From contig CANLMI010000002.1 of NCBI GenBank assembly GCA_947492375.1, forward strand, positions 621,529 through 685,528: a stretch of DNA of 64,000 nucleotides, in the 5' to 3' direction. The DNA comes from an uncultured Kordiimonas sp. Lineage in GTDB: Bacteria > Pseudomonadota > Alphaproteobacteria > Sphingomonadales > Kordiimonadaceae. The notes beneath the pieces were generated by a model. That model worked only from the letters and a program-made list of their open reading frames with translations. It had not been told where the DNA came from and made no database searches. A program made the position numbers and the translations under genes. Below are positions 1-64,000 of the stretch, piece by piece; the first letter of the stretch is position 1; every line of letters starts with the position of its first letter.

Positions 1-724
1 CGCGGACAAAGTCACTACCTTTTTCAACGTTGGACGCAACTGATACCTCCAAACCATCGACCAACACATTTGATAAACCAACTGGCGCTTGCGCTCGAAT
101 TTCCAAATGTTCAGTATCTACCAATCGCGCCATCTCTCTTCCTGGTACAGCGTATTCACCGGCCTGAGCCAACCGTGTTACAACCCGCCCCGGAAAGGGA
201 GCTAGAACCTTGGCTCGCTTCAAATCCAATAAAGACTGCTCAAGGTTTATTTTAGCCTGAGCAAATTCTTGTTCAGTCATTAATAGTGTGCTTTGCGCCT
301 CTTCGACACGACTTGCTGGCGTATGCTTTTTGACCGCGAGTTCTCGCAAGCGTTCCAAGTCTGCCCTTAAAAAGTCGAGTCTCGCATGCAACCTTTTAAT
401 CTCTGTCTTATTACGAGCAACCGTAAGCTCAATATTACGAGCATCAATTTCAGCCAACATATCACCTTTACTTAGGTACGTTCCTTCCGGTGCCACCCAC
501 ATGACACGACCTGTAATTTCCGCTGCAATTCTACTGTCATTCATACTTACAACAGTAGCAGGCATATAAACTTCCGGTGCCATAAGCTCATCACTTGCTT
601 CAGCAACCTCAACAATCGCAGGAGGAGGGCTTTCCTGAGATAATACTGCTGATGACATACCGTTTATACCAACAACCATACAAACCATTGCTATTGTCAA
701 TTTGCCGGAACTTAAAAATATCAT
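1..724 (-). CDS. RND efflux periplasmic adaptor subunit (partial, C-terminus off the left edge)
   Basis: This is the membrane-fusion subunit of a tripartite efflux pump. It would link the inner-membrane RND transporter encoded just upstream to an outer-membrane channel. About 241 residues are visible with no stop before the window edge. Residues 1-30 look like a signal peptide ending near SSAVLSQ. Residues about 60-95 form the first half of a lipoyl-like barrel (AAEITGRV, EGTYLSKGDMLAEID). Residues about 97-172 are a charged, heptad-like alpha-hairpin, followed by the second barrel half (KVLAPFPGRVV). The ATG at 724 lies 30 bases after the transporter stop, so the two genes are probably co-transcribed, with the adaptor second. 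The family call is from visible architecture. The substrate is unknown. Confidence 0.88.
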   Translation of the reverse strand, partial: MIFLSSGKLTIAMVCMVVGINGMSSAVLSQESPPPAIVEVAEASDELMAPEVYMPATVVSMNDSRIAAEITGRVMWVAPEGTYLSKGDMLAEIDARNIELTVARNKTEIKRLHARLDFLRADLERLRELAVKKHTPASRVEEAQSTLLMTEQEFAQAKINLEQSLLDLKRAKVLAPFPGRVVTRLAQAGEYAVPGREMARLVDTEHLEIRAQAPVGLSNVLVDGLEVSVASNVEKGSDFVR

Positions 725-754
725 TGCTCTATCCTCTTTATCCTGCTGGCCTAT

Positions 755-3700
755 TTATTCTGCTGGCTGAATGATCACAGGTGTTTTTTTGAAAGTACGC
801 TTCAATGCTTCAAAGAGTTCTACCCTTAAAAGGCATGGGAGAAGTAAAAGGGTAAAAATAGTTGAAAGGCTCATACCACCAACAATGGTAGTGGCCATAC
901 CGCGGTATATTGCACTGCCAGCACCTGGGAAAAGAACGAGCGGCAACATACCCATAATCGATGTCAAAGTGCTCATAAATATAGGGCGCAGCCTAAGCCC
1001 AAGAGCTCTCTCAACAGCTTGCTCACGCGTGAGGCCATTAGCTTCTCCTGAACGCGTTTGAGCCACTAACAAAATTGCATTGTTAACAACTAACCCCAAC
1101 AAGATAATAAAACCAATCATCGTTAGAAGGTCTAATGGTGCAAAGCTAAAGATATTCAATATTTTCAAAGCAATTACACCGCCAACAGTCGCAAGAGGTA
1201 TTGTTACCACGACCAACATCGCATCTTTGGGTGACCTGAATAATGCTGCTAAAATAAGGAACAAAAGCCCCAGAGCGAGTATGAAATTAAGCGATAGGGA
1301 TGAAACAGCGCGCTCAAGTGCATCTGCACTACCGCCATATGAAATCGTAGCCCCAGCGGGCAACATCGCCCTGAGTTCAGGTTCTACATCATTTTTCAAT
1401 ATAGAGATCATATCTTCGAGTGGCATACCTTCAGGCTGGGTAATATTCAGGGAAACGGTTCGCTTCCGGTCCAAGCGTTGGATAAAGGTTGGTCCAACAC
1501 CGCGTTCAATTGTGACCAAATCACCAAGCGGAACAGTACCCCCGCCTGGTGTCGCAAGCGGTACATTCTGCAAGCTTTCAGGATCAGACCAATCTTGTGC
1601 TTTTAAGATCATGTCTACACGTTTTTCACCGTCAAAATGCTCGCCAAGCCAAAGCCCGTCACCAAGTGCCCGTATAATTCTGGATATATCCGCTCGGGTA
1701 TATCCAACCTCTGCCAAGCGCCTATCGTTCGGCGTAATCTGTAACTCAGGAGCAATGACATTCGGGTCAGGATTAGGCCGGGCCTGTGCGCCCGGAAGCG
1801 CTGATGATATCAACCGTTGCCCTTCAACGGTAACTGTACGTAACTGTTCGAGATCCCGCGCCTGAATATTTAACTCAACAGAACCATTCCCACCAAAATT
1901 ACCAAATAAATTACCTTGCTGGGCAAAGGTAAATACATCAGGAAATCCAGTTAGGATCTCATTACGAACAATCCGTTCTAGTTCTTTGACATTGCCCTGA
2001 TCTTTCGCTCTCACACCGAGGGTGCCGCCCTGCCCACCCGGAAATGTAATGAAATAATAATTTTTGAGTGCCGGTTCCTGTGTACCATCCATATATGGCT
2101 GCAATCTATCAACAATGACAGAAACCACCTCTTCGTCAATTGTCTCAACATTAGCCCCGGAAGGGAACATCAAGAAGGCGTCAACCGCATCTCTCTTCAC
2201 CGGAGGTAAATAGTTCAGATTTGGTAATAACACCCAACTAAGCGTTACAGCCCCGATCATAAGTGTTGTAATCGTTATACCACGGTTCAGAGGCGTTGAA
2301 GAAAACACCATTAACCGCTTGGCAAAACCCATAGCACGCTCACCAGCTCGTTCATTCTTAGGTAGTTTCTTCAGCCAATATTTAGCAGCAACAGGCAAAA
2401 CTGTTACCGCAACAATTAATGATAACCCAACCCCAATAGCTATGGTCAAAGCAAGGTCAGCAAAAAGCTGGCCTTCAACATCTTTCAAGAATAGAATCGG
2501 AACAAATATCGCTATAGTTGTTGCAGTTGAGGCCATTAAAGCACCCCATACTTGCTCTGCCCCTAATAATGAAGCCGCGTCGGCTTTCTCACCGCGCTCG
2601 CGTAAACGAACAATATTCTCCAGAACGACAATAGCGGCGTCTAACACCATGCCTGTCGCAAATGCAAGCCCCGCTAAAGAGATTACATTTACAGTACGAC
2701 CAAATAGGCCAAGCACAACAATAGTTGTAAGCAAACATACAGGAATCGTAAGTGCAATTAACAACGTTGCCCTTAATTGACGCAAGAACCACCAGAGAAC
2801 ACCAACAGATAACAGTACGCCAATCAGCAAATTGCCAGAAAGCAGATTGATAGCACGATTAATAAATACTGATGGATCAAACGATTTCTCAATAGCAATC
2901 CCTTGCTCAGCCAGAATTGTGGCGTTCAATTCATCGACAACTTTAGTTAACCGGTCAATCGACGCCAGAACATTGGCACCACTTTCTTTCACCACACGCA
3001 TGCTTATTGCTGGGCTACCATTCTGATAAACAACCTGATTGGCCGGGGCTGGGCCTACAGAAATCTCAGCAACATCACCAAGCGTGATAGGCCTTCCCTC
3101 ACGCCAATCTAAAATTAGCGCTCTAAGTTCATCAGGTTCATACTTACCCTTGAAATTCATTAAATAACGCCGACGCCCAACATCCAAATACCCGCCAGAA
3201 CTATCCGTTGTCCGGCCAACACGCCTTGTAATGTTATTAAGGTCAACACCAAGTTCAGCCGCCCGAACAGGGTCAAACTCAATTTGCAACTGATCGCCAG
3301 AACCTGATCCGGCTTCCAAGTTTACCTGAGCAATTCCTTCAACGGCCTCAAGCTTGGGTTTGACATTATCCTCGATAAAGGAAGCATATTCTTCTCGCGC
3401 GAGTGCACTGCCCTCACGAAATTGCGTGAATAGATAAATTAATGTCTCTCCAGCAGGGTCACCGCCATTCATAACAATTTGGGGCCTGTCGGCATCGGCC
3501 GGAAGCGGTGGCAGCCGATTAAGACGGCTTATAATTTCAATAAGCATGCGGTCCATATCGGTTTCTAATGCAAATGTCATTGAAACAAAGCCGTTAGATG
3601 AATTAGAAAAAGTTCTCAACTCTTCAAGGCCCGGTATTCCTTGCATTACCTCCTCTATCGGCTCGACAATCTCTGACTCGATCTCAGCGGGGCTAGCCGC

Positions 3701-3856
3701 CCGCCAAAATGTCTGGACAGCGATCTGGGGCCTATCAATATTTGGAAATAACTGGACAGGTAATTTGGTTAAAGTAATTACGCCTAAAAGAAGCGCCATA
3801 ACTGCAACCACCATAATGGCTGCAGGGTTTTTCAGGCTTTTTTCTGTGAGTAACAT
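755..3856 (-). CDS. RND efflux transporter permease subunit
   Basis: This is an inner-membrane, proton-driven RND pump protein of 1033 residues, the normal length for the HAE/AcrB-like class. It has an N-terminal membrane helix (about 12-30), a first large periplasmic loop, a membrane bundle from about 335 to 500, a second periplasmic loop and a C-terminal bundle ending near 1015. The TM4 relay motif reads GMVLDAAIVVLENI, so there is one acidic residue (Asp406) where AcrB has two adjacent aspartates. The TM10 motif is VVNNAILLV, with Asn where AcrB has its lysine. Both variants occur in distant RND branches, so the protein is probably functional but not a close AcrB orthologue. It is followed by its adaptor gene 30 bases downstream. 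No regulator gene is adjacent. Confidence 0.93.
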   Translation of the reverse strand: MLLTEKSLKNPAAIMVVAVMALLLGVITLTKLPVQLFPNIDRPQIAVQTFWRAASPAEIESEIVEPIEEVMQGIPGLEELRTFSNSSNGFVSMTFALETDMDRMLIEIISRLNRLPPLPADADRPQIVMNGGDPAGETLIYLFTQFREGSALAREEYASFIEDNVKPKLEAVEGIAQVNLEAGSGSGDQLQIEFDPVRAAELGVDLNNITRRVGRTTDSSGGYLDVGRRRYLMNFKGKYEPDELRALILDWREGRPITLGDVAEISVGPAPANQVVYQNGSPAISMRVVKESGANVLASIDRLTKVVDELNATILAEQGIAIEKSFDPSVFINRAINLLSGNLLIGVLLSVGVLWWFLRQLRATLLIALTIPVCLLTTIVVLGLFGRTVNVISLAGLAFATGMVLDAAIVVLENIVRLRERGEKADAASLLGAEQVWGALMASTATTIAIFVPILFLKDVEGQLFADLALTIAIGVGLSLIVAVTVLPVAAKYWLKKLPKNERAGERAMGFAKRLMVFSSTPLNRGITITTLMIGAVTLSWVLLPNLNYLPPVKRDAVDAFLMFPSGANVETIDEEVVSVIVDRLQPYMDGTQEPALKNYYFITFPGGQGGTLGVRAKDQGNVKELERIVRNEILTGFPDVFTFAQQGNLFGNFGGNGSVELNIQARDLEQLRTVTVEGQRLISSALPGAQARPNPDPNVIAPELQITPNDRRLAEVGYTRADISRIIRALGDGLWLGEHFDGEKRVDMILKAQDWSDPESLQNVPLATPGGGTVPLGDLVTIERGVGPTFIQRLDRKRTVSLNITQPEGMPLEDMISILKNDVEPELRAMLPAGATISYGGSADALERAVSSLSLNFILALGLLFLILAALFRSPKDAMLVVVTIPLATVGGVIALKILNIFSFAPLDLLTMIGFIILLGLVVNNAILLVAQTRSGEANGLTREQAVERALGLRLRPIFMSTLTSIMGMLPLVLFPGAGSAIYRGMATTIVGGMSLSTIFTLLLLPCLLRVELFEALKRTFKKTPVIIQPAE

Positions 3857-4006
3857 CTCGCTATCCCGGAATTGCTTATATTTGCAATTCTTATCGGAAT
3901 TTAATCGCGATAAAAAAAGTTGAATGCGCCTAACTGGGTATCGATTGCGATAAAGTGTTACACACTAACGTTAAGTTTATGGCGCTGCCAACTTTAGTTG
4001 GGCTCA

Positions 4007-4438
4007 TTAGTCCTTTACAGTATCAAGGACTGAATCAGTATTCGTTTTCTTGGTTAGTTCTTCAAAATCACCAAGGCCACAGCTCCCCCACGGACGGCCA
4101 AAAGTATCTAGAACTGTCAGAATTTCACCCCGGCATAAATTATTGATAGTAGTGCTATAAGAAAACCGTTCTTCGCGTGCCAAACCAACACACCTGCCAT
4201 TTAAGTGGTTTAAATATCCCACTTTCCCGATTCCCCGGAAGAAAATTGTTTTATCATCAATTACCCGACTTTCTCTCAATCGGCGTAAATTCACACAACT
4301 TCTTGTTTCACCATTTTTTTCATACTTTTCCATAATATCAGCTAGTCGCTTTTCACTACGCGTCAGTTTTTCATCTTCAGCAGACACTGCCGACGAAAAA
4401 AATAATGCCGCAAACAAAACCAATATTCTAACAAACAT
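4007..4438 (-). CDS. Small exported cysteine-containing protein, DUF6491-like
   Basis: This 143-residue protein starts with a clear signal peptide (hydrophobic residues 3-19, cleavage likely after Ala20 in AVSA), so it should be periplasmic. The mature part has four cysteines (48, 83, 102, 120), enough for two disulfides. Its pattern is Arg-Ser-Cys-Val-Asn, a conserved RESRVIDDKTI stretch, CVGLAREERFSY and a final CGLGDFEEL. From memory this resembles DUF6491 proteins found in several alphaproteobacteria, whose function is not known to me. It stands alone, on the same strand as the RND genes but about 150 bases upstream of them. Confidence 0.75.
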   Translation of the reverse strand: MFVRILVLFAALFFSSAVSAEDEKLTRSEKRLADIMEKYEKNGETRSCVNLRRLRESRVIDDKTIFFRGIGKVGYLNHLNGRCVGLAREERFSYSTTINNLCRGEILTVLDTFGRPWGSCGLGDFEELTKKTNTDSVLDTVKD

Positions 4439-4510
4439 CCGGGATCTTTCTCAAATCAGGTACGATGAAGATATCTATATATATCTGAATATAAGCTTAA
4501 TGCTTTCTGA

Positions 4511-5026
4511 TTACGACGGTATCAAATCAAAGGTACTTTGATACAATGATCTTAGGTCTGTTTCCAATTGTTGAAGAACAAGCCTTTCGCGCTGACCAAT
4601 TGATATCAGTGTTTCGTCAAAAGCAACGCCGTGAACACGCGCTAATTCCATCAAATAATTTATGAATGCATCGCTACGTGCATCCAATATCCATTGAAAC
4701 GTTGTCTTTTCCAAATTATGGGTTTGTGCCCATTGAGCAAAAGTTTGAACCAGATGAGGTAAAAGAGTATCCCCAATTTTATGCAGCCCATTGCAAAAGC
4801 CTTCAAATGGAGGCTTCTTTTCTTGCTCGGGAACATCAATCTCTTCTTGCCGACAAGACGCTACAGCCTCTAACTCTCGCACCATCTCAGAAAGTTTTTC
4901 ATCCATCAAAGTGGCAAGTTCATCAGAAAGTCTCTGTTGATTGGGAGACAGCACTCCTTCCGGTCCGCTCCGGACTGACCTCAAGCTTTCGCTCAAAAAA
5001 TCAATAATTGTCGGATTATCGGCCAT
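4511..5026 (-). CDS. Unrecognised 171-residue cytoplasmic protein
   Basis: I do not recognise this protein. It has no signal peptide or membrane segment. It is acidic and predicted mostly helical, with a charged N-terminal half (residues 25-80, rich in Glu, Asp and Leu) that could be coiled coil. The C-terminal half contains the stretch TFQWILDARSDAFINYLMEL. The ATG at 5026 is the only sensible start. It lies between the transhydrogenase operon terminator and the DUF6491-like gene, with about 70 bases on each side, so it may be a single-gene unit. Base composition looks like its neighbours. The open frame on the opposite strand (4666-5007) is shorter and has no family features. Confidence 0.6.
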   Translation of the reverse strand: MADNPTIIDFLSESLRSVRSGPEGVLSPNQQRLSDELATLMDEKLSEMVRELEAVASCRQEEIDVPEQEKKPPFEGFCNGLHKIGDTLLPHLVQTFAQWAQTHNLEKTTFQWILDARSDAFINYLMELARVHGVAFDETLISIGQRERLVLQQLETDLRSLYQSTFDLIPS

Positions 5027-5100
5027 AGTGGACTTTCAAAACAGGGTTAAGGTTAATTATTATATTGTATGTTATGAATATTGATCAATAGCACATATTC

Positions 5101-5132
5101 AAAAAAGGGCACTCGAAACAATCGAGGCCCTT
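5101..5132 (-). terminator. Rho-independent terminator of the pnt operon
   Basis: Reading the minus strand, AAGGGCCTCGA is followed by a TTGTT loop and then TCGAGTGCCCTT, giving a stem with one bulged base and then a run of T. It starts 22 bases after the pntB stop codon, so it should end the transhydrogenase transcript. Confidence 0.85.
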
Positions 5133-5154
5133 AATCATTCATCTTTATTCTACT

Positions 5155-6570
5155 TTACAGCGCTTTCACAATCTCTTCGACCATTTTTTTGGCATCTGAG
5201 AATAACATCATTGTGTTATCGCGGAAAAAAAGCTCGTTTTCTACGCCAGCATACCCGCTTCCCATCGAACGCTTGATGAACAGCACTGTATTTGCTTTTT
5301 CCACATCCAAGATCGGCATACCATATATTGGACTTTGTGGATCAGTTTTGGCCGCAGGGTTCGTAACATCGTTCGCGCCAATTACAAAGGCAACATCGGC
5401 CTGAGCAAATTCACTATTGATATCTTCAAGTTCAAATACCTCGTCATAAGGTACATTTGCTTCAGCGAGTAGAACATTCATATGACCTGGCATACGACCA
5501 GCAACCGGATGAATAGCATATGATACATCAACGCCTTCGGCTTTCAGCATATCACACATTTCCTTCAAGGCATGCTGTGCCTGCGCAACTGCCATACCGT
5601 ACCCTGGCACAATAATAACCTTAGCGGCATTTTTCATAATGAAAGCAGCGTCATCCGCGGAGCCTTGCTTAACAGGGCGTGTCTCAACAACGCCGCCAGC
5701 GGCAACAGCGCTATCATCAGCTCCGAATCCGCCAAGGATCACAGAGATAAAGCTACGATTCATACCCTTACACATAATGTAAGACAGAATTGCGCCCGAT
5801 GAGCCAACAAGAGCACCTGTTACAATAAGCGCAGTATTGGCAAGCGTAAAACCTATCCCCGCTGCGGCCCAACCTGAATAACTATTCAGCATCGAAACTA
5901 CAACCGGCATATCAGCACCGCCAATTGGAATAATCAGTAAAAACCCAATAATAAAACTTAGACCAATAATCCACCACATCAAATGGCCACCGCCAGAGGC
6001 TGCACCCTCAGATGTCGCAAAAGCGTATATCAAGCCAATAATTGCCAAACCCAAAACTGCATTAATTGCATGACGACCGGGTAACATAATCGGCGCACCA
6101 GACATGTTACCGTTCAATTTTGCAAAGGCGATCAACGACCCTGAAAATGTTATGGCGCCGATTGCAGCACCAAGCGCCATTTCAATCCGGCTAGCAACAA
6201 AAATGCCGTTGTCGCCCCAAATTCCAAACGACTGTGGATCAAGGAATGCCGCAGCAGCCACCATCACAGCCGCTAGGCCAACAAGGCTATGGAATGCGGC
6301 TACAAGTTGCGGCATAGCTGTCATCGCGATCTTGCGAGCCATAACATACCCAATACCACCGCCTATAATCAGGGCACCCATGATCCATTCATAAGAAACA
6401 ATTTCCGGGTTAAGTACAGTCGTGATGATAGCAATTGCCATCCCGATCATACCATACATATTACCTTGCCGGCTGGTCTCTGGGCTTGAAAGCCCGCGCA
6501 AGGAAAGGATAAAGAGAACAGCAGCGACAAGATATGCAACCGCTGTAAGGTCTGTTTGTAATTGACTCAT
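5155..6570 (-). CDS. pntB: NAD(P) transhydrogenase subunit beta
   Basis: This is the beta subunit of the proton-translocating nicotinamide nucleotide transhydrogenase of the inner membrane. The enzyme uses the proton gradient to reduce NADP+ with NADH. The first 270 residues or so hold about nine hydrophobic helices. The C-terminal 190 residues form the NADP(H)-binding dIII domain, with the GYGMAVAQAQH fingerprint, HPVAGRMPGHMNVLLAEA and a conserved GANDVTNPAA. Its 471 residues match the family. It is the last gene of the pntAa-pntAb-pntB operon, 11 bases after pntAb. Its supply of NADPH fits the biosynthetic and redox genes elsewhere in the window. Confidence 0.97.
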   Translation of the reverse strand: MSQLQTDLTAVAYLVAAVLFILSLRGLSSPETSRQGNMYGMIGMAIAIITTVLNPEIVSYEWIMGALIIGGGIGYVMARKIAMTAMPQLVAAFHSLVGLAAVMVAAAAFLDPQSFGIWGDNGIFVASRIEMALGAAIGAITFSGSLIAFAKLNGNMSGAPIMLPGRHAINAVLGLAIIGLIYAFATSEGAASGGGHLMWWIIGLSFIIGFLLIIPIGGADMPVVVSMLNSYSGWAAAGIGFTLANTALIVTGALVGSSGAILSYIMCKGMNRSFISVILGGFGADDSAVAAGGVVETRPVKQGSADDAAFIMKNAAKVIIVPGYGMAVAQAQHALKEMCDMLKAEGVDVSYAIHPVAGRMPGHMNVLLAEANVPYDEVFELEDINSEFAQADVAFVIGANDVTNPAAKTDPQSPIYGMPILDVEKANTVLFIKRSMGSGYAGVENELFFRDNTMMLFSDAKKMVEEIVKAL

Positions 6571-6581
6571 TACTCTACCCC

Positions 6582-6878
6582 TTATTTCTTTTTCTTATAC
6601 ATAGCGAGCATGCGTGCCGTTACTGCAAACCCCCCAAAAATATTGATCGCAGCCAGAGCAATTGCAATTGCTCCCAGAACTTTCGCAATACTGAAGCCGT
6701 CAGGGCCTGTGGCAACTAATGCGCCGACGATAATAACACTTGAGATAGCGTTTGTAACACTCATCAAAGGGGTATGAAGCGCAGGTGTTACCGACCAGAC
6801 AACATAATAACCAACAAAAATTGCCATTATGAAAACCGAAAATTGCTGGATGAATGGATTAACAAGAATATCGTGCAT
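6582..6878 (-). CDS. pntAB: NAD(P) transhydrogenase subunit alpha part 2 (membrane part)
   Basis: This 98-residue membrane protein corresponds to the C-terminal membrane portion of the E. coli PntA chain. It has three hydrophobic segments (about 10-28, 41-60, 62-85), with the typical VGYYVVWSVTPALHTPLMSVTNAISSV core written here only in part. In many alphaproteobacteria the alpha subunit is split into a soluble and a membrane gene, as here. Only 3 bases separate it from the soluble alpha gene and 11 from pntB. It contributes to the proton channel (domain II) together with the beta-subunit helices. Confidence 0.95.
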   Translation of the reverse strand: MHDILVNPFIQQFSVFIMAIFVGYYVVWSVTPALHTPLMSVTNAISSVIIVGALVATGPDGFSIAKVLGAIAIALAAINIFGGFAVTARMLAMYKKKK

Positions 6879-6881
6879 TAT

Positions 6882-8009
6882 TTAGCCCTCCAATAAGCGA
6901 CTGTGAACAACTGCACCGTCTTTAGTTACAAGAGACTCGGAAATTATTTCATCCTCATAATCCACCGTTAACACGCCGTCTTTTACATGCGGCGTGATAA
7001 AGTTGAGGAGGTTTTTAGCGAAAAGAACTGAAGCATCAGCAGCCAATCTTGATGGAACATTACGGTAACCAACAATCGTGACACCGTTTATCTCTACAAT
7101 CTCGCCCGGCTTGGACAGCTCGCAGTTACCACCCGCCTCTACAGCCAAATCAACAATCACACTGCCCGGCTTCATTGACTTCACCATTTCTTCCGTAATC
7201 AACATAGGCGCAGGGCGGCCCGGAATGAGGGCCGTGGTAATCGCAATATCCTGCTTAGCAAGCGTTTCAGAAATCAACGCTGCTTGTTTCACCTTATATT
7301 CATCGCTCATTTCTCTCGCGTAACCGCCAGATGTTTCTGCCGCAGCAGTTTCTTCATCTTCCACCATGACAAACTTACCACCAAGGCTTTCAACTTGCTC
7401 TTTAGCAACAGGACGAACATCGGTCGCGCTCACAATAGCGCCCAACCGTTTAGCTGTCGCAATCGCCTGAAGGCCAGCAACACCAGCCCCCATCACCATG
7501 ACCTTTGCTGGAGCAACAGTACCCGCTGCAGTCATCATCATTGGCATACCTCGGCCGTAATGCGATGCAGCGTCCAGAACGGCTTTGTATCCCGCCAAAT
7601 TAGATTGTGACGATAAAATATCCATCGACTGCGCCCGTGTTATTCGTGGCACAAATTCCATCGCAAAAGCGGTAAGGCCAGCTTTTGCATACGCATCCAA
7701 CCGCTCTCGCTCAGCGAAAGGATTAAGCGCAGATAATTGGATAGCGCCGTTTTTGACACTTGCCAACTGACCGGCTTCTAGCCCTTGCACAGAAAAAATA
7801 ACCTCGGCATCAGCGATCGTATCATCAATCGTATCAGCGATCTTGGCCCCTGCCTCAACAAATTCAGAATCTAGTATTGAAGCGCCCTGACCAGCGCCCT
7901 TTTCAACTGTTAGCTCAAAACCTAACCCAATAAGTTTCTTAACTGTATCAGGTGATGCTGCAACGCGCTTTTCCGCATCGCGGCGTTCCCGAACAACTGC
8001 GAGTTTCAT
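6882..8009 (-). CDS. pntAA: NAD(P) transhydrogenase subunit alpha part 1 (NAD-binding)
   Basis: This soluble dI domain of 375 residues binds NAD(H) and passes hydride to the NADP domain of the beta subunit. It begins with the alanine dehydrogenase/PNT N-terminal domain (MKLAVVRERRDAEKRVAASP). From about residue 165 it has the Rossmann motif GAGVAGLQAIATAKRLGA followed by ATDVRP. The start at 8009 has a strong GGGAGG ribosome site. It is the first gene of the operon. The 254-base gap upstream is shared with a divergent sigma-54 response regulator, but I found no sigma-54 promoter in that gap. Confidence 0.97.
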   Translation of the reverse strand: MKLAVVRERRDAEKRVAASPDTVKKLIGLGFELTVEKGAGQGASILDSEFVEAGAKIADTIDDTIADAEVIFSVQGLEAGQLASVKNGAIQLSALNPFAERERLDAYAKAGLTAFAMEFVPRITRAQSMDILSSQSNLAGYKAVLDAASHYGRGMPMMMTAAGTVAPAKVMVMGAGVAGLQAIATAKRLGAIVSATDVRPVAKEQVESLGGKFVMVEDEETAAAETSGGYAREMSDEYKVKQAALISETLAKQDIAITTALIPGRPAPMLITEEMVKSMKPGSVIVDLAVEAGGNCELSKPGEIVEINGVTIVGYRNVPSRLAADASVLFAKNLLNFITPHVKDGVLTVDYEDEIISESLVTKDGAVVHSRLLEG

Positions 8010-8263
8010 GTACTAGCCTCCCTCAAACGTGTTTACAGCAATATCTTCACAAGAATTCAGTACTATTCATGCAAAGCGCTACAAAATGGCTTTATTCGTT
8101 TTCTTAAATCGCTTCTTTTAATGAAACAAACCATATCAAAGTTATGATAGTTCACCAAATCCCAAAATGGTGCAAGAAAATTACAAATTATCTAAAATTG
8201 TCTCATTCATTTTTTGTTAAGCGATGTCCTGAAACGATACACTTATTGAGAAGGAGTGATTCG

Positions 8264-9700
8264 ATGAGCGATCGTCGCGTATTGATAGTAGAAGATGAAA
8301 TAACACAACTGGTTTTGTTAGAGTCTGTGGTTTCAAAAGCAGGGTATATTGTCGAAAAAGCAATGACTGGCCGCGAGGCCGTCAATCGCTTGATAGATAA
8401 AAGCCTCCCTGAAGTTGATGTCGTGCTGCTTGACCTTGTGATGCCTGAGTTAACCGGTATCGAGGTTTTGGAACACATCAGGCCATCACTACCAAACTTG
8501 CCTGTTGTTATGCTTACTTCAAAGTCGTCTATCAATACAGTCGTCAAGGCCATGCAGGCTGGCGCCAACGACTTTTTGGTTAAACCGGCAAGTGCCGAGC
8601 GTATTAGAACCGCACTTGCAGCAGCAATGGAAACAAGCTCTTTTGTAGGTGAAATTGCTCCCATGCAGGAAAATCTGAATGAAGGCGGATTTGATGGGTT
8701 AGTTGGCAACAGCACAGCAATGAACAATGCACTGTCATTGGCAAAAAAAGCTTCAAATGCCAGTATTCCTGTTCTCATTGAAGGCGAGTCAGGCGTTGGG
8801 AAAGAGGTTTTTGCCAATGCCATTCATGATGCAAGCTCAAGATCAACAAAGCCGTTTGTGGCAGTAAACTGCGGTGCAATTCCTGAAAACCTGGTCGAAA
8901 GTATTCTTTTCGGTCACGAGAAAGGCGCTTTCACGGGAGCGACCGAAAAGCGTATCGGTAAATTTCAGGAAGCAGATGGCGGCACCTTGTTCCTTGACGA
9001 AGTTGGCGAGCTACCACTCGATGTGCAAGTAAAGCTTCTTCGTGCGCTACAAGAGAAAGAAATTGACCCCGTAGGTGGCCGCCACAGCATCAAAGTAAAT
9101 ATTCGCGTTATATCTGCTACGAACCGTAACTTGGCAAACCGCGTTAGTAGCGGCGCTTTTAGAGAAGACTTATTATATCGCCTGAATGTATTCCCTATCT
9201 CACTGCCCCCTCTTCGTGAACGCAGAAATGATGTACCAGAATTGACAGAACATTTCCTTGAACGCATTGCAAACATGGAAGGCTTGCCGCACAAAAACAT
9301 CAGTGAAAGTGCCATGGCCTTACTGTCGTCTTATCATTGGCCCGGCAATATCAGGCAATTACAAAATGCGCTTTTCCGGGCAGTTATCCTGTCTGAAAGT
9401 GAAACATTGGGGGAAACCGATTTTCCCCACTTAAGCGACCTTAAACCATCAGGTATAGTTGAAAGTGCTTTCCCTAAACGTGCTGCAAATGATCCAACAT
9501 TTGGTGAAATCAGATACCCAGAAACTGCCCTCAACCTCGAAGACACCGAAGGCCAATTCAGACGCCTTAATGAACTTGAAGCAGATATTATCTCCAAGGC
9601 GCTCAAAAAATATAATGGAAAAATGACCGAAGTTGCACGAAGACTTGGCATTGGCCGCTCAACATTGTATCGAAAGGTAGCAGAGCATGGCTTAGAATAG
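8264..9700 (+). CDS. Sigma-54-dependent response regulator (NtrC family), no partner kinase nearby
   Basis: This 478-residue regulator has three domains: a receiver (about 4-118, phospho-acceptor Asp57 in VDVVLLDLVMPE), an AAA+ sigma-54 activation domain (about 145-370, Walker A GESGVGKE, GAFTGA loop for contact with sigma-54, GGTLFLDEVGELP) and a C-terminal Fis-type helix-turn-helix (TEVARRLGIGRSTLYRKV). I chose the ATG at 8264 because AAGGAG lies 7 bases upstream. The longer open frame back to 8144 adds 40 residues with no domain content. No histidine kinase gene is adjacent, so it is an orphan here. murI follows after 9 bases, suggesting co-transcription. Confidence 0.93.
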   Translation: MSDRRVLIVEDEITQLVLLESVVSKAGYIVEKAMTGREAVNRLIDKSLPEVDVVLLDLVMPELTGIEVLEHIRPSLPNLPVVMLTSKSSINTVVKAMQAGANDFLVKPASAERIRTALAAAMETSSFVGEIAPMQENLNEGGFDGLVGNSTAMNNALSLAKKASNASIPVLIEGESGVGKEVFANAIHDASSRSTKPFVAVNCGAIPENLVESILFGHEKGAFTGATEKRIGKFQEADGGTLFLDEVGELPLDVQVKLLRALQEKEIDPVGGRHSIKVNIRVISATNRNLANRVSSGAFREDLLYRLNVFPISLPPLRERRNDVPELTEHFLERIANMEGLPHKNISESAMALLSSYHWPGNIRQLQNALFRAVILSESETLGETDFPHLSDLKPSGIVESAFPKRAANDPTFGEIRYPETALNLEDTEGQFRRLNELEADIISKALKKYNGKMTEVARRLGIGRSTLYRKVAEHGLE

Positions 9701-9709
9701 CGAGGGTAC

Positions 9710-10540
9710 ATGATTGGTGTTTTTGATTCAGGTTCAGGTGGATTAACAATCCTGGAGGCACTTCAAAAACACTTGCCCAGTCAGGATTTTATGTATCTGG
9801 GTGATCATGCCAACGCACCATATGGTCACCGCAGTAACGAACAAATTGTTGAATTCACCAAAAATGGCGTCGATATATTAATGAAGCGTGGGTGCTCGCT
9901 CGTGATCCTAGCCTGTAACACAGCCGCTGCCGTCGCCCTTCGCACCCTTCAGCAAACATGGTTAGAAAACGCACATCCCGGTAAACGCATACTCGGCGTT
10001 CTTGTACCAATGGTAGAGGCAATCACGGGCGTGCCGTGGTCCGAAACATCAAGTAATGCCAATAAAAAATACACCCCACAGAATATTGCCATCTTCGCAA
10101 CAAGAAAAACGGTTGAAAGCAATGCTTATAATGAGGAAGTACAAAAACGCGCACCTCACATAACCTTACTTCCCAAAGCATGCCCCGGGATTGTTGATGC
10201 AATCGAAGGCGGTGCAGGTAATTTACCAATCCAAGGCTTGATTGAAGGTTATGTGAGAGAATTACGGGCCGAGCATAAAAAAATAGATGCAGCACTACTT
10301 GGATGCACGCATTTTCCACTTGTTCGAAAATATTTTCATGCAGCACTCGGTCAAGAAATTGAGCTATTCTCACAACCAACGGTAGTTGCGCAATCGCTTA
10401 CTGAATATCTCAGAGATCACCCAGAATATAATACTGAAGAATCAGGAAAAACTAAACTTATAACAACAGGCAGCGCTTCAAACGTCGCCGCCTTATCGTC
10501 ATTTTTACCAGACCACCTGCAAACATTCACTGAGATATGA
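9710..10540 (+). CDS. murI: Glutamate racemase
   Basis: This enzyme makes D-glutamate for peptidoglycan by two-cysteine acid/base racemisation. Both catalytic cysteines are visible: Cys69 in VILACNTAAA and Cys199 in LLGCTHFPLV. The N-terminus carries the expected VFDSGSGGLT motif with its conserved Asp and Ser. The length, 276 residues, is normal. It starts 9 bases after the stop of the orphan response regulator, so the two probably share a transcript. It converges with gapR, 38 bases away. Confidence 0.96.
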   Translation: MIGVFDSGSGGLTILEALQKHLPSQDFMYLGDHANAPYGHRSNEQIVEFTKNGVDILMKRGCSLVILACNTAAAVALRTLQQTWLENAHPGKRILGVLVPMVEAITGVPWSETSSNANKKYTPQNIAIFATRKTVESNAYNEEVQKRAPHITLLPKACPGIVDAIEGGAGNLPIQGLIEGYVRELRAEHKKIDAALLGCTHFPLVRKYFHAALGQEIELFSQPTVVAQSLTEYLRDHPEYNTEESGKTKLITTGSASNVAALSSFLPDHLQTFTEI

Positions 10541-10578
10541 TATGATTTGCTTTCTCAGGCCTTAATCACCGAAAAAAA

Positions 10579-10854
10579 TTACTCGTCATCTTCCGATTTT
10601 TCAGGAAGTTGACCGCCCTCAATTGCATGAAGATATACATCCAATAAAGCTTCTTGCTCTTGGCGGTCTGCCTGATCCATTTTACGGATCGAAATAACTT
10701 TACGCATTACCTTGGGATCAAATCCGACAGCCTTGGCTCCTGCATAAACTTCTTTGACATCTTCCGCGATGCCTTTTTTCTCTTCCTCCAACCGTTCAAT
10801 CCGTTCGATAAAAGATCGTAACTGTTCCCCGGCAACGCCGCCTGCTTGTACCAT
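10579..10854 (-). CDS. gapR: Nucleoid-associated protein GapR (DUF2312)
   Basis: This small DUF2312 protein of 91 residues matches Caulobacter GapR in layout: a short N-terminus, a long coiled-coil helix ([20 protein letters not shown]), then a [20 protein letters not shown] helix and [19 protein letters not shown]. GapR is known to clamp overtwisted DNA ahead of replication and transcription, and it is typical of alphaproteobacteria. I chose the ATG at 10854, which has CAGGAG 6 bases upstream. The longer frame to 10890 has no ribosome site. The upstream leader (10855-10981) contains a stem-loop listed separately. Confidence 0.92.
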
Positions 10855-10906
10855 AAATTGCTCCTGAAATCTGATATAACGTGGGCTCAAGACCCAACAC
10901 CATTTG

Positions 10907-10928
10907 CTGCACCATAACGGGGGTGCAG
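10907..10928. other. Stem-loop between the DUF1244 gene and gapR
   Basis: CTGCACC and GGTGCAG form a perfect 7-bp stem around an 8-base loop. It lies 53 bases after the DUF1244 stop and 53 bases before the gapR ATG. No T-run follows on the minus strand, so it may be a leader structure or a weak, possibly factor-assisted, terminator. Confidence 0.45.
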
Positions 10929-10981
10929 TCGCCGTTCAACGCTGAATTAAAATAAATTGATAGATACTATATCGAGCAAAT

Positions 10982-11296
10982 CTAAGGCTTGTTTTTAGCA
11001 ACGCTTTCTTTCATCAACTTAAGCTGTTCATCGGTTGCAGGCGTTTGATATTTTGCCTTATAATCAGCGTAAGGCATGCCATATATTCGCTCACGCGATA
11101 GCTCTTTATCAATAGCTATACCTTCTTCTTCTGCGGCTTCGCGGTACCAGTCAGATAAACAGTTACGACAAAAACCTGACCACCCCATAAGATCAATATT
11201 TTGAACATCATTGCGGTGATCCAAGTGCTCGAGTAAACGCCTGAACACTGCTGCTTCAATCATCGTTTCCTGGTCTTTGGTCATTTGATCGCTCAT
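10982..11296 (-). CDS. DUF1244 domain protein
   Basis: This 104-residue protein matches the DUF1244 family, whose function is unknown to me. It has the family hallmarks AAVFRRLLEHL, DVQNIDLMGWSGFCRNCLSDWY (shown only in part as a motif with two nearby cysteines) and a Tyr-Gly-Met-Pro-Tyr turn near residue 80. I chose the ATG at 11296, preceded by AAGGAAAA. The open frame runs further upstream to 11383, but that stretch would overlap the end of the neighbouring amidohydrolase gene. It is soluble, with no signal peptide. Confidence 0.88.
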   Translation of the reverse strand: MSDQMTKDQETMIEAAVFRRLLEHLDHRNDVQNIDLMGWSGFCRNCLSDWYREAAEEEGIAIDKELSRERIYGMPYADYKAKYQTPATDEQLKLMKESVAKNKP

Positions 11297-11336
11297 AATA
11301 ATTTTCCTTATATATAGTGCTATTTTCTTTGGCTTA

Positions 11337-12104
11337 TTAATAGTGCCTAATCGCTCTGACATCACTTCGATGCATACATTCATCGAGCGTATCTGCCAAA
11401 AGTGTCGCCCATTCCATTACCATTGCAGGTTTCTTCAATAGGTCCTGACGGATTTCAATCGTTGTCTGCGGCAAACCATGCGCCATACCGTGGCGGTTCA
11501 TTGTGTAATAAAGGTCTTTTCCAGAATAAGGTTCATTGTTACCAATCGTTAAATCAGTTTCTCTTTCCATCAAACCCATCATTGCTTCCGCCAGTCGCGG
11601 GTCTTTATTCCACAAAAACCCAATCTGCCAAGGACGCACAAACCCATTCATAATATTTGTAAAACTGTGCATACCAATTACTAATGGTATTTCACCTTTC
11701 ACTATTTGTTGCTCAATGATTTTATCGCATGCTTGATGAAAAGGTTCGTAATAGGCTAACCTGCGCGTTGCGATTGCCTCAGGTGTTAAATTCGCATTCC
11801 CTGGAATGAAAACCTGATCACTCGCTTCAGGCACCAAAGTCTCATGGTCAGCTTCACGATTGCAATCAATAACCAAACGCGATACCCGTGCAATAATTGC
11901 AGTGACCCCCATCATTTTAGCCATTGCTCGCGTTACAGCCTCAGCTCCAATGTCAATTGCGATATGCTCAGTCAAATATTTTTCATCCAATCCCAGATTC
12001 TTTAGCACAGAAGGAATATGACTACTCGCATGTTCACAAATAATAACTAAGCCACCCGTAGCGTCACCGTTCAAAACTTCCGGTTCGATTGCCTCTAACA
12101 ACAT
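11337..12104 (-). CDS. N-formylglutamate amidohydrolase family protein
   Basis: This 255-residue enzyme belongs to the FGase family. These zinc-dependent hydrolases release formate from N-formylglutamate in histidine breakdown, or act on related N-acyl amino acids. Visible family features are GGLVIICEHASSHIP (residues 17-31), DIGAEAVTRAM, a GMHSFTNIMNG segment near 150 and IEIRQDLL near 218. No histidine-utilisation genes are in the window, so the physiological substrate is not settled. It is encoded upstream of the DUF1244 gene on the same strand with a 40-base gap, and the two may be co-transcribed. Confidence 0.85.
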   Translation of the reverse strand: MLLEAIEPEVLNGDATGGLVIICEHASSHIPSVLKNLGLDEKYLTEHIAIDIGAEAVTRAMAKMMGVTAIIARVSRLVIDCNREADHETLVPEASDQVFIPGNANLTPEAIATRRLAYYEPFHQACDKIIEQQIVKGEIPLVIGMHSFTNIMNGFVRPWQIGFLWNKDPRLAEAMMGLMERETDLTIGNNEPYSGKDLYYTMNRHGMAHGLPQTTIEIRQDLLKKPAMVMEWATLLADTLDECMHRSDVRAIRHY

Positions 12105-12259
12105 TTATTTACATCCATCAAAATTTCATCGTATAAATGGCGCGAAAAAACTGGACCTGCAAGCTTCTTTACAGCACTAATGCAATCACAATAAATTTTG
12201 TGGCAAATAAAACCACATTGGAAGATCGATAAAATCGGGCACCCCCTTACGGAGTAATC

Positions 12260-13729
12260 ATGAGCGTCATGTCATCATGTATCAGAAGAAATAGAAAAAC
12301 CCGCATTGTTGCCACGTTAGGCCCTGCAAGCAGCAGCAAAGAACGAATTACAGAATTATTCATAGCTGGCGTAGATGTCTTTCGCCTGAATATGAGCCAC
12401 GGCGAACATAAAGAAAAAGAAGCTCTTGTTCATACTATTCGGTCTATCGAGCGTGAGATGGGGCGTCCAATTGCAATTTTAGCGGACCTACAAGGACCAA
12501 AGCTGCGTATTGGCAAATTTGAAAACGGCCCTGTACACCTCCAAACAGGTGCTCAGTTTACATTGGATTTAACTGACACCCCCGGTGATGAGACACGTGC
12601 CCCCTTGCCTCACAAAGAAATTTTCGAAGCTTTAGAGGTCGGAACAGAGCTTCTGTTAGATGACGGCAAAATCAGATTAAAAGTCGAGACAATCCAAGAT
12701 CAAAGCGCAAAATGCCGTGTTATCGTTGGCGGACCGCTCTCTGATAAGAAAGGCGTTAATGTACCGAATGCCGTTTTGCCATTGGCCGCACTTACAGAAA
12801 AAGATCGAAAGGATCTGGCTTTTGCATTGAAGTGTGGAGCAGATTGGATCGCGCTTTCCTTCGTACAACGCGCAGCCGATGTAGCAGAAGCAAAAAAGCT
12901 GGTTGGAGGCAAAGCAGCCGTAATGGCAAAAATTGAGAAGCCTGCGGCAGTTAAAAGCCTTGATGAAATTATCGAACTTGCTGACGGTGTTATGGTGGCT
13001 CGCGGTGACCTTGGTGTTGAAGAGCCGCTTGAGAATGTACCGGGCATTCAAAAACAGTTGATTCAAGCAGCACGCCGTGAAGGTAAACCCGTAGTTGTTG
13101 CAACCCAGATGTTAGAGAGCATGATCAAAGCACCCGTGCCAACCCGTGCGGAAGTTTCTGATGTTGCAACCGCAGTGATGGACGGTGCAGATGCCGTAAT
13201 GCTATCAGCAGAATCCGCAGTAGGCGACTATCCCATCGAAGCGGTACAAGTTATGAACCGTGTAGCGATGCGGACCGAAGGAGAAGCCAACTTTCATACT
13301 CATCGCCGTGATGACCGGGCCAGCCCAAACGCAACAACAGAAGATGCAATATCTGCCGCTGCACGTCAGGTTTCGGATACTGTAGGGGCAAAAGCGATTG
13401 TAACCTTTACCTCATCAGGTGCAACAGCACTTCGGGCGGCACGTGAGCGCCCTAATGCACCTATTCTGACATTGACCCCCCGTATCAGCATTGCTCGCCG
13501 TCTTGCAATTGTTTGGGGGCTTCACACCGTTAAAACAAAAGATATCTTTGCGTTCGAAGAAATGGTTGCAAAAGCAAAACGTATGGCACTCAGGCAGGAA
13601 TTAGCGAGCGGCGGGGACCGCATTGTTGTAACGGCAGGTGTTCCATTTGGCACACCGGGTGCCACCAATGTATTACATATTGCATGGGTACAAGGCGACG
13701 AATTAAAAGGCTTCGCAGAGGAAAGTTAA
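12260..13729 (+). CDS. pyk: Pyruvate kinase
   Basis: This is the last glycolytic step, phosphoenolpyruvate plus ADP giving pyruvate plus ATP. The 489 residues include the N-terminal RRNRKTRIVATLGPAS segment, VFRLNMSHG, the IAILADLQGPKLRIG strand, the MAKIEKP active-site lysine region and VMVARGDLGVE, followed by an allosteric C-terminal domain (about 360-480). The ATG at 12260 has GGAG six bases upstream; a second in-frame ATG four codons later is possible. It is transcribed alone and converges with the HAD phosphatase gene, only 7 bases away, with no obvious terminator between them. Confidence 0.96.
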   Translation: MSVMSSCIRRNRKTRIVATLGPASSSKERITELFIAGVDVFRLNMSHGEHKEKEALVHTIRSIEREMGRPIAILADLQGPKLRIGKFENGPVHLQTGAQFTLDLTDTPGDETRAPLPHKEIFEALEVGTELLLDDGKIRLKVETIQDQSAKCRVIVGGPLSDKKGVNVPNAVLPLAALTEKDRKDLAFALKCGADWIALSFVQRAADVAEAKKLVGGKAAVMAKIEKPAAVKSLDEIIELADGVMVARGDLGVEEPLENVPGIQKQLIQAARREGKPVVVATQMLESMIKAPVPTRAEVSDVATAVMDGADAVMLSAESAVGDYPIEAVQVMNRVAMRTEGEANFHTHRRDDRASPNATTEDAISAAARQVSDTVGAKAIVTFTSSGATALRAARERPNAPILTLTPRISIARRLAIVWGLHTVKTKDIFAFEEMVAKAKRMALRQELASGGDRIVVTAGVPFGTPGATNVLHIAWVQGDELKGFAEES

Positions 13730-13736
13730 AAGATAC

Positions 13737-14357
13737 TCAGAAAATACCGAGTTCTTTTAAATGAGTTTCAAGGATTGAAGGGCCCTTTTCCGGCCCTTCA
13801 AACAAATGCCCTATCAAACCCGCTGCCTCAGCAGCCCGGATATTATCAAGACGATCATCAACAAATAATGTTTGTGACGGTTTCAGGCCAAAGCGTTTGA
13901 TCGTGACATCAAAAATTTTAAGATCAGGCTTAACCAACTTTTCTTCACCAGATACAACAACACCGTTAAAATGATCTGTGAATTTATACTCATGTGCAAA
14001 TGTCGGCCATTTTTCCTGCGAAAAATTTGTTAATGCATAAAGCGGCATATCTTTCTCTGCCAATCGATTAACAATATCAATCGTGCCATCGATCGTACCT
14101 TTAATCGTATCAGCCCAACGCGTATCAAAGGCGGCTATCAGGTCAGCATATGCCGGATGTTTTTCTGAGAGTATTTTGACACCTTCCCTGAAAGGCCGGC
14201 CGCGATCATGCTCTGTATGCCACTCGAGTGTAACAATATTTTCGAGAAAATAAGCGAGTTCTTCCGAGTCAGGTATAAGCTGCTCGTACAGGAAATGCGG
14301 ACTCCATTCGACAAACACATTCCCAATATCAAAAACTATTGCATCAATCTGTGACAT
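13737..14357 (-). CDS. HAD-superfamily phosphatase (YihX-like)
   Basis: This haloacid-dehalogenase-type hydrolase has 206 residues. The nucleophile motif is VFDIGNVFVEW near the N-terminus, motif II is ALTNFS near residue 108, the conserved lysine is in EKLVKPD and the acidic motif is FVDDRLDNI. This resembles the YihX group, which removes phosphate from sugar phosphates such as glucose 1-phosphate. The true substrate cannot be read from sequence. I prefer the ATG at 14357, with GGAA upstream, over a TTG at 14372. rpmJ lies upstream on the same strand. Confidence 0.85.
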   Translation of the reverse strand: MSQIDAIVFDIGNVFVEWSPHFLYEQLIPDSEELAYFLENIVTLEWHTEHDRGRPFREGVKILSEKHPAYADLIAAFDTRWADTIKGTIDGTIDIVNRLAEKDMPLYALTNFSQEKWPTFAHEYKFTDHFNGVVVSGEEKLVKPDLKIFDVTIKRFGLKPSQTLFVDDRLDNIRAAEAAGLIGHLFEGPEKGPSILETHLKELGIF

Positions 14358-14461
14358 TTGAATTCCATTCAAACAAGTTAGCCGCGCAACTCACATGAGT
14401 GCACGGCTATCGGTTATATCAAACTCCAGATAATATTATGCCCCTTTATTGAGGCGTAATA

Positions 14462-14587
14462 TTAACCTTGGCGCGCTTTAAAGCGGCGCTGAGTTTTATT
14501 GATAACGTATGTCCGACCTTTACGGCGGATAACCCGGCAATCGCGGTGACGGGACTTCAATGATTTAAGACTGTTACGTACTTTCAT
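14462..14587 (-). CDS. rpmJ: 50S ribosomal protein L36
   Basis: This is a short gene of 41 residues, easily missed because of its size. The protein starts [20 protein letters not shown] and ends RRFKARQG, the form of L36 common in alphaproteobacteria, which keeps one cysteine and has lost the full zinc-ribbon set. It belongs to the large ribosomal subunit. It sits alone, outside any ribosomal operon, as is usual for this form. Confidence 0.95.
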
Positions 14588-15063
14588 GGCTCGTCTCTCT
14601 AGCAAACCTGTTAAACATGTGCCTTGTCGTATCAAATCAGTATCTGATTATGTTACAAAAGGCTGAAACGACGCGAACGCCATTTCTCGAATCCATTGGC
14701 GGCGGACACTACTCAGTAGTCATATAACTGTCAAGTGAAAGGCTAGGAAAAGTTTCACCTATCAAAGCCGGAAAACCACTATAGGCGCTCATATATGAAC
14801 CATTCAAGCATAAGGGGCGCTTATCACAAGGAATTAAGCGCCCCTCCAATCCCGTTAGATAGCGGGAGTCATATGCTCACGTCGATACGTCAGTAAACAT
14901 TTAGTACCACATCGAGACAAAAAAGTCACGTAAATAGAGCGACAGTAACACTGTCTTATCTGACGATTCTTTTCATACCAGCAAGATAAAACCATGCGCT
15001 GAAAATTGACGAAACAATTACGAAACGTTACACCTCTCAGCGTATTTCAATGGAGGTAGTGCA
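14588..15063. other. 476-base intergenic region between rpmJ and the M14 peptidase gene
   Basis: The region separates two divergent genes and should hold both promoters. I saw no ORF with family features and no tRNA-like cloverleaf. Its one clear structure is the perfect 11-bp hairpin at 14813-14845, listed separately. A good GGAGG ribosome site for the peptidase gene lies at the right end. Confidence 0.6.
14813..14845. other. Perfect 11-bp stem-loop in an intergenic region
   Basis: AGGGGCGCTTA and TAAGCGCCCCT pair perfectly across an 11-base loop. Neither strand continues into a T-run, so it is not a classical intrinsic terminator. It lies between two divergent genes where no terminator is needed. 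Confidence 0.6.
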
Positions 15064-16188
15064 ATGCAAATCTCAAGCGCATTCGACAGCGGCAATATTT
15101 CAGTTCTAAAAGCATCCGATCCAGGCAACATCCAGCTTGAGATCAATAAAGACCATATGTCAGACTTTTATCAATGGTTTCACTTCCGCCTCTCAGGCGT
15201 AACCGATACTTCATGTACTCTAAAAATCATGAATGCTGCTGACGCTGCTTATGCCGATGGATGGCCCGGCTATAATGTCTGCGCTTCCTATGACCGTGAA
15301 ACCTGGTTCCGCGTTGAGACAACATATGAAAATGGTATTCTAAGTTGGTCGATAGAGCCCGAACAAGATAGCCTCTATTTCGCATATTTTGCCCCCTATT
15401 CGATGGAACGGCATGCTGATCTGATTGCAGAAGTATCTGCTAGTCCTCTCGTCGAAACAAGTGTGCTAGGCCACACGCTTGATGGTCAGGATATGGATTT
15501 GGTTGAGATTGGATACGGACCAAAAGGAAAAAAGAAAATCTGGATTGGTGCCCGCCAGCATCCGGGCGAAACAATGGCCGAGTGGTGGATGGAAGGTGTA
15601 TTTGATTATCTACTCGACGCAGACAATCCTGCTGCTCGTGCGTTATTGGAAAAGGCACATTTTTATATTGTTCCCAATATGAACCCTGACGGTTCCAAAC
15701 GCGGCCATCTGCGTACCAATGCTGTAGGCGTGAATCTTAATCGCATTTGGGATACAGCCAACATGGAAACAAGCCCGGAGGTGTGTTTGGTGCTTAAGAA
15801 AATGCACGAAACCGGAGTTGATTTTCATTTGGATGTTCACGGTGATGAAGCCCTGCCCTATAATTTCATCGCAGGCTTTGAAGGCATACCATCGCTAACA
15901 GATAAACAAACAAATCTTTACAACACATACCAAGACACGCTCTGTAAAATATCGCCGGACTTTCAAAAAGAAGAGGGATACCCAACAGATAAACCAGGCG
16001 AAGCCAATCTGGGCATGTGTACAAACTATATGGCAGAAACGTTTGGTTGCCTTGCTATGACGCTTGAGATGCCATTTAAAGACAATGCAAACTTACCAGA
16101 TGATGAATTTGGCTGGTCTCCCGAGCGTTCAAGATACTTAGCTAAAGCGTGTCTTGATACCCTCGCACAAATGGTTGACGACCTTTAA
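15064..16188 (+). CDS. M14-family zinc carboxypeptidase, cytosolic-carboxypeptidase-like
   Basis: This 374-residue protein has an N-terminal beta domain (about 1-125, starting with the HMSDFYQWFHFRL pattern) followed by a metallocarboxypeptidase domain. Zinc ligands are His166 and Glu169 in ARQHPGE and His259 in DVHGDE. Arg227 in VNLNR binds substrate carboxylate, and Glu335 in LEMPF is the catalytic base. The order N-domain plus M14 and the HPGE motif place it with bacterial relatives of the cytosolic carboxypeptidases. It has no signal peptide, so it is likely cytoplasmic. GGAGG precedes the ATG and a hairpin follows the stop. The natural peptide substrate is unknown. Confidence 0.9.
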   Translation: MQISSAFDSGNISVLKASDPGNIQLEINKDHMSDFYQWFHFRLSGVTDTSCTLKIMNAADAAYADGWPGYNVCASYDRETWFRVETTYENGILSWSIEPEQDSLYFAYFAPYSMERHADLIAEVSASPLVETSVLGHTLDGQDMDLVEIGYGPKGKKKIWIGARQHPGETMAEWWMEGVFDYLLDADNPAARALLEKAHFYIVPNMNPDGSKRGHLRTNAVGVNLNRIWDTANMETSPEVCLVLKKMHETGVDFHLDVHGDEALPYNFIAGFEGIPSLTDKQTNLYNTYQDTLCKISPDFQKEEGYPTDKPGEANLGMCTNYMAETFGCLAMTLEMPFKDNANLPDDEFGWSPERSRYLAKACLDTLAQMVDDL

Positions 16189-16654
16189 AGGCGAAAATCA
16201 GAGCTGGAACGCTCTCTGTTCCAGCTCTTAATGCTATCTGGCACTTTAAACCTCTCACAAAGAATATATTAAGTGTCTGATGAACAACAAATGCCAGCAC
16301 ATCACTGTTCCAATAAATTCAGCAACAATTTCCATTTCATATCTTCGTTCTAAAGCGCTTAAAATCTAACTATGGATATTTTCATAATAGGTACCGCTTC
16401 AGCAGCATTGTTACCATTTTCAATTCCCGCTTAACCTCATATATAAGGCACACATTTGCTCACAATTATGTTTGTGATCTTCCATTGTGATATTAAGCCT
16501 ATATATATGCCACTGAAGGCTAAACATGACAGTTTCGTTACAGTATTGTATTAAGCTAAAAAATAGTACTAATTTGTAGTTAGATGGGGATTGGGATATT
16601 TCGGTAGATACGACAATTAACTGGCTGCTATCGCTAGCGCATGATCCCTGGAGT
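16189..16654. other. 466-base gap between the M14 peptidase and DedA genes
   Basis: Apart from the hairpin at its left end, I see no gene here. The DNA is A+T rich, as expected for a promoter region. The last 75 bases are open in the DedA frame (from 16580), so the true DedA start may lie in this gap. A minus-strand frame from 16938 to 16420 crosses it but has no recognisable family. Confidence 0.5.
16200..16228 (+). terminator. Terminator-like hairpin after the M14 peptidase gene
   Basis: An 11-bp perfect stem (AGAGCTGGAAC with GTTCCAGCTCT, 7-base loop) begins 12 bases after the stop codon. Only a weak TTAAT tail follows, so termination may be partial. Confidence 0.7.
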
Positions 16655-17269
16655 TTGGCCATTGCTTTAGCAATAGCAACATTAGTATCCGAGGATGCAG
16701 CCCTTATTACTGGCAGTCTTCTTGTGGGTAATGAGATGACCAGCCCTGGTTTAGCAATAGTGGCGCTAGCATTTGGCATCGCCGCCGGTGATGTTGGTTT
16801 ATACGGGCTAGGCGCGTTTGCAAAGCAGAGCCGTTTTCTTCGGAAACGATTGCCAGTTAGAAAAGCCAGATCACTGAAACGCTGGTTGGAAAAAAGGCAA
16901 ACAGCCGTTCTTTTTTCATCTCGTTTTTTGCCCGGCACTCGCTTACCAACGTATCTGACATTCGGTTTTTTTGGGTTATCTTTAACCAGATTTACAATCG
17001 TGATGACAATTGCTGCAACTGTTTGGGTTAGCGCGATGGTTCTGTTCGTGAGTCAAATCCAACAACTACTATCAGAATTTGGCAATACAGCAGGCATTGT
17101 TGGCGGCATCGTCTTTGCGTTCGCATTTGTAGTGGTTATTCCTTTTCTAATCAGAAAATCAGATCGTACCGAAGAGTTACCTCCTTCTCAAAGCCTTGAT
17201 AAAGCCTCTGATGAGACCAAGCAGACCCCAACCACAGACGCAAACATAGGCACAGACAATGCAAAATAA
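16655..17269 (+). CDS. DedA-family (VTT) membrane protein, start uncertain
   Basis: This inner-membrane protein of the DedA/SNARE-associated family has 204 residues from the TTG at 16655. The N-terminal SEDAALITGSLLVG segment, GDVGLYGLGAFAKQSRFLRK and the SSRFLPGTRLPTYLTFGFFG arginine-proline motif are typical (written here as motif names). DedA proteins are linked to undecaprenyl-phosphate or phospholipid flipping. The acidic SED and the RFLPGTR arginine are kept. The start is a problem: the frame is open back to 16580 but has no ATG or GTG, only an ATT at 16598 with a G-rich stretch before it. Its 3' end overlaps the ATP-grasp gene by 11 bases. Confidence 0.85.
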   Translation: MAIALAIATLVSEDAALITGSLLVGNEMTSPGLAIVALAFGIAAGDVGLYGLGAFAKQSRFLRKRLPVRKARSLKRWLEKRQTAVLFSSRFLPGTRLPTYLTFGFFGLSLTRFTIVMTIAATVWVSAMVLFVSQIQQLLSEFGNTAGIVGGIVFAFAFVVVIPFLIRKSDRTEELPPSQSLDKASDETKQTPTTDANIGTDNAK

Positions 17270-18392
17270 CCTCTGGGCAATGCCACGCAGCAACGAACGG
17301 CACGCAGGCATGCCTATTCTTGATGCGAGCGCAAATGATGTTTCATGGTTTGAATTTGCCCCAATGAGACTATTCTATACACCAGTTGCCTTATACTGTG
17401 CATGGTTATCTCTGCGGCATATGGGTATAACTTTGCCAACTAATTCCAATCCTGCGCTACCATATTCTGGTTTGGTGGGTGAAAGCAAAAATGCCGTTCT
17501 AAATCAAGTGACCGGTATCAATCGTAATTGGATATCACCTTACGTTTTGTGTTTGAGGTGGTCCGGTAACGGCGGTGCATATAAGTCATTGACTGAGGCA
17601 CTGGAAAGTATGCAGCAACACAACCTAACATTCCCACTAGTAGCCAAACCTGATTTAGGGATGCGCGGGGCTGGTGTTCAGGTAGTTCAAAATGAAACCG
17701 AACTTTTAAACTATATTAAAACCTTTCCTCAAGGGGCAAACTTTATGTTGCAAGCCCTGATCAACGAAGAAGGTGAGGCTGGCATTTATTACATCCGCCA
17801 CCCCGATCAAGAAAAAGGCGAAATCATTAGCCTAACATTGAAATATTTCCCGCGTGTTTACGGTGACGGGAAAACCAAACTACGCGATTTGATCAAACAG
17901 GATACGCGTGCAGGTAAACTTGCCCATCTTTACTTTGAGCGTTTCAGTGATCGCCTCAATGAAATTATTGCCGAAGGCGATTCGGTGCGCCTTGCCTTTG
18001 CAGGCAACCATTCAGCAGGCACCATTTTCAGGAATGGCGCAGATGACATTACCAGCGAGATGCGTGATACATTTGATAATATTGCTAAATCAATGGGTGA
18101 ATTTTACGTTGGCCGTTTCGATATTCGTTTTGGCGATTTTAATGCCTTAAAACAAGGGTATGGGTTTCGTATAATCGAAGTAAACGGGGCCGGCGGTGAA
18201 CCCACACATATATGGGATTCGAGAACAACGATCCTCAACGCTTACAAGACTTTATTGTCACAATATAAACATTTGTACAAGATTGGCGCCAAAAATAGAT
18301 CGCGCGGCTTTAAGCCAAGCGCGCCTCAAGAGCTATTGAAAGCCTGGTGGCATGAGAAACAGCTAACAACGCATTATCCTATAACTCACTGA
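17259..18392 (+). CDS. ATP-grasp enzyme encoded with DedA
   Basis: This 377-residue protein has an ATP-grasp fold. The central part from about 115 contains FPLVAKPDLGMRGAGVQVV, a typical ATP-binding strand and glycine-rich loop, and a C-terminal GFRIIEVNGAGGEP segment supplies the Mg-binding Glu-x-Asn. Such enzymes join a carboxylate to an amine or similar nucleophile using ATP. Homology to D-Ala-D-Ala ligase is only in the fold, so the product is not known. The gene begins inside the last codons of the DedA gene, which implies coupled translation and a shared envelope-related task. The first 60 residues are unlike the canonical fold. Confidence 0.8.
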   Translation: MQNNLWAMPRSNERHAGMPILDASANDVSWFEFAPMRLFYTPVALYCAWLSLRHMGITLPTNSNPALPYSGLVGESKNAVLNQVTGINRNWISPYVLCLRWSGNGGAYKSLTEALESMQQHNLTFPLVAKPDLGMRGAGVQVVQNETELLNYIKTFPQGANFMLQALINEEGEAGIYYIRHPDQEKGEIISLTLKYFPRVYGDGKTKLRDLIKQDTRAGKLAHLYFERFSDRLNEIIAEGDSVRLAFAGNHSAGTIFRNGADDITSEMRDTFDNIAKSMGEFYVGRFDIRFGDFNALKQGYGFRIIEVNGAGGEPTHIWDSRTTILNAYKTLLSQYKHLYKIGAKNRSRGFKPSAPQELLKAWWHEKQLTTHYPITH

Positions 18393-18441
18393 CCTAATTA
18401 AAAGACAATAGTAAACTATAAAAATTAAAAGGGGACACATT

Positions 18442-18885
18442 ATGGATTTTCTTAAAAAACATATCGAATGGTTACCCGTTATTTTTATGGTGATCGTGCT
18501 TTCAGGTAGTCTGCCTTATAAATTTGGAATATTAAGCGCCGCACAACCTACGCATATATTCAATACGGTTGGTGAGTGGCTAAATTCTGACCTTTTCAAA
18601 GAATATGGTGCGATTTTTATCGGTATTGTTGAACTCGTGGCAAGCATCTCGTTGATAATCCCCAAAACACGCATTTACGGTGCAATTCTTGCACTTGGAA
18701 CAATGGCTGGTGCTATTTTCTTTCACCTGTTCACACCGCTTGGCGTAACCGTGCAATGGATAGAAAATGGCTTACCAACAGAAGACACTGATCTCTTTTA
18801 TTCCGCTGTTTTAGTTTTTATTTGCGCCATATGGCTACTATTACGCCGTCGAAATGAATTACCAATCATCGGTGATATGCTTTAA
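18442..18885 (+). CDS. DoxX-like small membrane protein
   Basis: This 147-residue inner-membrane protein has four hydrophobic segments (about 12-30, 53-72, 78-97, 118-136). The spacing and the GIVELVASISLIIP motif resemble the DoxX family, which is widespread and poorly understood; some members take part in redox or sulfur metabolism. GGGGA precedes the ATG. It lies 49 bases after the ATP-grasp gene on the same strand and could belong to the same transcript. Confidence 0.7.
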   Translation: MDFLKKHIEWLPVIFMVIVLSGSLPYKFGILSAAQPTHIFNTVGEWLNSDLFKEYGAIFIGIVELVASISLIIPKTRIYGAILALGTMAGAIFFHLFTPLGVTVQWIENGLPTEDTDLFYSAVLVFICAIWLLLRRRNELPIIGDML

Positions 18886-18910
18886 TCATTTAGATACAAA
18901 TAGTAAAAAG

Positions 18911-19876
18911 TTATGCAGCTAACGATCCTTGATCGCCGTAATATCTTTTTGCCACTTTCAGATAGCGCGGTGCTAATACTTGTTCAACGTTAGCCATCGA
19001 CATCAATTTTACAAATGACTTACTATTTTTTAAAGACAACATATCCTGAACTTGGCTAATAGGTAGACCTGCTAAAAGAGCTAAAGAACTCTCAAGAAAA
19101 GATAAACAACCATGCTCAGACATTTCCAGAACAAGGCCATGGGATAAATTACGCTGGCTTCTCAGGTCAGCGACAAAAGCATGCACCTGTGCTGCGCTTG
19201 CACCCTGAATTTTGCTTAGTAATGTTTGGATATTCGGTGAAGACAAGGGAATATCAGTAGGATTTATTTCAATACCATATTCAATAAAAAAATGTTGCTT
19301 GCATTTTTTGGATACCTTACCCGCAATTTCGTGAACTAAATCTTTTGTAAGGTCAGGCCTCAATCCCATATGATCCATTAAGTTGATGTTGGTCCCAAAT
19401 CGGCTAATAACCTTGTTATAAACTTCCTTTGGCAAACTAACTGTATAATTATCAAGAAGGCTTGAAACGCTATTTTCGCCTCCGGTCTCAACAATACTAT
19501 TCTGCGTAATGGCCCCTAGATCCAACCTTTCCGCTATATAGCTTCTAACCCTCTCTTCAACGGTCGGTACCAAGTCTGCAAGTTCTTTATCTTCAAAATA
19601 ATTTGTGTCTCTAAGGAAGGGGCCAGCTACATCGGCAACATCACTAACGATACGCTCTACAACATCACCAGGAATAACGTCACAGTAACGAAGTTCATAC
19701 GCCAGAACCTCCCGAACAGAAATATTGGTATCCTTTGACAGAAGTCGCGCAACATTCTCAACGGCCTGTCTTTCATGAACACTCGATCTGTTACCAAGGA
19801 ACAAACCAACCTTTTTAGCCAAAAGAATCTTTTCCAATTTAATAATGTCAGCGTTGCCAAAACTTTCATTGTTCAT
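18911..19876 (-). CDS. DUF2336 domain protein
   Basis: This soluble protein of 321 residues matches the alphaproteobacterial DUF2336 family: an N-terminal helical-repeat-like half (RQAVENVARLLSKD, VREVLAYELR, FLRDTNYFEDKELADLV) and a variable C-terminal half. The function is not established; members in some species are found near flagellar or signalling genes. I chose the ATG at 19876, which has GGAG nine bases upstream; the frame continues five codons to 19891. It lies downstream of the permease operon on the same strand, after a gap of about 150 bases. Confidence 0.82.
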   Translation of the reverse strand: MNNESFGNADIIKLEKILLAKKVGLFLGNRSSVHERQAVENVARLLSKDTNISVREVLAYELRYCDVIPGDVVERIVSDVADVAGPFLRDTNYFEDKELADLVPTVEERVRSYIAERLDLGAITQNSIVETGGENSVSSLLDNYTVSLPKEVYNKVISRFGTNINLMDHMGLRPDLTKDLVHEIAGKVSKKCKQHFFIEYGIEINPTDIPLSSPNIQTLLSKIQGASAAQVHAFVADLRSQRNLSHGLVLEMSEHGCLSFLESSLALLAGLPISQVQDMLSLKNSKSFVKLMSMANVEQVLAPRYLKVAKRYYGDQGSLAA

Positions 19877-20029
19877 TGTAAGACACTCCATACATATAAC
19901 AGCACCCCAGACTAAACGTCTTACTCTACTGTTTACACGTACCCAGTGTATTCAAAAGGCAACGAGCAGCAACCTATGGGTAAAATATCGCTAAATTTTT
20001 ACCCATACTGTATCACACTGAAACATACA

Positions 20030-22561
20030 TTATTCATACCGAAGAGCTTTAATAGGATTAGATTGAGCAACACGGTAAGCGCGACTGGCAACAGTCGTCC
20101 ACGCAATACATAACGCAACCAACCCCGCGAACAACGCAAAGCCAATGATAAAGCTCTCGCTTAATCGGTATTCAAAACCCTGCAACCAACCAGACATCAT
20201 GTACCAGGCAAGTGGCCAGGCAAGAACATTTGCAAGCAACACGGGGCGAGAGAACTGCCACACAAGCAAGCGTATAATATCAAGGGTTGTTGCACCCAAT
20301 ACTTTGCGAATGCCTATTTCTTTTGTACGCCGTTCAGCCGTAAATGCGGCGAGGCCGTATAATCCAAGGCATGCAATTAGCACCGCCAGAACCGAAAAAG
20401 CTGCAAACAATTGTGCCTGCCCCTCTTCAACCTGATACTGAGCAGCAATCATAACATCCAGATATTCGTGATAAAGCGGCTCAAGTGGGAACATATTTCG
20501 CCAAACTGCTTCAATATCACCGATTAATGCCGCTGTATTATCGCCCGAGTATGTAATGGTAGCGTTTCTAGTCCATTCAGGCCGTACAAAATAAACGCTG
20601 GGCCGAACACCAAACTTCAATGACCTGAAATACAAATCAGGCACAATACCGACAATTGTAAAATCATGCGTTCCAGCAAGAAAAATATTTGATCGAAGTG
20701 TCCTCCCAATCGCATCATCCGGGCTTGAAAACCCGAGGCTTTTTAAAGCAGACTGGTTCACAACAATACTGGCTTTGCCAATCGTATTGTCACCCTCTTC
20801 TTTGGGAACGATTGCTTCCGCACCGTAACTTTCATCAAAAAACCTACCGGTCAATGGCTCAATATCATACGCTTCAAAAAAGCCATAACCAACCGAATGA
20901 TAATTCAAAACAGGATTTATCTGACCACTGTCACCACCATCCAAGAGTGTAAAACTGGTATTATTGTTCCGGTCTTGACTTGGAACTTCTGATGATAAAA
21001 CCACGCTTTCAACACCGGGTAAGTTCTCAAGTTCACGTTTTAATGACCCTGCTTGCTCCAGAACAGAAGACCGACCCAATCCACGGACAATAAGCTTATT
21101 GTCCGCATTATAGCCCGTATCAAACGACTGGGCATAATAAGTTTGAGCATAAATAACAGCCGTGCATACAATTAAACCAATTGAAATTGAAAACTGAAAA
21201 ACAACCAAAACCGACCGAAACCTGTTCGACCCACTACTATCGGATGATTGATTTGATTTCAGCGTTTTCGCGGGCATAAAACGCGATAAGTATGTTGCAG
21301 GATACATACCTGAAACAACACCAACACTTATAGCGGCAATTGCGAGAGTGCCCAGAAGTGGTAGGTCGCTCAAAAGTTCAACCCCAAGGTTTTTACCGAT
21401 AATTTCATTATAGCTAGGCAGTGCAAGTTCGACACCAACCAAAGCAACAATCAGCGCCATAATGGTAATCGCAACTGCTTCGCCTAGAAACTGAAAAGCT
21501 ATCTGAATGCGTGAGGCACCCATTGTTTTTCTAAGCGCAACTTCGCGGGCACGGTGTGCGGCTCTCGCCGTTGACAAATTCATAAAATTGATGCTTGCGA
21601 TCACCAAAATCAAAACCGCAATGGCCGAAAATGTGTAAACAGTTGTGATGTCACCCATGATAGTCATATCGCCGCTATTGCCTGCATCAGCGCGTGCATA
21701 CAAATGTAAATCTGTAACCGGCATAACTTTAGGCTGCGCGATATCAGTAACTTTCGCTACGCCTTCTATCTGACCGTTTGCCAAGCCATCTGCAAACATT
21801 TCTATCAAGGGGCTTTCAGTGTCCAGCCATTTCCAAACGCGATCCTGCAACTCTTGCGCGGTCGCACCGTCCTTCAACTTGAAATATGTGTAAGTATTAA
21901 CACTTGTCCATGTTTTCAAAAGGTTGGGGGCAAAATCGAACATATCTTCGTCCATCAAAACAATCATATCAGCCACCATGTGACTATTTTGAGGAATATT
22001 CTTTACGACGCCTTTAACCGCCACTTCGAGCTGCTGGTTTTGCAAACAACAAAAAGTTAGTGTTTCACCAACAACATCCGTACGGCCAAAATACTTAATA
22101 GCATTCTCTTCAGTGATCACTAAATCTAAGGGCCGATTAAAAGCAGTTTCTTTATTGCCTTCTTGAAAGGGCAGATCAAATATTTCAAAGAATGTCGGGT
22201 CAGCAAAAATAATACTTTCGGTAAACGCCTCGCCGTCTTTAATAACGGTTGTATTGTTCGTCAACAATCGAACCGAACTTTCAACCTGATCACGTGCATA
22301 GTTACTAACAGCCTCAGCCCAAAACCCCGGCGCACGAACAGTTTTAAATTCTGGCTGACTTCTAGGCACAAAGGCAGAATGAAGGCGAACTATCCTGTCC
22401 CCATTCGCTAACCATTTATCATATGAAAGCTCGTCGCGGACAAATAACATGATCAGAATACAACTCATCAAACCAATAGCTAATCCCAAGACATTTATTA
22501 CCGAGAAAAGCCTATTTTTTATAAGATTCCTCCACGCTGTGAGTATGTAATTCTGATACAT
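20030..22561 (-). CDS. FtsX/MacB-type ABC permease, third of three
   Basis: This 843-residue membrane protein is a duplicated FtsX unit. It has an N-terminal helix (about 20-42), a periplasmic MacB-like domain, three helices between about 305 and 430, another helix near 450-470, a second periplasmic domain and three C-terminal helices from about 720 to 830. It carries the coupling motif RAREVALRKTMGASR and its repeat TKEIGIRKVLGATT. GAGGAA precedes the ATG. This is the last gene of the five-gene operon and differs from the other two permeases mainly in its periplasmic loops, so it may handle a separate substrate. The single ATPase gene upstream must power it. Confidence 0.93.
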   Translation of the reverse strand: MYQNYILTAWRNLIKNRLFSVINVLGLAIGLMSCILIMLFVRDELSYDKWLANGDRIVRLHSAFVPRSQPEFKTVRAPGFWAEAVSNYARDQVESSVRLLTNNTTVIKDGEAFTESIIFADPTFFEIFDLPFQEGNKETAFNRPLDLVITEENAIKYFGRTDVVGETLTFCCLQNQQLEVAVKGVVKNIPQNSHMVADMIVLMDEDMFDFAPNLLKTWTSVNTYTYFKLKDGATAQELQDRVWKWLDTESPLIEMFADGLANGQIEGVAKVTDIAQPKVMPVTDLHLYARADAGNSGDMTIMGDITTVYTFSAIAVLILVIASINFMNLSTARAAHRAREVALRKTMGASRIQIAFQFLGEAVAITIMALIVALVGVELALPSYNEIIGKNLGVELLSDLPLLGTLAIAAISVGVVSGMYPATYLSRFMPAKTLKSNQSSDSSGSNRFRSVLVVFQFSISIGLIVCTAVIYAQTYYAQSFDTGYNADNKLIVRGLGRSSVLEQAGSLKRELENLPGVESVVLSSEVPSQDRNNNTSFTLLDGGDSGQINPVLNYHSVGYGFFEAYDIEPLTGRFFDESYGAEAIVPKEEGDNTIGKASIVVNQSALKSLGFSSPDDAIGRTLRSNIFLAGTHDFTIVGIVPDLYFRSLKFGVRPSVYFVRPEWTRNATITYSGDNTAALIGDIEAVWRNMFPLEPLYHEYLDVMIAAQYQVEEGQAQLFAAFSVLAVLIACLGLYGLAAFTAERRTKEIGIRKVLGATTLDIIRLLVWQFSRPVLLANVLAWPLAWYMMSGWLQGFEYRLSESFIIGFALFAGLVALCIAWTTVASRAYRVAQSNPIKALRYE

Positions 22562-22619
22562 TTATATTCCTCGCTGTTACTTTTGAAGTGCGCGCAATTA
22601 TAATGTGCACGTCATTATA

Positions 22620-25079
22620 TCATTCATATTTGAGAGCATTTACCGGGTTAGAGCGCGCGACATTCATCGCCTGACCACCAACAGTAACCAAGGCAACAAC
22701 AAGCGCTGCAACACCCGTAATAATGAAAGGCACAAGCGTAAGGTCGATCCGGTATGCAAACCCAGATAGCCATTCATGCACTGCAAACCATGTAATTGGC
22801 CATGCGATAAAATTGGCGACGATAATCGGTCTTGAAAATTGCCATGTCACCAAGCGAACAATATCCGTTGTATTGGCACCCAAGACCTTACGAATACCAA
22901 TCTCTCTGATCCTGCGTTCCAAGTTAAATGCAGCAAGGCCGTATAATCCAAGACTGGCAATCACAATTGCAATTGTGGCAAGAACTCCAACAGCAATCAA
23001 TAAGCGTTCCTCTTGGTCATATTGCGCCAAAATTGATTGATCTAAATAATCATAGCCCATCTCCTGAAAAGCGAGTTCTTGATTCCAGCCTTTTCGGATA
23101 CTTTCTATTGCTTCTGCGCGTCGCGCTGGGTCTATACGAACCGTTATGGTCGAAAAGCGTGTTGGATCTGGATAAAAAACCATCGGTTCAATTTCATTTC
23201 TGATTGAGCGGAAATGAAAATCTTTTGATATACCGACAATTCTAGCCTTACGCTGCTGGCCAGGAGATGTTTCGATTGTGATTGCTTGATCGATAGCCTC
23301 TGACGGCGTATCAAAACCCATTTTCCTTGCCCCAATTTCATTTAAAACAATCGGTAATTCAACACTATCTCGCGCTTCAAGGTCCCATTGGATGCGGTCA
23401 ACTGCGAAATCCTCAGAGAATTGCCGGCCCGCCACCATGTCAATTCGATATGTCTCAAAATAGTCTAAATCGATGCGAAGCTGATTAAAGCTTATGAAAT
23501 CTTGTTGCGCAGTACCTACAAAACCAAGCTTTGCCTCATCTTGATGGTCCCAATCCGGGTTAGCCTGTGCGGGTGACACACTAATAATCCCAGGCTGTAA
23601 AGAAATAGCCTGATCAAGCGCCTTAGTTAAACGTGCAGACTCGCGCGCGCCGCGACCAACACCGTAAAGGGCGATCAAGTCATTTTGGTCAAACCCTAAT
23701 GCTACCTCTCGTGCATATTGGGTCTGAATATAAATTATACTTGTTGCTGTGATTAAACCAACCGATACCGCAAATTGAAGTACGACCAAAATCGACCTGA
23801 GACTAATCTTGCGGTGCACATCCGCAGATTGCTCTTTTAAAATTTTAATCGGGTTAAAACGCGACAAGTAAAATGCCGGATAAATACCTGATAATATAAC
23901 CACTAAACCAAGAATGCCTGCCTGCCACATAGCCACATCGCTACGCCATATAATAGAGGTCGAGAGATTACGGTTCATGAAATCATTCAAGGCTGGCAAT
24001 AATGCCTCAATTAAGACAAGCGATAGAAACCATGACAAAACTACGTAAAGCATGGTTTCACCCAAAAACTGCGACACTAATTGTTTCTGATTAGCTCCAA
24101 CAACTTTACGCATCGCAACTTCACGGGCTCGTGTCATTGCTCTTGCTGTTGATATATTAACATAATTGAAGCAAGCAACCGCAAGCACCAAGAAACCAAT
24201 GATTGATAGAACACTGAGTTGTTGAATATCCCCGCGAGGTTTATTCCTGCGCGAATTATATGGACCACCATACAGATGAATTCCCTCAATCGATTGAACA
24301 ATTAACTCTGCCGTAGCACCGTTCGAAGTATCTTCAGAAGCAGCCGTCTCGGCTACCAACGTATTTATATCTGAAGCAAATATTTCAGAATCAATATTAT
24401 CTTTGAGTAGCACATATGTTTGGACGGGAAGGCTACGCCAAGACACATTCACTCGCTCTTCACTGACATATTTTTGCGGCGCTTTGAGCGGCGACAACAT
24501 ATCAATCGTCAAATGTGTATTTTCGGGCAAATCCTTAAAGACACCAACAATATTAAGTGGCCCCACATCACTTTCTTCAATAACCTGCCCAACAACATCT
24601 GTTCTACCAAACACTAGATTGGCACGACTCTCACTAATTATTATGGATGTCGTATTCTTCAAACCTTCACGGCCACCTTCAATAAATTCAAGCGGGAAAA
24701 TATTTAAGAAGCCAGGGTCAGCAAAGTATGTCGGAGCATTAAAGGTGTCTTCACCCTCAATTTTATAACTGTGCCATTCAATGCGACTACGCCCAGTTTC
24801 TTCAACGTAGTTCAACTGGTTTTTCAGCAAGCCAGCGAGAGGCCCCATGGCTGTAGTATAAAGCGTTGCATCTCGTCCAGGTGCAGAAACCAAAGATTCT
24901 ACACGGTAAATCCGCTCAGAATTGTCAAAGTCAACCTCATAATGGGTTTCAAACCAAACATACATGAGAACAAGCAGACTAACTGTTAAACCAAGCGTGA
25001 GGCCAAGCACAGTGATAACACTATGCAAACGGGAACGAAGCGCCACTCTCAACAATGTTCTTAAATAATTTGCAAACAT
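22620..25079 (-). CDS. FtsX/MacB-type ABC permease, second of three
   Basis: This 819-residue protein has the same duplicated layout as its neighbours: N-terminal helix, MacB-like periplasmic domain, helix cluster about 285-410, second periplasmic domain and C-terminal helix cluster. It carries the paired coupling motifs RAREVAMRKVVGAN and IREIGIRKVLGANT. AAGGAA lies upstream of the ATG. The genes before and after are 41 and 58 bases away. The three permeases are clearly related but have diverged well beyond recent duplicates. The ligand is unknown. Confidence 0.93.
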   Translation of the reverse strand: MFANYLRTLLRVALRSRLHSVITVLGLTLGLTVSLLVLMYVWFETHYEVDFDNSERIYRVESLVSAPGRDATLYTTAMGPLAGLLKNQLNYVEETGRSRIEWHSYKIEGEDTFNAPTYFADPGFLNIFPLEFIEGGREGLKNTTSIIISESRANLVFGRTDVVGQVIEESDVGPLNIVGVFKDLPENTHLTIDMLSPLKAPQKYVSEERVNVSWRSLPVQTYVLLKDNIDSEIFASDINTLVAETAASEDTSNGATAELIVQSIEGIHLYGGPYNSRRNKPRGDIQQLSVLSIIGFLVLAVACFNYVNISTARAMTRAREVAMRKVVGANQKQLVSQFLGETMLYVVLSWFLSLVLIEALLPALNDFMNRNLSTSIIWRSDVAMWQAGILGLVVILSGIYPAFYLSRFNPIKILKEQSADVHRKISLRSILVVLQFAVSVGLITATSIIYIQTQYAREVALGFDQNDLIALYGVGRGARESARLTKALDQAISLQPGIISVSPAQANPDWDHQDEAKLGFVGTAQQDFISFNQLRIDLDYFETYRIDMVAGRQFSEDFAVDRIQWDLEARDSVELPIVLNEIGARKMGFDTPSEAIDQAITIETSPGQQRKARIVGISKDFHFRSIRNEIEPMVFYPDPTRFSTITVRIDPARRAEAIESIRKGWNQELAFQEMGYDYLDQSILAQYDQEERLLIAVGVLATIAIVIASLGLYGLAAFNLERRIREIGIRKVLGANTTDIVRLVTWQFSRPIIVANFIAWPITWFAVHEWLSGFAYRIDLTLVPFIITGVAALVVALVTVGGQAMNVARSNPVNALKYE

Positions 25080-25120
25080 TTCTCGGTTTCCTTTTCACTA
25101 TCGCGTCTGTCTTTTTTATT

Positions 25121-27544
25121 TTATTCGTATCTAAGGGCCTGAATGGGGTTCGTGTTGGCGACACGCGCAGCATGCCCTGCAACAATGACCCATGATAAGA
25201 AAACTGCGCCACCGCCCGCGATTAAGATCGCGAAAATGGGCAGATCAATTCTGTCTGAGAAAAACCCCAAATATAACTCTGTACTTATGTATGAAAGCGG
25301 TAATGCAACCAAAAGCGCCAAGACAACAGGCTTTGAGAATTGCCAGATAAGCATCCCGATAATTTGGTACGAATTCGCACCCAATACCTTACGTAATCCT
25401 ATTTCTTTAGTACGTTGCTCGGCCATGAAAGCGGCGAGGCCAAATAATCCAATTAAAGCTAACAATACCGCCAAGCCAGCAAAACCAGTAAACGCCATGT
25501 TTAATGAACGAAAAATAGCGTAAACATTCTCAAAAACCTCATCTAAAAATTGCCTTTGTATCGGGTATGACGGGATGAGTTTTTTCCATGTTGCGTCAAC
25601 AGCCGTAAGTGTTTCTTGAACGTTATCAGATTGAATGCGAACAACGCCCCAAGGCTGATAGCTATTCATCATAAACATGAACGGCTTAATTTCGTTGTGT
25701 AATCCAAGGAAATTTTGATCTTTCACTACACCAACTATGGTGTGCTCTCTTGGCGCTCCTTCTTCTGGATAATTATAGAAAGTCTTTCCAAGCGCGTCTT
25801 GCGCATCATTATACCCCAGTTTTTTGAGCGTTAATTCATTAACAATAACATTCACACTCAACTGATCCGATACCAACGTATCATTTGCGATATCAATATT
25901 GAAATTACGACCAGCGAGAAGTGGAATATCCAGCGTACTAAGGAATTGTGGATCAATCCGGTTTAGGTTAACTCGAAACGCGTTGCTTTCATCGCCTCTT
26001 TGCGGTCCAATTTGGCGTCGACTATTACTTTGATCAAATGGGATTTGACTCATGAAGGATACATTGACAACACCTGGAATACGGAGGAGCTCGTTCCTAA
26101 GCGTTTCTTTGTTTTCGGTTACACCTTCAATATGCATTCGCCCAAGTGTCACAAGCTGTTCAGTAGGGAAAATATTAATAGTTTCGCGAACACGTTGATT
26201 TTGGAAATACATCACCACCACAGCAACCAACATAAAGATTGAAATCACAAACTGTGCGCCAATCATTAACGACCGTAGTATCGTTCCTTTACCGCCTTTA
26301 GAGGTGGTATTTTGAAGGGCATCGATCGGTTGTGTGCGGCTAATATGATAGGCGGGATATAGGCCTGAAAAAACACCTACCAATATAGTAGACAAAGCGA
26401 GCCACGGCAGTATTTCTGAATAATTCAAAGCCAGAACTTTTCCTAAAGCCTGATTAAAAACAGGAATAGTCATTTCCAATAGAACCACGGCCACAATCAT
26501 GGCAATGAATGAAATTGCCAAACTTTCCGTCAAAAACTGAGTTAGCAGCTGGGTTTTGTTAGCGCCAAGGGTGCGCCGCAAACCAACTTCACGCGCACGG
26601 CCCATGCTTTGTGCAATTGCAAGGTTAGTATAATTTACACATGCGATGATTAAAACAGCGAGGGCCAGCACCTGAATACTTGCTATAACGGGCATACCAA
26701 TAGCATCCCAGAGTATTGTATTAATTTCATGAAGTGGCTTTACAAGTAACTCAGCCACATTTTCTTTTTCATCTTCAGGAAAATGTTGCTCGTAAAGTTC
26801 ATTGATACGGCTTTGAAGCCATGATTGGTCTCTATCGCTTGAAAGCAAAACGTATGTAATATCGCCGAGCGATAGATTGGACCAATTCCCTGCCAAATCA
26901 TATCCGGTCACCTGATTAAGGATATTAAATGATCCGACAACCTCGAAATTCTGATCGCTCACAAGCGATGAATTGAAATGCGTATTAGCAGGTAAATCTT
27001 TAACAACCGCTCCGACAGTAATTGGGTGTTTATTATCGATAAGCATAGTTTTGCCCAAGGCATCGCCATCAGGAAAATATCGATTAGCTGTTGTTTCCGT
27101 TATTAAAACAGAAGAAGGCTCTTCTAAAACAGAAGCGTCACCCGCAATAAAGTCAAAATCAAATATTCTGGTAAAGGCTGGATCAGTAAACCGCATTTCC
27201 TGATAGTAACTATCATCACCAATCGTCAGTAAAAACTCGTTATTAACGGTACGTGCCATTGCCTCCACTTCAGGCAAGGCGGTATCAACTATTGGGCCAA
27301 AAGCCGTATAAGTACTATCAGTTAATAAAACACCAGCGCCAACTGACGCTGAAAATTTGGATCCAATCGTGTAAATTCTACCAGCATTCTCGAAATTTTG
27401 GTCATGGCTACGCTCATAATCTGCCAAGACCCAACCAAACACATAAACAGCCAGACCCAGTGACAGACCAACAGTATTGATAAACGCGTAAAGGCGATTT
27501 TTAATCAAATTACGAAGAGCACTTTTTATATAGTTCTGAAACAT
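25121..27544 (-). CDS. FtsX/MacB-type ABC permease, first of three
   Basis: This 807-residue permease has eight expected membrane helices and two MacB-like periplasmic domains. Coupling motifs are RAREVGLRRTLGANK in the first half and TKEIGLRKVLGANS in the second. I place the start at 27544 because GGAGGG lies directly upstream; the longer frame begins at a GTG that is itself part of that ribosome site. It follows the ATPase gene by about 110 bases. Proteins of this class work as mechanotransmission machines that move lipoproteins, peptides or drugs out of the periplasm, rather than as classical importers. Confidence 0.93.
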   Translation of the reverse strand: MFQNYIKSALRNLIKNRLYAFINTVGLSLGLAVYVFGWVLADYERSHDQNFENAGRIYTIGSKFSASVGAGVLLTDSTYTAFGPIVDTALPEVEAMARTVNNEFLLTIGDDSYYQEMRFTDPAFTRIFDFDFIAGDASVLEEPSSVLITETTANRYFPDGDALGKTMLIDNKHPITVGAVVKDLPANTHFNSSLVSDQNFEVVGSFNILNQVTGYDLAGNWSNLSLGDITYVLLSSDRDQSWLQSRINELYEQHFPEDEKENVAELLVKPLHEINTILWDAIGMPVIASIQVLALAVLIIACVNYTNLAIAQSMGRAREVGLRRTLGANKTQLLTQFLTESLAISFIAMIVAVVLLEMTIPVFNQALGKVLALNYSEILPWLALSTILVGVFSGLYPAYHISRTQPIDALQNTTSKGGKGTILRSLMIGAQFVISIFMLVAVVVMYFQNQRVRETINIFPTEQLVTLGRMHIEGVTENKETLRNELLRIPGVVNVSFMSQIPFDQSNSRRQIGPQRGDESNAFRVNLNRIDPQFLSTLDIPLLAGRNFNIDIANDTLVSDQLSVNVIVNELTLKKLGYNDAQDALGKTFYNYPEEGAPREHTIVGVVKDQNFLGLHNEIKPFMFMMNSYQPWGVVRIQSDNVQETLTAVDATWKKLIPSYPIQRQFLDEVFENVYAIFRSLNMAFTGFAGLAVLLALIGLFGLAAFMAEQRTKEIGLRKVLGANSYQIIGMLIWQFSKPVVLALLVALPLSYISTELYLGFFSDRIDLPIFAILIAGGGAVFLSWVIVAGHAARVANTNPIQALRYE

Positions 27545-27656
27545 TTTTCCCTCCACGAGCCTTATTTTTATATTTTGCCGCTTTTAATTATAGTCTTTGG
27601 TAATTATTCATTTTTGGCAGGGCTCTAGCTGTCGCATTGCTGTTTTATTTTATGGC

Positions 27657-28340
27657 CTATATTGCTGCACGAACATTTTCAGTTACTACATGACCGTCGA
27701 ACAGGTTGATGGTTCTGCGGGCATAATCAGCGTGTGCCGGGCTGTGCGTTACCATTACAATTGTTGTGCCCTCTTCGTTCAGCGTTTGAAGCATTTCCAT
27801 AACTTCCTGGCCATGCGCACTATCTAGGTTACCTGTTGGCTCATCCGCCAGAATCATTGCTTGATCACCCACAACTGCACGGGCAACCGCAACCCGTTGC
27901 TGCTGACCACCAGAGAGCTGACTTGGCATATGTTTAGCGCGGTGTGCGATACCAACCTTATCCATCACTGCCGCAACACGGTCACGGCGCTCACTTGCGG
28001 GAATGTTGTGGTAAAGAAGCGCAAGCTCGATATTTTCCGCCACAGTCAACTCGTCGATCAGGTTAAATGACTGGAAAATAAAGCCAATATTATGCTTGCG
28101 GATGTTACCGAGCTTAGCTTCAGAGTACCGCGCGATGTTTTCTTCCATGAAGAAATAATCACCTTCACTCGGGGTATCGAGCATACCGATGATATTCAAA
28201 AGCGTAGATTTACCACAACCTGAAGGCCCCATGATCGCCACAAACTCACCTGCAGCAATTTCAATATTTACATTGTTGAGCGCAACTGTTTCGACTTCAT
28301 CCGTTCGATATGCTTTCGATAAGTTATGAAGTTTCAGCAT
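27657..28340 (-). CDS. ABC transporter ATP-binding protein, MacB/LolD-like
   Basis: This 227-residue ATPase would drive the three permeases encoded after it. It has Walker A GPSGCGKST (residues 38-46), Q-loop FQSFNLID, signature LSGGQQQRVAVARA, Walker B MILADEPTGNLD and a switch histidine in VTHSP. The extra length and sequence pattern are those of the MacB/LolD/FtsE group. The ATG at 28340 has AAAGGA seven bases upstream; the open frame extends 15 codons further with no better site. The adaptor gene ends 65 bases upstream. Confidence 0.96.
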   Translation of the reverse strand: MLKLHNLSKAYRTDEVETVALNNVNIEIAAGEFVAIMGPSGCGKSTLLNIIGMLDTPSEGDYFFMEENIARYSEAKLGNIRKHNIGFIFQSFNLIDELTVAENIELALLYHNIPASERRDRVAAVMDKVGIAHRAKHMPSQLSGGQQQRVAVARAVVGDQAMILADEPTGNLDSAHGQEVMEMLQTLNEEGTTIVMVTHSPAHADYARRTINLFDGHVVTENVRAAI

Positions 28341-28405
28341 GTTAGTATCCTTTCTGTCCATCAATAGTATGCGGTTATCGGGCATTTTTTGAGAGCGCCT
28401 AAACC

Positions 28406-29797
28406 TTAATTTAATTTCAAACGATCCATATCGACATAGCTTGAGTAAGGTGATGTAACGACACTCTCACCAGCTTCCAACCCGTCTAGAACTTCGATAT
28501 AGCGTGAATTCCTACGTCCAAGGCGAACCGAGCGTTTAATTGCTTGTGACCCATCGGGTGCCACGACAAAAATCCAATTACCGCCAGTGTCTTGAAAGAA
28601 AGCGCCATTTGGTATCAAGAGTGCTTTAGTTTCATCACCCAACGTTAATTTTGTTTGTATTGTTTGACCGCGGCGGATGCCTTCCGCCTGATCGCTTGTA
28701 AACACCATATCCACTTCAAACTGACCATTATTCACCTGCGGATAAATTTTCGAGATGCGCATTTGATACGTGCTGCCACCGCGTTCGAAGTTAGCAGTTT
28801 GATCAATATCGACACGGCCCAGATAAAACTCATCAATATTAGCCGTTAACTTAAACTGGTCTGGATCATCAACTTGCCCCAAACGACCACCACGTGTGAT
28901 GCTTTGCCCAATCTCAATATTGAAACCAGAGAGCTTGCCAGAAACAGGCGCTCGAACATTTAAGGCATCGAGGTTCTGGCGGGCAAAGTCTAAATTCTTT
29001 TCTAATTGAATAGCCCGCTCCTGAAGATACGCCAATTGCTGTTCCTGCATGCGTGCATCCGTTGCCTGGCTTTCCAGTGTCAAGTCACGGCGCGTGACAT
29101 TATATGCAAGCTCATCTTCGGTTTCATCTAAGACTTGCTGGGAAACCGTACCATTCGTGATCAATTGACGCTGGCGTTCTGCCTGACGCGTCAGACGCTT
29201 AATCTGATAACTAAAATCCGCAAGATTACGCTTATGCGACAAACGATTTTGCTCTAATTGAAGTTCAATTGTTCTGAGGTTGTTAAGCTGCTCTGTCACA
29301 AGCGCTTCGTTACGTGTTACCTCTAATTGCAAGCTTGTATTAGATAATTCAGCAATCAAATCACCTTCTTTGATTACAGTACCATCTTCGACAAGAACAC
29401 GCTCAACCCGCCCCCCCTCGATTGCATCAAGAAATACTGTTTTCAAGGGCGTTACCCGGGCACGAACAGGAATAAAGTCTTCGAACACACCTTCAGTGAC
29501 AGTCGAAACAACAATGCGGTTTTCATCCACCCTGAAAGTCCGACCGCTGCCAACATCCTGAAACGCAAACCATAATAAAACCCCTACACCAATCACAGCA
29601 GCCGCAATAATGGCATATTTGATTGGATTACGTTTCTTTTCAACAACACGGTCCATCCCTGAACCAGAGATTGATGGCTTCGGTGGCATGCCCTTAGGCA
29701 TTTTCGGTGCCTTTCTTCCTGCATTAGCAGACCCAGAGTTAGTTGTTTGGGTTTCCTCGCTGTCGGGATTATTATTCATATTTGTTACCGTACCCAT
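28406..29797 (-). CDS. HlyD-family periplasmic adaptor of the ABC export system
   Basis: This 463-residue adaptor is anchored by one N-terminal helix (about 50-70, following a Pro- and Lys-rich cytoplasmic tail). It has a lipoyl half-motif (GGRVERVLVEDGTVIKEGD region), a long coiled-coil hairpin (about 155-270), the second lipoyl half (VRAPVSGKLSG) and beta-barrel domains to the end. It should link the ABC permeases to an outer-membrane channel, none of which is in the window. The ATG at 29797 is preferred; GTG at 29809 and ATG at 29779 are alternatives. A sigma-54-type promoter lies about 60-70 bases upstream. It is the first gene of the operon. Confidence 0.9.
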   Translation of the reverse strand: MGTVTNMNNNPDSEETQTTNSGSANAGRKAPKMPKGMPPKPSISGSGMDRVVEKKRNPIKYAIIAAAVIGVGVLLWFAFQDVGSGRTFRVDENRIVVSTVTEGVFEDFIPVRARVTPLKTVFLDAIEGGRVERVLVEDGTVIKEGDLIAELSNTSLQLEVTRNEALVTEQLNNLRTIELQLEQNRLSHKRNLADFSYQIKRLTRQAERQRQLITNGTVSQQVLDETEDELAYNVTRRDLTLESQATDARMQEQQLAYLQERAIQLEKNLDFARQNLDALNVRAPVSGKLSGFNIEIGQSITRGGRLGQVDDPDQFKLTANIDEFYLGRVDIDQTANFERGGSTYQMRISKIYPQVNNGQFEVDMVFTSDQAEGIRRGQTIQTKLTLGDETKALLIPNGAFFQDTGGNWIFVVAPDGSQAIKRSVRLGRRNSRYIEVLDGLEAGESVVTSPYSSYVDMDRLKLN

Positions 29798-29853
29798 TTT
29801 TCTATCCACTGATTATATATGAAAGGCACCACGCCTAAACTTTCTCTGTACTA

Positions 29854-29869
29854 AGCAATACCCATGCCA
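29854..29869 (-). promoter_or_regulatory. Sigma-54 (-24/-12) promoter of the ABC export operon
   Basis: On the minus strand the sequence reads TGGCATGGGTATTGCT, fitting the consensus TGGCAYG-N4-TTGCW exactly, with ten bases between the GG at -24 and the GC at -12. The predicted transcript start is near 29843, about 46 bases before the adaptor ATG. A sigma-54 activator gene is directly divergent. Confidence 0.85.
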
Positions 29870-29929
29870 CAACATAAGATATTGATATAAAATGATTTTT
29901 TAATTTATCATTAAAAATATATTTTTCAT

Positions 29930-29968
29930 ATGTACGAAAATGAACACTTGATGTACGCTTCTGAACAC
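29930..29968. promoter_or_regulatory. Twin activator-binding sites (direct repeats, 21-bp spacing)
   Basis: ATGTACGAAAATGAACAC (29930-29947) and ATGTACGCTTCTGAACAC (29951-29968) share 14 of 18 bases and start 21 bp apart, so they face the same side of the helix. Each is an imperfect dyad with TGTnC half-sites. They lie about 95-120 bp upstream of the predicted sigma-54 start, the usual enhancer position, and 24 bp before the regulator ATG, so self-control is also possible. Confidence 0.75.
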
Positions 29969-29992
29969 TAAAAAAGTGGGGAGATAAGCGAC

Positions 29993-31405
29993 ATGGCGAA
30001 CAAAGACGGTAAAATCCTGATCGTTGACGATGACGAGGATATCCTCGTTGCAGGCAAGCTTCTACTCAAACGCCATTATGCCAAAGTTATCAGTTCCAAC
30101 CAGCCCCACCATATCCCCATGTTAATGGGTGAACATAGTTTTGATGCCATTCTTCTTGATATGAATTTCAGCCCTGGCGCTTCCAGCGGTGAACAGGGTT
30201 TTTTATGGCTTGAAAAAATATTGGAAATTGATCCTGACGCCGTTGTTGTTTTAATAACAGCGCACGGCGGCGTCGATATGGCAGTGGATGCGATGAAGCG
30301 CGGTGCCACTGATTTTATCGCTAAACCATGGCAAAATGAAAAAGTAATCGCAACCCTATCGTCTGCTGTCAAACTCCGCCGTAGTCGCAGCGAAGCTGAT
30401 ACATTGAAAAAAACCAATAAGGCCCTCACGAAAGCCAGCGGTAAGATACAGCAGCCTATTTTAGGCTCAAGCCCCGCGACATCCACAATGTTGTCTCTGA
30501 TTGAAAAAGCGGCACCAACTGATGCCAATGTTTTAATTCTAGGTGAAAATGGTACAGGCAAAGAGCTTGCTGCACGCAAAATTCACGAACAATCCAAACG
30601 CGTGAATGATGTATTTATGGCCGTAGATATGGGCACTATAACCGAGAGCCTTTTTGAATCTGAATTATTCGGCCACAAGAAAGGCGCGTTTACAGGCGCG
30701 AATGAAAATAAGACCGGTTTATTCCAAGCTGCTAATGGCGGCACATTATTCTTGGATGAAATCGGCAATATTCCCCTTCATTTGCAAGCGAAACTATTAA
30801 CCGCGCTTGAGCAGCGAACTATCACTCCTGTAGGCGATACTAAATCACACAGTATCGATGTACGTGTTATCGCTGCAACCAATCTTGCCAAGGATAAACT
30901 TCTTAATGAAGACATTTTTCGCCAAGACCTTCTATTCAGGTTAAATACTGTTGAACTTACTGTCCCACCGCTCAGGGAACGCCGTGAGGATATCGAAGAA
31001 ATTGCAATATATTACGCAAGCTTTTACGCCAGAAAATACGGCTTCCCAGCGAAGAAATTTTCAAGCGATGCTTTGAGTGCAATTAAAACTTACGCATGGC
31101 CTGGTAATATTCGTGCGCTAAGGCATGCAATTGAACGCGCGGTTATTTTATCTGAAAATGATGAATTCTCACCTGTGGACTTTTCACTACCGGGTCAACC
31201 AGCACAACCGACCATTAGTCCTGATTCAAATAGTACTTCCGATACGCCAGACCCAGAGGCGGTCGGCCTAAATCTTGATAGAATTGAAAAACAAACAATC
31301 AGGCAAGCGCTGAAGAAACATCGCTATAATATCAGTCATGCTGCCAAAGAACTTGGCCTTACACGCGCGGCCCTATACCGCAGGATGGAAAAACATGAGC
31401 TTTAA
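29993..31405 (+). CDS. Sigma-54-dependent response regulator of the ABC export system
   Basis: This 470-residue activator has a receiver domain (about 6-125, phospho-acceptor Asp56 in FDAILLDMNF), an AAA+ domain (about 155-380, Walker A GENGTGKE, GAFTGA loop, GGTLFLDEIGNIP) and a C-terminal Fis-type helix-turn-helix (ISHAAKELGLTRAALYRRM). It is transcribed away from the ABC operon and very likely binds the twin repeats between them. GGGGAG precedes the ATG. Its last 11 bases overlap the start of the partner kinase, implying coupled translation. It shares the domain plan of the orphan regulator at 8.3 kb but is not a close copy. Confidence 0.95.
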   Translation: MANKDGKILIVDDDEDILVAGKLLLKRHYAKVISSNQPHHIPMLMGEHSFDAILLDMNFSPGASSGEQGFLWLEKILEIDPDAVVVLITAHGGVDMAVDAMKRGATDFIAKPWQNEKVIATLSSAVKLRRSRSEADTLKKTNKALTKASGKIQQPILGSSPATSTMLSLIEKAAPTDANVLILGENGTGKELAARKIHEQSKRVNDVFMAVDMGTITESLFESELFGHKKGAFTGANENKTGLFQAANGGTLFLDEIGNIPLHLQAKLLTALEQRTITPVGDTKSHSIDVRVIAATNLAKDKLLNEDIFRQDLLFRLNTVELTVPPLRERREDIEEIAIYYASFYARKYGFPAKKFSSDALSAIKTYAWPGNIRALRHAIERAVILSENDEFSPVDFSLPGQPAQPTISPDSNSTSDTPDPEAVGLNLDRIEKQTIRQALKKHRYNISHAAKELGLTRAALYRRMEKHEL

Positions 31406-32747
31406 ACGATTTAGTTTTCTCCTCGCTGTTCGCCTCGTCGGGATAATGGTTACCTTAATGGGGCTTGTCTTCCTGTTCACAACGCCTGGCTATCATGCGG
31501 CCACATTGCTGATGCTGTGCTTAACTGCTGCGCTTACCTATAACGTCTTGCACTTTATTTCCCGAACAAACGCCGAAATATCTCGGTTTTTAGATGCCGC
31601 CCGCTATGCCGACTTTGGGCAGAGGTTTAATTTCAAGCACTTAGGCGCAGGCTTTGAAGAGCTCGGCGACACCTTTACTGATATCTTGGAGCGCTTCCGC
31701 GAAGTTCGCACAGGACAAGAAGAAGAACTGCGACACCTTAAAGCCCTTGTTGAGCACGTCCCAGTTCCTCTAATATCGCTCCATCAAAACGGTAGTATTA
31801 CGCAGTGGAACAATTCAGCCCGCCGCCTTTTTGGTAGTGCCCATGTCACAAAAGCATCGGATCTTATGCAATTTGGTGCTCGCTTTCATGAAGAGATTAT
31901 ATCGATTAAAACAGGCGAGCGGAAACTGGCAGTTTTTATTGTTGATGATGTTGAACAACGCGTAACAGTTGCAGCGACACAAATTATTTTAGCTGGAGAC
32001 GTCGAGCGTCTAATCAGTTTACAGGATATTCAAAGCGAACTTGATATCGCACAATTAGAAGCCTGGCAGGATTTAGTTCGGGTTCTAACACATGAAATTA
32101 TGAACTCAATCACCCCGGTTGCGTCACTCGCTAAAACAGCCGAAGATTTGGTTGATGATGTCAGGAGCCGTGTTGCCGACCAACCTGATCTCGTCGAAGA
32201 ACTAAGTGATGTAAAAGACGCTGTCAAAACTGTTGCACGCAGATCCGACGGCCTAATGCAATTTGTAACCAGTTACAGGCGCCTGACCCGCTTACCTCCA
32301 CCAGAGAAATCGCGTATCGCAATCAGTGAATTATTCAACAGTGTTCAATTACTTGGCACTCATGATTGGGGTGATAATAAAATAACGTTGAATATTGATA
32401 TTTCACCAAGCGAACTTGATCTAAACGCTGACCCTAAAATGATCGAGCAGATTTTGATCAATATGCTGCAAAATGCAGGACATGCTCTCGAAGGCTCCCA
32501 AAACCCAACTGTATGGATGAGCGCGCGCCTAAGCAGCCGCGGTAGAACGATTATCGAAATTGAAGATAATGGACCAGGCATTGACGATGAAATCGCACAA
32601 AAAATCTTCGTTCCTTTCTTCACAACCAAACGCGAAGGCAGCGGTGTCGGCCTTGCGCTCACGCGGCAGGTGATGATCGCTCACAGTGGTGCCATTACCT
32701 ATAAAAAACGCGAAGGCAGGGGCAGTATTTTCACCTTAACATTCTAA
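31395..32747 (+). CDS. Sensor histidine kinase paired with the sigma-54 regulator
   Basis: This 450-residue kinase has two N-terminal membrane helices (about 8-29 and 33-54) with only a few residues between them, so it has almost no periplasmic sensor. A PAS-like domain (about 115-210) follows. The H-box is LVRVLTHEIMNSITP with phospho-acceptor His233, and the ATPase domain has an N-box (QILINMLQNAGHAL) and G-boxes (DNGPGID, GSGVGLAL). It belongs to the NtrY-like group with a HEIMN box. I start it at 31395, the ATG inside the last codons of the regulator. The input may be a membrane or cytoplasmic cue. Confidence 0.94.
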   Translation: MSFKRFSFLLAVRLVGIMVTLMGLVFLFTTPGYHAATLLMLCLTAALTYNVLHFISRTNAEISRFLDAARYADFGQRFNFKHLGAGFEELGDTFTDILERFREVRTGQEEELRHLKALVEHVPVPLISLHQNGSITQWNNSARRLFGSAHVTKASDLMQFGARFHEEIISIKTGERKLAVFIVDDVEQRVTVAATQIILAGDVERLISLQDIQSELDIAQLEAWQDLVRVLTHEIMNSITPVASLAKTAEDLVDDVRSRVADQPDLVEELSDVKDAVKTVARRSDGLMQFVTSYRRLTRLPPPEKSRIAISELFNSVQLLGTHDWGDNKITLNIDISPSELDLNADPKMIEQILINMLQNAGHALEGSQNPTVWMSARLSSRGRTIIEIEDNGPGIDDEIAQKIFVPFFTTKREGSGVGLALTRQVMIAHSGAITYKKREGRGSIFTLTF

Positions 32748-32883
32748 GGCATGTTGCTGCGTAGAACCCATATCAAAACTATGTAACTTAATAGCTTTGG
32801 TGATTGAAAAACGTAACGGAACACCATAAAGATTGGCGCAAGACTTATATTACTGGGTAGCGTAAAACGCATGAGGGATATGT

Positions 32884-34548
32884 ATGGCACAAGATAGTAT
32901 GATAACCGGTGGCAGGGCACTCATTGATGCCTTAATCACGAATGGTGCAAAGAAGGCCTTCGGCGTGCCGGGCGAGAGCTATTTAGCAGCCCTTGACGCC
33001 CTACATGATGTCCAAGGAGCCCTCGATTTCATTATCTGTCGGCATGAGGCTGGTGCTGCTAATATGGCAGAAGCATATGGTAAGCTGACAGGCGAACCGG
33101 GTATTTGTTTTGTGACACGCGGCCCAGGCACCACACATGCAACAATTGGGCTTCACACTGCCTTTCAAGACAGCACCCCTATGATTATGCTCATCGGCCA
33201 AGTAGCAGCAGATCAGGTTGAGCGTGAGGCATTTCAGGAAATTGATTATCGCCGCTTTCTCTCAGAAGTTACCAAATGGACAGCTGAAATTAATGATGCT
33301 TCACGGATAGCTGAATATATTGGCCGTGCATTCCGCGTAGCAACGTCTGGACGCCCCGGCCCTGTCGCACTCGCCTTGCCTGAGGATATGCTTAGAGAGC
33401 TATCCCCACCGCAAAACTCTATTCCTTATAAACCAGCCTTGGCACACCCCGGTGAAGCCGATATCGTAGAATTAAAAGCCTTGATGGATAAGGCTGAACG
33501 ACCACTGGTTATGCTCGGCGGTAGTGGTTGGGACAGCGCATCCGTAAAACAAATTCAGTCATTTGCTGAAAATAATAACCTTCCCATATGTGTATCCTTT
33601 CGCTGTCAGGATCGTTTTAACAATAACCATCCCAACTATGCTGGCGATATGGGAATTGGTGCTAATCCGAAACTCATCAAACGTATGCAGGATGCAGATG
33701 TGTTGCTTGTTCTTGGCCCTCGCTTGGGTGAAATGACAACTGGGGGGTATGAGCGATTAAATGTCCCTGTTCCAGAGCAAACACTCATCCATATCCACCA
33801 AGGCGGGGAAGAACTTGGCCGCGTTTACCAGCCTGATCTAGCAATAAACGCAACACCAAAAACCATCGCGCCGATACTGGCGGATATGATGTTTGATAAT
33901 CGCAGCTCATGGCAAACAACCACAATTGAAGCACGAAGCGACTTTGAAGCATGGACGGTGCCAACCGAGAACCCTGGCGATGTCAAGGTAGCAGCCCTTT
34001 ATGAACATATGCGCAGCGCCCTGCCTGAAGACACGATCCTTTGTAACGGCGCTGGCAATTATGCCGCGTGGCTCCACCGCTTCCATCGCTATCAAACATT
34101 CCCAAGTCAACTGGCCCCAACATCCGGTGCGATGGGTTACGGCGTACCAGCCGCGATCGCTGCCAAGATAACCAACCCTGAACGCACAGTGATCGCATGC
34201 GCGGGGGACGGTTGTTTTATGATGAGCGCGATGGAACTTGCAACCGCGGCACAATACGATGCCAATGTTATCTTTCTTGTCTTTAATAATAGTATGTTTG
34301 GGACTATCCGAATGCATCAGGAACGCGATTATCCTGCCCGCGTATCAGGCACTGAACTACACAATCCTGATTTCGTTAAGCTTGCAGAAAGTTTTGGGAT
34401 GTACGCAGCGCAAGTTACCAAAACTGACGATTTTCCGGCGGCTCTTGATATCGCAATGAAAGCGGGCAAACCCGCGCTTATCGAAATAGTGATTGACCCT
34501 GATGCCATCGCACCAACAGCAACCATTTCCGGCCTTCGCGCCCAATAG
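32884..34548 (+). CDS. Thiamine-diphosphate-dependent enzyme (acetolactate synthase-like)
   Basis: This 554-residue ThDP enzyme has the standard three-domain plan. The N-terminal pyrimidine domain has the catalytic Glu in CRHEAGAANMAEAYG, the central domain runs about 190-330, and the C-terminal diphosphate domain has the metal motif CAGDGCFMMS ending in FNN about 30 residues later. It is annotated by fold only: members decarboxylate 2-oxo acids or form acyloins. No acetolactate synthase small subunit is nearby, and its partner gene is an aldehyde dehydrogenase 16 bases downstream, so a 2-oxo acid decarboxylase role is a reasonable inference. GAGGGA precedes the ATG. Confidence 0.88.
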   Translation: MAQDSMITGGRALIDALITNGAKKAFGVPGESYLAALDALHDVQGALDFIICRHEAGAANMAEAYGKLTGEPGICFVTRGPGTTHATIGLHTAFQDSTPMIMLIGQVAADQVEREAFQEIDYRRFLSEVTKWTAEINDASRIAEYIGRAFRVATSGRPGPVALALPEDMLRELSPPQNSIPYKPALAHPGEADIVELKALMDKAERPLVMLGGSGWDSASVKQIQSFAENNNLPICVSFRCQDRFNNNHPNYAGDMGIGANPKLIKRMQDADVLLVLGPRLGEMTTGGYERLNVPVPEQTLIHIHQGGEELGRVYQPDLAINATPKTIAPILADMMFDNRSSWQTTTIEARSDFEAWTVPTENPGDVKVAALYEHMRSALPEDTILCNGAGNYAAWLHRFHRYQTFPSQLAPTSGAMGYGVPAAIAAKITNPERTVIACAGDGCFMMSAMELATAAQYDANVIFLVFNNSMFGTIRMHQERDYPARVSGTELHNPDFVKLAESFGMYAAQVTKTDDFPAALDIAMKAGKPALIEIVIDPDAIAPTATISGLRAQ

Positions 34549-34564
34549 TATAGAGGACACTATC

Positions 34565-36079
34565 ATGAAAAACCGCGTCCAAACCATTTTGAAGTCTATG
34601 GATATGGATACAGGCTTCCTTGATACAGGAACCTATGCTGTAACATCACCAATCGATGGCAGCGAGATCGGAAGAGTAACGCTCGATACGCCTGAAACGC
34701 TCAACGCAAAAATTGACAAAGCATCAAATGCATTCAAGGTATGGCGCAAAGTACCCGCACCTCGCCGCGGCGAGCTTGTTCGTTTGCTTGGGGAAGAACT
34801 TCGCACCCACAAGGATGCACTTGGCGCACTTGTTAGTGCAGAGTGTGGTAAAATTCTGGAAGAAGGAAAAGGCGAAGTTCAGGAAATGATCGACATTTGC
34901 GAATTCGCGGTCGGCCTTTCCCGCCAACTGCACGGCCTTACAATCCAGTCAGAGCGCCCTGGCCACCATATGCGTGAATACTGGCAACCTCTTGGCCCTG
35001 TCGGCATCATCTCTGCGTTTAATTTTCCTGTCGCTGTATGGGCATGGAATGCGGCCCTTGCCCTTGTATGCGGTGATCCATGTCTTTGGAAACCAAGCGA
35101 GAAAACACCAATCACATCCCTTGCTTGCCAGATACTGTTCGAGCGCGCAGTACAAAAATTTGGCAGCGACGCCCCGAAAGATTTGTCTGCAATCATCGTT
35201 GGTGACCGTGATATTGGGGAACAGATGGTTGACGATACTCGCGTTCCTCTTATCTCGGCAACAGGCTCCACAAACATGGGCCGCGCCGTTGGACCAAGGG
35301 TTGCCAAGCGTTTTGGTAAAACTATTCTGGAGCTTGGCGGTAACAACGCGATGATCGTAACGCCAAGCGCTGACCTTGATATGGCCCTGCCAGCTATAGT
35401 GTTTGGCGCCGTTGGTACTGCGGGCCAGCGCTGCACATCAACCCGCCGCCTAATTGTGCATGAAAGCATCTACGATACGCTTTTACCTCGCCTCAAAAAC
35501 GCATACGCGAGCATCCAAATTGGCGATTCGCTGAAAGAGGGAACACTTGTTGGGCCTTTGATAGACAAACAATCGTTCGAGAATATGGAAAATGCGCTAG
35601 AGAAAGCAAAAGCAGAAGGTGGTATTATAACTGGCGGCGGCCGCATATTGGAAAGTGACTATTCAAATGCCTATTATGCTAAGCCCGCCATTGTAGAAAT
35701 GCCTCAGCAAAGTGAGGGGGTATGCAATGAAACCTTCGCACCAATTCTTTATATTATGAAATACAGCGATTTTGACGATGCTATTTCGATGCAAAACGCA
35801 GTGCCACAAGGCCTTTCAAGCGCGATATTCACAAACGATATACGTGAAGCCGAAAACTTTATTGCAACAAGCGGTTCTGACTGCGGCATTGCCAACGTAA
35901 ACATTGGTACATCAGGGGCAGAAATCGGCGGTGCCTTTGGCGGCGAAAAAGAAACAGGTGGTGGGCGTGAAAGCGGTTCAGATGCGTGGAAAGCATATAT
36001 GCGCCGACAGACATCAACAGTGAATTACAGCCGCGAATTACCCCTTGCACAAGGTATCAAGTTCGATATTGGCGAATAG
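34565..36079 (+). CDS. ALDH7-type aldehyde dehydrogenase (aminoadipate-semialdehyde type)
   Basis: This 504-residue NAD-dependent dehydrogenase belongs to the antiquitin/AmaB group, which oxidises alpha-aminoadipate semialdehyde (in equilibrium with piperideine-6-carboxylate) in lysine breakdown. Diagnostic parts are LELGGNNAMIV, the catalytic cysteine in TAGQRCTSTRR, and the tail EIGGAFGGEKETGGGRESGS followed by NYSRELPLAQG. I place the start at 34565, with AGAGGACAC upstream; the open frame running back to 34493 lies inside the ThDP gene. No other lysine-catabolism genes are in the window, so the true substrate is set by whatever aldehyde the ThDP partner makes. Confidence 0.9.
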   Translation: MKNRVQTILKSMDMDTGFLDTGTYAVTSPIDGSEIGRVTLDTPETLNAKIDKASNAFKVWRKVPAPRRGELVRLLGEELRTHKDALGALVSAECGKILEEGKGEVQEMIDICEFAVGLSRQLHGLTIQSERPGHHMREYWQPLGPVGIISAFNFPVAVWAWNAALALVCGDPCLWKPSEKTPITSLACQILFERAVQKFGSDAPKDLSAIIVGDRDIGEQMVDDTRVPLISATGSTNMGRAVGPRVAKRFGKTILELGGNNAMIVTPSADLDMALPAIVFGAVGTAGQRCTSTRRLIVHESIYDTLLPRLKNAYASIQIGDSLKEGTLVGPLIDKQSFENMENALEKAKAEGGIITGGGRILESDYSNAYYAKPAIVEMPQQSEGVCNETFAPILYIMKYSDFDDAISMQNAVPQGLSSAIFTNDIREAENFIATSGSDCGIANVNIGTSGAEIGGAFGGEKETGGGRESGSDAWKAYMRRQTSTVNYSRELPLAQGIKFDIGE

Positions 36080-36103
36080 TATACACACTAAATTTAGTTA
36101 TTG

Positions 36104-36877
36104 TCATTTCTTGTTCTGTAGCCATGTTGATACAAGAAATAGTGCCATCGCACCTGATAAATTTACAGCTAGTTCTGCATGTCGAGGAGCTGGCTTAAGT
36201 TTCGACTTTCCGTAACCATGAGCATCTCCTAGTTTATTTCTCAAACTTCCAAGTCCATTTATAACTCCTGAACATCCACCCAATATCTGCTTAAAAGTCA
36301 CTTCCGTGTGTTGGCCCGCTGATAGATTTAAATATTCAGCAGTAATTTTATACAACTCAGATAATTCAACATTAACTTTATATTCAATACCTTGAGCATC
36401 TAAGATATTTTTACATACTGTTTCCAATAACGTTCTAGCCATTGTAATTGCCCCATCAGGATCATCATTTCTTCTATTTAGGGCTTTTTGCCATACTGCA
36501 TGGACATTATCTTCACTAAATACTGTTAGAATATCAGAGATTGATTTATCTGCAGGCGTCAAATTCCGCTCTTCGATATACGATAACAAAGCTTCAAATT
36601 CTGAATATATGTATACTCTGCGCTCATGATAGGTATCATATTTAAATTTAATAAACTGCCAAAATTGATTCAAACTTCTACAGGTTTTCACAAATTGCGG
36701 GACATATATTTTAAACTCAGGTTTACTAGTGACCCAGTTCCTGATCTTTATATAATCTACATCCAATACATTTTTACCTGTTGAGTAATCGATTAATATA
36801 TTTTGCAAATAGGTAGCGCGTTCTATGTCTGTTTCAAATTCATCAAGTATGTTTTTTGTGTTGTCAAAGTAAGCCAT
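36104..36877 (-). CDS. Abortive-infection-family protein
   Basis: This 257-residue protein has a C-terminal domain (about 130-255) like the Abi C-terminal family found in AbiJ-type and other defence or stress proteins: DGAITMARTLLETVCKNIL, then LSELYKITAEYLNL and a GSLRNKLGDAHG motif near 220. The N-terminal half is helical, basic and unrecognised. No signal peptide or membrane segment is present. It is A+T-rich compared with its neighbours, has no partner gene on its strand and sits between two housekeeping genes, which suggests acquisition. Whether it acts against phage is not shown by the sequence. Confidence 0.8.
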   Translation of the reverse strand: MAYFDNTKNILDEFETDIERATYLQNILIDYSTGKNVLDVDYIKIRNWVTSKPEFKIYVPQFVKTCRSLNQFWQFIKFKYDTYHERRVYIYSEFEALLSYIEERNLTPADKSISDILTVFSEDNVHAVWQKALNRRNDDPDGAITMARTLLETVCKNILDAQGIEYKVNVELSELYKITAEYLNLSAGQHTEVTFKQILGGCSGVINGLGSLRNKLGDAHGYGKSKLKPAPRHAELAVNLSGAMALFLVSTWLQNKK

Positions 36878-36942
36878 AAAAGCGCTATCGAATCTGAAAA
36901 ATTATTTATGATTAACTAAATTATACTCGGAACTTAAATTAA

Positions 36943-36975
36943 AAAACCCCTCGAGTGGTATGCTCGAAGGGTTTT
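36943..36975 (-). terminator. Rho-independent terminator of rpsU
   Basis: On the minus strand AAAACCCTTCGAG pairs with CTCGAGGGGTTTT around a 7-base loop with one mismatch, followed by a T-rich tail. It begins 25 bases after the rpsU stop codon. Confidence 0.88.
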
Positions 36976-37000
36976 GAATGTTTTTCACCAAACGGATGAA

Positions 37001-37219
37001 TTAACGATTTCTAATCACTAGTCCATCACGCTCAAGGCGCTTACGCTCTAGTTTGCGTGCACGGCGAACAGCTGCTGCTTGTTCACGAGCCTTCTTCTCA
37101 GATGGCTTTTCGTAAAAACGACGCATCTTCATTTCACGATAAACACCTTCGCGTTGAAGTTTTTTCTTCAAAGCACGAAGAGCTTGGTCAACATTATTAT
37201 CCCGAACGGAAACCTCCAT
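37001..37219 (-). CDS. rpsU: 30S ribosomal protein S21
   Basis: This 72-residue basic protein starts [20 protein letters not shown] and ends with the Arg/Lys-rich helix [19 protein letters not shown]21 helps the small subunit select the start of mRNA. I chose the ATG at 37219, preceded by AAAGGAG at a 10-base spacing; the frame continues to 37318 without family features. It has its own terminator. COQ9 is transcribed away from it on the other strand, an arrangement seen in alphaproteobacteria. Confidence 0.96.
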
Positions 37220-37520
37220 GGGTTTCTCACTCCTTTCATAGCCAAAATTCGTAGACAGCAAGCCGGGCGCATATCTACAGGGCATAGGCCCTATAGCAAA
37301 GGCATGGCATCCACACAAGTTTTTTCAACAATTTACCCGTCCCACCACAGTGGTGTGTGGTAAGACATGATTATTATGAAAGTAAATATAGCAGAAAACT
37401 GCCATTTTAGCAAAAACTGTGCAATATGAGGCAATAGAGAGCTTTTATATATACCTAATGCGGCATTTAAGCCTCTCGCCTAACGAACAATTCCGTGGTA
37501 ATTTGTTAAAAATCATTTCA
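37220..37520. other. 301-base intergenic region between rpsU and COQ9
   Basis: The two flanking genes are divergent, so both promoters should be here. I see no gene. The one structure is a perfect 13-base dyad, CACCACAGTGGTG, at 37343-37355. The left part is free of stops in the rpsU frame but shows no protein family. Confidence 0.5.
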
Positions 37521-38207
37521 ATGAGCGAATCGGTTATGGCAGCTAAAAAACTTAAAATCAGTGATATGACGCCTGAAGAACTAAGGCTTCCTCTTTTAGA
37601 TGCTATGATGGATCACATCGCGTTTGACGGCTGGACAACCGCTGCGCTCAATACCGCGGCAGAAGATATTGGGATCACGCCAGAGATGGCGGAACTTGCA
37701 TTCCCACGCGGCGCTATCGAGGTTCTTGAACTGCATTTGGAAAACGCAGATCAAATGCTGATGCAGGCGCTAACCGACCTTGACCTGCCAAGCATGCGTA
37801 TCCGCGACCGCATCACTATTGCCATCAAGACCCGTCTTGAACAAAATACACCTCACCGCGAAGCGATTGCCCGCGGCTTGGCAATGCTCGCAATACCGCA
37901 ACATATCACCCTTGGCAGCAAGGCATTATGGCGAACAGCCGACGTTATGTGGCGCGCGGCAGGCGACACCTCAACAGACCATAACTGGTATACAAAACGT
38001 ATGACGCTATCGGGCGTGTATAGTGCCGTTTTATTATATTGGTTAAATGATGAGAGTGATGGTTTTGCTGATACATGGGAATTTCTTGATCGCAGGATCG
38101 AGGATGTCATGAAAATCGAAAAGACCAAGTTTGAAATGCGTAAGGCAAGCGCTGGTATGCCATCGCTGTCGCGTTTCCTTGGCCGACTGAGATATCCAAC
38201 CATATAA
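37521..38207 (+). CDS. COQ9-family ubiquinone biosynthesis protein
   Basis: This 228-residue protein matches the COQ9 family: an N-terminal TetR-like helical domain (DAMMDHIAFDGWTTAALNTAAEDIG) and a C-terminal lipid-binding part (TLGSKALWRTADVMWRAAGDTSTDHNWYTKRM region). COQ9 presents ubiquinone precursors to the hydroxylase COQ7 in mitochondria, and the alphaproteobacterial forms are its likely ancestors. I place the start at ATG 37521, with no strong ribosome site visible. A second ATG is five codons later. It is followed 10 bases later by xerC, so the two are probably co-transcribed. Confidence 0.88.
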   Translation: MSESVMAAKKLKISDMTPEELRLPLLDAMMDHIAFDGWTTAALNTAAEDIGITPEMAELAFPRGAIEVLELHLENADQMLMQALTDLDLPSMRIRDRITIAIKTRLEQNTPHREAIARGLAMLAIPQHITLGSKALWRTADVMWRAAGDTSTDHNWYTKRMTLSGVYSAVLLYWLNDESDGFADTWEFLDRRIEDVMKIEKTKFEMRKASAGMPSLSRFLGRLRYPTI

Positions 38208-38217
38208 AGGCGCTTCC

Positions 38218-39204
38218 TTGCCCAACATTGTAGAGAATGAACAAGATAATAGTTCACTTCCTGAGTTTTTGGGAGAAACCCAGTTTCTGCCAAACCTGAA
38301 CGAAGGCGCACTTACACTGGTTCAAGGTTGGCACCGCTATCTGAAAAGCGAAAAAGGCTATTCAAACCATACGCTCACCGGTTACGGCCATGATATTGCA
38401 ACCTTTTTGACATTTCTAGCGTCTTACCGCGACGAAGTTATTACGCCGCAGCTTTTTGGCAAGCTCCACATTCGTGATTTTCGTTCCTTCCTTGCGAATA
38501 GAAAAAACGCTGGCTTATCAGCACGGTCGCTCAATCGGTGTTTGTCATCGGTTCGAAACTTCTATCGCTACCTTTCGCGCCACAAAAATATTGAAAACGA
38601 TGCTATACACGCCCTTCAGGGCCCAAAAACACCACATAAAGTTCCACGCCCCTTAAGCGTTGAGGGCGCTATAACAGTAATGGAAACAGTTGGTGAACTA
38701 AGCGAGAATGATTGGGTATCGCTCCGTGACACGGCGGTTATATCGCTTTTGTATGGCTGTGGCCTTCGCATCAACGAAGCCTTATCCTTAAACGCAGAAG
38801 AGCGCCCTATGGGCGACACCATGCGCATCATTGGCAAACGCGGAAAAGAACGTATCGTTCCTATCCTACCAGCCGTTAGAAATGCCGTTGATGCCTATAT
38901 ATCAGCTTGCCCCTATGACCTTGAGACCAACACGGCCCTTTTTCGTGGTGCACGCGGCGGCAGGTTAAATGCACGTATGATCCAGCTTGCCATGCAAAAG
39001 GTTCGCGCAGCCTTTGGTCTTCCTGATAACGCAACACCACATGCACTTCGGCACAGTTTTGCAACGCACCTTCTCTCTAACGGTGGTGATTTGAGGACAA
39101 TTCAAGAGCTTTTAGGCCATGCCGATCTATCCAGCACACAAGTCTATACAGAAGTTGATAGCGCCCGCTTGATGGATGTGTATGATAAGGCATTCAAACG
39201 CTAA
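38218..39204 (+). CDS. xerC: Site-specific tyrosine recombinase XerC
   Basis: This recombinase of 328 residues resolves chromosome dimers at dif with XerD. The SAM-like N-terminal domain is about 30-125 and the catalytic domain about 145-325. The active-site set is present: Arg184 in CGLRINEAL, a lysine near 207 in IGKRGKE, His275 and Arg278 in PHALRHSFATHLL, His301 in LLGHADLSST and the nucleophile Tyr310. No ATG occurs in the first 150 residues, so the TTG at 38218, with AAAGG upstream, is the most likely start. It is fused to nothing and has no neighbouring att site, so it is a housekeeping recombinase rather than an integrase. Confidence 0.92.
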   Translation: MPNIVENEQDNSSLPEFLGETQFLPNLNEGALTLVQGWHRYLKSEKGYSNHTLTGYGHDIATFLTFLASYRDEVITPQLFGKLHIRDFRSFLANRKNAGLSARSLNRCLSSVRNFYRYLSRHKNIENDAIHALQGPKTPHKVPRPLSVEGAITVMETVGELSENDWVSLRDTAVISLLYGCGLRINEALSLNAEERPMGDTMRIIGKRGKERIVPILPAVRNAVDAYISACPYDLETNTALFRGARGGRLNARMIQLAMQKVRAAFGLPDNATPHALRHSFATHLLSNGGDLRTIQELLGHADLSSTQVYTEVDSARLMDVYDKAFKR

Positions 39205-39221
39205 AAGGCTAAGTGTAAACC

Positions 39222-39563
39222 ATGTCATCCATCCAGAAAAAACATCAACTTCTTGAGAAAATACGGCATTGGGGCCTGGTGGCACTATATAGTTCCTTAA
39301 GCTTATTTACAGGGCTTTTGTTATTCGCCGCCTATAAATTCCTGCCGACATTTGAAGGGGAGTATCTGCTGGTAAAACTGATTGGATTAAATCTGTTTGG
39401 ATTCATTACAATGATCACCAGTTCGCTCTCAGCACGCAAGATTATCCTCACACTAAAAGATCAAAATGCACGGCCATCGCTTGACCTAATTCCCTTTATG
39501 GCGATTCTGGCAACGATTGTCATCGCAGCCTCATTATTTTCTGCGGCACCTGTGAGTTCATAG
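39222..39563 (+). CDS. Unrecognised small membrane protein
   Basis: This 113-residue protein has three hydrophobic segments (about 18-38, 47-66, 88-108) and a charged N-terminus, so it should lie in the inner membrane. I do not recognise a family. It follows xerC by 17 bases on the same strand and could be co-transcribed. The ribosome site is weak. Codon use looks normal. Confidence 0.6.
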   Translation: MSSIQKKHQLLEKIRHWGLVALYSSLSLFTGLLLFAAYKFLPTFEGEYLLVKLIGLNLFGFITMITSSLSARKIILTLKDQNARPSLDLIPFMAILATIVIAASLFSAAPVSS

Positions 39564-39626
39564 ACACCGCAGATTAATGTCCGAAAACAGCGAGTAATTG
39601 TTCAGAAAAACGCTATACTCGTTTGC

Positions 39627-40217
39627 ATGATGATAGCAACCGCCCCTAAACATATTTTATATAACGCCCTAAAAACACGTGATCAGACATACGATGGGCA
39701 GTTGTTTTTTGCTGTAACATCCACAGGCATCTATTGCAGGCCTATATGCCCCGCACCAAAGCCTAAACCAGAGAATGTATTATATTACGCAAGTAGTGAT
39801 ATCGCCCAGATGGCAGGTTTCAGAGCATGCAAACGCTGTAGGCCGGAAACACGGCCCGGCAGCCCTGCATGGGAAGGTACAGGTGCCACAGTGAAAAGGG
39901 CGCTTCGGATACTCGCAAGCCCAAACGGGCCAGAAACATTAGAAGCACTTGCAGATAGTTTAGGCCTCAGCACTCGGCACGTTCGCAGGCTCTTCATCGA
40001 GCATTTGGGAAAACCACCCCAAGAAGTGCGAACAGAAAATCGCCTACGGTTAGCTAAAGCGATGCTGAAAAAGAGTAACGAGAACATCGCGGACATCGCC
40101 TATGCATCAGGCTTCAACAGCTTGCGGCGCTTTAACGATGCCTTCAAGCATGCGTTAGAGCAAACACCAAGCGAATGGCGTAAAGATAACCTAGAGATTA
40201 ACCATGACCAAGCATAA
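39627..40217 (+). CDS. Ada-type zinc domain plus AraC helix-turn-helix regulator (AdaA-like)
   Basis: This 196-residue protein is the N-terminal half of the E. coli Ada plan. The Ada zinc domain has four cysteines, 37, 41, 68 and 71 (CRPIC and CKRC), where one cysteine takes methyl groups from DNA phosphotriesters. An AraC-type helix-turn-helix follows (about 90-190, [16 protein letters not shown] and [14 protein letters not shown]). It should sense alkylation damage and activate repair genes. The methylguanine-repair half is a separate gene that starts 14 bases before this stop. No AlkA glycosylase-like domain is present between them. Confidence 0.93.
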
Positions 40218-40716
40218 CAGCCCTCTCATTAAATCAGTATACACATCACCGGCTGGTGACATAACGATCATTACCGAAGATGATACGGTTATTATCTGTG
40301 AGTTCAGTGACCGTGACACGCGCATTATACGACAACTAGAGCGGTTCTACCCTGAGCGTATAGTGATTGACGGCCCCTTACCAAGTACCATAAAAATAAT
40401 CTTCGATAGATATTTCGAAGGCGAAACAAATAGCCTTAATACTCTCAAGTCAGCCCCTGTTGGAACGCCGTTTGAACAATCGGTATGGAAGGAACTGCAA
40501 ACAATTCCGGCGGGTACAACATGGTCATATGGTGAACTTGCCAAGAGATTAGGGTCTGCACCGCGAGCAATAGGTCGTGCAAATGGGCGAAACCCGGTTT
40601 GCCTTATCCATCCGTGTCACCGTGTTATCGGCGCCGATGGATCATTAACTGGATACGCTGGTGGGCTAGAACGCAAAGAATGGCTTTTAAAGCATGAGGG
40701 CTGTACTATAAAATAA
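40204..40716 (+). CDS. ogt: Methylated-DNA-protein-cysteine methyltransferase
   Basis: This 170-residue suicide enzyme removes alkyl groups from O6-alkylguanine. The acceptor is Cys138 in IHPCHRV. Other features are [25 protein letters not shown] (helix-turn-helix and Arg finger region, shown as a motif name) and a [13 protein letters not shown] tail. Its gene overlaps that of the Ada-like regulator by 14 bases, so the two are translated together and form a split Ada. Length is normal for the Ogt/AdaB class. Confidence 0.94.
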
Positions 40717-40747
40717 CCAACGAATAGAGATCGTATAAGGCCTGACA

Positions 40748-41662
40748 TTGATCAATAAATATCGACAAACTTTTACTGCCAGCACCTTGGTTATTTTATT
40801 CTTATTTTTGAGCGCATGCAGTAATCAAAAATATATTGCCTACCCATCAGAAAACTATAATGCACGTGTTCGGATGATTATCCTGCATTATACGGCTGTA
40901 AATTTCCAAGAGTCTCTAGAGATTCTAACAAAACCCTCGGCAAACCCTGTAAGCTCTCACTATCTTATCCCGGCACCAGATGACCCTTCGTATCCACATA
41001 AGAGACTAAGAATATATCAGCTCGTCCCCGAAACCTTACGCGCATGGCACGCAGGTCCAAGCAACTGGGCAGGCAAATACGGATTGAATGATCAATCAAT
41101 TGGTATTGAGATTGTCAATGTACCAATCTGCGATGGGATAGCTTCTCCCGAAATAATTGATATTTCAATAGAACTGGGTGAGGTTTGCAACTTTACCAAA
41201 TACCCAGAAGCACAGATAGAGTTACTGATCGAGTTACTCACAGACTTGATGGAACGATATCCGGAAATCAAGCCAACTCATATCATTGGGCACTCTGATA
41301 TCCTGCCAGACTATAAAGTAGACCCTGGCCCTTTATTCCCTTGGAAACAGCTTTATGAACGCGGGTTTGGTGCATGGTATGACCAAGAGACACTTGAGAA
41401 ATACAGAGCATACTTAATGAATAAGCCATTAGAAATACGGCACTTTCAAAAAGCGTTAGCTATTTATGGATATAAAATTGAGGAAACTGGTGATTTAGAT
41501 ATTCAAAAACGTAAGGTAATCAGAGCATTCCAATTACATTTTCAACCAGACAATATTTCAGGCGAACCATCAAAAGACACAGGTGCCATCCTGCTAGCGC
41601 TTCTGGAAAAATATTATCCTGAAAAATTACCCTTCTTATTATCTGCTATAAAACTAAAGTAA
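40748..41662 (+). CDS. Lipoprotein N-acetylmuramoyl-L-alanine amidase (AmiD/AmpD-like)
   Basis: This 304-residue enzyme has a signal peptide with the lipobox LSAC (Cys24), so it should be a lipoprotein. The Amidase_2 domain (about 40-205) keeps the zinc ligands His47 in ILHYTAV and His near 170 in THIIGHSD, plus WHAGPSNWAGKYGLNDQSIGIE. A C-terminal peptidoglycan-binding-like repeat lies at about 225-300 (QKALAIYGYKIEETGDLD). It cuts the lactyl-amide bond of muropeptides and may help recycle the cell wall. The start is a TTG; the spacing from AAGG upstream is reasonable. It converges with lpd at a shared terminator. Confidence 0.9.
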   Translation: MINKYRQTFTASTLVILFLFLSACSNQKYIAYPSENYNARVRMIILHYTAVNFQESLEILTKPSANPVSSHYLIPAPDDPSYPHKRLRIYQLVPETLRAWHAGPSNWAGKYGLNDQSIGIEIVNVPICDGIASPEIIDISIELGEVCNFTKYPEAQIELLIELLTDLMERYPEIKPTHIIGHSDILPDYKVDPGPLFPWKQLYERGFGAWYDQETLEKYRAYLMNKPLEIRHFQKALAIYGYKIEETGDLDIQKRKVIRAFQLHFQPDNISGEPSKDTGAILLALLEKYYPEKLPFLLSAIKLK

Positions 41663-41671
41663 CTAAAAAAG

Positions 41672-41703
41672 TAAAGCCCACACCAAATAAGGTGCAGGCT
41701 TTA
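41672..41703. terminator. Bidirectional terminator between the amidase gene and lpd
   Basis: TAAAGCCCACACC and GGTGCAGGCTTTA form a hairpin with two mismatches in the middle of the stem. A-rich sequence on the left and T-rich on the right make it usable from both sides. It lies between two converging genes. Confidence 0.75.
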
Positions 41704-41764
41704 TTTTCACTTTAGAATGCCAGAATACTGACCATAACTAACACGAAGAAATGATACGCCGAAC

Positions 41765-43171
41765 TTACATATGAATTGTTCGTTTATGCACTGCAAGTGC
41801 TGCTTCTTTCATCGCTTCTGTCTCTGTTGGGTGTGCATGACACGTTAAGGCAATATCTTCTGCGCTTGCACCGAACTCCATCGCAGTCGTCGCTTGCGCA
41901 ATCATATTACCAGCGTCACTACCAATAATATGAATACCAAGGACACGGTCAGTTTCTTTGTCAGCGAGTATTTTAACAAAGCCATCGGTACTTTGATTTG
42001 CTTTGGCACGGCTGTTTGCTGTGAAAGGGAACTTACCAGCATTATATTTAACGCCCGCCTCTTTAAGCTCTTCTTCGGTTTTACCAACGCTTGCGACCTC
42101 AGGATGCGTGTAGACAACACCCGGGATAACATCATGGTTCACATACCCTGTAAGGCCAGCAATATTCTCAGCGCACGCTACACCTTCGTCCTCAGCCTTA
42201 TGGGCAAGCATTGGTCCTTCGACCACATCGCCGATTGCCCAAACACCTGTAACATTTGTCGAGAAGTCATGGTTGATTTTAACGCGTGAACGCTCATCCA
42301 TTTCAACGCCAATTGTCTCAAGGCCAAGACCGTCAGTGTAAGGGCGGCGCCCCACCGACACAAGCACCACATCAGCCTTTATTGTCTCACCGTCACCACC
42401 TTTAACAGGCTCAAATGTAACATCAACGCCAGTTTTTGTTTTCTTAACCTCGGTCACTTTCGAAGAAAGCTTCAGCGTCATACCTTGCTTTTTCAGAATG
42501 CGGCCAAAGTTTTTACGAACTTCACCGTCCATCCCCGGAAGTACCTGATCCATAAACTCAACAACAGTAACATTTGCGCCAAGACGGCTCCAAACAGAAC
42601 CAAGCTCAAGCCCGATCACGCCGCCGCCGATGACGACCATGTTTTTAGGTACCTTGGGAATATCAAGCGCGCCTGTTGAAGAAACAATCTTCTTCTCATC
42701 AATTTCAATACCCGGCAAACTCGCTACGTCACTGCCTGTTGCAATGATTGTATCTTTAGCCGTGATATTACGCGTACCACCATCATTAAGGGCAACTTCG
42801 ATCGCGCCTTTACCTGTAAAACGGCCAGCGCCCTTAATCCATTCAACTTTGTTTTTCTTGAATAAAAACTCAATACCGCCTGTTAACTCATCAACCACTT
42901 TATTCTTCGACACGAGCATAGCCTTAATATCCATCTCAACGCCTTTGGCCTTGATGCCATATTTGGCAAAATCATGATTTGCTTCATGATAAAGGTGCGA
43001 TGCGTGCAACAAAGCCTTGGAAGGGATACAACCAACATTTAGGCACGTTCCACCAAGGCTTTCGCGCTTATCGATACAAGCAGTTTTCAGACCAAGCTGT
43101 GCCGCACGGATTGCCGCAACATATCCGCCAGGGCCAGCACCAATTACAACGACGTCAAATGCATCAGACAT
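41765..43171 (-). CDS. lpdA: Dihydrolipoyl dehydrogenase (E3)
   Basis: This 468-residue flavoenzyme reoxidises the lipoyl groups of 2-oxoacid dehydrogenases with NAD+. It has an N-terminal FAD-binding GAGPGGYVAA, the redox-active disulfide Cys43-Cys48 in GGTCLNVGCIPSK, an NAD-binding GGGVIGLELG near 180 and the catalytic His-Glu pair in HAHPTETE. It is the last gene of the mdh-suc operon, 112 bases after sucB, and probably serves the 2-oxoglutarate dehydrogenase encoded just upstream. The gap before it carries a stem-loop, listed separately. Confidence 0.97.
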   Translation of the reverse strand: MSDAFDVVVIGAGPGGYVAAIRAAQLGLKTACIDKRESLGGTCLNVGCIPSKALLHASHLYHEANHDFAKYGIKAKGVEMDIKAMLVSKNKVVDELTGGIEFLFKKNKVEWIKGAGRFTGKGAIEVALNDGGTRNITAKDTIIATGSDVASLPGIEIDEKKIVSSTGALDIPKVPKNMVVIGGGVIGLELGSVWSRLGANVTVVEFMDQVLPGMDGEVRKNFGRILKKQGMTLKLSSKVTEVKKTKTGVDVTFEPVKGGDGETIKADVVLVSVGRRPYTDGLGLETIGVEMDERSRVKINHDFSTNVTGVWAIGDVVEGPMLAHKAEDEGVACAENIAGLTGYVNHDVIPGVVYTHPEVASVGKTEEELKEAGVKYNAGKFPFTANSRAKANQSTDGFVKILADKETDRVLGIHIIGSDAGNMIAQATTAMEFGASAEDIALTCHAHPTETEAMKEAALAVHKRTIHM

Positions 43172-43220
43172 TATTTTTGTCCCTTCACCTTATAGGTATC
43201 TTAAAGAACTTTCATACAAA

Positions 43221-43242
43221 TGGGCAGGAAACATCCCGCCCA
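43221..43242. other. Stem-loop between sucB and lpdA
   Basis: TGGGCAGG and CCCGCCCA form an 8-bp stem with one mismatch and a 6-base loop. It sits 41 bases from the sucB stop and 49 from the lpdA start. No T-run follows on the minus strand, so processing or partial attenuation within the operon is more likely than full termination. Confidence 0.5.
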
Positions 43243-43283
43243 CTATTTTAGCAAGTATATTGTATATCAACCAACGCCAATTA

Positions 43284-44519
43284 TTACATATCGAGTAGCA
43301 GACGAGTTGGATCTTCCAATGCTTCTTTCACACGTACAAGGAAAGTCACTGCCTCACGGCCATCAATGATGCGGTGATCATACGAAAGCGCCAGATACAT
43401 CATCGGGCGGATCACAACCTGACCACCAATCGCCATAGGGCGTTCCTGAATTTTATGCATACCTAAAATTGCAGATTGCGGTGCATTCAAAATCGGACTC
43501 GACATCAATGAGCCAAAAATCCCGCCATTGGAAATAGTGAAGGTACCACCCTGCATATCATCCATGGTCATTTTACCGTCGCGTGCCTTACGGCCGTAAT
43601 TCGCAATACCAAGTTCAGTATCAGCAAAGGACATATCCTGCGCGTCTTTCAGAACAGGGACAACAAGACCATTTGGCGAGGAGACTGCAACACCAATGTT
43701 AGCATAGTTATGATAAACGATCTCATCACCTTCAATAAAGGCATTAACCGCTGGTACTTCCTTAAGTGCCAAACAACATGCTTTAGTAAAGAAACTCATG
43801 AAACCAAGCTTGATATTATGCTTCTTCGCGAACAAATCCTTGTATTTATTCCGTGCTTCCATCACTGCGCCCATATCAACCTCATTATAGGTTGTCAGCA
43901 TCGCCGCTGTATTTTGAGCATCCTTAAGGCGTGAAGCAATCGTTTTACGAAGACGAGTCATTTTCACACGTTCTTCACGCGGTCCACTTGAAGCAACAAC
44001 CATCTGAACTGGTGCACTCATCGTACGAGCAGAGCCAGCTTCAATTGCTTTCATCACATCGCCTTTTGTTAGACGAGCATCCTTGCCAGTTCCGGAAATT
44101 GACGCGGGATCAAGGTTATAATCTTCAACAATACGGCGCACAGCAGGGGACATTGGCATCAGGTCACCGCTCGCTGCCGGACTTGCAGCAGCAGGTGCTT
44201 GCGGCGCTGGCGAAGGTGTTGAAACGGCTGGCGCTGCTGTCTCAACTTTAGCAGCAGGCGCTGGTGCAGCGCCTTTGCCTTCAGTATCGACCTTAGCAAT
44301 CAAAGCGCCAATTTCAACAGTATCACCTTCAGCAACAACCTGTTCTGCCAAAACGCCAGCAACAGGGCTAGGAACCTCCATTGCAACCTTATCAGTTTCA
44401 ACTTCTACAATTGGTTCATCAGCAGCAACGGCATCGCCGACTTGCTTTAACCATGTACCAATTGTTCCTTCTGCGACAGATTCCCCAAGTTGAGGGATTA
44501 CAATATCTTCGATAGCCAC
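43284..44519 (-). CDS. sucB: Dihydrolipoyllysine succinyltransferase (E2 of 2-oxoglutarate dehydrogenase)
   Basis: This E2 core of 411 residues carries the lipoyl domain (1-78, lipoylated Lys44 in [10 protein letters not shown]), an Ala/Pro-rich linker (about 85-115), the subunit-binding domain (about 120-160, [14 protein letters not shown]) and the catalytic acyltransferase domain (about 185-410, ending in the [10 protein letters not shown] active-site motif). It transfers succinyl groups to CoA. The gene follows sucA by 42 bases and is followed by lpdA. Confidence 0.97.
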
Positions 44520-44561
44520 TATGTGTGCTCCTACCTTATAAAATCGCCTGATCTGACCTTA

Positions 44562-47468
44562 CTATGATGTAAGGGCTTGATCTACTAACTCTTCTTGTTC
44601 CTGAACGTGTCTTGAAGCCAAGCCTGTTGCTGTTGATGCACTGGCAACCCGCCCAGCATAAACAGCACGCTTTGGTTTCAGGTCTAATTCTGTCAACACG
44701 CCTTCAATCGGTTCATTGATATATGCCCATGAACCCATATTTTTCGGCTCTTCCTGACACCAAACAACACTTTCCAAATTCTTGAAACGCGCCAATTCTT
44801 TCGAAACGGCACCTTGCGGGAACGGATATAACTGTTCGACGCGCAGTAAATACGTATCGTCTTGGCTGCGTTTATCGCGTTCTTCAAGAAGGTCGAAATA
44901 CACCTTACCTGAACACATAACAACGCGCTTGATCTTATCATCAGCTTTCAGCTTGATTGTCGAACCGCCGCCATATTCAGCGTCATCCCAGAGAACACGG
45001 TGGAACTGTGAACCAGGCCCAAAATCTTCAATCTTCGATACTGCCTTCTTATGACGCAGTAATGACTTAGGTGTCATCATAATCAATGGCTTACGGAATT
45101 TCCGGTGCATCTGACGACGTAAAATATGGAAATAATTTGCAGGCGTCGTACAATTTGCAACTTGCCAGTTATCCTCTGCACTCAATTGCAAATACCGCTC
45201 AAGACGCGCCGATGAGTGCTCTGGCCCTTGGCCTTCGTATCCATGCGGCAACAGCATCACCAAACCCGATAGACGGAGCCATTTTGCTTCTGCGGAACAA
45301 ATAAACTGATCAATGATAATCTGGGCACCATTGGCAAAATCACCAAACTGGGCTTCCCACAATGTGAGCGTATTTGGCTCAGTTGTTGAATACCCATACT
45401 CAAAGCCAAGAACACCATATTCTGAAAGCGGGCTATCAAGAACCTCAAAATGCCGATCTTCTTCAACATTTTGAAGCGGCACGTAACGTTCTTCCGTCTT
45501 CTGATCAACGAAAACAGCGTGGCGTTGGCTGAAAGTTCCACGGCCACAATCCTGACCAGAAAGGCGAATATCATAACCTTCTTTAAGAAGGGTACCAAAA
45601 GCAAGCGCCTCAGCAGTTGCCCAGTCAAAACCGGCCCCTATTTCAAACATTTTGTCTTTATTATCCAAAACGCGCCTAAGGGTACGGTGACTATTAAATG
45701 TCTCCGGAACGTGCGTCAGTACCTCACCAACTTCGCGGAGCATGGTTTCAGCAACACCTGTTTGAGCACGACGCTTTTCATGATCTTGGTCAGCAAGGCC
45801 CAAGCCTTCCCATTTACCTTCAAACCAATCTGCTTTGTTAACGCGGTATTCGCGGCCAGCTTCAAATTCGTCTTCAAGATAGCTAACAAATTCATTTTGC
45901 ATCTGCGCAAAGGCCTCATCAGACAACAAGCCTTCTGCAACCAAGCGTTCGCCGTAAAGCTTAACAACACTTGGATGTTTTTTAATCGCGGCATACATCA
46001 ATGGCTGTGTGAATGCAGGCTCGTCAGATTCGTTATGCCCAAAGCGACGGTAACAAATCATATCGATCACAACATCACGTTTAAATGTTTGACGGAATTC
46101 AGTTGCCACTTTTGTTGCGAACACAACTGATTCAGGATCATCGCCGTTCACATGAAAAATCGGCGCCTGTACCATTTTCGCAACATCGGACGGATATGGG
46201 CTCGAACGCGCAAACTGAGGGCTTGTTGTAAAGCCGATTTGGTTATTTACGATGAAATGGATTGTACCGCCGGAATTGTATCCACGTACACCAGACATCG
46301 CGAAACACTCTGCTACAATACCTTGCCCCGCGAACGCTGCATCGCCGTGTAGTAAAATAGGAATTACCTTAGCGTGGTCAGTATCTTTTTTCTGGAACTG
46401 CTTCGCATGCACTTTACCGATAACAACTGGGTTAACAGCCTCAAGGTGTGATGGATTTGCGTTAAGGGATAAGTGAATTTTATTACCATCAAACTCACGG
46501 TCAGCACTTGTTCCCAAGTGATATTTCACATCACCTGAACCCTGTACGTCATCCGGTTTAAACGAACCACCGTGGAATTCATTGAAAATAGCGCGGTAAG
46601 GCTTTTGCATAACATTTGCGAGAACGTTCAAACGACCACGGTGCGGCATACCGAGGACAATTTCCTCAAGGCCAAATTGCCCGCCCGTTTTCATCACGCC
46701 TTCCAGCGCAGGCACCATTGCTTCACCGCCGTCCAAACCAAAACGTTTGGTGCCTGTATATTTACGGCCAAGAAATTTCTCAAAATGCTCAGCTTCAATA
46801 AGCTTGTTCAGGATCGCAATTTTACCTTTATCGGTAAATTGAATTTCTTTGTCACGGCCCTCGATCTTACGCTGTAACCACGCTTTCTCTTCAGGGTCAT
46901 TGATATGCATAAACTCTACGCCAAGGTTCGAACAATATGTCCGGCGAAGAATTTCAATAATTTCATTAATTGTCGCTGTTTTCAGACCTAAAACACCATC
47001 CATGAAAATCGGACGATTACGATCATCAGGGCCAAAGCCATAGGTATCTGGCTCTAACTCGGCATGGGTGGGGCGGTCTTCGAGGCCAAGCGGGTCGAGG
47101 TTGGCCATCAAATGGCCGCGCACACGGTATGTACGCACCATCATCAAGGCACGGATGCTATCGATGGTAGCCGAGCGAATATCCTCGTCTGATAAACCAA
47201 CACCACCTTTAGTGACTGGAGTATCAGCTTCGATAAACATGTCAGAACCATCAAGACCGGTCGTTAAGTCATCATCGGGACGGAGTGGCCAATCTGACCG
47301 TGCCCAGCTTGGCCCAGCAGCCTCAATACTGCTCTCAAGCGCATTAAAATACTCGCGCCATCCTGCATCAATACTATCTGGATTTGCCTGATATTGACTG
47401 TAAAGCGATTCTACAAACGCTGGGCTAACCCCTTCAAGCGCTGCAATTCGGTCCATGTCTGCACCCAT
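44562..47468 (-). CDS. sucA: 2-Oxoglutarate dehydrogenase E1 component
   Basis: This 968-residue ThDP-dependent E1 enzyme decarboxylates 2-oxoglutarate. The short N-terminal E2-binding helix FVESLYSQYQANPDSID is followed by the dehydrogenase domain (VLGMPHRGRLNVLANVM and a GDAAFAGQGIVAE ThDP segment near 375) and the transketolase-like C-terminal part. The start at 47468 is weakly supported; a second ATG four codons later is preceded by GGGTGC. A strong hairpin lies 7 bases before the first ATG. The gene is preceded by sucD and followed by sucB in the same operon. Confidence 0.97.
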   Translation of the reverse strand: MGADMDRIAALEGVSPAFVESLYSQYQANPDSIDAGWREYFNALESSIEAAGPSWARSDWPLRPDDDLTTGLDGSDMFIEADTPVTKGGVGLSDEDIRSATIDSIRALMMVRTYRVRGHLMANLDPLGLEDRPTHAELEPDTYGFGPDDRNRPIFMDGVLGLKTATINEIIEILRRTYCSNLGVEFMHINDPEEKAWLQRKIEGRDKEIQFTDKGKIAILNKLIEAEHFEKFLGRKYTGTKRFGLDGGEAMVPALEGVMKTGGQFGLEEIVLGMPHRGRLNVLANVMQKPYRAIFNEFHGGSFKPDDVQGSGDVKYHLGTSADREFDGNKIHLSLNANPSHLEAVNPVVIGKVHAKQFQKKDTDHAKVIPILLHGDAAFAGQGIVAECFAMSGVRGYNSGGTIHFIVNNQIGFTTSPQFARSSPYPSDVAKMVQAPIFHVNGDDPESVVFATKVATEFRQTFKRDVVIDMICYRRFGHNESDEPAFTQPLMYAAIKKHPSVVKLYGERLVAEGLLSDEAFAQMQNEFVSYLEDEFEAGREYRVNKADWFEGKWEGLGLADQDHEKRRAQTGVAETMLREVGEVLTHVPETFNSHRTLRRVLDNKDKMFEIGAGFDWATAEALAFGTLLKEGYDIRLSGQDCGRGTFSQRHAVFVDQKTEERYVPLQNVEEDRHFEVLDSPLSEYGVLGFEYGYSTTEPNTLTLWEAQFGDFANGAQIIIDQFICSAEAKWLRLSGLVMLLPHGYEGQGPEHSSARLERYLQLSAEDNWQVANCTTPANYFHILRRQMHRKFRKPLIMMTPKSLLRHKKAVSKIEDFGPGSQFHRVLWDDAEYGGGSTIKLKADDKIKRVVMCSGKVYFDLLEERDKRSQDDTYLLRVEQLYPFPQGAVSKELARFKNLESVVWCQEEPKNMGSWAYINEPIEGVLTELDLKPKRAVYAGRVASASTATGLASRHVQEQEELVDQALTS

Positions 47469-47475
47469 ATTTTAT

Positions 47476-47499
47476 GGCGCGGCCTTTATACACCGCGCC
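47476..47499. other. Stem-loop just before the sucA start
   Basis: GGCGCGG and CCGCGCC pair perfectly (7 bp, G+C only) around a 10-base loop. In the minus-strand mRNA it stands 7 bases before the sucA ATG and directly follows AAAGAGG, a possible ribosome site. The folded stem would bring that site close to the ATG. Confidence 0.65.
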
Positions 47500-47512
47500 C
47501 CTCTTTTACCTG

Positions 47513-48388
47513 TTAACCTTTGATTGCCTCTAAGAGCGTCGTACCAAGTGCGGCCGGGCTGTCAGATACAACGATGCCAGCAGAACGCATAGCGTCGATT
47601 TTATCTTCTGCACCGCCTTTACCGCCAGATACGATAGCACCTGCGTGGCCCATTGTCCGACCCGGAGGGGCAGTACGGCCAGCGATAAAGCCTGCAACAG
47701 GTTTTTTAACTTTGCTTGCTTTCAGGAACTCAGCAGCTTCTTCTTCAGCAGAACCACCAATTTCACCAATCATAATGATACTTTCAGTTTCATCGTCACC
47801 GAGGAACATATCCAAACAATCGATAAAATTCGTACCATTTACAGGGTCACCGCCGATACCGATACATGTACTTTGGCCAAGACCAGCGGCTGTTGTTTGC
47901 GCAACAGCTTCATACGTTAATGTACCAGAGCGCGAAACAATACCCACATTACCGCGGCGGTGAATATGGCCCGGCATAATCCCGATCTTACATTCACCTG
48001 GCGTGATAACGCCCGGACAGTTTGGCCCAACAAGGCGTGTACCAGAATTTCTAAGCGCACGCTTTACTTTCACCATATCGAGAACCGGAATGCCTTCCGT
48101 GATACAAACAACAAGTTCAAGCTCAGCATCGATCGCTTCAAGAATTGCGTCTGCTGCAAATGGTGGTGGCACGTAAATTACAGATGCATTCGCATCTGTT
48201 GCTTCACGTGCATCAGCGACAGTATCAAACACAGGAAGATCAAGGTGCTTTGCTCCACCTTTACCAGGCGTTACACCGCCAACCATGTTCGTGCCATATG
48301 CAATTGCTTGCTCTGAATGGAATGTACCTTGTGCGCCAGTGAAACCCTGACAGATAACTTTAGTTTCTTTACCTACGAGAACAGACAT
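47513..48388 (-). CDS. sucD: Succinate-CoA ligase subunit alpha
   Basis: This 291-residue alpha subunit binds CoA and carries the phosphohistidine of succinyl-CoA synthetase, which makes ATP or GTP from succinyl-CoA. It shows the CoA-binding Rossmann motif [18 protein letters not shown], a [11 protein letters not shown] segment, [13 protein letters not shown] and the active-site histidine in [10 protein letters not shown]. Its first base overlaps the last base of the sucC stop, so translation is coupled. Confidence 0.97.
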
Positions 48389-49557
48389 TACGCGGCCTCC
48401 TTCACGGCCTTAACCACTTTCTCAGCGGCATCATTAAGATCATCAGCGGCAATAATCGGCAGGCCACTATCAGCCATAATCTTTTTGCCAAGTTCAACGT
48501 TAGTACCTTCAAGGCGAACAACAAGCGGCACAGAAAGCGCAACTTCGCGGGCTGCGGCAACAACACCTTCTGCAATCACATCGCAGCGCATGATACCACC
48601 AAAGATATTCACAAGAATACCCTCAACATTGTCATCTGAAAGGATAATTTTAAACGCTTCGGTCACACGCTCTTTGGTGGCACCGCCGCCAACATCAAGA
48701 AAGTTTGCAGGTGAACCACCTTTAAGCTTAATGATGTCCATTGTTGCCATCGCAAGGCCAGCACCATTCACCATACAGCCGATGCTACCATCCAAGCTGA
48801 TGTAGTTAAGGTCATACTTTGATGCTTCGATCTCTTTTGGATCTTCTTCGCTCTCGTCGCGTAACTCGCGAACATCAGCGTGCCGGAAAAGCGCGTTACC
48901 ATCGAATGACATCTTACTATCAAGAACAACCATTTCGTCATCTTCAGTAAGAACAAGCGGGTTAATCTCAAGCATAGAAGCGTCAAGGTCTGTGAACGCT
49001 TTATAAAGCGATGCCACAAGTTTCTGGCATGCTTTCGCAGCAGCACCAGAAAGGCCAAATCCAAACGCAACCTGACGGCAATGAAATGGCTGGAGGCCTG
49101 CAGCTGGATCAATTGTGATCGTCACAATCTTCTCAGGTGTTGCTTCCGCAACTTCCTCAATGTCCATCCCGCCTTCAGTTGACGCAACAATCGCAACTTG
49201 ACTTGTCTCACGGTCAACAAGCATTGAAAGGTAGAATTCGCTTTTGATTGCGCATCCATCTTCAACATAAACGCGCTTAACTTCTTTACCTTCTGGGCCC
49301 GTTTGATGTGTAACAAGTGTTTTGCCGATCAACTCTTTCGCCACAGCTTCAACATCATCAAGTGATTTCACAACTTTCACACCGCCCGCTTTACCGCGAC
49401 CACCAGCATGAATTTGCGCTTTCACAACCCAAACAGGGCCACCAAGCTTTTTCGCTTCGTCAACAGCTTCCGCTGCAGTATAGGCAACACCACCACCAAG
49501 GACTGGTGCACCATATTGTTTTAGCAGGCCTTTCGCCTGATATTCATGAATATTCAT
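48388..49557 (-). CDS. sucC: Succinate-CoA ligase subunit beta
   Basis: This 389-residue beta subunit has an N-terminal ATP-grasp domain ([36 protein letters not shown]) and a C-terminal CoA-ligase domain ([25 protein letters not shown] and [10 protein letters not shown]). It binds the nucleotide and succinate. It follows mdh by 42 bases and overlaps sucD by one base. The whole cluster reads mdh, sucC, sucD, sucA, sucB, lpdA on one strand. Confidence 0.97.
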
Positions 49558-49599
49558 TTGCCCTATAACCTCTTATGAGTAGCCTGTGGACAGTTGCAA

Positions 49600-50577
<978 letters not shown>

Positions 50578-50785
50578 TTAAATTAATGCATGCTGCGGGG
50601 AGGAGCAGCGACTTACTAAATTCATTACTGAACAGATTGAAATATATATGGTTCCTAGCGTGTTTAACCTTATCAAGCAAGAGGTCTTCGACCATACTTT
50701 CTACACGAATGCTTTATGAAAGGTTACCGTAAGGTAATTTCTTACTATTTTAGTCCAGCTTCCCACCTAAACTGCCTTAAATCAC

Positions 50786-51991
50786 TTATTTTTCAGCGAT
50801 TCCATGGCCGCGACCTATATATTCCTCAGATTGCATCTCCATTAATCTAGAAACTGTACGCTCAAATTCGAATGCACCGTCACCAGAAGGATATAGCGCC
50901 GATGCTTCAACAGCTGCAGAACAGAGAAATTTTACACCGTTCTCATACAAAGCATCAATGAACGTTACAAATCGCTTTGCTTCGTTGCGCTTATCTATTT
51001 CCATTTTTGGTATAGCAACCATAATCACCGTATGATATCGGCGCGCAATTGCCAGATAATCCGCAGCCCCTAATGGATTTGCGCAAAGACGTTTGAAAGA
51101 AAATACTGCAACACCGCGTGCAGCTTTAGGAACAAAAAGTTCCCTACCTTGAACCACAAGAGTATCACTCGCAACCTTATCCCGGTCATCAACATCGCGG
51201 TCTGTTAGCTTGAAAAATGCATCAGATAACTTTCGAGTCGTCTCTTCATTAATCGGTGTATAATAGGTTTGAACGCCCTTAAACCTGTTTAATCGGTAAT
51301 CTGTAGGCCCATCGAGCGCGACAACATCAAATTCTTTATTAACTGTATCTATAAAGGGCATAAATAGTTGCCTATTCAGGCCATCTTTATAAAGCTCGTC
51401 CGGTACTCGGTTTGATGTCGCAACAACAACAACGCCTAATTCCATCAATTCACGAAACAAACGCCCTAAAATCATTGCATCCGCAATATCGGTCACTTGC
51501 ATTTCATCAAAACATAAAAGCGTTGCTTCAAGTGCAATCTGTCGCGCTACAGGCGGAATAGGATCATCTTCTGTGGGCTTACCACCGTGGGCTATACGTT
51601 CCTTGCCAGAAAACCCACGCCACTCTTTCATCCTTGCATGAACATCCAGCATAAATTCATGGAAATGAACTCGCTTTTTAGTCTTAAGCGGTGCCAGATC
51701 ATGAAACAAATCCATCAGCATGGATTTACCGCGCCCAACACCGCCATATAGATAAAGGCCTCGTGGCGGTTTTTTATCACCGCCAGACCAACGGAAAAAA
51801 TTGGCAAACCGCCAACTTTTGATCGTCAGGGAAGACCGCTTTCTTGACAATTCAGGATAATCAATAAGCTCGTTATATAATCTTTCAAAATGGGCGACGG
51901 CAGCAGCTTGGTGCTCATCCGATTGAATTTCGCCAGCACTTTTCATGCTTTCATATAGAGCTTTAGGGCTTATTGTATTTTCAATATTCAC
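50786..51991 (-). CDS. zapE: Cell division protein ZapE (AFG1-like ATPase)
   Basis: This 401-residue AAA-like ATPase matches ZapE/AFG1: a Walker A in LYGGVGRGKSMLMD, Walker B in LLCFDEMQVTDIADAM, an arginine-containing sensor region VVVVATSNRVPDELY and a C-terminal GAADYLAIARRYHTV. In E. coli ZapE acts on FtsZ rings under stress; in mitochondria the relative AFG1 helps remove respiratory-chain subunits. It lies upstream of mdh on the same strand, a common alphaproteobacterial neighbourhood, but the 223-base gap suggests separate transcription. Confidence 0.93.
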   Translation of the reverse strand: MNIENTISPKALYESMKSAGEIQSDEHQAAAVAHFERLYNELIDYPELSRKRSSLTIKSWRFANFFRWSGGDKKPPRGLYLYGGVGRGKSMLMDLFHDLAPLKTKKRVHFHEFMLDVHARMKEWRGFSGKERIAHGGKPTEDDPIPPVARQIALEATLLCFDEMQVTDIADAMILGRLFRELMELGVVVVATSNRVPDELYKDGLNRQLFMPFIDTVNKEFDVVALDGPTDYRLNRFKGVQTYYTPINEETTRKLSDAFFKLTDRDVDDRDKVASDTLVVQGRELFVPKAARGVAVFSFKRLCANPLGAADYLAIARRYHTVIMVAIPKMEIDKRNEAKRFVTFIDALYENGVKFLCSAAVEASALYPSGDGAFEFERTVSRLMEMQSEEYIGRGHGIAEK

Positions 51992-52155
51992 GTATATCTC
52001 AACAGTATTTTGACCATAATTTTTATTTCAATAATACCATGCCAGACTCAATCAGAAAATTCTACGTCAATTGATATTCTATATTCCTTGAAGTTCAATT
52101 AATTTAATTATACTCATTATTTAAATATATAATTACGGCTAAGCGAAGAGACAGA

Positions 52156-52953
52156 ATGATGCAAAATAAACGTTTAATCCCAATTGCTGGCATCAAAAAC
52201 CTTCGCGACATGGGCGGATATACATCACACAGCGGGGCCACCCTTAAATGGGGAAAGCTATTCAGGTCAGGGCGCCCAAGTGAATTAACGGCAGAAACAC
52301 ACGCCGATATGGCTGCACTTAATATCGGCACTGTTATTGACTTCAGATCCGAGAAAGAAAAAAATAACAGCCCCATTGTTTGGAACCAACACTGGCAACC
52401 CAATTATAAAGAAGTGCCCATTGGAGGCAACGCAGCTGCGTGGGTAAAAGAATTATTCGAGAAGTTATCAACCTCACCGTTTCCAGCCAAAGAGCTGAAT
52501 GATCAATTCATCCTCGCTTTCCAAACAATCCCTATCGAAAATATTAGCGGATTAAAAGCGTTATTCGATATCCTGATAGATGATGTACAAGATAACCAGG
52601 CGGCACTTTTTCATTGCACAGCAGGGAAAGATCGCACAGGTATCGCAGGCGCCCTAATCATGAAAGCGCTTGGTATGCATAAAGATGATATCATGGCAGA
52701 CTTTCTGATGACCAACGAGGCTATTGACCTCACAGCGAGTTCAATAGAGTTAGCGGAATGGGCATCCGAGAAGGCTGGGCGAGCAATTGATCCGGCCGCT
52801 GTTTTGCCGCTAGTTGGGGTTGAAGAAAGTTTTTTAACGGCTGCTTACAATATAATCGATGAAAAGTTTGGCTCAATGGATCAATATCTGGAAAAAGCAA
52901 TGGGCCTGTCTCCTGACCGATTAGATAGATTGCAAGAACTACTGATCGAATGA
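52156..52953 (+). CDS. Tyrosine-protein phosphatase (PTP, DSP-like)
   Basis: This 265-residue protein belongs to the bacterial tyrosine phosphatase group related to Mycobacterium PtpB. It begins with NLRDMGGYTS, has IDFRSEKEK near 61 and the P-loop LFHCTAGKDRTG with Cys154 as nucleophile and Arg160. The extra lysine and aspartate in the P-loop (GKDRTG) are typical of lipid or dual-specificity forms, so a phosphoinositide or phosphosugar substrate is possible. The stop overlaps the start of the PhyH gene by 4 bases. Confidence 0.88.
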   Translation: MMQNKRLIPIAGIKNLRDMGGYTSHSGATLKWGKLFRSGRPSELTAETHADMAALNIGTVIDFRSEKEKNNSPIVWNQHWQPNYKEVPIGGNAAAWVKELFEKLSTSPFPAKELNDQFILAFQTIPIENISGLKALFDILIDDVQDNQAALFHCTAGKDRTGIAGALIMKALGMHKDDIMADFLMTNEAIDLTASSIELAEWASEKAGRAIDPAAVLPLVGVEESFLTAAYNIIDEKFGSMDQYLEKAMGLSPDRLDRLQELLIE

Positions 52954-53726
52954 TGGGAACAATGGCTACATATAAGGAAAACGGCTTTTATTTAGCGCGC
53001 CAAGTATTCAGTGACGCTGACTTAGCCCCCATCGCTCATATTCTGGAAAGATTCCATGAAAAATGGAAGGCCTCGAATAAAGACTTCTATGAAAGCCACG
53101 CGATCAACAGCGCTTATATTACCCAAAAAGGGATACTGCCCTCTGAAGAGAGAGTTAGGTTATTTAACTTTATCAGCGATGAGAAAATTCTTAAGGCCTT
53201 GTCAGAGAATGTTTCTGACAAACTGATATTCATGGGAACCCAGATATTTTTCGACCCACTAAATAAAGAGCAAAAAAACTACTGGCACCGTGATATTCAA
53301 TATAACACTCTAACGCTTGAGGAACAAAAAACCATATTTGACAAACAAAACGTCTTGCATGTCCGTATCCCATTAAAGGATGAAAATGGAATAGAAGTCG
53401 TCCCCGGAACCCATAAAAGGTGGGATACTGACGAAGAGTTTAACACCCGCATGGAACAGAATGGTAAACTGAAGCATTATGACTTGGCGGGCGGTAAAAC
53501 CATCAGACTTCAAAAAGGTGATATGCTGATTTTCTCAGCAAATATGATCCACCGCGGCTTATATGGCAAAGACAGGTTTACGTTTGACCTTTTATTCAGC
53601 GACCCGGAACCTGATATTCTCAAATTTTTACCCGATGATTGCCTACCACTGGAAAGCGAACTACCTAATATTGTTGACTCACACGTTTTTAAGCAGTCGA
53701 TCCAAATCAAGAAAAACCTCACATAA
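52950..53726 (+). CDS. Phytanoyl-CoA dioxygenase (PhyH) family oxygenase
   Basis: This 258-residue enzyme belongs to the Fe(II)/2-oxoglutarate oxygenases. The iron triad is His113 and Asp115 in YWHRDIQYN and His201 in MIHRGLYG, with Arg209 eight residues later as the likely 2-oxoglutarate ligand. The start is uncertain: ATGs at 52950, 52953 and 52962 are all in frame. The first overlaps the phosphatase stop, the third has GGGAA just before it. Substrates in the family vary widely, so none is assigned. Confidence 0.86.
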   Translation: MMGTMATYKENGFYLARQVFSDADLAPIAHILERFHEKWKASNKDFYESHAINSAYITQKGILPSEERVRLFNFISDEKILKALSENVSDKLIFMGTQIFFDPLNKEQKNYWHRDIQYNTLTLEEQKTIFDKQNVLHVRIPLKDENGIEVVPGTHKRWDTDEEFNTRMEQNGKLKHYDLAGGKTIRLQKGDMLIFSANMIHRGLYGKDRFTFDLLFSDPEPDILKFLPDDCLPLESELPNIVDSHVFKQSIQIKKNLT

Positions 53727-53754
53727 TAAAAAAGCACCGCCACAGCGATGCTTT
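53725..53754 (-). terminator. Terminator of the atp operon
   Basis: On the minus strand GAAAGCATCGC pairs with GCGGTGCTTT around a 4-base loop with one mismatch, followed by TTTTTTATTATG. It begins 28 bases after the atpC stop. In the opposite sense it may also stop the PhyH transcript. Confidence 0.85.
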
Positions 53755-53782
53755 CAAAACCGATATAAATCTCTAATCAGTG

Positions 53783-54190
53783 TTAAACTGAGATAACTTC
53801 AGCCAAGGCTGTCATCCAGTTTAGATCTTTCTCTAGCTGGGCACGCTCAACATCATCTTTCGCACTCTCAATCGATGATTTTGTTGCAGCGATCTGCTCC
53901 TGAAGATCATGGGCATTTTGCTCATCAAGATTCAGGATTTCTTCAGCAAGAATAGTGAGGCCCTTTTCACTTATTTGCGCCAGGCCGCCTTTTACGAAGA
54001 AACGCTCTGCTTCATCACCTTCTGCTGCAATCACATCAACAACGCCAGGGCGAATTGTTGACATCATCGGTGCGTGGTTTGGAAGTACACCAAAATCACC
54101 GTCTGCACCGGGTACTACAACCATAGCAGCCTGAGCGTCTTTCAAAAGGCGCTCAGGAGATACGATTTCTAAATGCAATGTATCGCTCAT
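53783..54190 (-). CDS. atpC: ATP synthase F1 subunit epsilon
   Basis: This 135-residue central-stalk subunit has an N-terminal beta-sandwich (LHLEIVSPERLLKDAQAAMVV, GDFGVLPNHAPMMSTIRPG) and a C-terminal two-helix tail. It is the last gene of atpHAGDC and ends before a clear terminator. Only F1 genes are present; the F0 genes must lie elsewhere, as is normal in alphaproteobacteria. Confidence 0.95.
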   Translation of the reverse strand: MSDTLHLEIVSPERLLKDAQAAMVVVPGADGDFGVLPNHAPMMSTIRPGVVDVIAAEGDEAERFFVKGGLAQISEKGLTILAEEILNLDEQNAHDLQEQIAATKSSIESAKDDVERAQLEKDLNWMTALAEVISV

Positions 54191-54215
54191 GCTTTTACTT
54201 CTCTACCTAAGGAGA

Positions 54216-55637
<1,422 letters not shown>

Positions 55638-55660
55638 TTACACTCCTTCGTGTAATGTAA

Positions 55661-56548
55661 TCAAAGCGCCTCTGCGCCAGAAATAATTTCAATCAATTCT
55701 TTAGTGATGTTCGCCTGACGCGTACGGTTATATGTAATCGATAGACTATCAATCATATCACCTGCGTTCCGTGTCGCGTTATCCATCGCCGTCATCCGGG
55801 AACCCTGCTCAGAGGCAGCATTTTCAAGAAGGCCGCGATATAACTGCACCGCAACATTACGCGGCAATAAATCATCCAAAATTGCTTCTTCAGACGGTTC
55901 ATATTCATATGAAGCATCTGACGTGTCAGCGTCATCATCATTCGCTGCTTCCGGAATTGGCGCAGGAATAAGTTGTTGCTTGGTATTGATCTGCACCAGT
56001 GCTGATTGGAACTTCGCATAAAAAAGCGTCGCTACATCAAATTCACCGCGCTCAAACATTGCCAGAATCTGTTGTGAAATCGGTTGTGCATCTGAAAAAC
56101 CAAGGCGTTTAACCGCCGACATATCTTTGATATCAAAAATCAGATCACCGTAATCACGGCGAAGCTGAGCAACGCCTTTCTTACCAATGCATAAGATTTT
56201 GACAGTTTTTCCAGCAGCGATTAATTCAGCGATATGCGTGCGGGCAAGCTTCACAATATTTGTATTGAAGCCACCGCACAAACCACGTTCTGACGTTGCA
56301 ACAACCACAAGTTCAACTTCATGCTTGCCAGTGCCAGCAAGCAATGGTGATGCACCAGGCTGGTCCTTTACCGCAGCACCAAGGCTTGAAAGCACTTTTT
56401 CCATACGCTCAGCATACGGGCGGGCGCTTTCAGCAGCTTCCTGTGCTCTTCTCAGTTTCGACGCAGCAACCATTTTCATGGCTTTTGTAATCTTCTGCGT
56501 CGACTTTACTGAGTCGATCCGGACTTTTAGGTCTTTAAGGCTTGGCAT
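55661..56548 (-). CDS. atpG: ATP synthase F1 subunit gamma
   Basis: This central rotor shaft has 295 residues. The N-terminal helix ([27 protein letters not shown] region) and the C-terminal helix ([20 protein letters not shown]) form the coiled coil that turns inside the alpha-beta hexamer; the globular Rossmann-like part lies between. The region about 205-220 is a short acidic insert ([18 protein letters not shown]), a place where alphaproteobacterial gamma subunits vary. Confidence 0.97.
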
Positions 56549-56573
56549 GTCCTAGCCTCTCCCTTCAAGTTAC

Positions 56574-58106
56574 TTAACCGAAAGACTTCGCGAAGCCATC
56601 CATGAAAGATTTTAATTTAGCAATCGTATCATCAGATAGTTTCTTTTCAGTCCTGATTGTCTCTAGAACGTCTGCATGCTTGGAGCGAACTTCAGCAAGC
56701 AATTGCTCTTCAAAGCGTGTTACAGCAGTTGTATCGATATTATCGAGGTAACCGTTCACACCCGCGAAGATAGAAACAACCTGCTCTTCAACTGGAAGTG
56801 GGCTGAACTGACCTTGCTTAAGAAGCTCAGTTAGACGAGCACCACGGTTAAGAAGCTGCTGTGTTGACGCATCAAGGTCTGAACCGAACTGTGCGAATGC
56901 TTCCATCTCACGGTACTGGGCAAGCTCAAGCTTAATCGAACCCGCGACCTGTTTCATAGCTTTAATTTGCGCCGCAGAACCCACACGGGAAACTGACAGG
57001 CCAACGTTAATCGCCGGGCGAATACCTTTATAGAAAAGCTCAGTTTCGAGGAAGATCTGACCATCTGTAATCGAAATCACGTTTGTAGGGATATACGCTG
57101 ATACGTCACCCGCTTGTGTTTCAATAACAGGAAGTGCTGTAAGTGATCCACCACCACGCTCATCAGACATTTTCGCAGCACGCTCAAGAAGACGACTGTG
57201 AAGATAGAATACGTCACCAGGATACGCCTCACGTCCAGGCGGGCGACGAAGAAGAAGTGACATCTGACGGTAAGCAACCGCTTGTTTTGTTAAGTCATCA
57301 TGTACGATTACAGCGTGCATGCCATTATCGCGGAAGAATTCGCCCATTGCTGTACCAGTGTATGGTGCAAGGAACTGCATCGGCGCAGGCTCAGAAGCCG
57401 TAGCCGCGATCACGATTGAATATTCAAGCGCGCCGTTTTCTTCCAATGATTTTACGATCTGTGCAACTGTTGAACGCTTTTGGCCAACCGCAACATAGAT
57501 ACAGAATAATTTCTCTTTATCATCAGAAGCGGTGTTATTAACGCTTTTCTGGTTGATAAAGGTGTCAATCGCTACAGCAGTTTTACCTGTCTGACGGTCG
57601 CCAATCACAAGTTCCCGCTGACCACGGCCAACCGGTACAAGTGCGTCAATCGCCTTAAGGCCTGACTGCATTGGCTCAGATACAGATTGACGTGGAATAA
57701 TGCCCGGCGCTTTCACTTCTACACGTGCACGCGTCACGTCTGCAAGTGGGCCTTTACCGTCGATTGGGTTACCAAGACCATCAACAACACGGCCAAGCAA
57801 ACCTTTACCAACTGGCACATCCACGATATCGCCTGTACGTTTTACCGTGTCACCTTCCTTGATACCCCGGTCATCACCGAAGATCACGATACCAACGTTA
57901 TCGCTTTCAAGGTTAAGGGCCATACCTTTAACACCACCAGGAAATTCAACCATTTCACCAGCTTGCACTTGGTCAAGACCATAAACACGCGCAATACCGT
58001 CACCTACAGAGAGAACGGTACCAACTTCTGAAATCTCAGCATCGTTGCCAAAATTTGCAATTTGATCCTTAAGGACCTTGGAAATTTCCGCCGCACGGAT
58101 ATCCAT
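56574..58106 (-). CDS. atpA: ATP synthase F1 subunit alpha
   Basis: This regulatory nucleotide-binding subunit has 510 residues. It starts [20 protein letters not shown] and has P-loop [11 protein letters not shown] and the signature [15 protein letters not shown] start it at the ATG at 58106; the GTG one codon earlier belongs to the end of atpH. The start overlaps the atpH stop by one base, indicating coupled translation. Confidence 0.98.
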
Positions 58107-58666
58107 CACTGAACCCCTTTCATAGCGATTGCGAGGTTATCGAGTTTCGTTTTAAGAGAACTATCAAGCATCTGGGATCCTACCTTGACCTTAAGGCCGC
58201 CAAGCAATGCTTCATCAACATTTGCTTCAATGGCAACATCCCGCCCGATAGCTGATTTGAGTTTTTTCTTCAGGTCAGCCAGCTGAGTTTTCGTCAACTC
58301 CTGAGCACTTGTTACTTCTGCACTTACTTCACCGCGGTGATTAGCAAGTAACTTCTCGAAAGAAGCAATAACAGGCAACAATTGATCAAGGCGGCGATTT
58401 GCAGCTAGTGTACCAAGAAATTTTTGTGTCAGATCATTAAAAGAGCCGGTTTCTGCAACCTTCGTGATGCCCTTTTGCTGGTCCTGACGAGAATAAAGAG
58501 GAGAGACAACAAGGTCACGCAAGTCTGCGCTTTCATCAATCATTGCCTTCAATGTAACAAGATCAGTTTCGATCGCTTTCAACGCTTTTGCTGCATCTGC
58601 AAGCTCAAAAAGCGCAACCGCATAACGGCCAGAAATTCCAGAAACTATCGCTTTGTGCGAGGTCAC
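58106..58666 (-). CDS. atpH: ATP synthase F1 subunit delta
   Basis: This 186-residue peripheral-stalk subunit (OSCP type) connects F1 to the stator. It has the N-terminal helical bundle ([22 protein letters not shown]), a conserved [10 protein letters not shown] and the C-terminal [19 protein letters not shown]. The start is a GTG at 58666 with GGGGA upstream. It is the first gene of the operon; 279 bases separate it from priA, which reads in the same direction. Confidence 0.95.
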
Positions 58667-58799
58667 GTCAGACGGTCCCCTGATTTAGGTATGAACCTGT
58701 TGAACCCTTGCAAAATAACTTAACGTCACTTTGCGCTCATTTTTGATCATATTTTGATACAGCATAAACATACGTATCGCGGCCACGACCAGCCGAAAT

Positions 58800-58819
58800 T
58801 TGTGCTCCCTCTAGCACAA
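58800..58819. other. Small stem-loop between priA and atpH
   Basis: TTGTGCT and AGCACAA make a perfect 7-bp stem around a 6-base loop, about 130 bases after the priA stop and about 130 before atpH. No clear T-run follows on the minus strand. It might be a weak terminator for priA or a leader structure for the atp transcript. Confidence 0.4.
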
Positions 58820-58945
58820 GGTTTTGACCTGCGCAACCCGCCATGTCGATATATCTAAAATCTTCTTAAAGATGCGGCATTTTACCCCTAAAAAGAGCCT
58901 GAAACGGCTGACATTGATTACCAAGTTAATATGTGATGCCGATAA

Positions 58946-61177
58946 TTACAGAAAACTATACGGATCAACATCTATCTTGATTCTCACCCCCCTAACCTTC
59001 TGTGTTCTCTCAACCCAGTTAAAAACCATGCTTTGTACTTTGGTGGTTTTACTCGCATGAAGAAGCAGTCGGTATCGATATTGCCCACGAATTTTTGTAA
59101 GCGGCGCAGGCGCCGGGCCAAGCACATTCAAGACATCACCTCTCGGCGCACTTACCGCCAACCTGCGTCCCATTTCAGCAACAGCCTTTATATCTGGCCC
59201 GGAAAGAATAAGAGCAACCAAACGACCAAAGGGTGGCATCTGAAATCGCTCACGCATCTCGCGCTCCATCGCCATAAGGCTTTCACCATCTGCTTTGGTA
59301 AGCGCATCAACAACCGGATGCTCAGGCTCGTAGGTTTGCAAATATACAGTTCCCGGTTTTTCTGCACGGCCAGCACGGCCAGCAACTTGCATCAATTGCT
59401 GGTATGTGCGCTCCGCCGCCCGCAAATCACCACCACGCAAGCCAAGGTCTGCATCCACAACACCAACAAGCGTCAGATTCGGAAAATGATACCCTTTGGT
59501 TAATATCTGGGTGCCAATCACGATATCCAACAGCCCTTTTTCTATTTGCCCGACCATATAGGCCGTTGCCTTAGGGCTGGTCATGGTATCGCTGGTCATG
59601 ACGGTTGTGCGTGCTTCAGGAAATTCGCTCGACACTTCCTCAAATAAACGTTCTACACCAGGCCCACACGGTGCCAATGTATCTTCGTTATCGCATTCGG
59701 GGCATTTTGCTGGCATCGGTTCAGTATAGCCACAGTGATGACATTGAAGTTCTCGGCGAAACCGATGTTCCACAAGCCAGCTTGCGCATTCATCACAACC
59801 GAATCGGTGCCCGCAGGTCCTGCATAAAGTAAGCGGCGCATATCCGCGTCGGTTCAGGAACAGCATTATTTGCTCACCCGATTTAATACGGGCCTTTATC
59901 TCTTTCACGAGTGCCGGAGATAACCATTTCCCGGATTCTGGTGGTTCAACCCGCATATCAAGTGCCCGAATGGATGGCATGACAGCAGCACCAAAACGTT
60001 CTCTTAACTTTAGTGTTTCAAATCGACCACTATCCGCATTCACCAACGTTTCCAAAGACGGCGTTGCACTTGCCAGCACTACAGGGCAATTTGCAAATTT
60101 TGCCCGCACGATTGCCATATCCCGCGCGTGATACATCACGCCCTCTTCCTGCTTGAACGACTGATCGTGCTCTTCGTCAACCGCAATAAAAGTCAGATTA
60201 CTGTATGGCAGAAATAACGCTGAACGCGCACCTACAACAACGCGAGCTTCGCCGCTTGCAATGCCGTGCCATGCTTTTTTCCTAGCGCCCTGACCAATAT
60301 CAGAATGCCATACAACGGGGTGGACGCCGAATCGTTCCTTAAAACGCCCTAACCACTGTGAAGTTAGCGCAATTTCGGGCACCAAAACCAAAGCCTGCGC
60401 CCCTTCTCCTTGAAGTGCCTCAGCAATTGCTTCGAAATATACTTCAGTTTTACCCGCGCCGGTTACACCGTCCAACAGAAATGGTTTAAACTGGCTAGAA
60501 GCCACCGCCTTGCGGATTGCCGTGGCTGCAATTGCTTGCTCATCAGATAAACTAGGCCCCCTTAGGGTTAAATCAGGCTTTTCAAAAACACCTTTGGTTT
60601 CAATCTCCCGGCTTTTAAGAACACCTATTTTCTCAAGGCCCTTTATGACACTATCGCTAACACCAAGATCATTTTTAATCTCGGCAGCGCTTCGAAGTTT
60701 TTGATCTTGCAATAAATCAATCACACTTTGCCGTGCAGGCGTCAAGCGGGCCACCTCAGAGCCGTTATCACTTAATGCATATATTTTCTTCTTTTGACCC
60801 TCTTCAAAAAGGCCCGGTACCGACGCACACATTTTATAAACAGCACCCAACGGGGAAAGTGTATAAGTTGCAACCCAATCGATGAATTTAAGTAACTCGT
60901 CCGCTAAGGGCTGAGCCTGAATGATACGGTTAATCGGTTTAATTTTATCGATTCCAATATCAGGATTAACGCCTTGCGTTTCCCATATAAGACCTACAAG
61001 TTTTCGCTTTCCAAGCGGAACCTCAACCAACGTGCCTATAGAGAAATCATTCTGATTATATCTCTCATCACTGACGGGTTTATACGTCAACAACCCACCA
61101 TTTAAGGGCACTGGCAACAAAACAGTTACCAGCTGTACAGCATCTACTTTCAAATCATCATGATCGATAAAGGGCAC
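58946..61177 (-). CDS. priA: Primosomal replication helicase PriA
   Basis: This 743-residue superfamily-2 helicase restarts stalled replication forks. It has an N-terminal 3' DNA-binding domain (about 15-110), Walker A GVTGAGKTEVYFE, the DEEHDQSFKQ box, a zinc module with eight Cys (CRTCGHRFGCDEC, CHHCGY, CPEC) near 455-500, and GTQILTKGYHFPNLTLVGV with the QVAGRAGRA motif VI. The GTG at 61177 is the likely start; no ATG is near. It lies upstream of atpH on the same strand, a typical alphaproteobacterial arrangement. Confidence 0.96.
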   Translation of the reverse strand: MPFIDHDDLKVDAVQLVTVLLPVPLNGGLLTYKPVSDERYNQNDFSIGTLVEVPLGKRKLVGLIWETQGVNPDIGIDKIKPINRIIQAQPLADELLKFIDWVATYTLSPLGAVYKMCASVPGLFEEGQKKKIYALSDNGSEVARLTPARQSVIDLLQDQKLRSAAEIKNDLGVSDSVIKGLEKIGVLKSREIETKGVFEKPDLTLRGPSLSDEQAIAATAIRKAVASSQFKPFLLDGVTGAGKTEVYFEAIAEALQGEGAQALVLVPEIALTSQWLGRFKERFGVHPVVWHSDIGQGARKKAWHGIASGEARVVVGARSALFLPYSNLTFIAVDEEHDQSFKQEEGVMYHARDMAIVRAKFANCPVVLASATPSLETLVNADSGRFETLKLRERFGAAVMPSIRALDMRVEPPESGKWLSPALVKEIKARIKSGEQIMLFLNRRGYAPLTLCRTCGHRFGCDECASWLVEHRFRRELQCHHCGYTEPMPAKCPECDNEDTLAPCGPGVERLFEEVSSEFPEARTTVMTSDTMTSPKATAYMVGQIEKGLLDIVIGTQILTKGYHFPNLTLVGVVDADLGLRGGDLRAAERTYQQLMQVAGRAGRAEKPGTVYLQTYEPEHPVVDALTKADGESLMAMEREMRERFQMPPFGRLVALILSGPDIKAVAEMGRRLAVSAPRGDVLNVLGPAPAPLTKIRGQYRYRLLLHASKTTKVQSMVFNWVERTQKVRGVRIKIDVDPYSFL

Positions 61178-61252
61178 AGCAATAAGCTCTTAACAAACTA
61201 TCATCAACAGCCTGTCTATCAGCGTTTCAAAAAAGATGCACCTGCAAATACA

Positions 61253-61289
61253 CAAAAGAAAAGGCCGCACTCTATTCAAAAGTACGGCC
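61253..61289 (-). terminator. Terminator of the PEP-CTERM gene
   Basis: Reading the minus strand, GGCCGTACT pairs with AGTGCGGCC (one G-U pair) around a 9-base loop, followed by TTTTCTTTT. It starts 28 bases after the stop codon. Confidence 0.85.
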
Positions 61290-61317
61290 CGCTATGGAGG
61301 AATAAATCGCTCTCACT

Positions 61318-61986
61318 TTACGAAGTGATGGCATATACTCTGCGGCGTTTTATCATCATTCCAACACCTGCAAAGCCTAAAAGCATCATAAGCCATGTAG
61401 CAGGTTCAGGAACAGGCGGCGTGGCAGCTGTAACAACACGAAACGGATCACTGCCTTCTCTGAAACCTATTTCAAAGGTTGCTGTACCAAAATTTTCAAA
61501 ATAAATCGCAGAAAGCGTATTAAAGCCAGCATTCAAAAAGGTAGTACCAAATGTGCTTATTTCTGAATTCAATGTGAGTACGTCAACAATCTGATTACCA
61601 TTAATTGATAGACGCGCACCATCATCATGACGCACCCTAAAAGTATATTCACCTTCTTCTTCAACAAAGAATGTACCATCAACAGTAAGAGCGAATGTAT
61701 CATCAAGTCCCCCAGGGAACAGGTCAAAGCCCCGGATCAACCCTTGCCTAACAGAACCATCAGGTTCAATGGTATTGTCACCAAAATCCAACGCAGCAAC
61801 TTGAGCCGTAAGAAAAGGGGTGCCATTCAATGCACTCTCAAGAATTGTATTATCTAGAGAAAATCGTTCTGTATTATCAAAATCAAAAACATTCACTGTA
61901 AAAGTATTCGATGCTTGAGTAGCTGGTGCCAACATTGCAAAAAATGCAATACTCAACACGAACATGCTTTTAATTGTACTTCTCAT
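61318..61986 (-). CDS. PEP-CTERM exported protein with a PA14-like domain
   Basis: This 222-residue secreted protein has a signal peptide (SMFVLSIAFFAMLAPATQAS), a beta-rich domain with EGEYTFRVRHDDGARLSING (PA14-like sugar- or ligand-binding pattern, about 90-165) and a C-terminal sorting signal: PVPEPATW, a hydrophobic helix and a final MIKRRR. PEP-CTERM proteins are processed by an exosortase, and the conserved Trp version is common in marine alphaproteobacteria. No exosortase gene lies in the window. I chose the ATG at 61986 (GGAA upstream). It is transcribed alone and ends at its own terminator. Confidence 0.88.
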   Translation of the reverse strand: MRSTIKSMFVLSIAFFAMLAPATQASNTFTVNVFDFDNTERFSLDNTILESALNGTPFLTAQVAALDFGDNTIEPDGSVRQGLIRGFDLFPGGLDDTFALTVDGTFFVEEEGEYTFRVRHDDGARLSINGNQIVDVLTLNSEISTFGTTFLNAGFNTLSAIYFENFGTATFEIGFREGSDPFRVVTAATPPVPEPATWLMMLLGFAGVGMMIKRRRVYAITS

Positions 61987-62328
61987 AATAGTTTCCATAT
62001 CCACAAACACTGAACTAATATAGGTGCCTGTTTAACAAAATTCGATTAATCCAATATGAATATTTTAATTAAAAATTGAAGTAATGACAAATTTTCGGCG
62101 AATTTAAGCTCCGTGCGCACAAATCCATATATTAATTGCCATAAAACTGTTTCAAATCGAGCCATTAATTGAGAGAAGTCTCAAAACGGGACAAAACAGC
62201 TAGTAGGATATGATGTATAAAGCTTGATATTTTCACGATTCTTGATTAGGCAGACCCAAGTAAAAAGGCCGCTCAACAGGTCAGCAACCACTCTAAACAC
62301 GCTGCAAAGCATAATAAGGAACTCAACA
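61987..62328. other. 342-base gap between the PEP-CTERM and fsa genes
   Basis: The flanking genes are divergent, so both promoters should be here. The DNA is A+T rich. I see no gene, hairpin or repeat worth naming. The fsa frame is open back to 62224, but the better start is 62329. Confidence 0.5.
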
Positions 62329-62982
62329 ATGAAATTTTTCCTTGATACTGCAAATATTGATGAAATTCGCGAGGCGAACGCAACTGGCCTACTGGATGGT
62401 GTTACAACAAATCCATCCCTAATTAAAAAGGCTGGCCGTGAATTTTTTGAAGTTATCGGCGAAATTGCAAAAGAAGTCGATGGCCCTGTTTCAGCGGAAA
62501 CGGTAGCCCACGATCACGAAACAATGCTTAAGGAAGGCCTTAAGTGCGCAAAAATTGCTGACAATATCGCCGTTAAAGTACCACTTACAATGGAGGGCTT
62601 AAAAACATGCAAGGCGCTTCGCGCTGAAGGTATCATGGTGAACGTGACTTTATGTTTCACTGCGAACCAAGCCCTTTTGGCCGCAAAAGCCGGCGCTTCT
62701 TTCATATCCCCGTTTGTTGGGCGTCATGACGATAATGGCTTCAACGGCATGGAACTTATCGAGGATATTCGCAACATCTATGACAACTACGGTTTCGATA
62801 CTGAAATTCTGGTCGCTTCTGTTCGTCATCCTGCCCATATTTTAGAGAGCGCGCGTATTGGTGCTGATGTTGCCACTTTCCCAATCGATGTGCTAAAAAA
62901 ACTATTCAAACACCCGCTCACCGATAATGGCCTCGCGGCCTTTGACAAAGATTGGGCAGCAACAGGGTTTTCTATTCTCTAA
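62329..62982 (+). CDS. fsa: Fructose-6-phosphate aldolase / short transaldolase
   Basis: This 217-residue enzyme belongs to the short transaldolase family (FSA/TalC). It has the N-terminal [16 protein letters not shown], the catalytic Schiff-base lysine in NIAVKVPLT (Lys83) and a SPFVGRHDD motif. Members act as fructose-6-phosphate aldolases or as transaldolases in the pentose phosphate pathway, and the two cannot be separated here. The start at 62329 has AAGGAA upstream. Its position near priA and atpHAGDC is the common alphaproteobacterial one. Confidence 0.93.
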
Positions 62983-62994
62983 AGGCAAATTCTT

Positions 62995-63672
62995 GTGTCG
63001 ATAGCTGATAAGCAAGAAACAAACGCGCTCAATACGCTGCGCGGTCAACACCCTTGGCCAGATGTGTCAGGGGTGCGCCCATGGGATTACACCCTTGGCG
63101 GGGGCGGGCGTGAACTTGTTGATGCTTTGATACAAAAACATAATCCAAAGGTCTTTCTGGAAATCGGATGTTTTCTCTGCTCATCATCCAAACGGTGGCT
63201 GAAACAATCCAGCACAATGACCGTACTCGGGGTTGACCCTTGGGATGATAGTCTCATTGAGCAGTGCAACCGATATGTAGGCCGGCCCAAATTAACACGC
63301 GAATACCCTGACCTTGAGGTTCAAAAGCAGTTCGCACGCGATATTAAAGAACAAAGCCCTTTTAGAACAGCACTCGCAAACATCGCTGAATACAAAAATC
63401 GCTTCATTCCAGTACGCGGCACATCACCGGATATGTTGTACAAAATCCACGATGCAGGTGTAGTACCTGATATTGTCTATATCGACGCTGATAAAAAAAT
63501 CGATGACCTGGAAATTGCCCACCAACTCTGGCCCAATGCCCTGATAACAGGCGATGACTGGCATTGGTCACGTACCAAAGGCTATCCCATGCGTCAGGTT
63601 GTTTATGCCTTTGCTGAAAAATACGGTTTCGAAGTAGAAGCATCATGGGCAACATGGATTTTAAAACGCTAA
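62995..63672 (+). CDS. SAM-dependent methyltransferase-like protein
   Basis: This 225-residue protein has a class I Rossmann methyltransferase fold. The SAM-binding strand is VFLEIGCFLCSSS followed by an acidic VLGVDPWDD, and the motif DIVYIDADKKIDD lies near residue 162. It resembles the small CmcI/Methyltransf_24-type enzymes, which modify sugars or secondary metabolites. The start is a GTG, with AAAGG upstream. It lies 12 bases after fsa, so it is probably in the same transcript. The acceptor is unknown. Confidence 0.75.
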   Translation: MSIADKQETNALNTLRGQHPWPDVSGVRPWDYTLGGGGRELVDALIQKHNPKVFLEIGCFLCSSSKRWLKQSSTMTVLGVDPWDDSLIEQCNRYVGRPKLTREYPDLEVQKQFARDIKEQSPFRTALANIAEYKNRFIPVRGTSPDMLYKIHDAGVVPDIVYIDADKKIDDLEIAHQLWPNALITGDDWHWSRTKGYPMRQVVYAFAEKYGFEVEASWATWILKR

Positions 63673-63891
63673 ACCTGTATCCATATTCCAACCCTAACTA
63701 GACAATTTCGGAGCTTTCAGGTATAAGTCTTCTTATTAAATGGAGCTTTGATGTTTAACTTGCCCGAGATTCGGTAACTCCTGCCCCTGAGCTAAAATCA
63801 TAAAATTGTTCGGCTAGGCAGCACACACCCTAAACGCTCTCTTCCAATGAAGAGCGGCGATATTTACCTATTGTTCTCGGAGCAATCCAAA

Positions 63892-64000
63892 GTGAATATT
63901 TCCAAAATGGAACAACGCGCCTTGCATACTCTTGCGCAAGGCGGCGCAATATTGATCGAACGTGACAAAAAGCGAAAAATAATAAAAGCAAGCTGCGTAA
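63892..64000 (+). CDS. YjhX-like protein (partial, C-terminus off the right edge)
   Basis: Starting at the GTG at 63892, with GGAG nine bases upstream, the frame reads MNISKMEQRALHTLAQGG, then an AILIERD segment and a Lys-rich run before the window ends. This matches the N-terminus of the YjhX/UPF0386 family, which has been described as a putative toxin family and also as a short conserved protein of unknown role. Only 36 residues are visible. No antitoxin-like gene (such as YjhQ) is visible before it. Confidence 0.7.
   Translation, partial: MNISKMEQRALHTLAQGGAILIERDKKRKIIKASCV

Follow-up and report, generated by a model that had tools for sequence, protein, structure and literature searches.

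A conserved candidate sigma-54 enhancer–promoter unit between an NtrC-type regulator and a MacAB-like export operon, with similar promoters at dispersed permease genes

The sigma-54 activators NtrC, ZraR, GlrR and AtoC combine a receiver domain, an AAA+ module and a Fis-type helix-turn-helix (HTH) and act through dyads that lie roughly 100 bp ahead of -24/-12 promoters. The locus described here is built in the same way and, as in NtrC-family systems, includes an IHF-like element, here at the main operon. It differs from the four systems in having its own dyad and a permease regulon, and its regulator reaches no NCBIfam equivalog cut-off among the matches listed (best 357 of 503 bits). Its TGT-N10-ACA dyad is of a familiar kind, because several Desulfovibrio activator motifs in the accessible part of PMC4641369 consist of TGT and ACA half-sites 9, 11 or 12 bp apart.

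On the transport side, MacAB-TolC and DarBCD are the closest relatives, sharing with this locus an HlyD-type adaptor, a MacB/LolD-class ATPase and a MacB-type permease. Unlike in these systems, the ATPase is separate here, there are several permeases per ATPase, and the proteins stay below the curated Dar cut-offs. The Bce modules (BceAB-BceRS) are similar in another respect: their MacB-superfamily permease resembles two fused halves, and their kinase lacks a periplasmic sensor domain. Bce modules use an OmpR-type regulator, whereas the present locus has an NtrC-type regulator with sigma-54, an adaptor, two periplasmic MacB_PCD domains per permease and several dispersed permeases. In the accessible part of PMC5985334, Bce modules are described as having no adaptor and one large external domain, and MacAB of Salmonella and E. 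coli as regulated by PhoPQ. Bce kinases have been proposed to sense the conformational cycle of the MacB-superfamily transporter (PMC10314905, in part).

A link between sigma-54 and such permeases has been drawn from promoter matrices, which showed FtsX-like permeases (COG0577) to be enriched under sigma-54 in Gammaproteobacteria, Opitutia and Bacteroidia, in what was called the first evidence (PMC12316311, 2025, in part). For COG0577, the accessible part of that paper gives no activator, enhancer motif, kinase or dispersed regulon. A term search of PMC3162934 gave no mention of MacB/FtsX-type transporters. Among open-licence full texts, which leave out most subscription journals, no paper on the activator, its site or the dispersed regulon was found, and the co-controlled gene set is apparently undescribed.

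The window, that is, the whole 64-kb stretch of DNA analysed, carries the features listed in Table 1. Measured between the longest open reading frames (ORFs), the gap between the adaptor gene and the divergent two-component pair is 183 bp.

Table 1. Features of the export locus and its control region, in coordinates of the window.
Feature	Position	Strand	Remarks
Permease 1, two MacB_PCD and two FtsX stretches	20030..22561	minus	Pfam and NCBIfam
Permease 2, two MacB_PCD and two FtsX stretches	22620..25079	minus	Pfam and NCBIfam
Permease 3, two MacB_PCD and two FtsX stretches	25121..27556	minus	Pfam and NCBIfam
ABC ATPase, MacB/LolD/DarD-like	27657..28385	minus	Pfam and NCBIfam
HlyD/RND-type periplasmic adaptor, first gene of the operon	28406..29809	minus	start codon uncertain
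Sigma-54 -24/-12 promoter TGGCATG-GGTA-TTGCT	29854..29869	minus	faces the adaptor operon; all 38 orthologous loci have a counterpart on this strand
IHF-like element TATCAATATCTTA (tentative)	29875..29887	minus	between enhancer and promoter; consensus exact in 10 of 38 loci
Putative enhancer dyad 1 TGTACGAAAATGAACA	29931..29946		centre at -95.5; conserved
Putative enhancer dyad 2 TGTACGCTTCTGAACA	29952..29967		centre at -116.5; conserved
NtrC-type response regulator, proposed activator	29993..31405	plus	Pfam: receiver, Sigma54_activat and Fis-type HTH; GAFTGA present
Sensor kinase	31395..32747	plus	hydrophobic N-terminus without room for a periplasmic domain; longest ORF from 31338

A preliminary description of this DNA had reported an exact -24/-12 match on the minus strand upstream of the adaptor gene, and the minus strand from 29869 to 29854, read directly from the window, is indeed TGGCATGGGTATTGCT. 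Its GG and GC lie at a spacing of 10 bp, and the transcript of the adaptor operon is predicted to start at about 29843. The exact pattern TGGCAYG-N4-TTGCW occurs once in the window, against 0.08 expected from shuffles. With two mismatches allowed there are 28 matches, and because this number is no higher than expected (28.3), the exact site alone is informative. One rpoN match was found in the window's own genome.

Upstream of the promoter, the twin 18-bp direct repeats reported earlier are present: ATGTACGAAAATGAACAC (29930-29947) and ATGTACGCTTCTGAACAC (29951-29968) share 14 of 18 bases, lie 21 bp apart from start to start, and end 24 bp before the regulator ATG at 29993. The core of each is a 16-bp dyad, TGTnC-N6-GnACA, a feature absent from the earlier account. 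The dyad centres, counted from the predicted start, agree with the repeat position of about 95-120 bp upstream that had been given. The two dyads are two helical turns apart and lie 62-98 bp upstream of the sigma-54 promoter. A mismatch-free pair at 21-bp spacing occurs once in the window, and pairs with up to three mismatches occur twice, against 0.28 expected.

For comparison, 59 genomes were searched for the regulator: that of the window itself and those of 58 relatives. Close orthologs, scoring at least 424 bits, are present in 36 of the 59. The 38 orthologous loci comprise 36 from the window's order (the window included) and two gammaproteobacterial loci, L002 and L003 (62-63% identical), kept from a named collection with 42 loci; the other 40 were dropped at a best-segment identity of 45% or less. 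The orthologs are related and close relatives dominate the set, and the counts are thus not independent. In each of the 38 loci the adaptor gene begins beside the regulator gene and points away from it, with two or more dyads, 20-24 bp apart, in the intervening DNA. The preliminary description had named loss of the repeats in homologous loci as a refutation; the repeats are kept, with a perfect dyad pair in 35 of the 38 upstream regions and a pair with at most one mismatch in all 38, while 200 shuffled sets gave none. Three or more dyads occur in half of the loci (19/38), and two are centred near -96 and -117 in 29/38, often with a third near -73. Spacings of 21 (29 cases), 24 (20), 20 (4), 22 (3) and 18 (1) were counted. 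The best sigma-54 site faces the adaptor in every locus, with scores of 12 to 14.5 (the maximum possible), and its TGG and TTG are invariant in the promoter-anchored columns.

Over 95 sites the dyad consensus is TGTACG-AWWT-CGAACA, eight bases of which served to pick the sites. Outside these eight, base 6 is G in 91% and base 11 is C or T in 99% of the sites; the other inner bases vary.

Single dyads are no evidence in themselves, since a scan of the window's own genome for one dyad with one mismatch gave fewer matches (129 and 139 by strand) than the reversed control (212 and 201). Six places were chosen from the best-ranked of the matches listed, which are part of the total. At three of them (L081, L082 and L084) there is a dyad pair, and a sigma-54 start is predicted 96.5-108.5 bp away from the closer dyad. 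Each of these promoters precedes a gene for a lone MacB/FtsX-type permease of 810-820 residues, and neither an ATPase nor an adaptor was found in the 9-12 kb retrieved. At L083, L085 and L086 the dyad is single and no promoter lies at a fitting distance, and one further perfect single dyad lies on C1, outside the six places. The three distal pairs are the discovery cases.

The pair was then scanned for in all 59 genomes at a spacing of 21 (one mismatch allowed) and at 20 and 22 (none allowed). The three spacings yielded 53, 17 and 13 pairs, where the reversed pattern yielded 2, 0 and 0, in total 83 against 2. All pairs away from the regulator locus and outside the window's genome, i.e. in the 58 relatives, form a set of 48 distal pairs, located without using the promoter. 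A sigma-54 site lies in the expected interval at 47 of them, against 50 of 1178 displaced positions (4.2%). A MacB-type permease follows 41 of the 48, and in all 40 cases with both, promoter and permease agree in strand. The search for the repeat unit near similar ABC operons that had been proposed yielded a putative regulon of MacB-type permeases. At one permease (L121, G016:C5, pair at 3568) the dyad pair is perfect but no sigma-54 site exceeds the threshold, a possible case of decay or of a variant promoter.

At the 50 distal promoters (the 47 and the three discovery cases), the predicted start lies 85.5-87.5 bp (4 promoters), 94.5-98.5 bp (13) or 103.5-108.5 bp (33) from the promoter-proximal dyad, and these three distance groups step by about one helical turn. 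For a period of 10-10.7 bp the resultant is 0.746, against maxima of 0.51 in 5000 uniform draws and 0.43 in 5000 normal draws, a statistic weakened by the kinship of the genomes. Such stepping is expected if the activator must reach the polymerase from one face of the helix, and the 50 promoters would amount to a natural experiment on DNA looping.

The locus is very probably the control centre of a sigma-54 regulon with dispersed permease targets. The kinase would phosphorylate the NtrC-type regulator, which would bind two or three of the conserved 16-bp dyads. These are set some two helical turns from one another, at roughly 95-120 bp upstream of the -24/-12 promoter. The bound regulator would loop to the sigma-54 RNA polymerase and switch on the adaptor–ATPase–permease operon. 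Promoters of like build elsewhere in the chromosome, which co-occur with the operon and mostly precede single MacB/FtsX-type permease genes, would be switched on simultaneously. To judge from the kinship with MacB, Dar and Bce, the likely outcome would be a sudden rise in tripartite, MacAB-like export, either against or for peptide-like molecules that act on the envelope. As read from its sequence, the switch itself is an ordinary one of NtrC type, and what is unusual is the dispersed regulon of permeases. For a class of export permeases it supplies a candidate activator and its 16-bp site, together with a fixed promoter geometry and a list of targets.

The operon could instead be isolated with its own activator while the distal pairs serve a different NtrC-type regulator with a similar site. 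Several NtrC-type proteins are encoded in the window's own genome (G000; 9 matches to the query) and could share the motif, and TGT/ACA half-sites recur in several activators in the Desulfovibrio data cited above. However, none of the 59 genomes has fewer than two NtrC-type matches, yet dyad pairs occur in 32 of the 36 genomes with the regulator and in only 1 of the 23 without it (Fisher p 3e-11). In the four genomes with the regulator and no scanned pair (G003, G009, G010 and G011), the locus does carry dyads, spaced at 24 or with a mismatch. Main and distal promoters also agree in the sequence of the sites, in their spacing and in their distance from the promoter, and a separate regulator is improbable.

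It is still less probable that the dyads mainly repress the regulator's own gene, with promoter activation as a by-product. The sites do lie close to that gene, not only in the window but also in all 38 loci, where they are within about 125 bp of the estimated regulator start. This proximity does not account for the distal pairs, which are away from this regulator gene and still have a sigma-54 promoter at a fixed distance, and no conserved regulator promoter was recognised in the 38 loci. The least credible reading takes sites and promoters as chance resemblances or relics of recent common descent. The dominance of close relatives in the locus set speaks for it, but shuffled sets give no dyad pairs, the two unselected dyad bases are kept while their neighbours vary, and pairs also occur in another family (24 of 98 genomes, one each; control 0). 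The finding is well above chance and larger than first described. The earlier interpretation holds as a reading of promoter, enhancer and activator; its proposal of self-regulation found no support.

In the 38 loci there is no conserved sigma-54 site oriented toward the regulator. Sigma-70-like promoters toward it, starting within 30 bp of the sigma-54 site, were found in 11 of 38 loci against 8.1 expected. The idea that the IHF-like element is the start of the regulator's sigma-70 promoter was rejected, as such promoters are not above chance. The dyads would sit between a sigma-70-like promoter and the start codon, and autorepression of the regulator through them is therefore possible.

The IHF-like element was called with the IHF consensus. 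Exact matches occur in 10 of the 38 main loci against a shuffle mean of 0.28, and matches with at most one mismatch in 23 against 4.1. At the 50 distal promoters, a set counted without a shuffle comparison, the corresponding numbers are 1 and 8. Because the element is rare there, it is not needed for the regulon, and IHF was rejected as a general part of the system. The element is tentatively regarded as a feature of the main promoter.

The divergent gene had been described as a GAFTGA-bearing sigma-54 activator, and both the Pfam domains and the loop bear this out. GAFTGA is called invariant in sigma-54 activators in the accessible part of PMC12316311, and 9 of 15 aligned orthologs (alignment A1) carry GAFTDA or GSFTDA, so that screens requiring GAFTGA would lose many members. 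A second NtrC-type response regulator, 39% identical, lies about 20 kb away (8144-9700), with no link to the system seen; it is followed by a gene resembling that of a glutamate racemase.

The probable start of the kinase at 31395, chosen by judgement, overlaps the regulator end by 11 bases. Topology was assessed by windowed hydropathy, without a trained predictor, on N-termini read in frame from alignments. The 38 kinases have two hydrophobic stretches a few residues apart or, in several rows, one continuous run; in the window, TTPGYHA separates the two stretches. By this simple measure the kinases at the 38 loci lack an extracytoplasmic sensor domain, as in Bce modules. The near-absent periplasmic part and the analogy with Bce suggest that the kinase may sense the transporter itself. 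A bolder and rather doubtful reading is that the system is a Gram-negative, sigma-54 counterpart of Bce flux sensing in which the kinase reads how active the MacB-type transporter is and one adaptor–ATPase core is shared by interchangeable dispersed 'orphan' permeases. If it were true, a single core would be fitted with different permeases, and TolC, peptidases or a small basic peptide would be co-expressed in some relatives.

In NCBIfam the adaptor is nearest to DarC, the ATPase to DarD and the permeases to ADOP, followed by DarB. Against the DarBCD equivalog cut-offs the adaptor scores 238 of 450 bits, the ATPase 269 of 375 and the permeases 99-131 of 700; the adaptor passes the general RND adaptor model and is the sole match in its genome at E 1e-10. 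The three window permeases have 811-843 residues. Six permeases score 252-290 bits against the ADOP duplicated permease model (TIGR03434, cut-off 622.3) and, on these scores, are only distant relatives of ADOP. Sequence search ties the permease to MacB structures (E 5e-7); the structure predicted for a window permease, with an alignment of three sequences as input, was of low quality (mean pLDDT 42) and was left unused.

A tree was built from 12 permeases of the window's own genome, with a broken one on C4 omitted. In it the six dyad-controlled permeases cluster with a single further one (82/89, which is below the star threshold of the tool). No dyad lies within 500 bp upstream of any of the seven other permeases in this genome (for one, within the 253 bp of contig present). 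The notion that only dyad-controlled permeases are orphans was rejected as proof of a shared ATPase, as dyad-less permeases are also without an adjacent close ATPase. A tblastn search of the fetched permease stretches found only two ABC ATPases, both distant (29% identity), in L167 and L168. The question of which ATPase drives orphan MacB-type permeases becomes testable with this regulon.

Beyond the order, 13 of 398 phylum genomes match the regulator profile at E 1e-150. Ten of these loci are outside the first set, five in family f45 and five with less regular dyads. Two members of the order, at 53% and 52% identity, are less regular. The f45 loci (L130-L134) have a perfect dyad pair and a degenerate facing site, with TTGTA or TTGAT at -12 and scores of 10-11.5. 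This family, the source of the 24 pairs mentioned above, all of them perfect, is probably gammaproteobacterial, since its member G472 has exactly the same pair as the Planctobacterium locus L003.

Seven plasmid records hold a regulator homolog (42-49% identity), four of them without a dyad next to the regulator. Pseudoalteromonas (L171) has an adaptor–ATPase–permease operon and one perfect dyad. Hymenobacter volaticus (L173) has the divergent order of the window, with adaptor, ATPase and three permeases, and no recognisable dyad within 420 bp. No dyad was found next to the regulator in L174 and L176, and only a sigma-54-like site in L177. Parabacteroides (L172) and Phocaeicola (L175), both Bacteroidota, have two dyads 21 bp apart upstream of the regulator homolog, with one mismatch in each and in an imperfect GTGCG-N4-CGCAC form.

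Seven of the 48 distal pairs are not before a permease. M61-type peptidases follow the pair in two relatives (L111:1787-3355 and L122:1751-3286) and an S41 peptidase in one (L113:1948-3330). In L127 (1074-3420, minus strand), a methyltransferase gene and a TolC-like gene lie behind a one-mismatch pair and a sigma-54 site; no close regulator ortholog was found in this genome (G047, 93% complete). L126 is the remaining pair without a permease. A conserved basic peptide of 31-32 residues is encoded in two relatives behind a dyad pair and a sigma-54 promoter, at L156:3726-3821 and L157:500-598, both on the plus strand. Its gene is preceded by GAGGAGA and followed by a GC-rich hairpin and a T-run that were read by eye and are not listed by terminator scans. 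The peptide ends in RR-S/T-RRYK and is a candidate cargo or small regulator.
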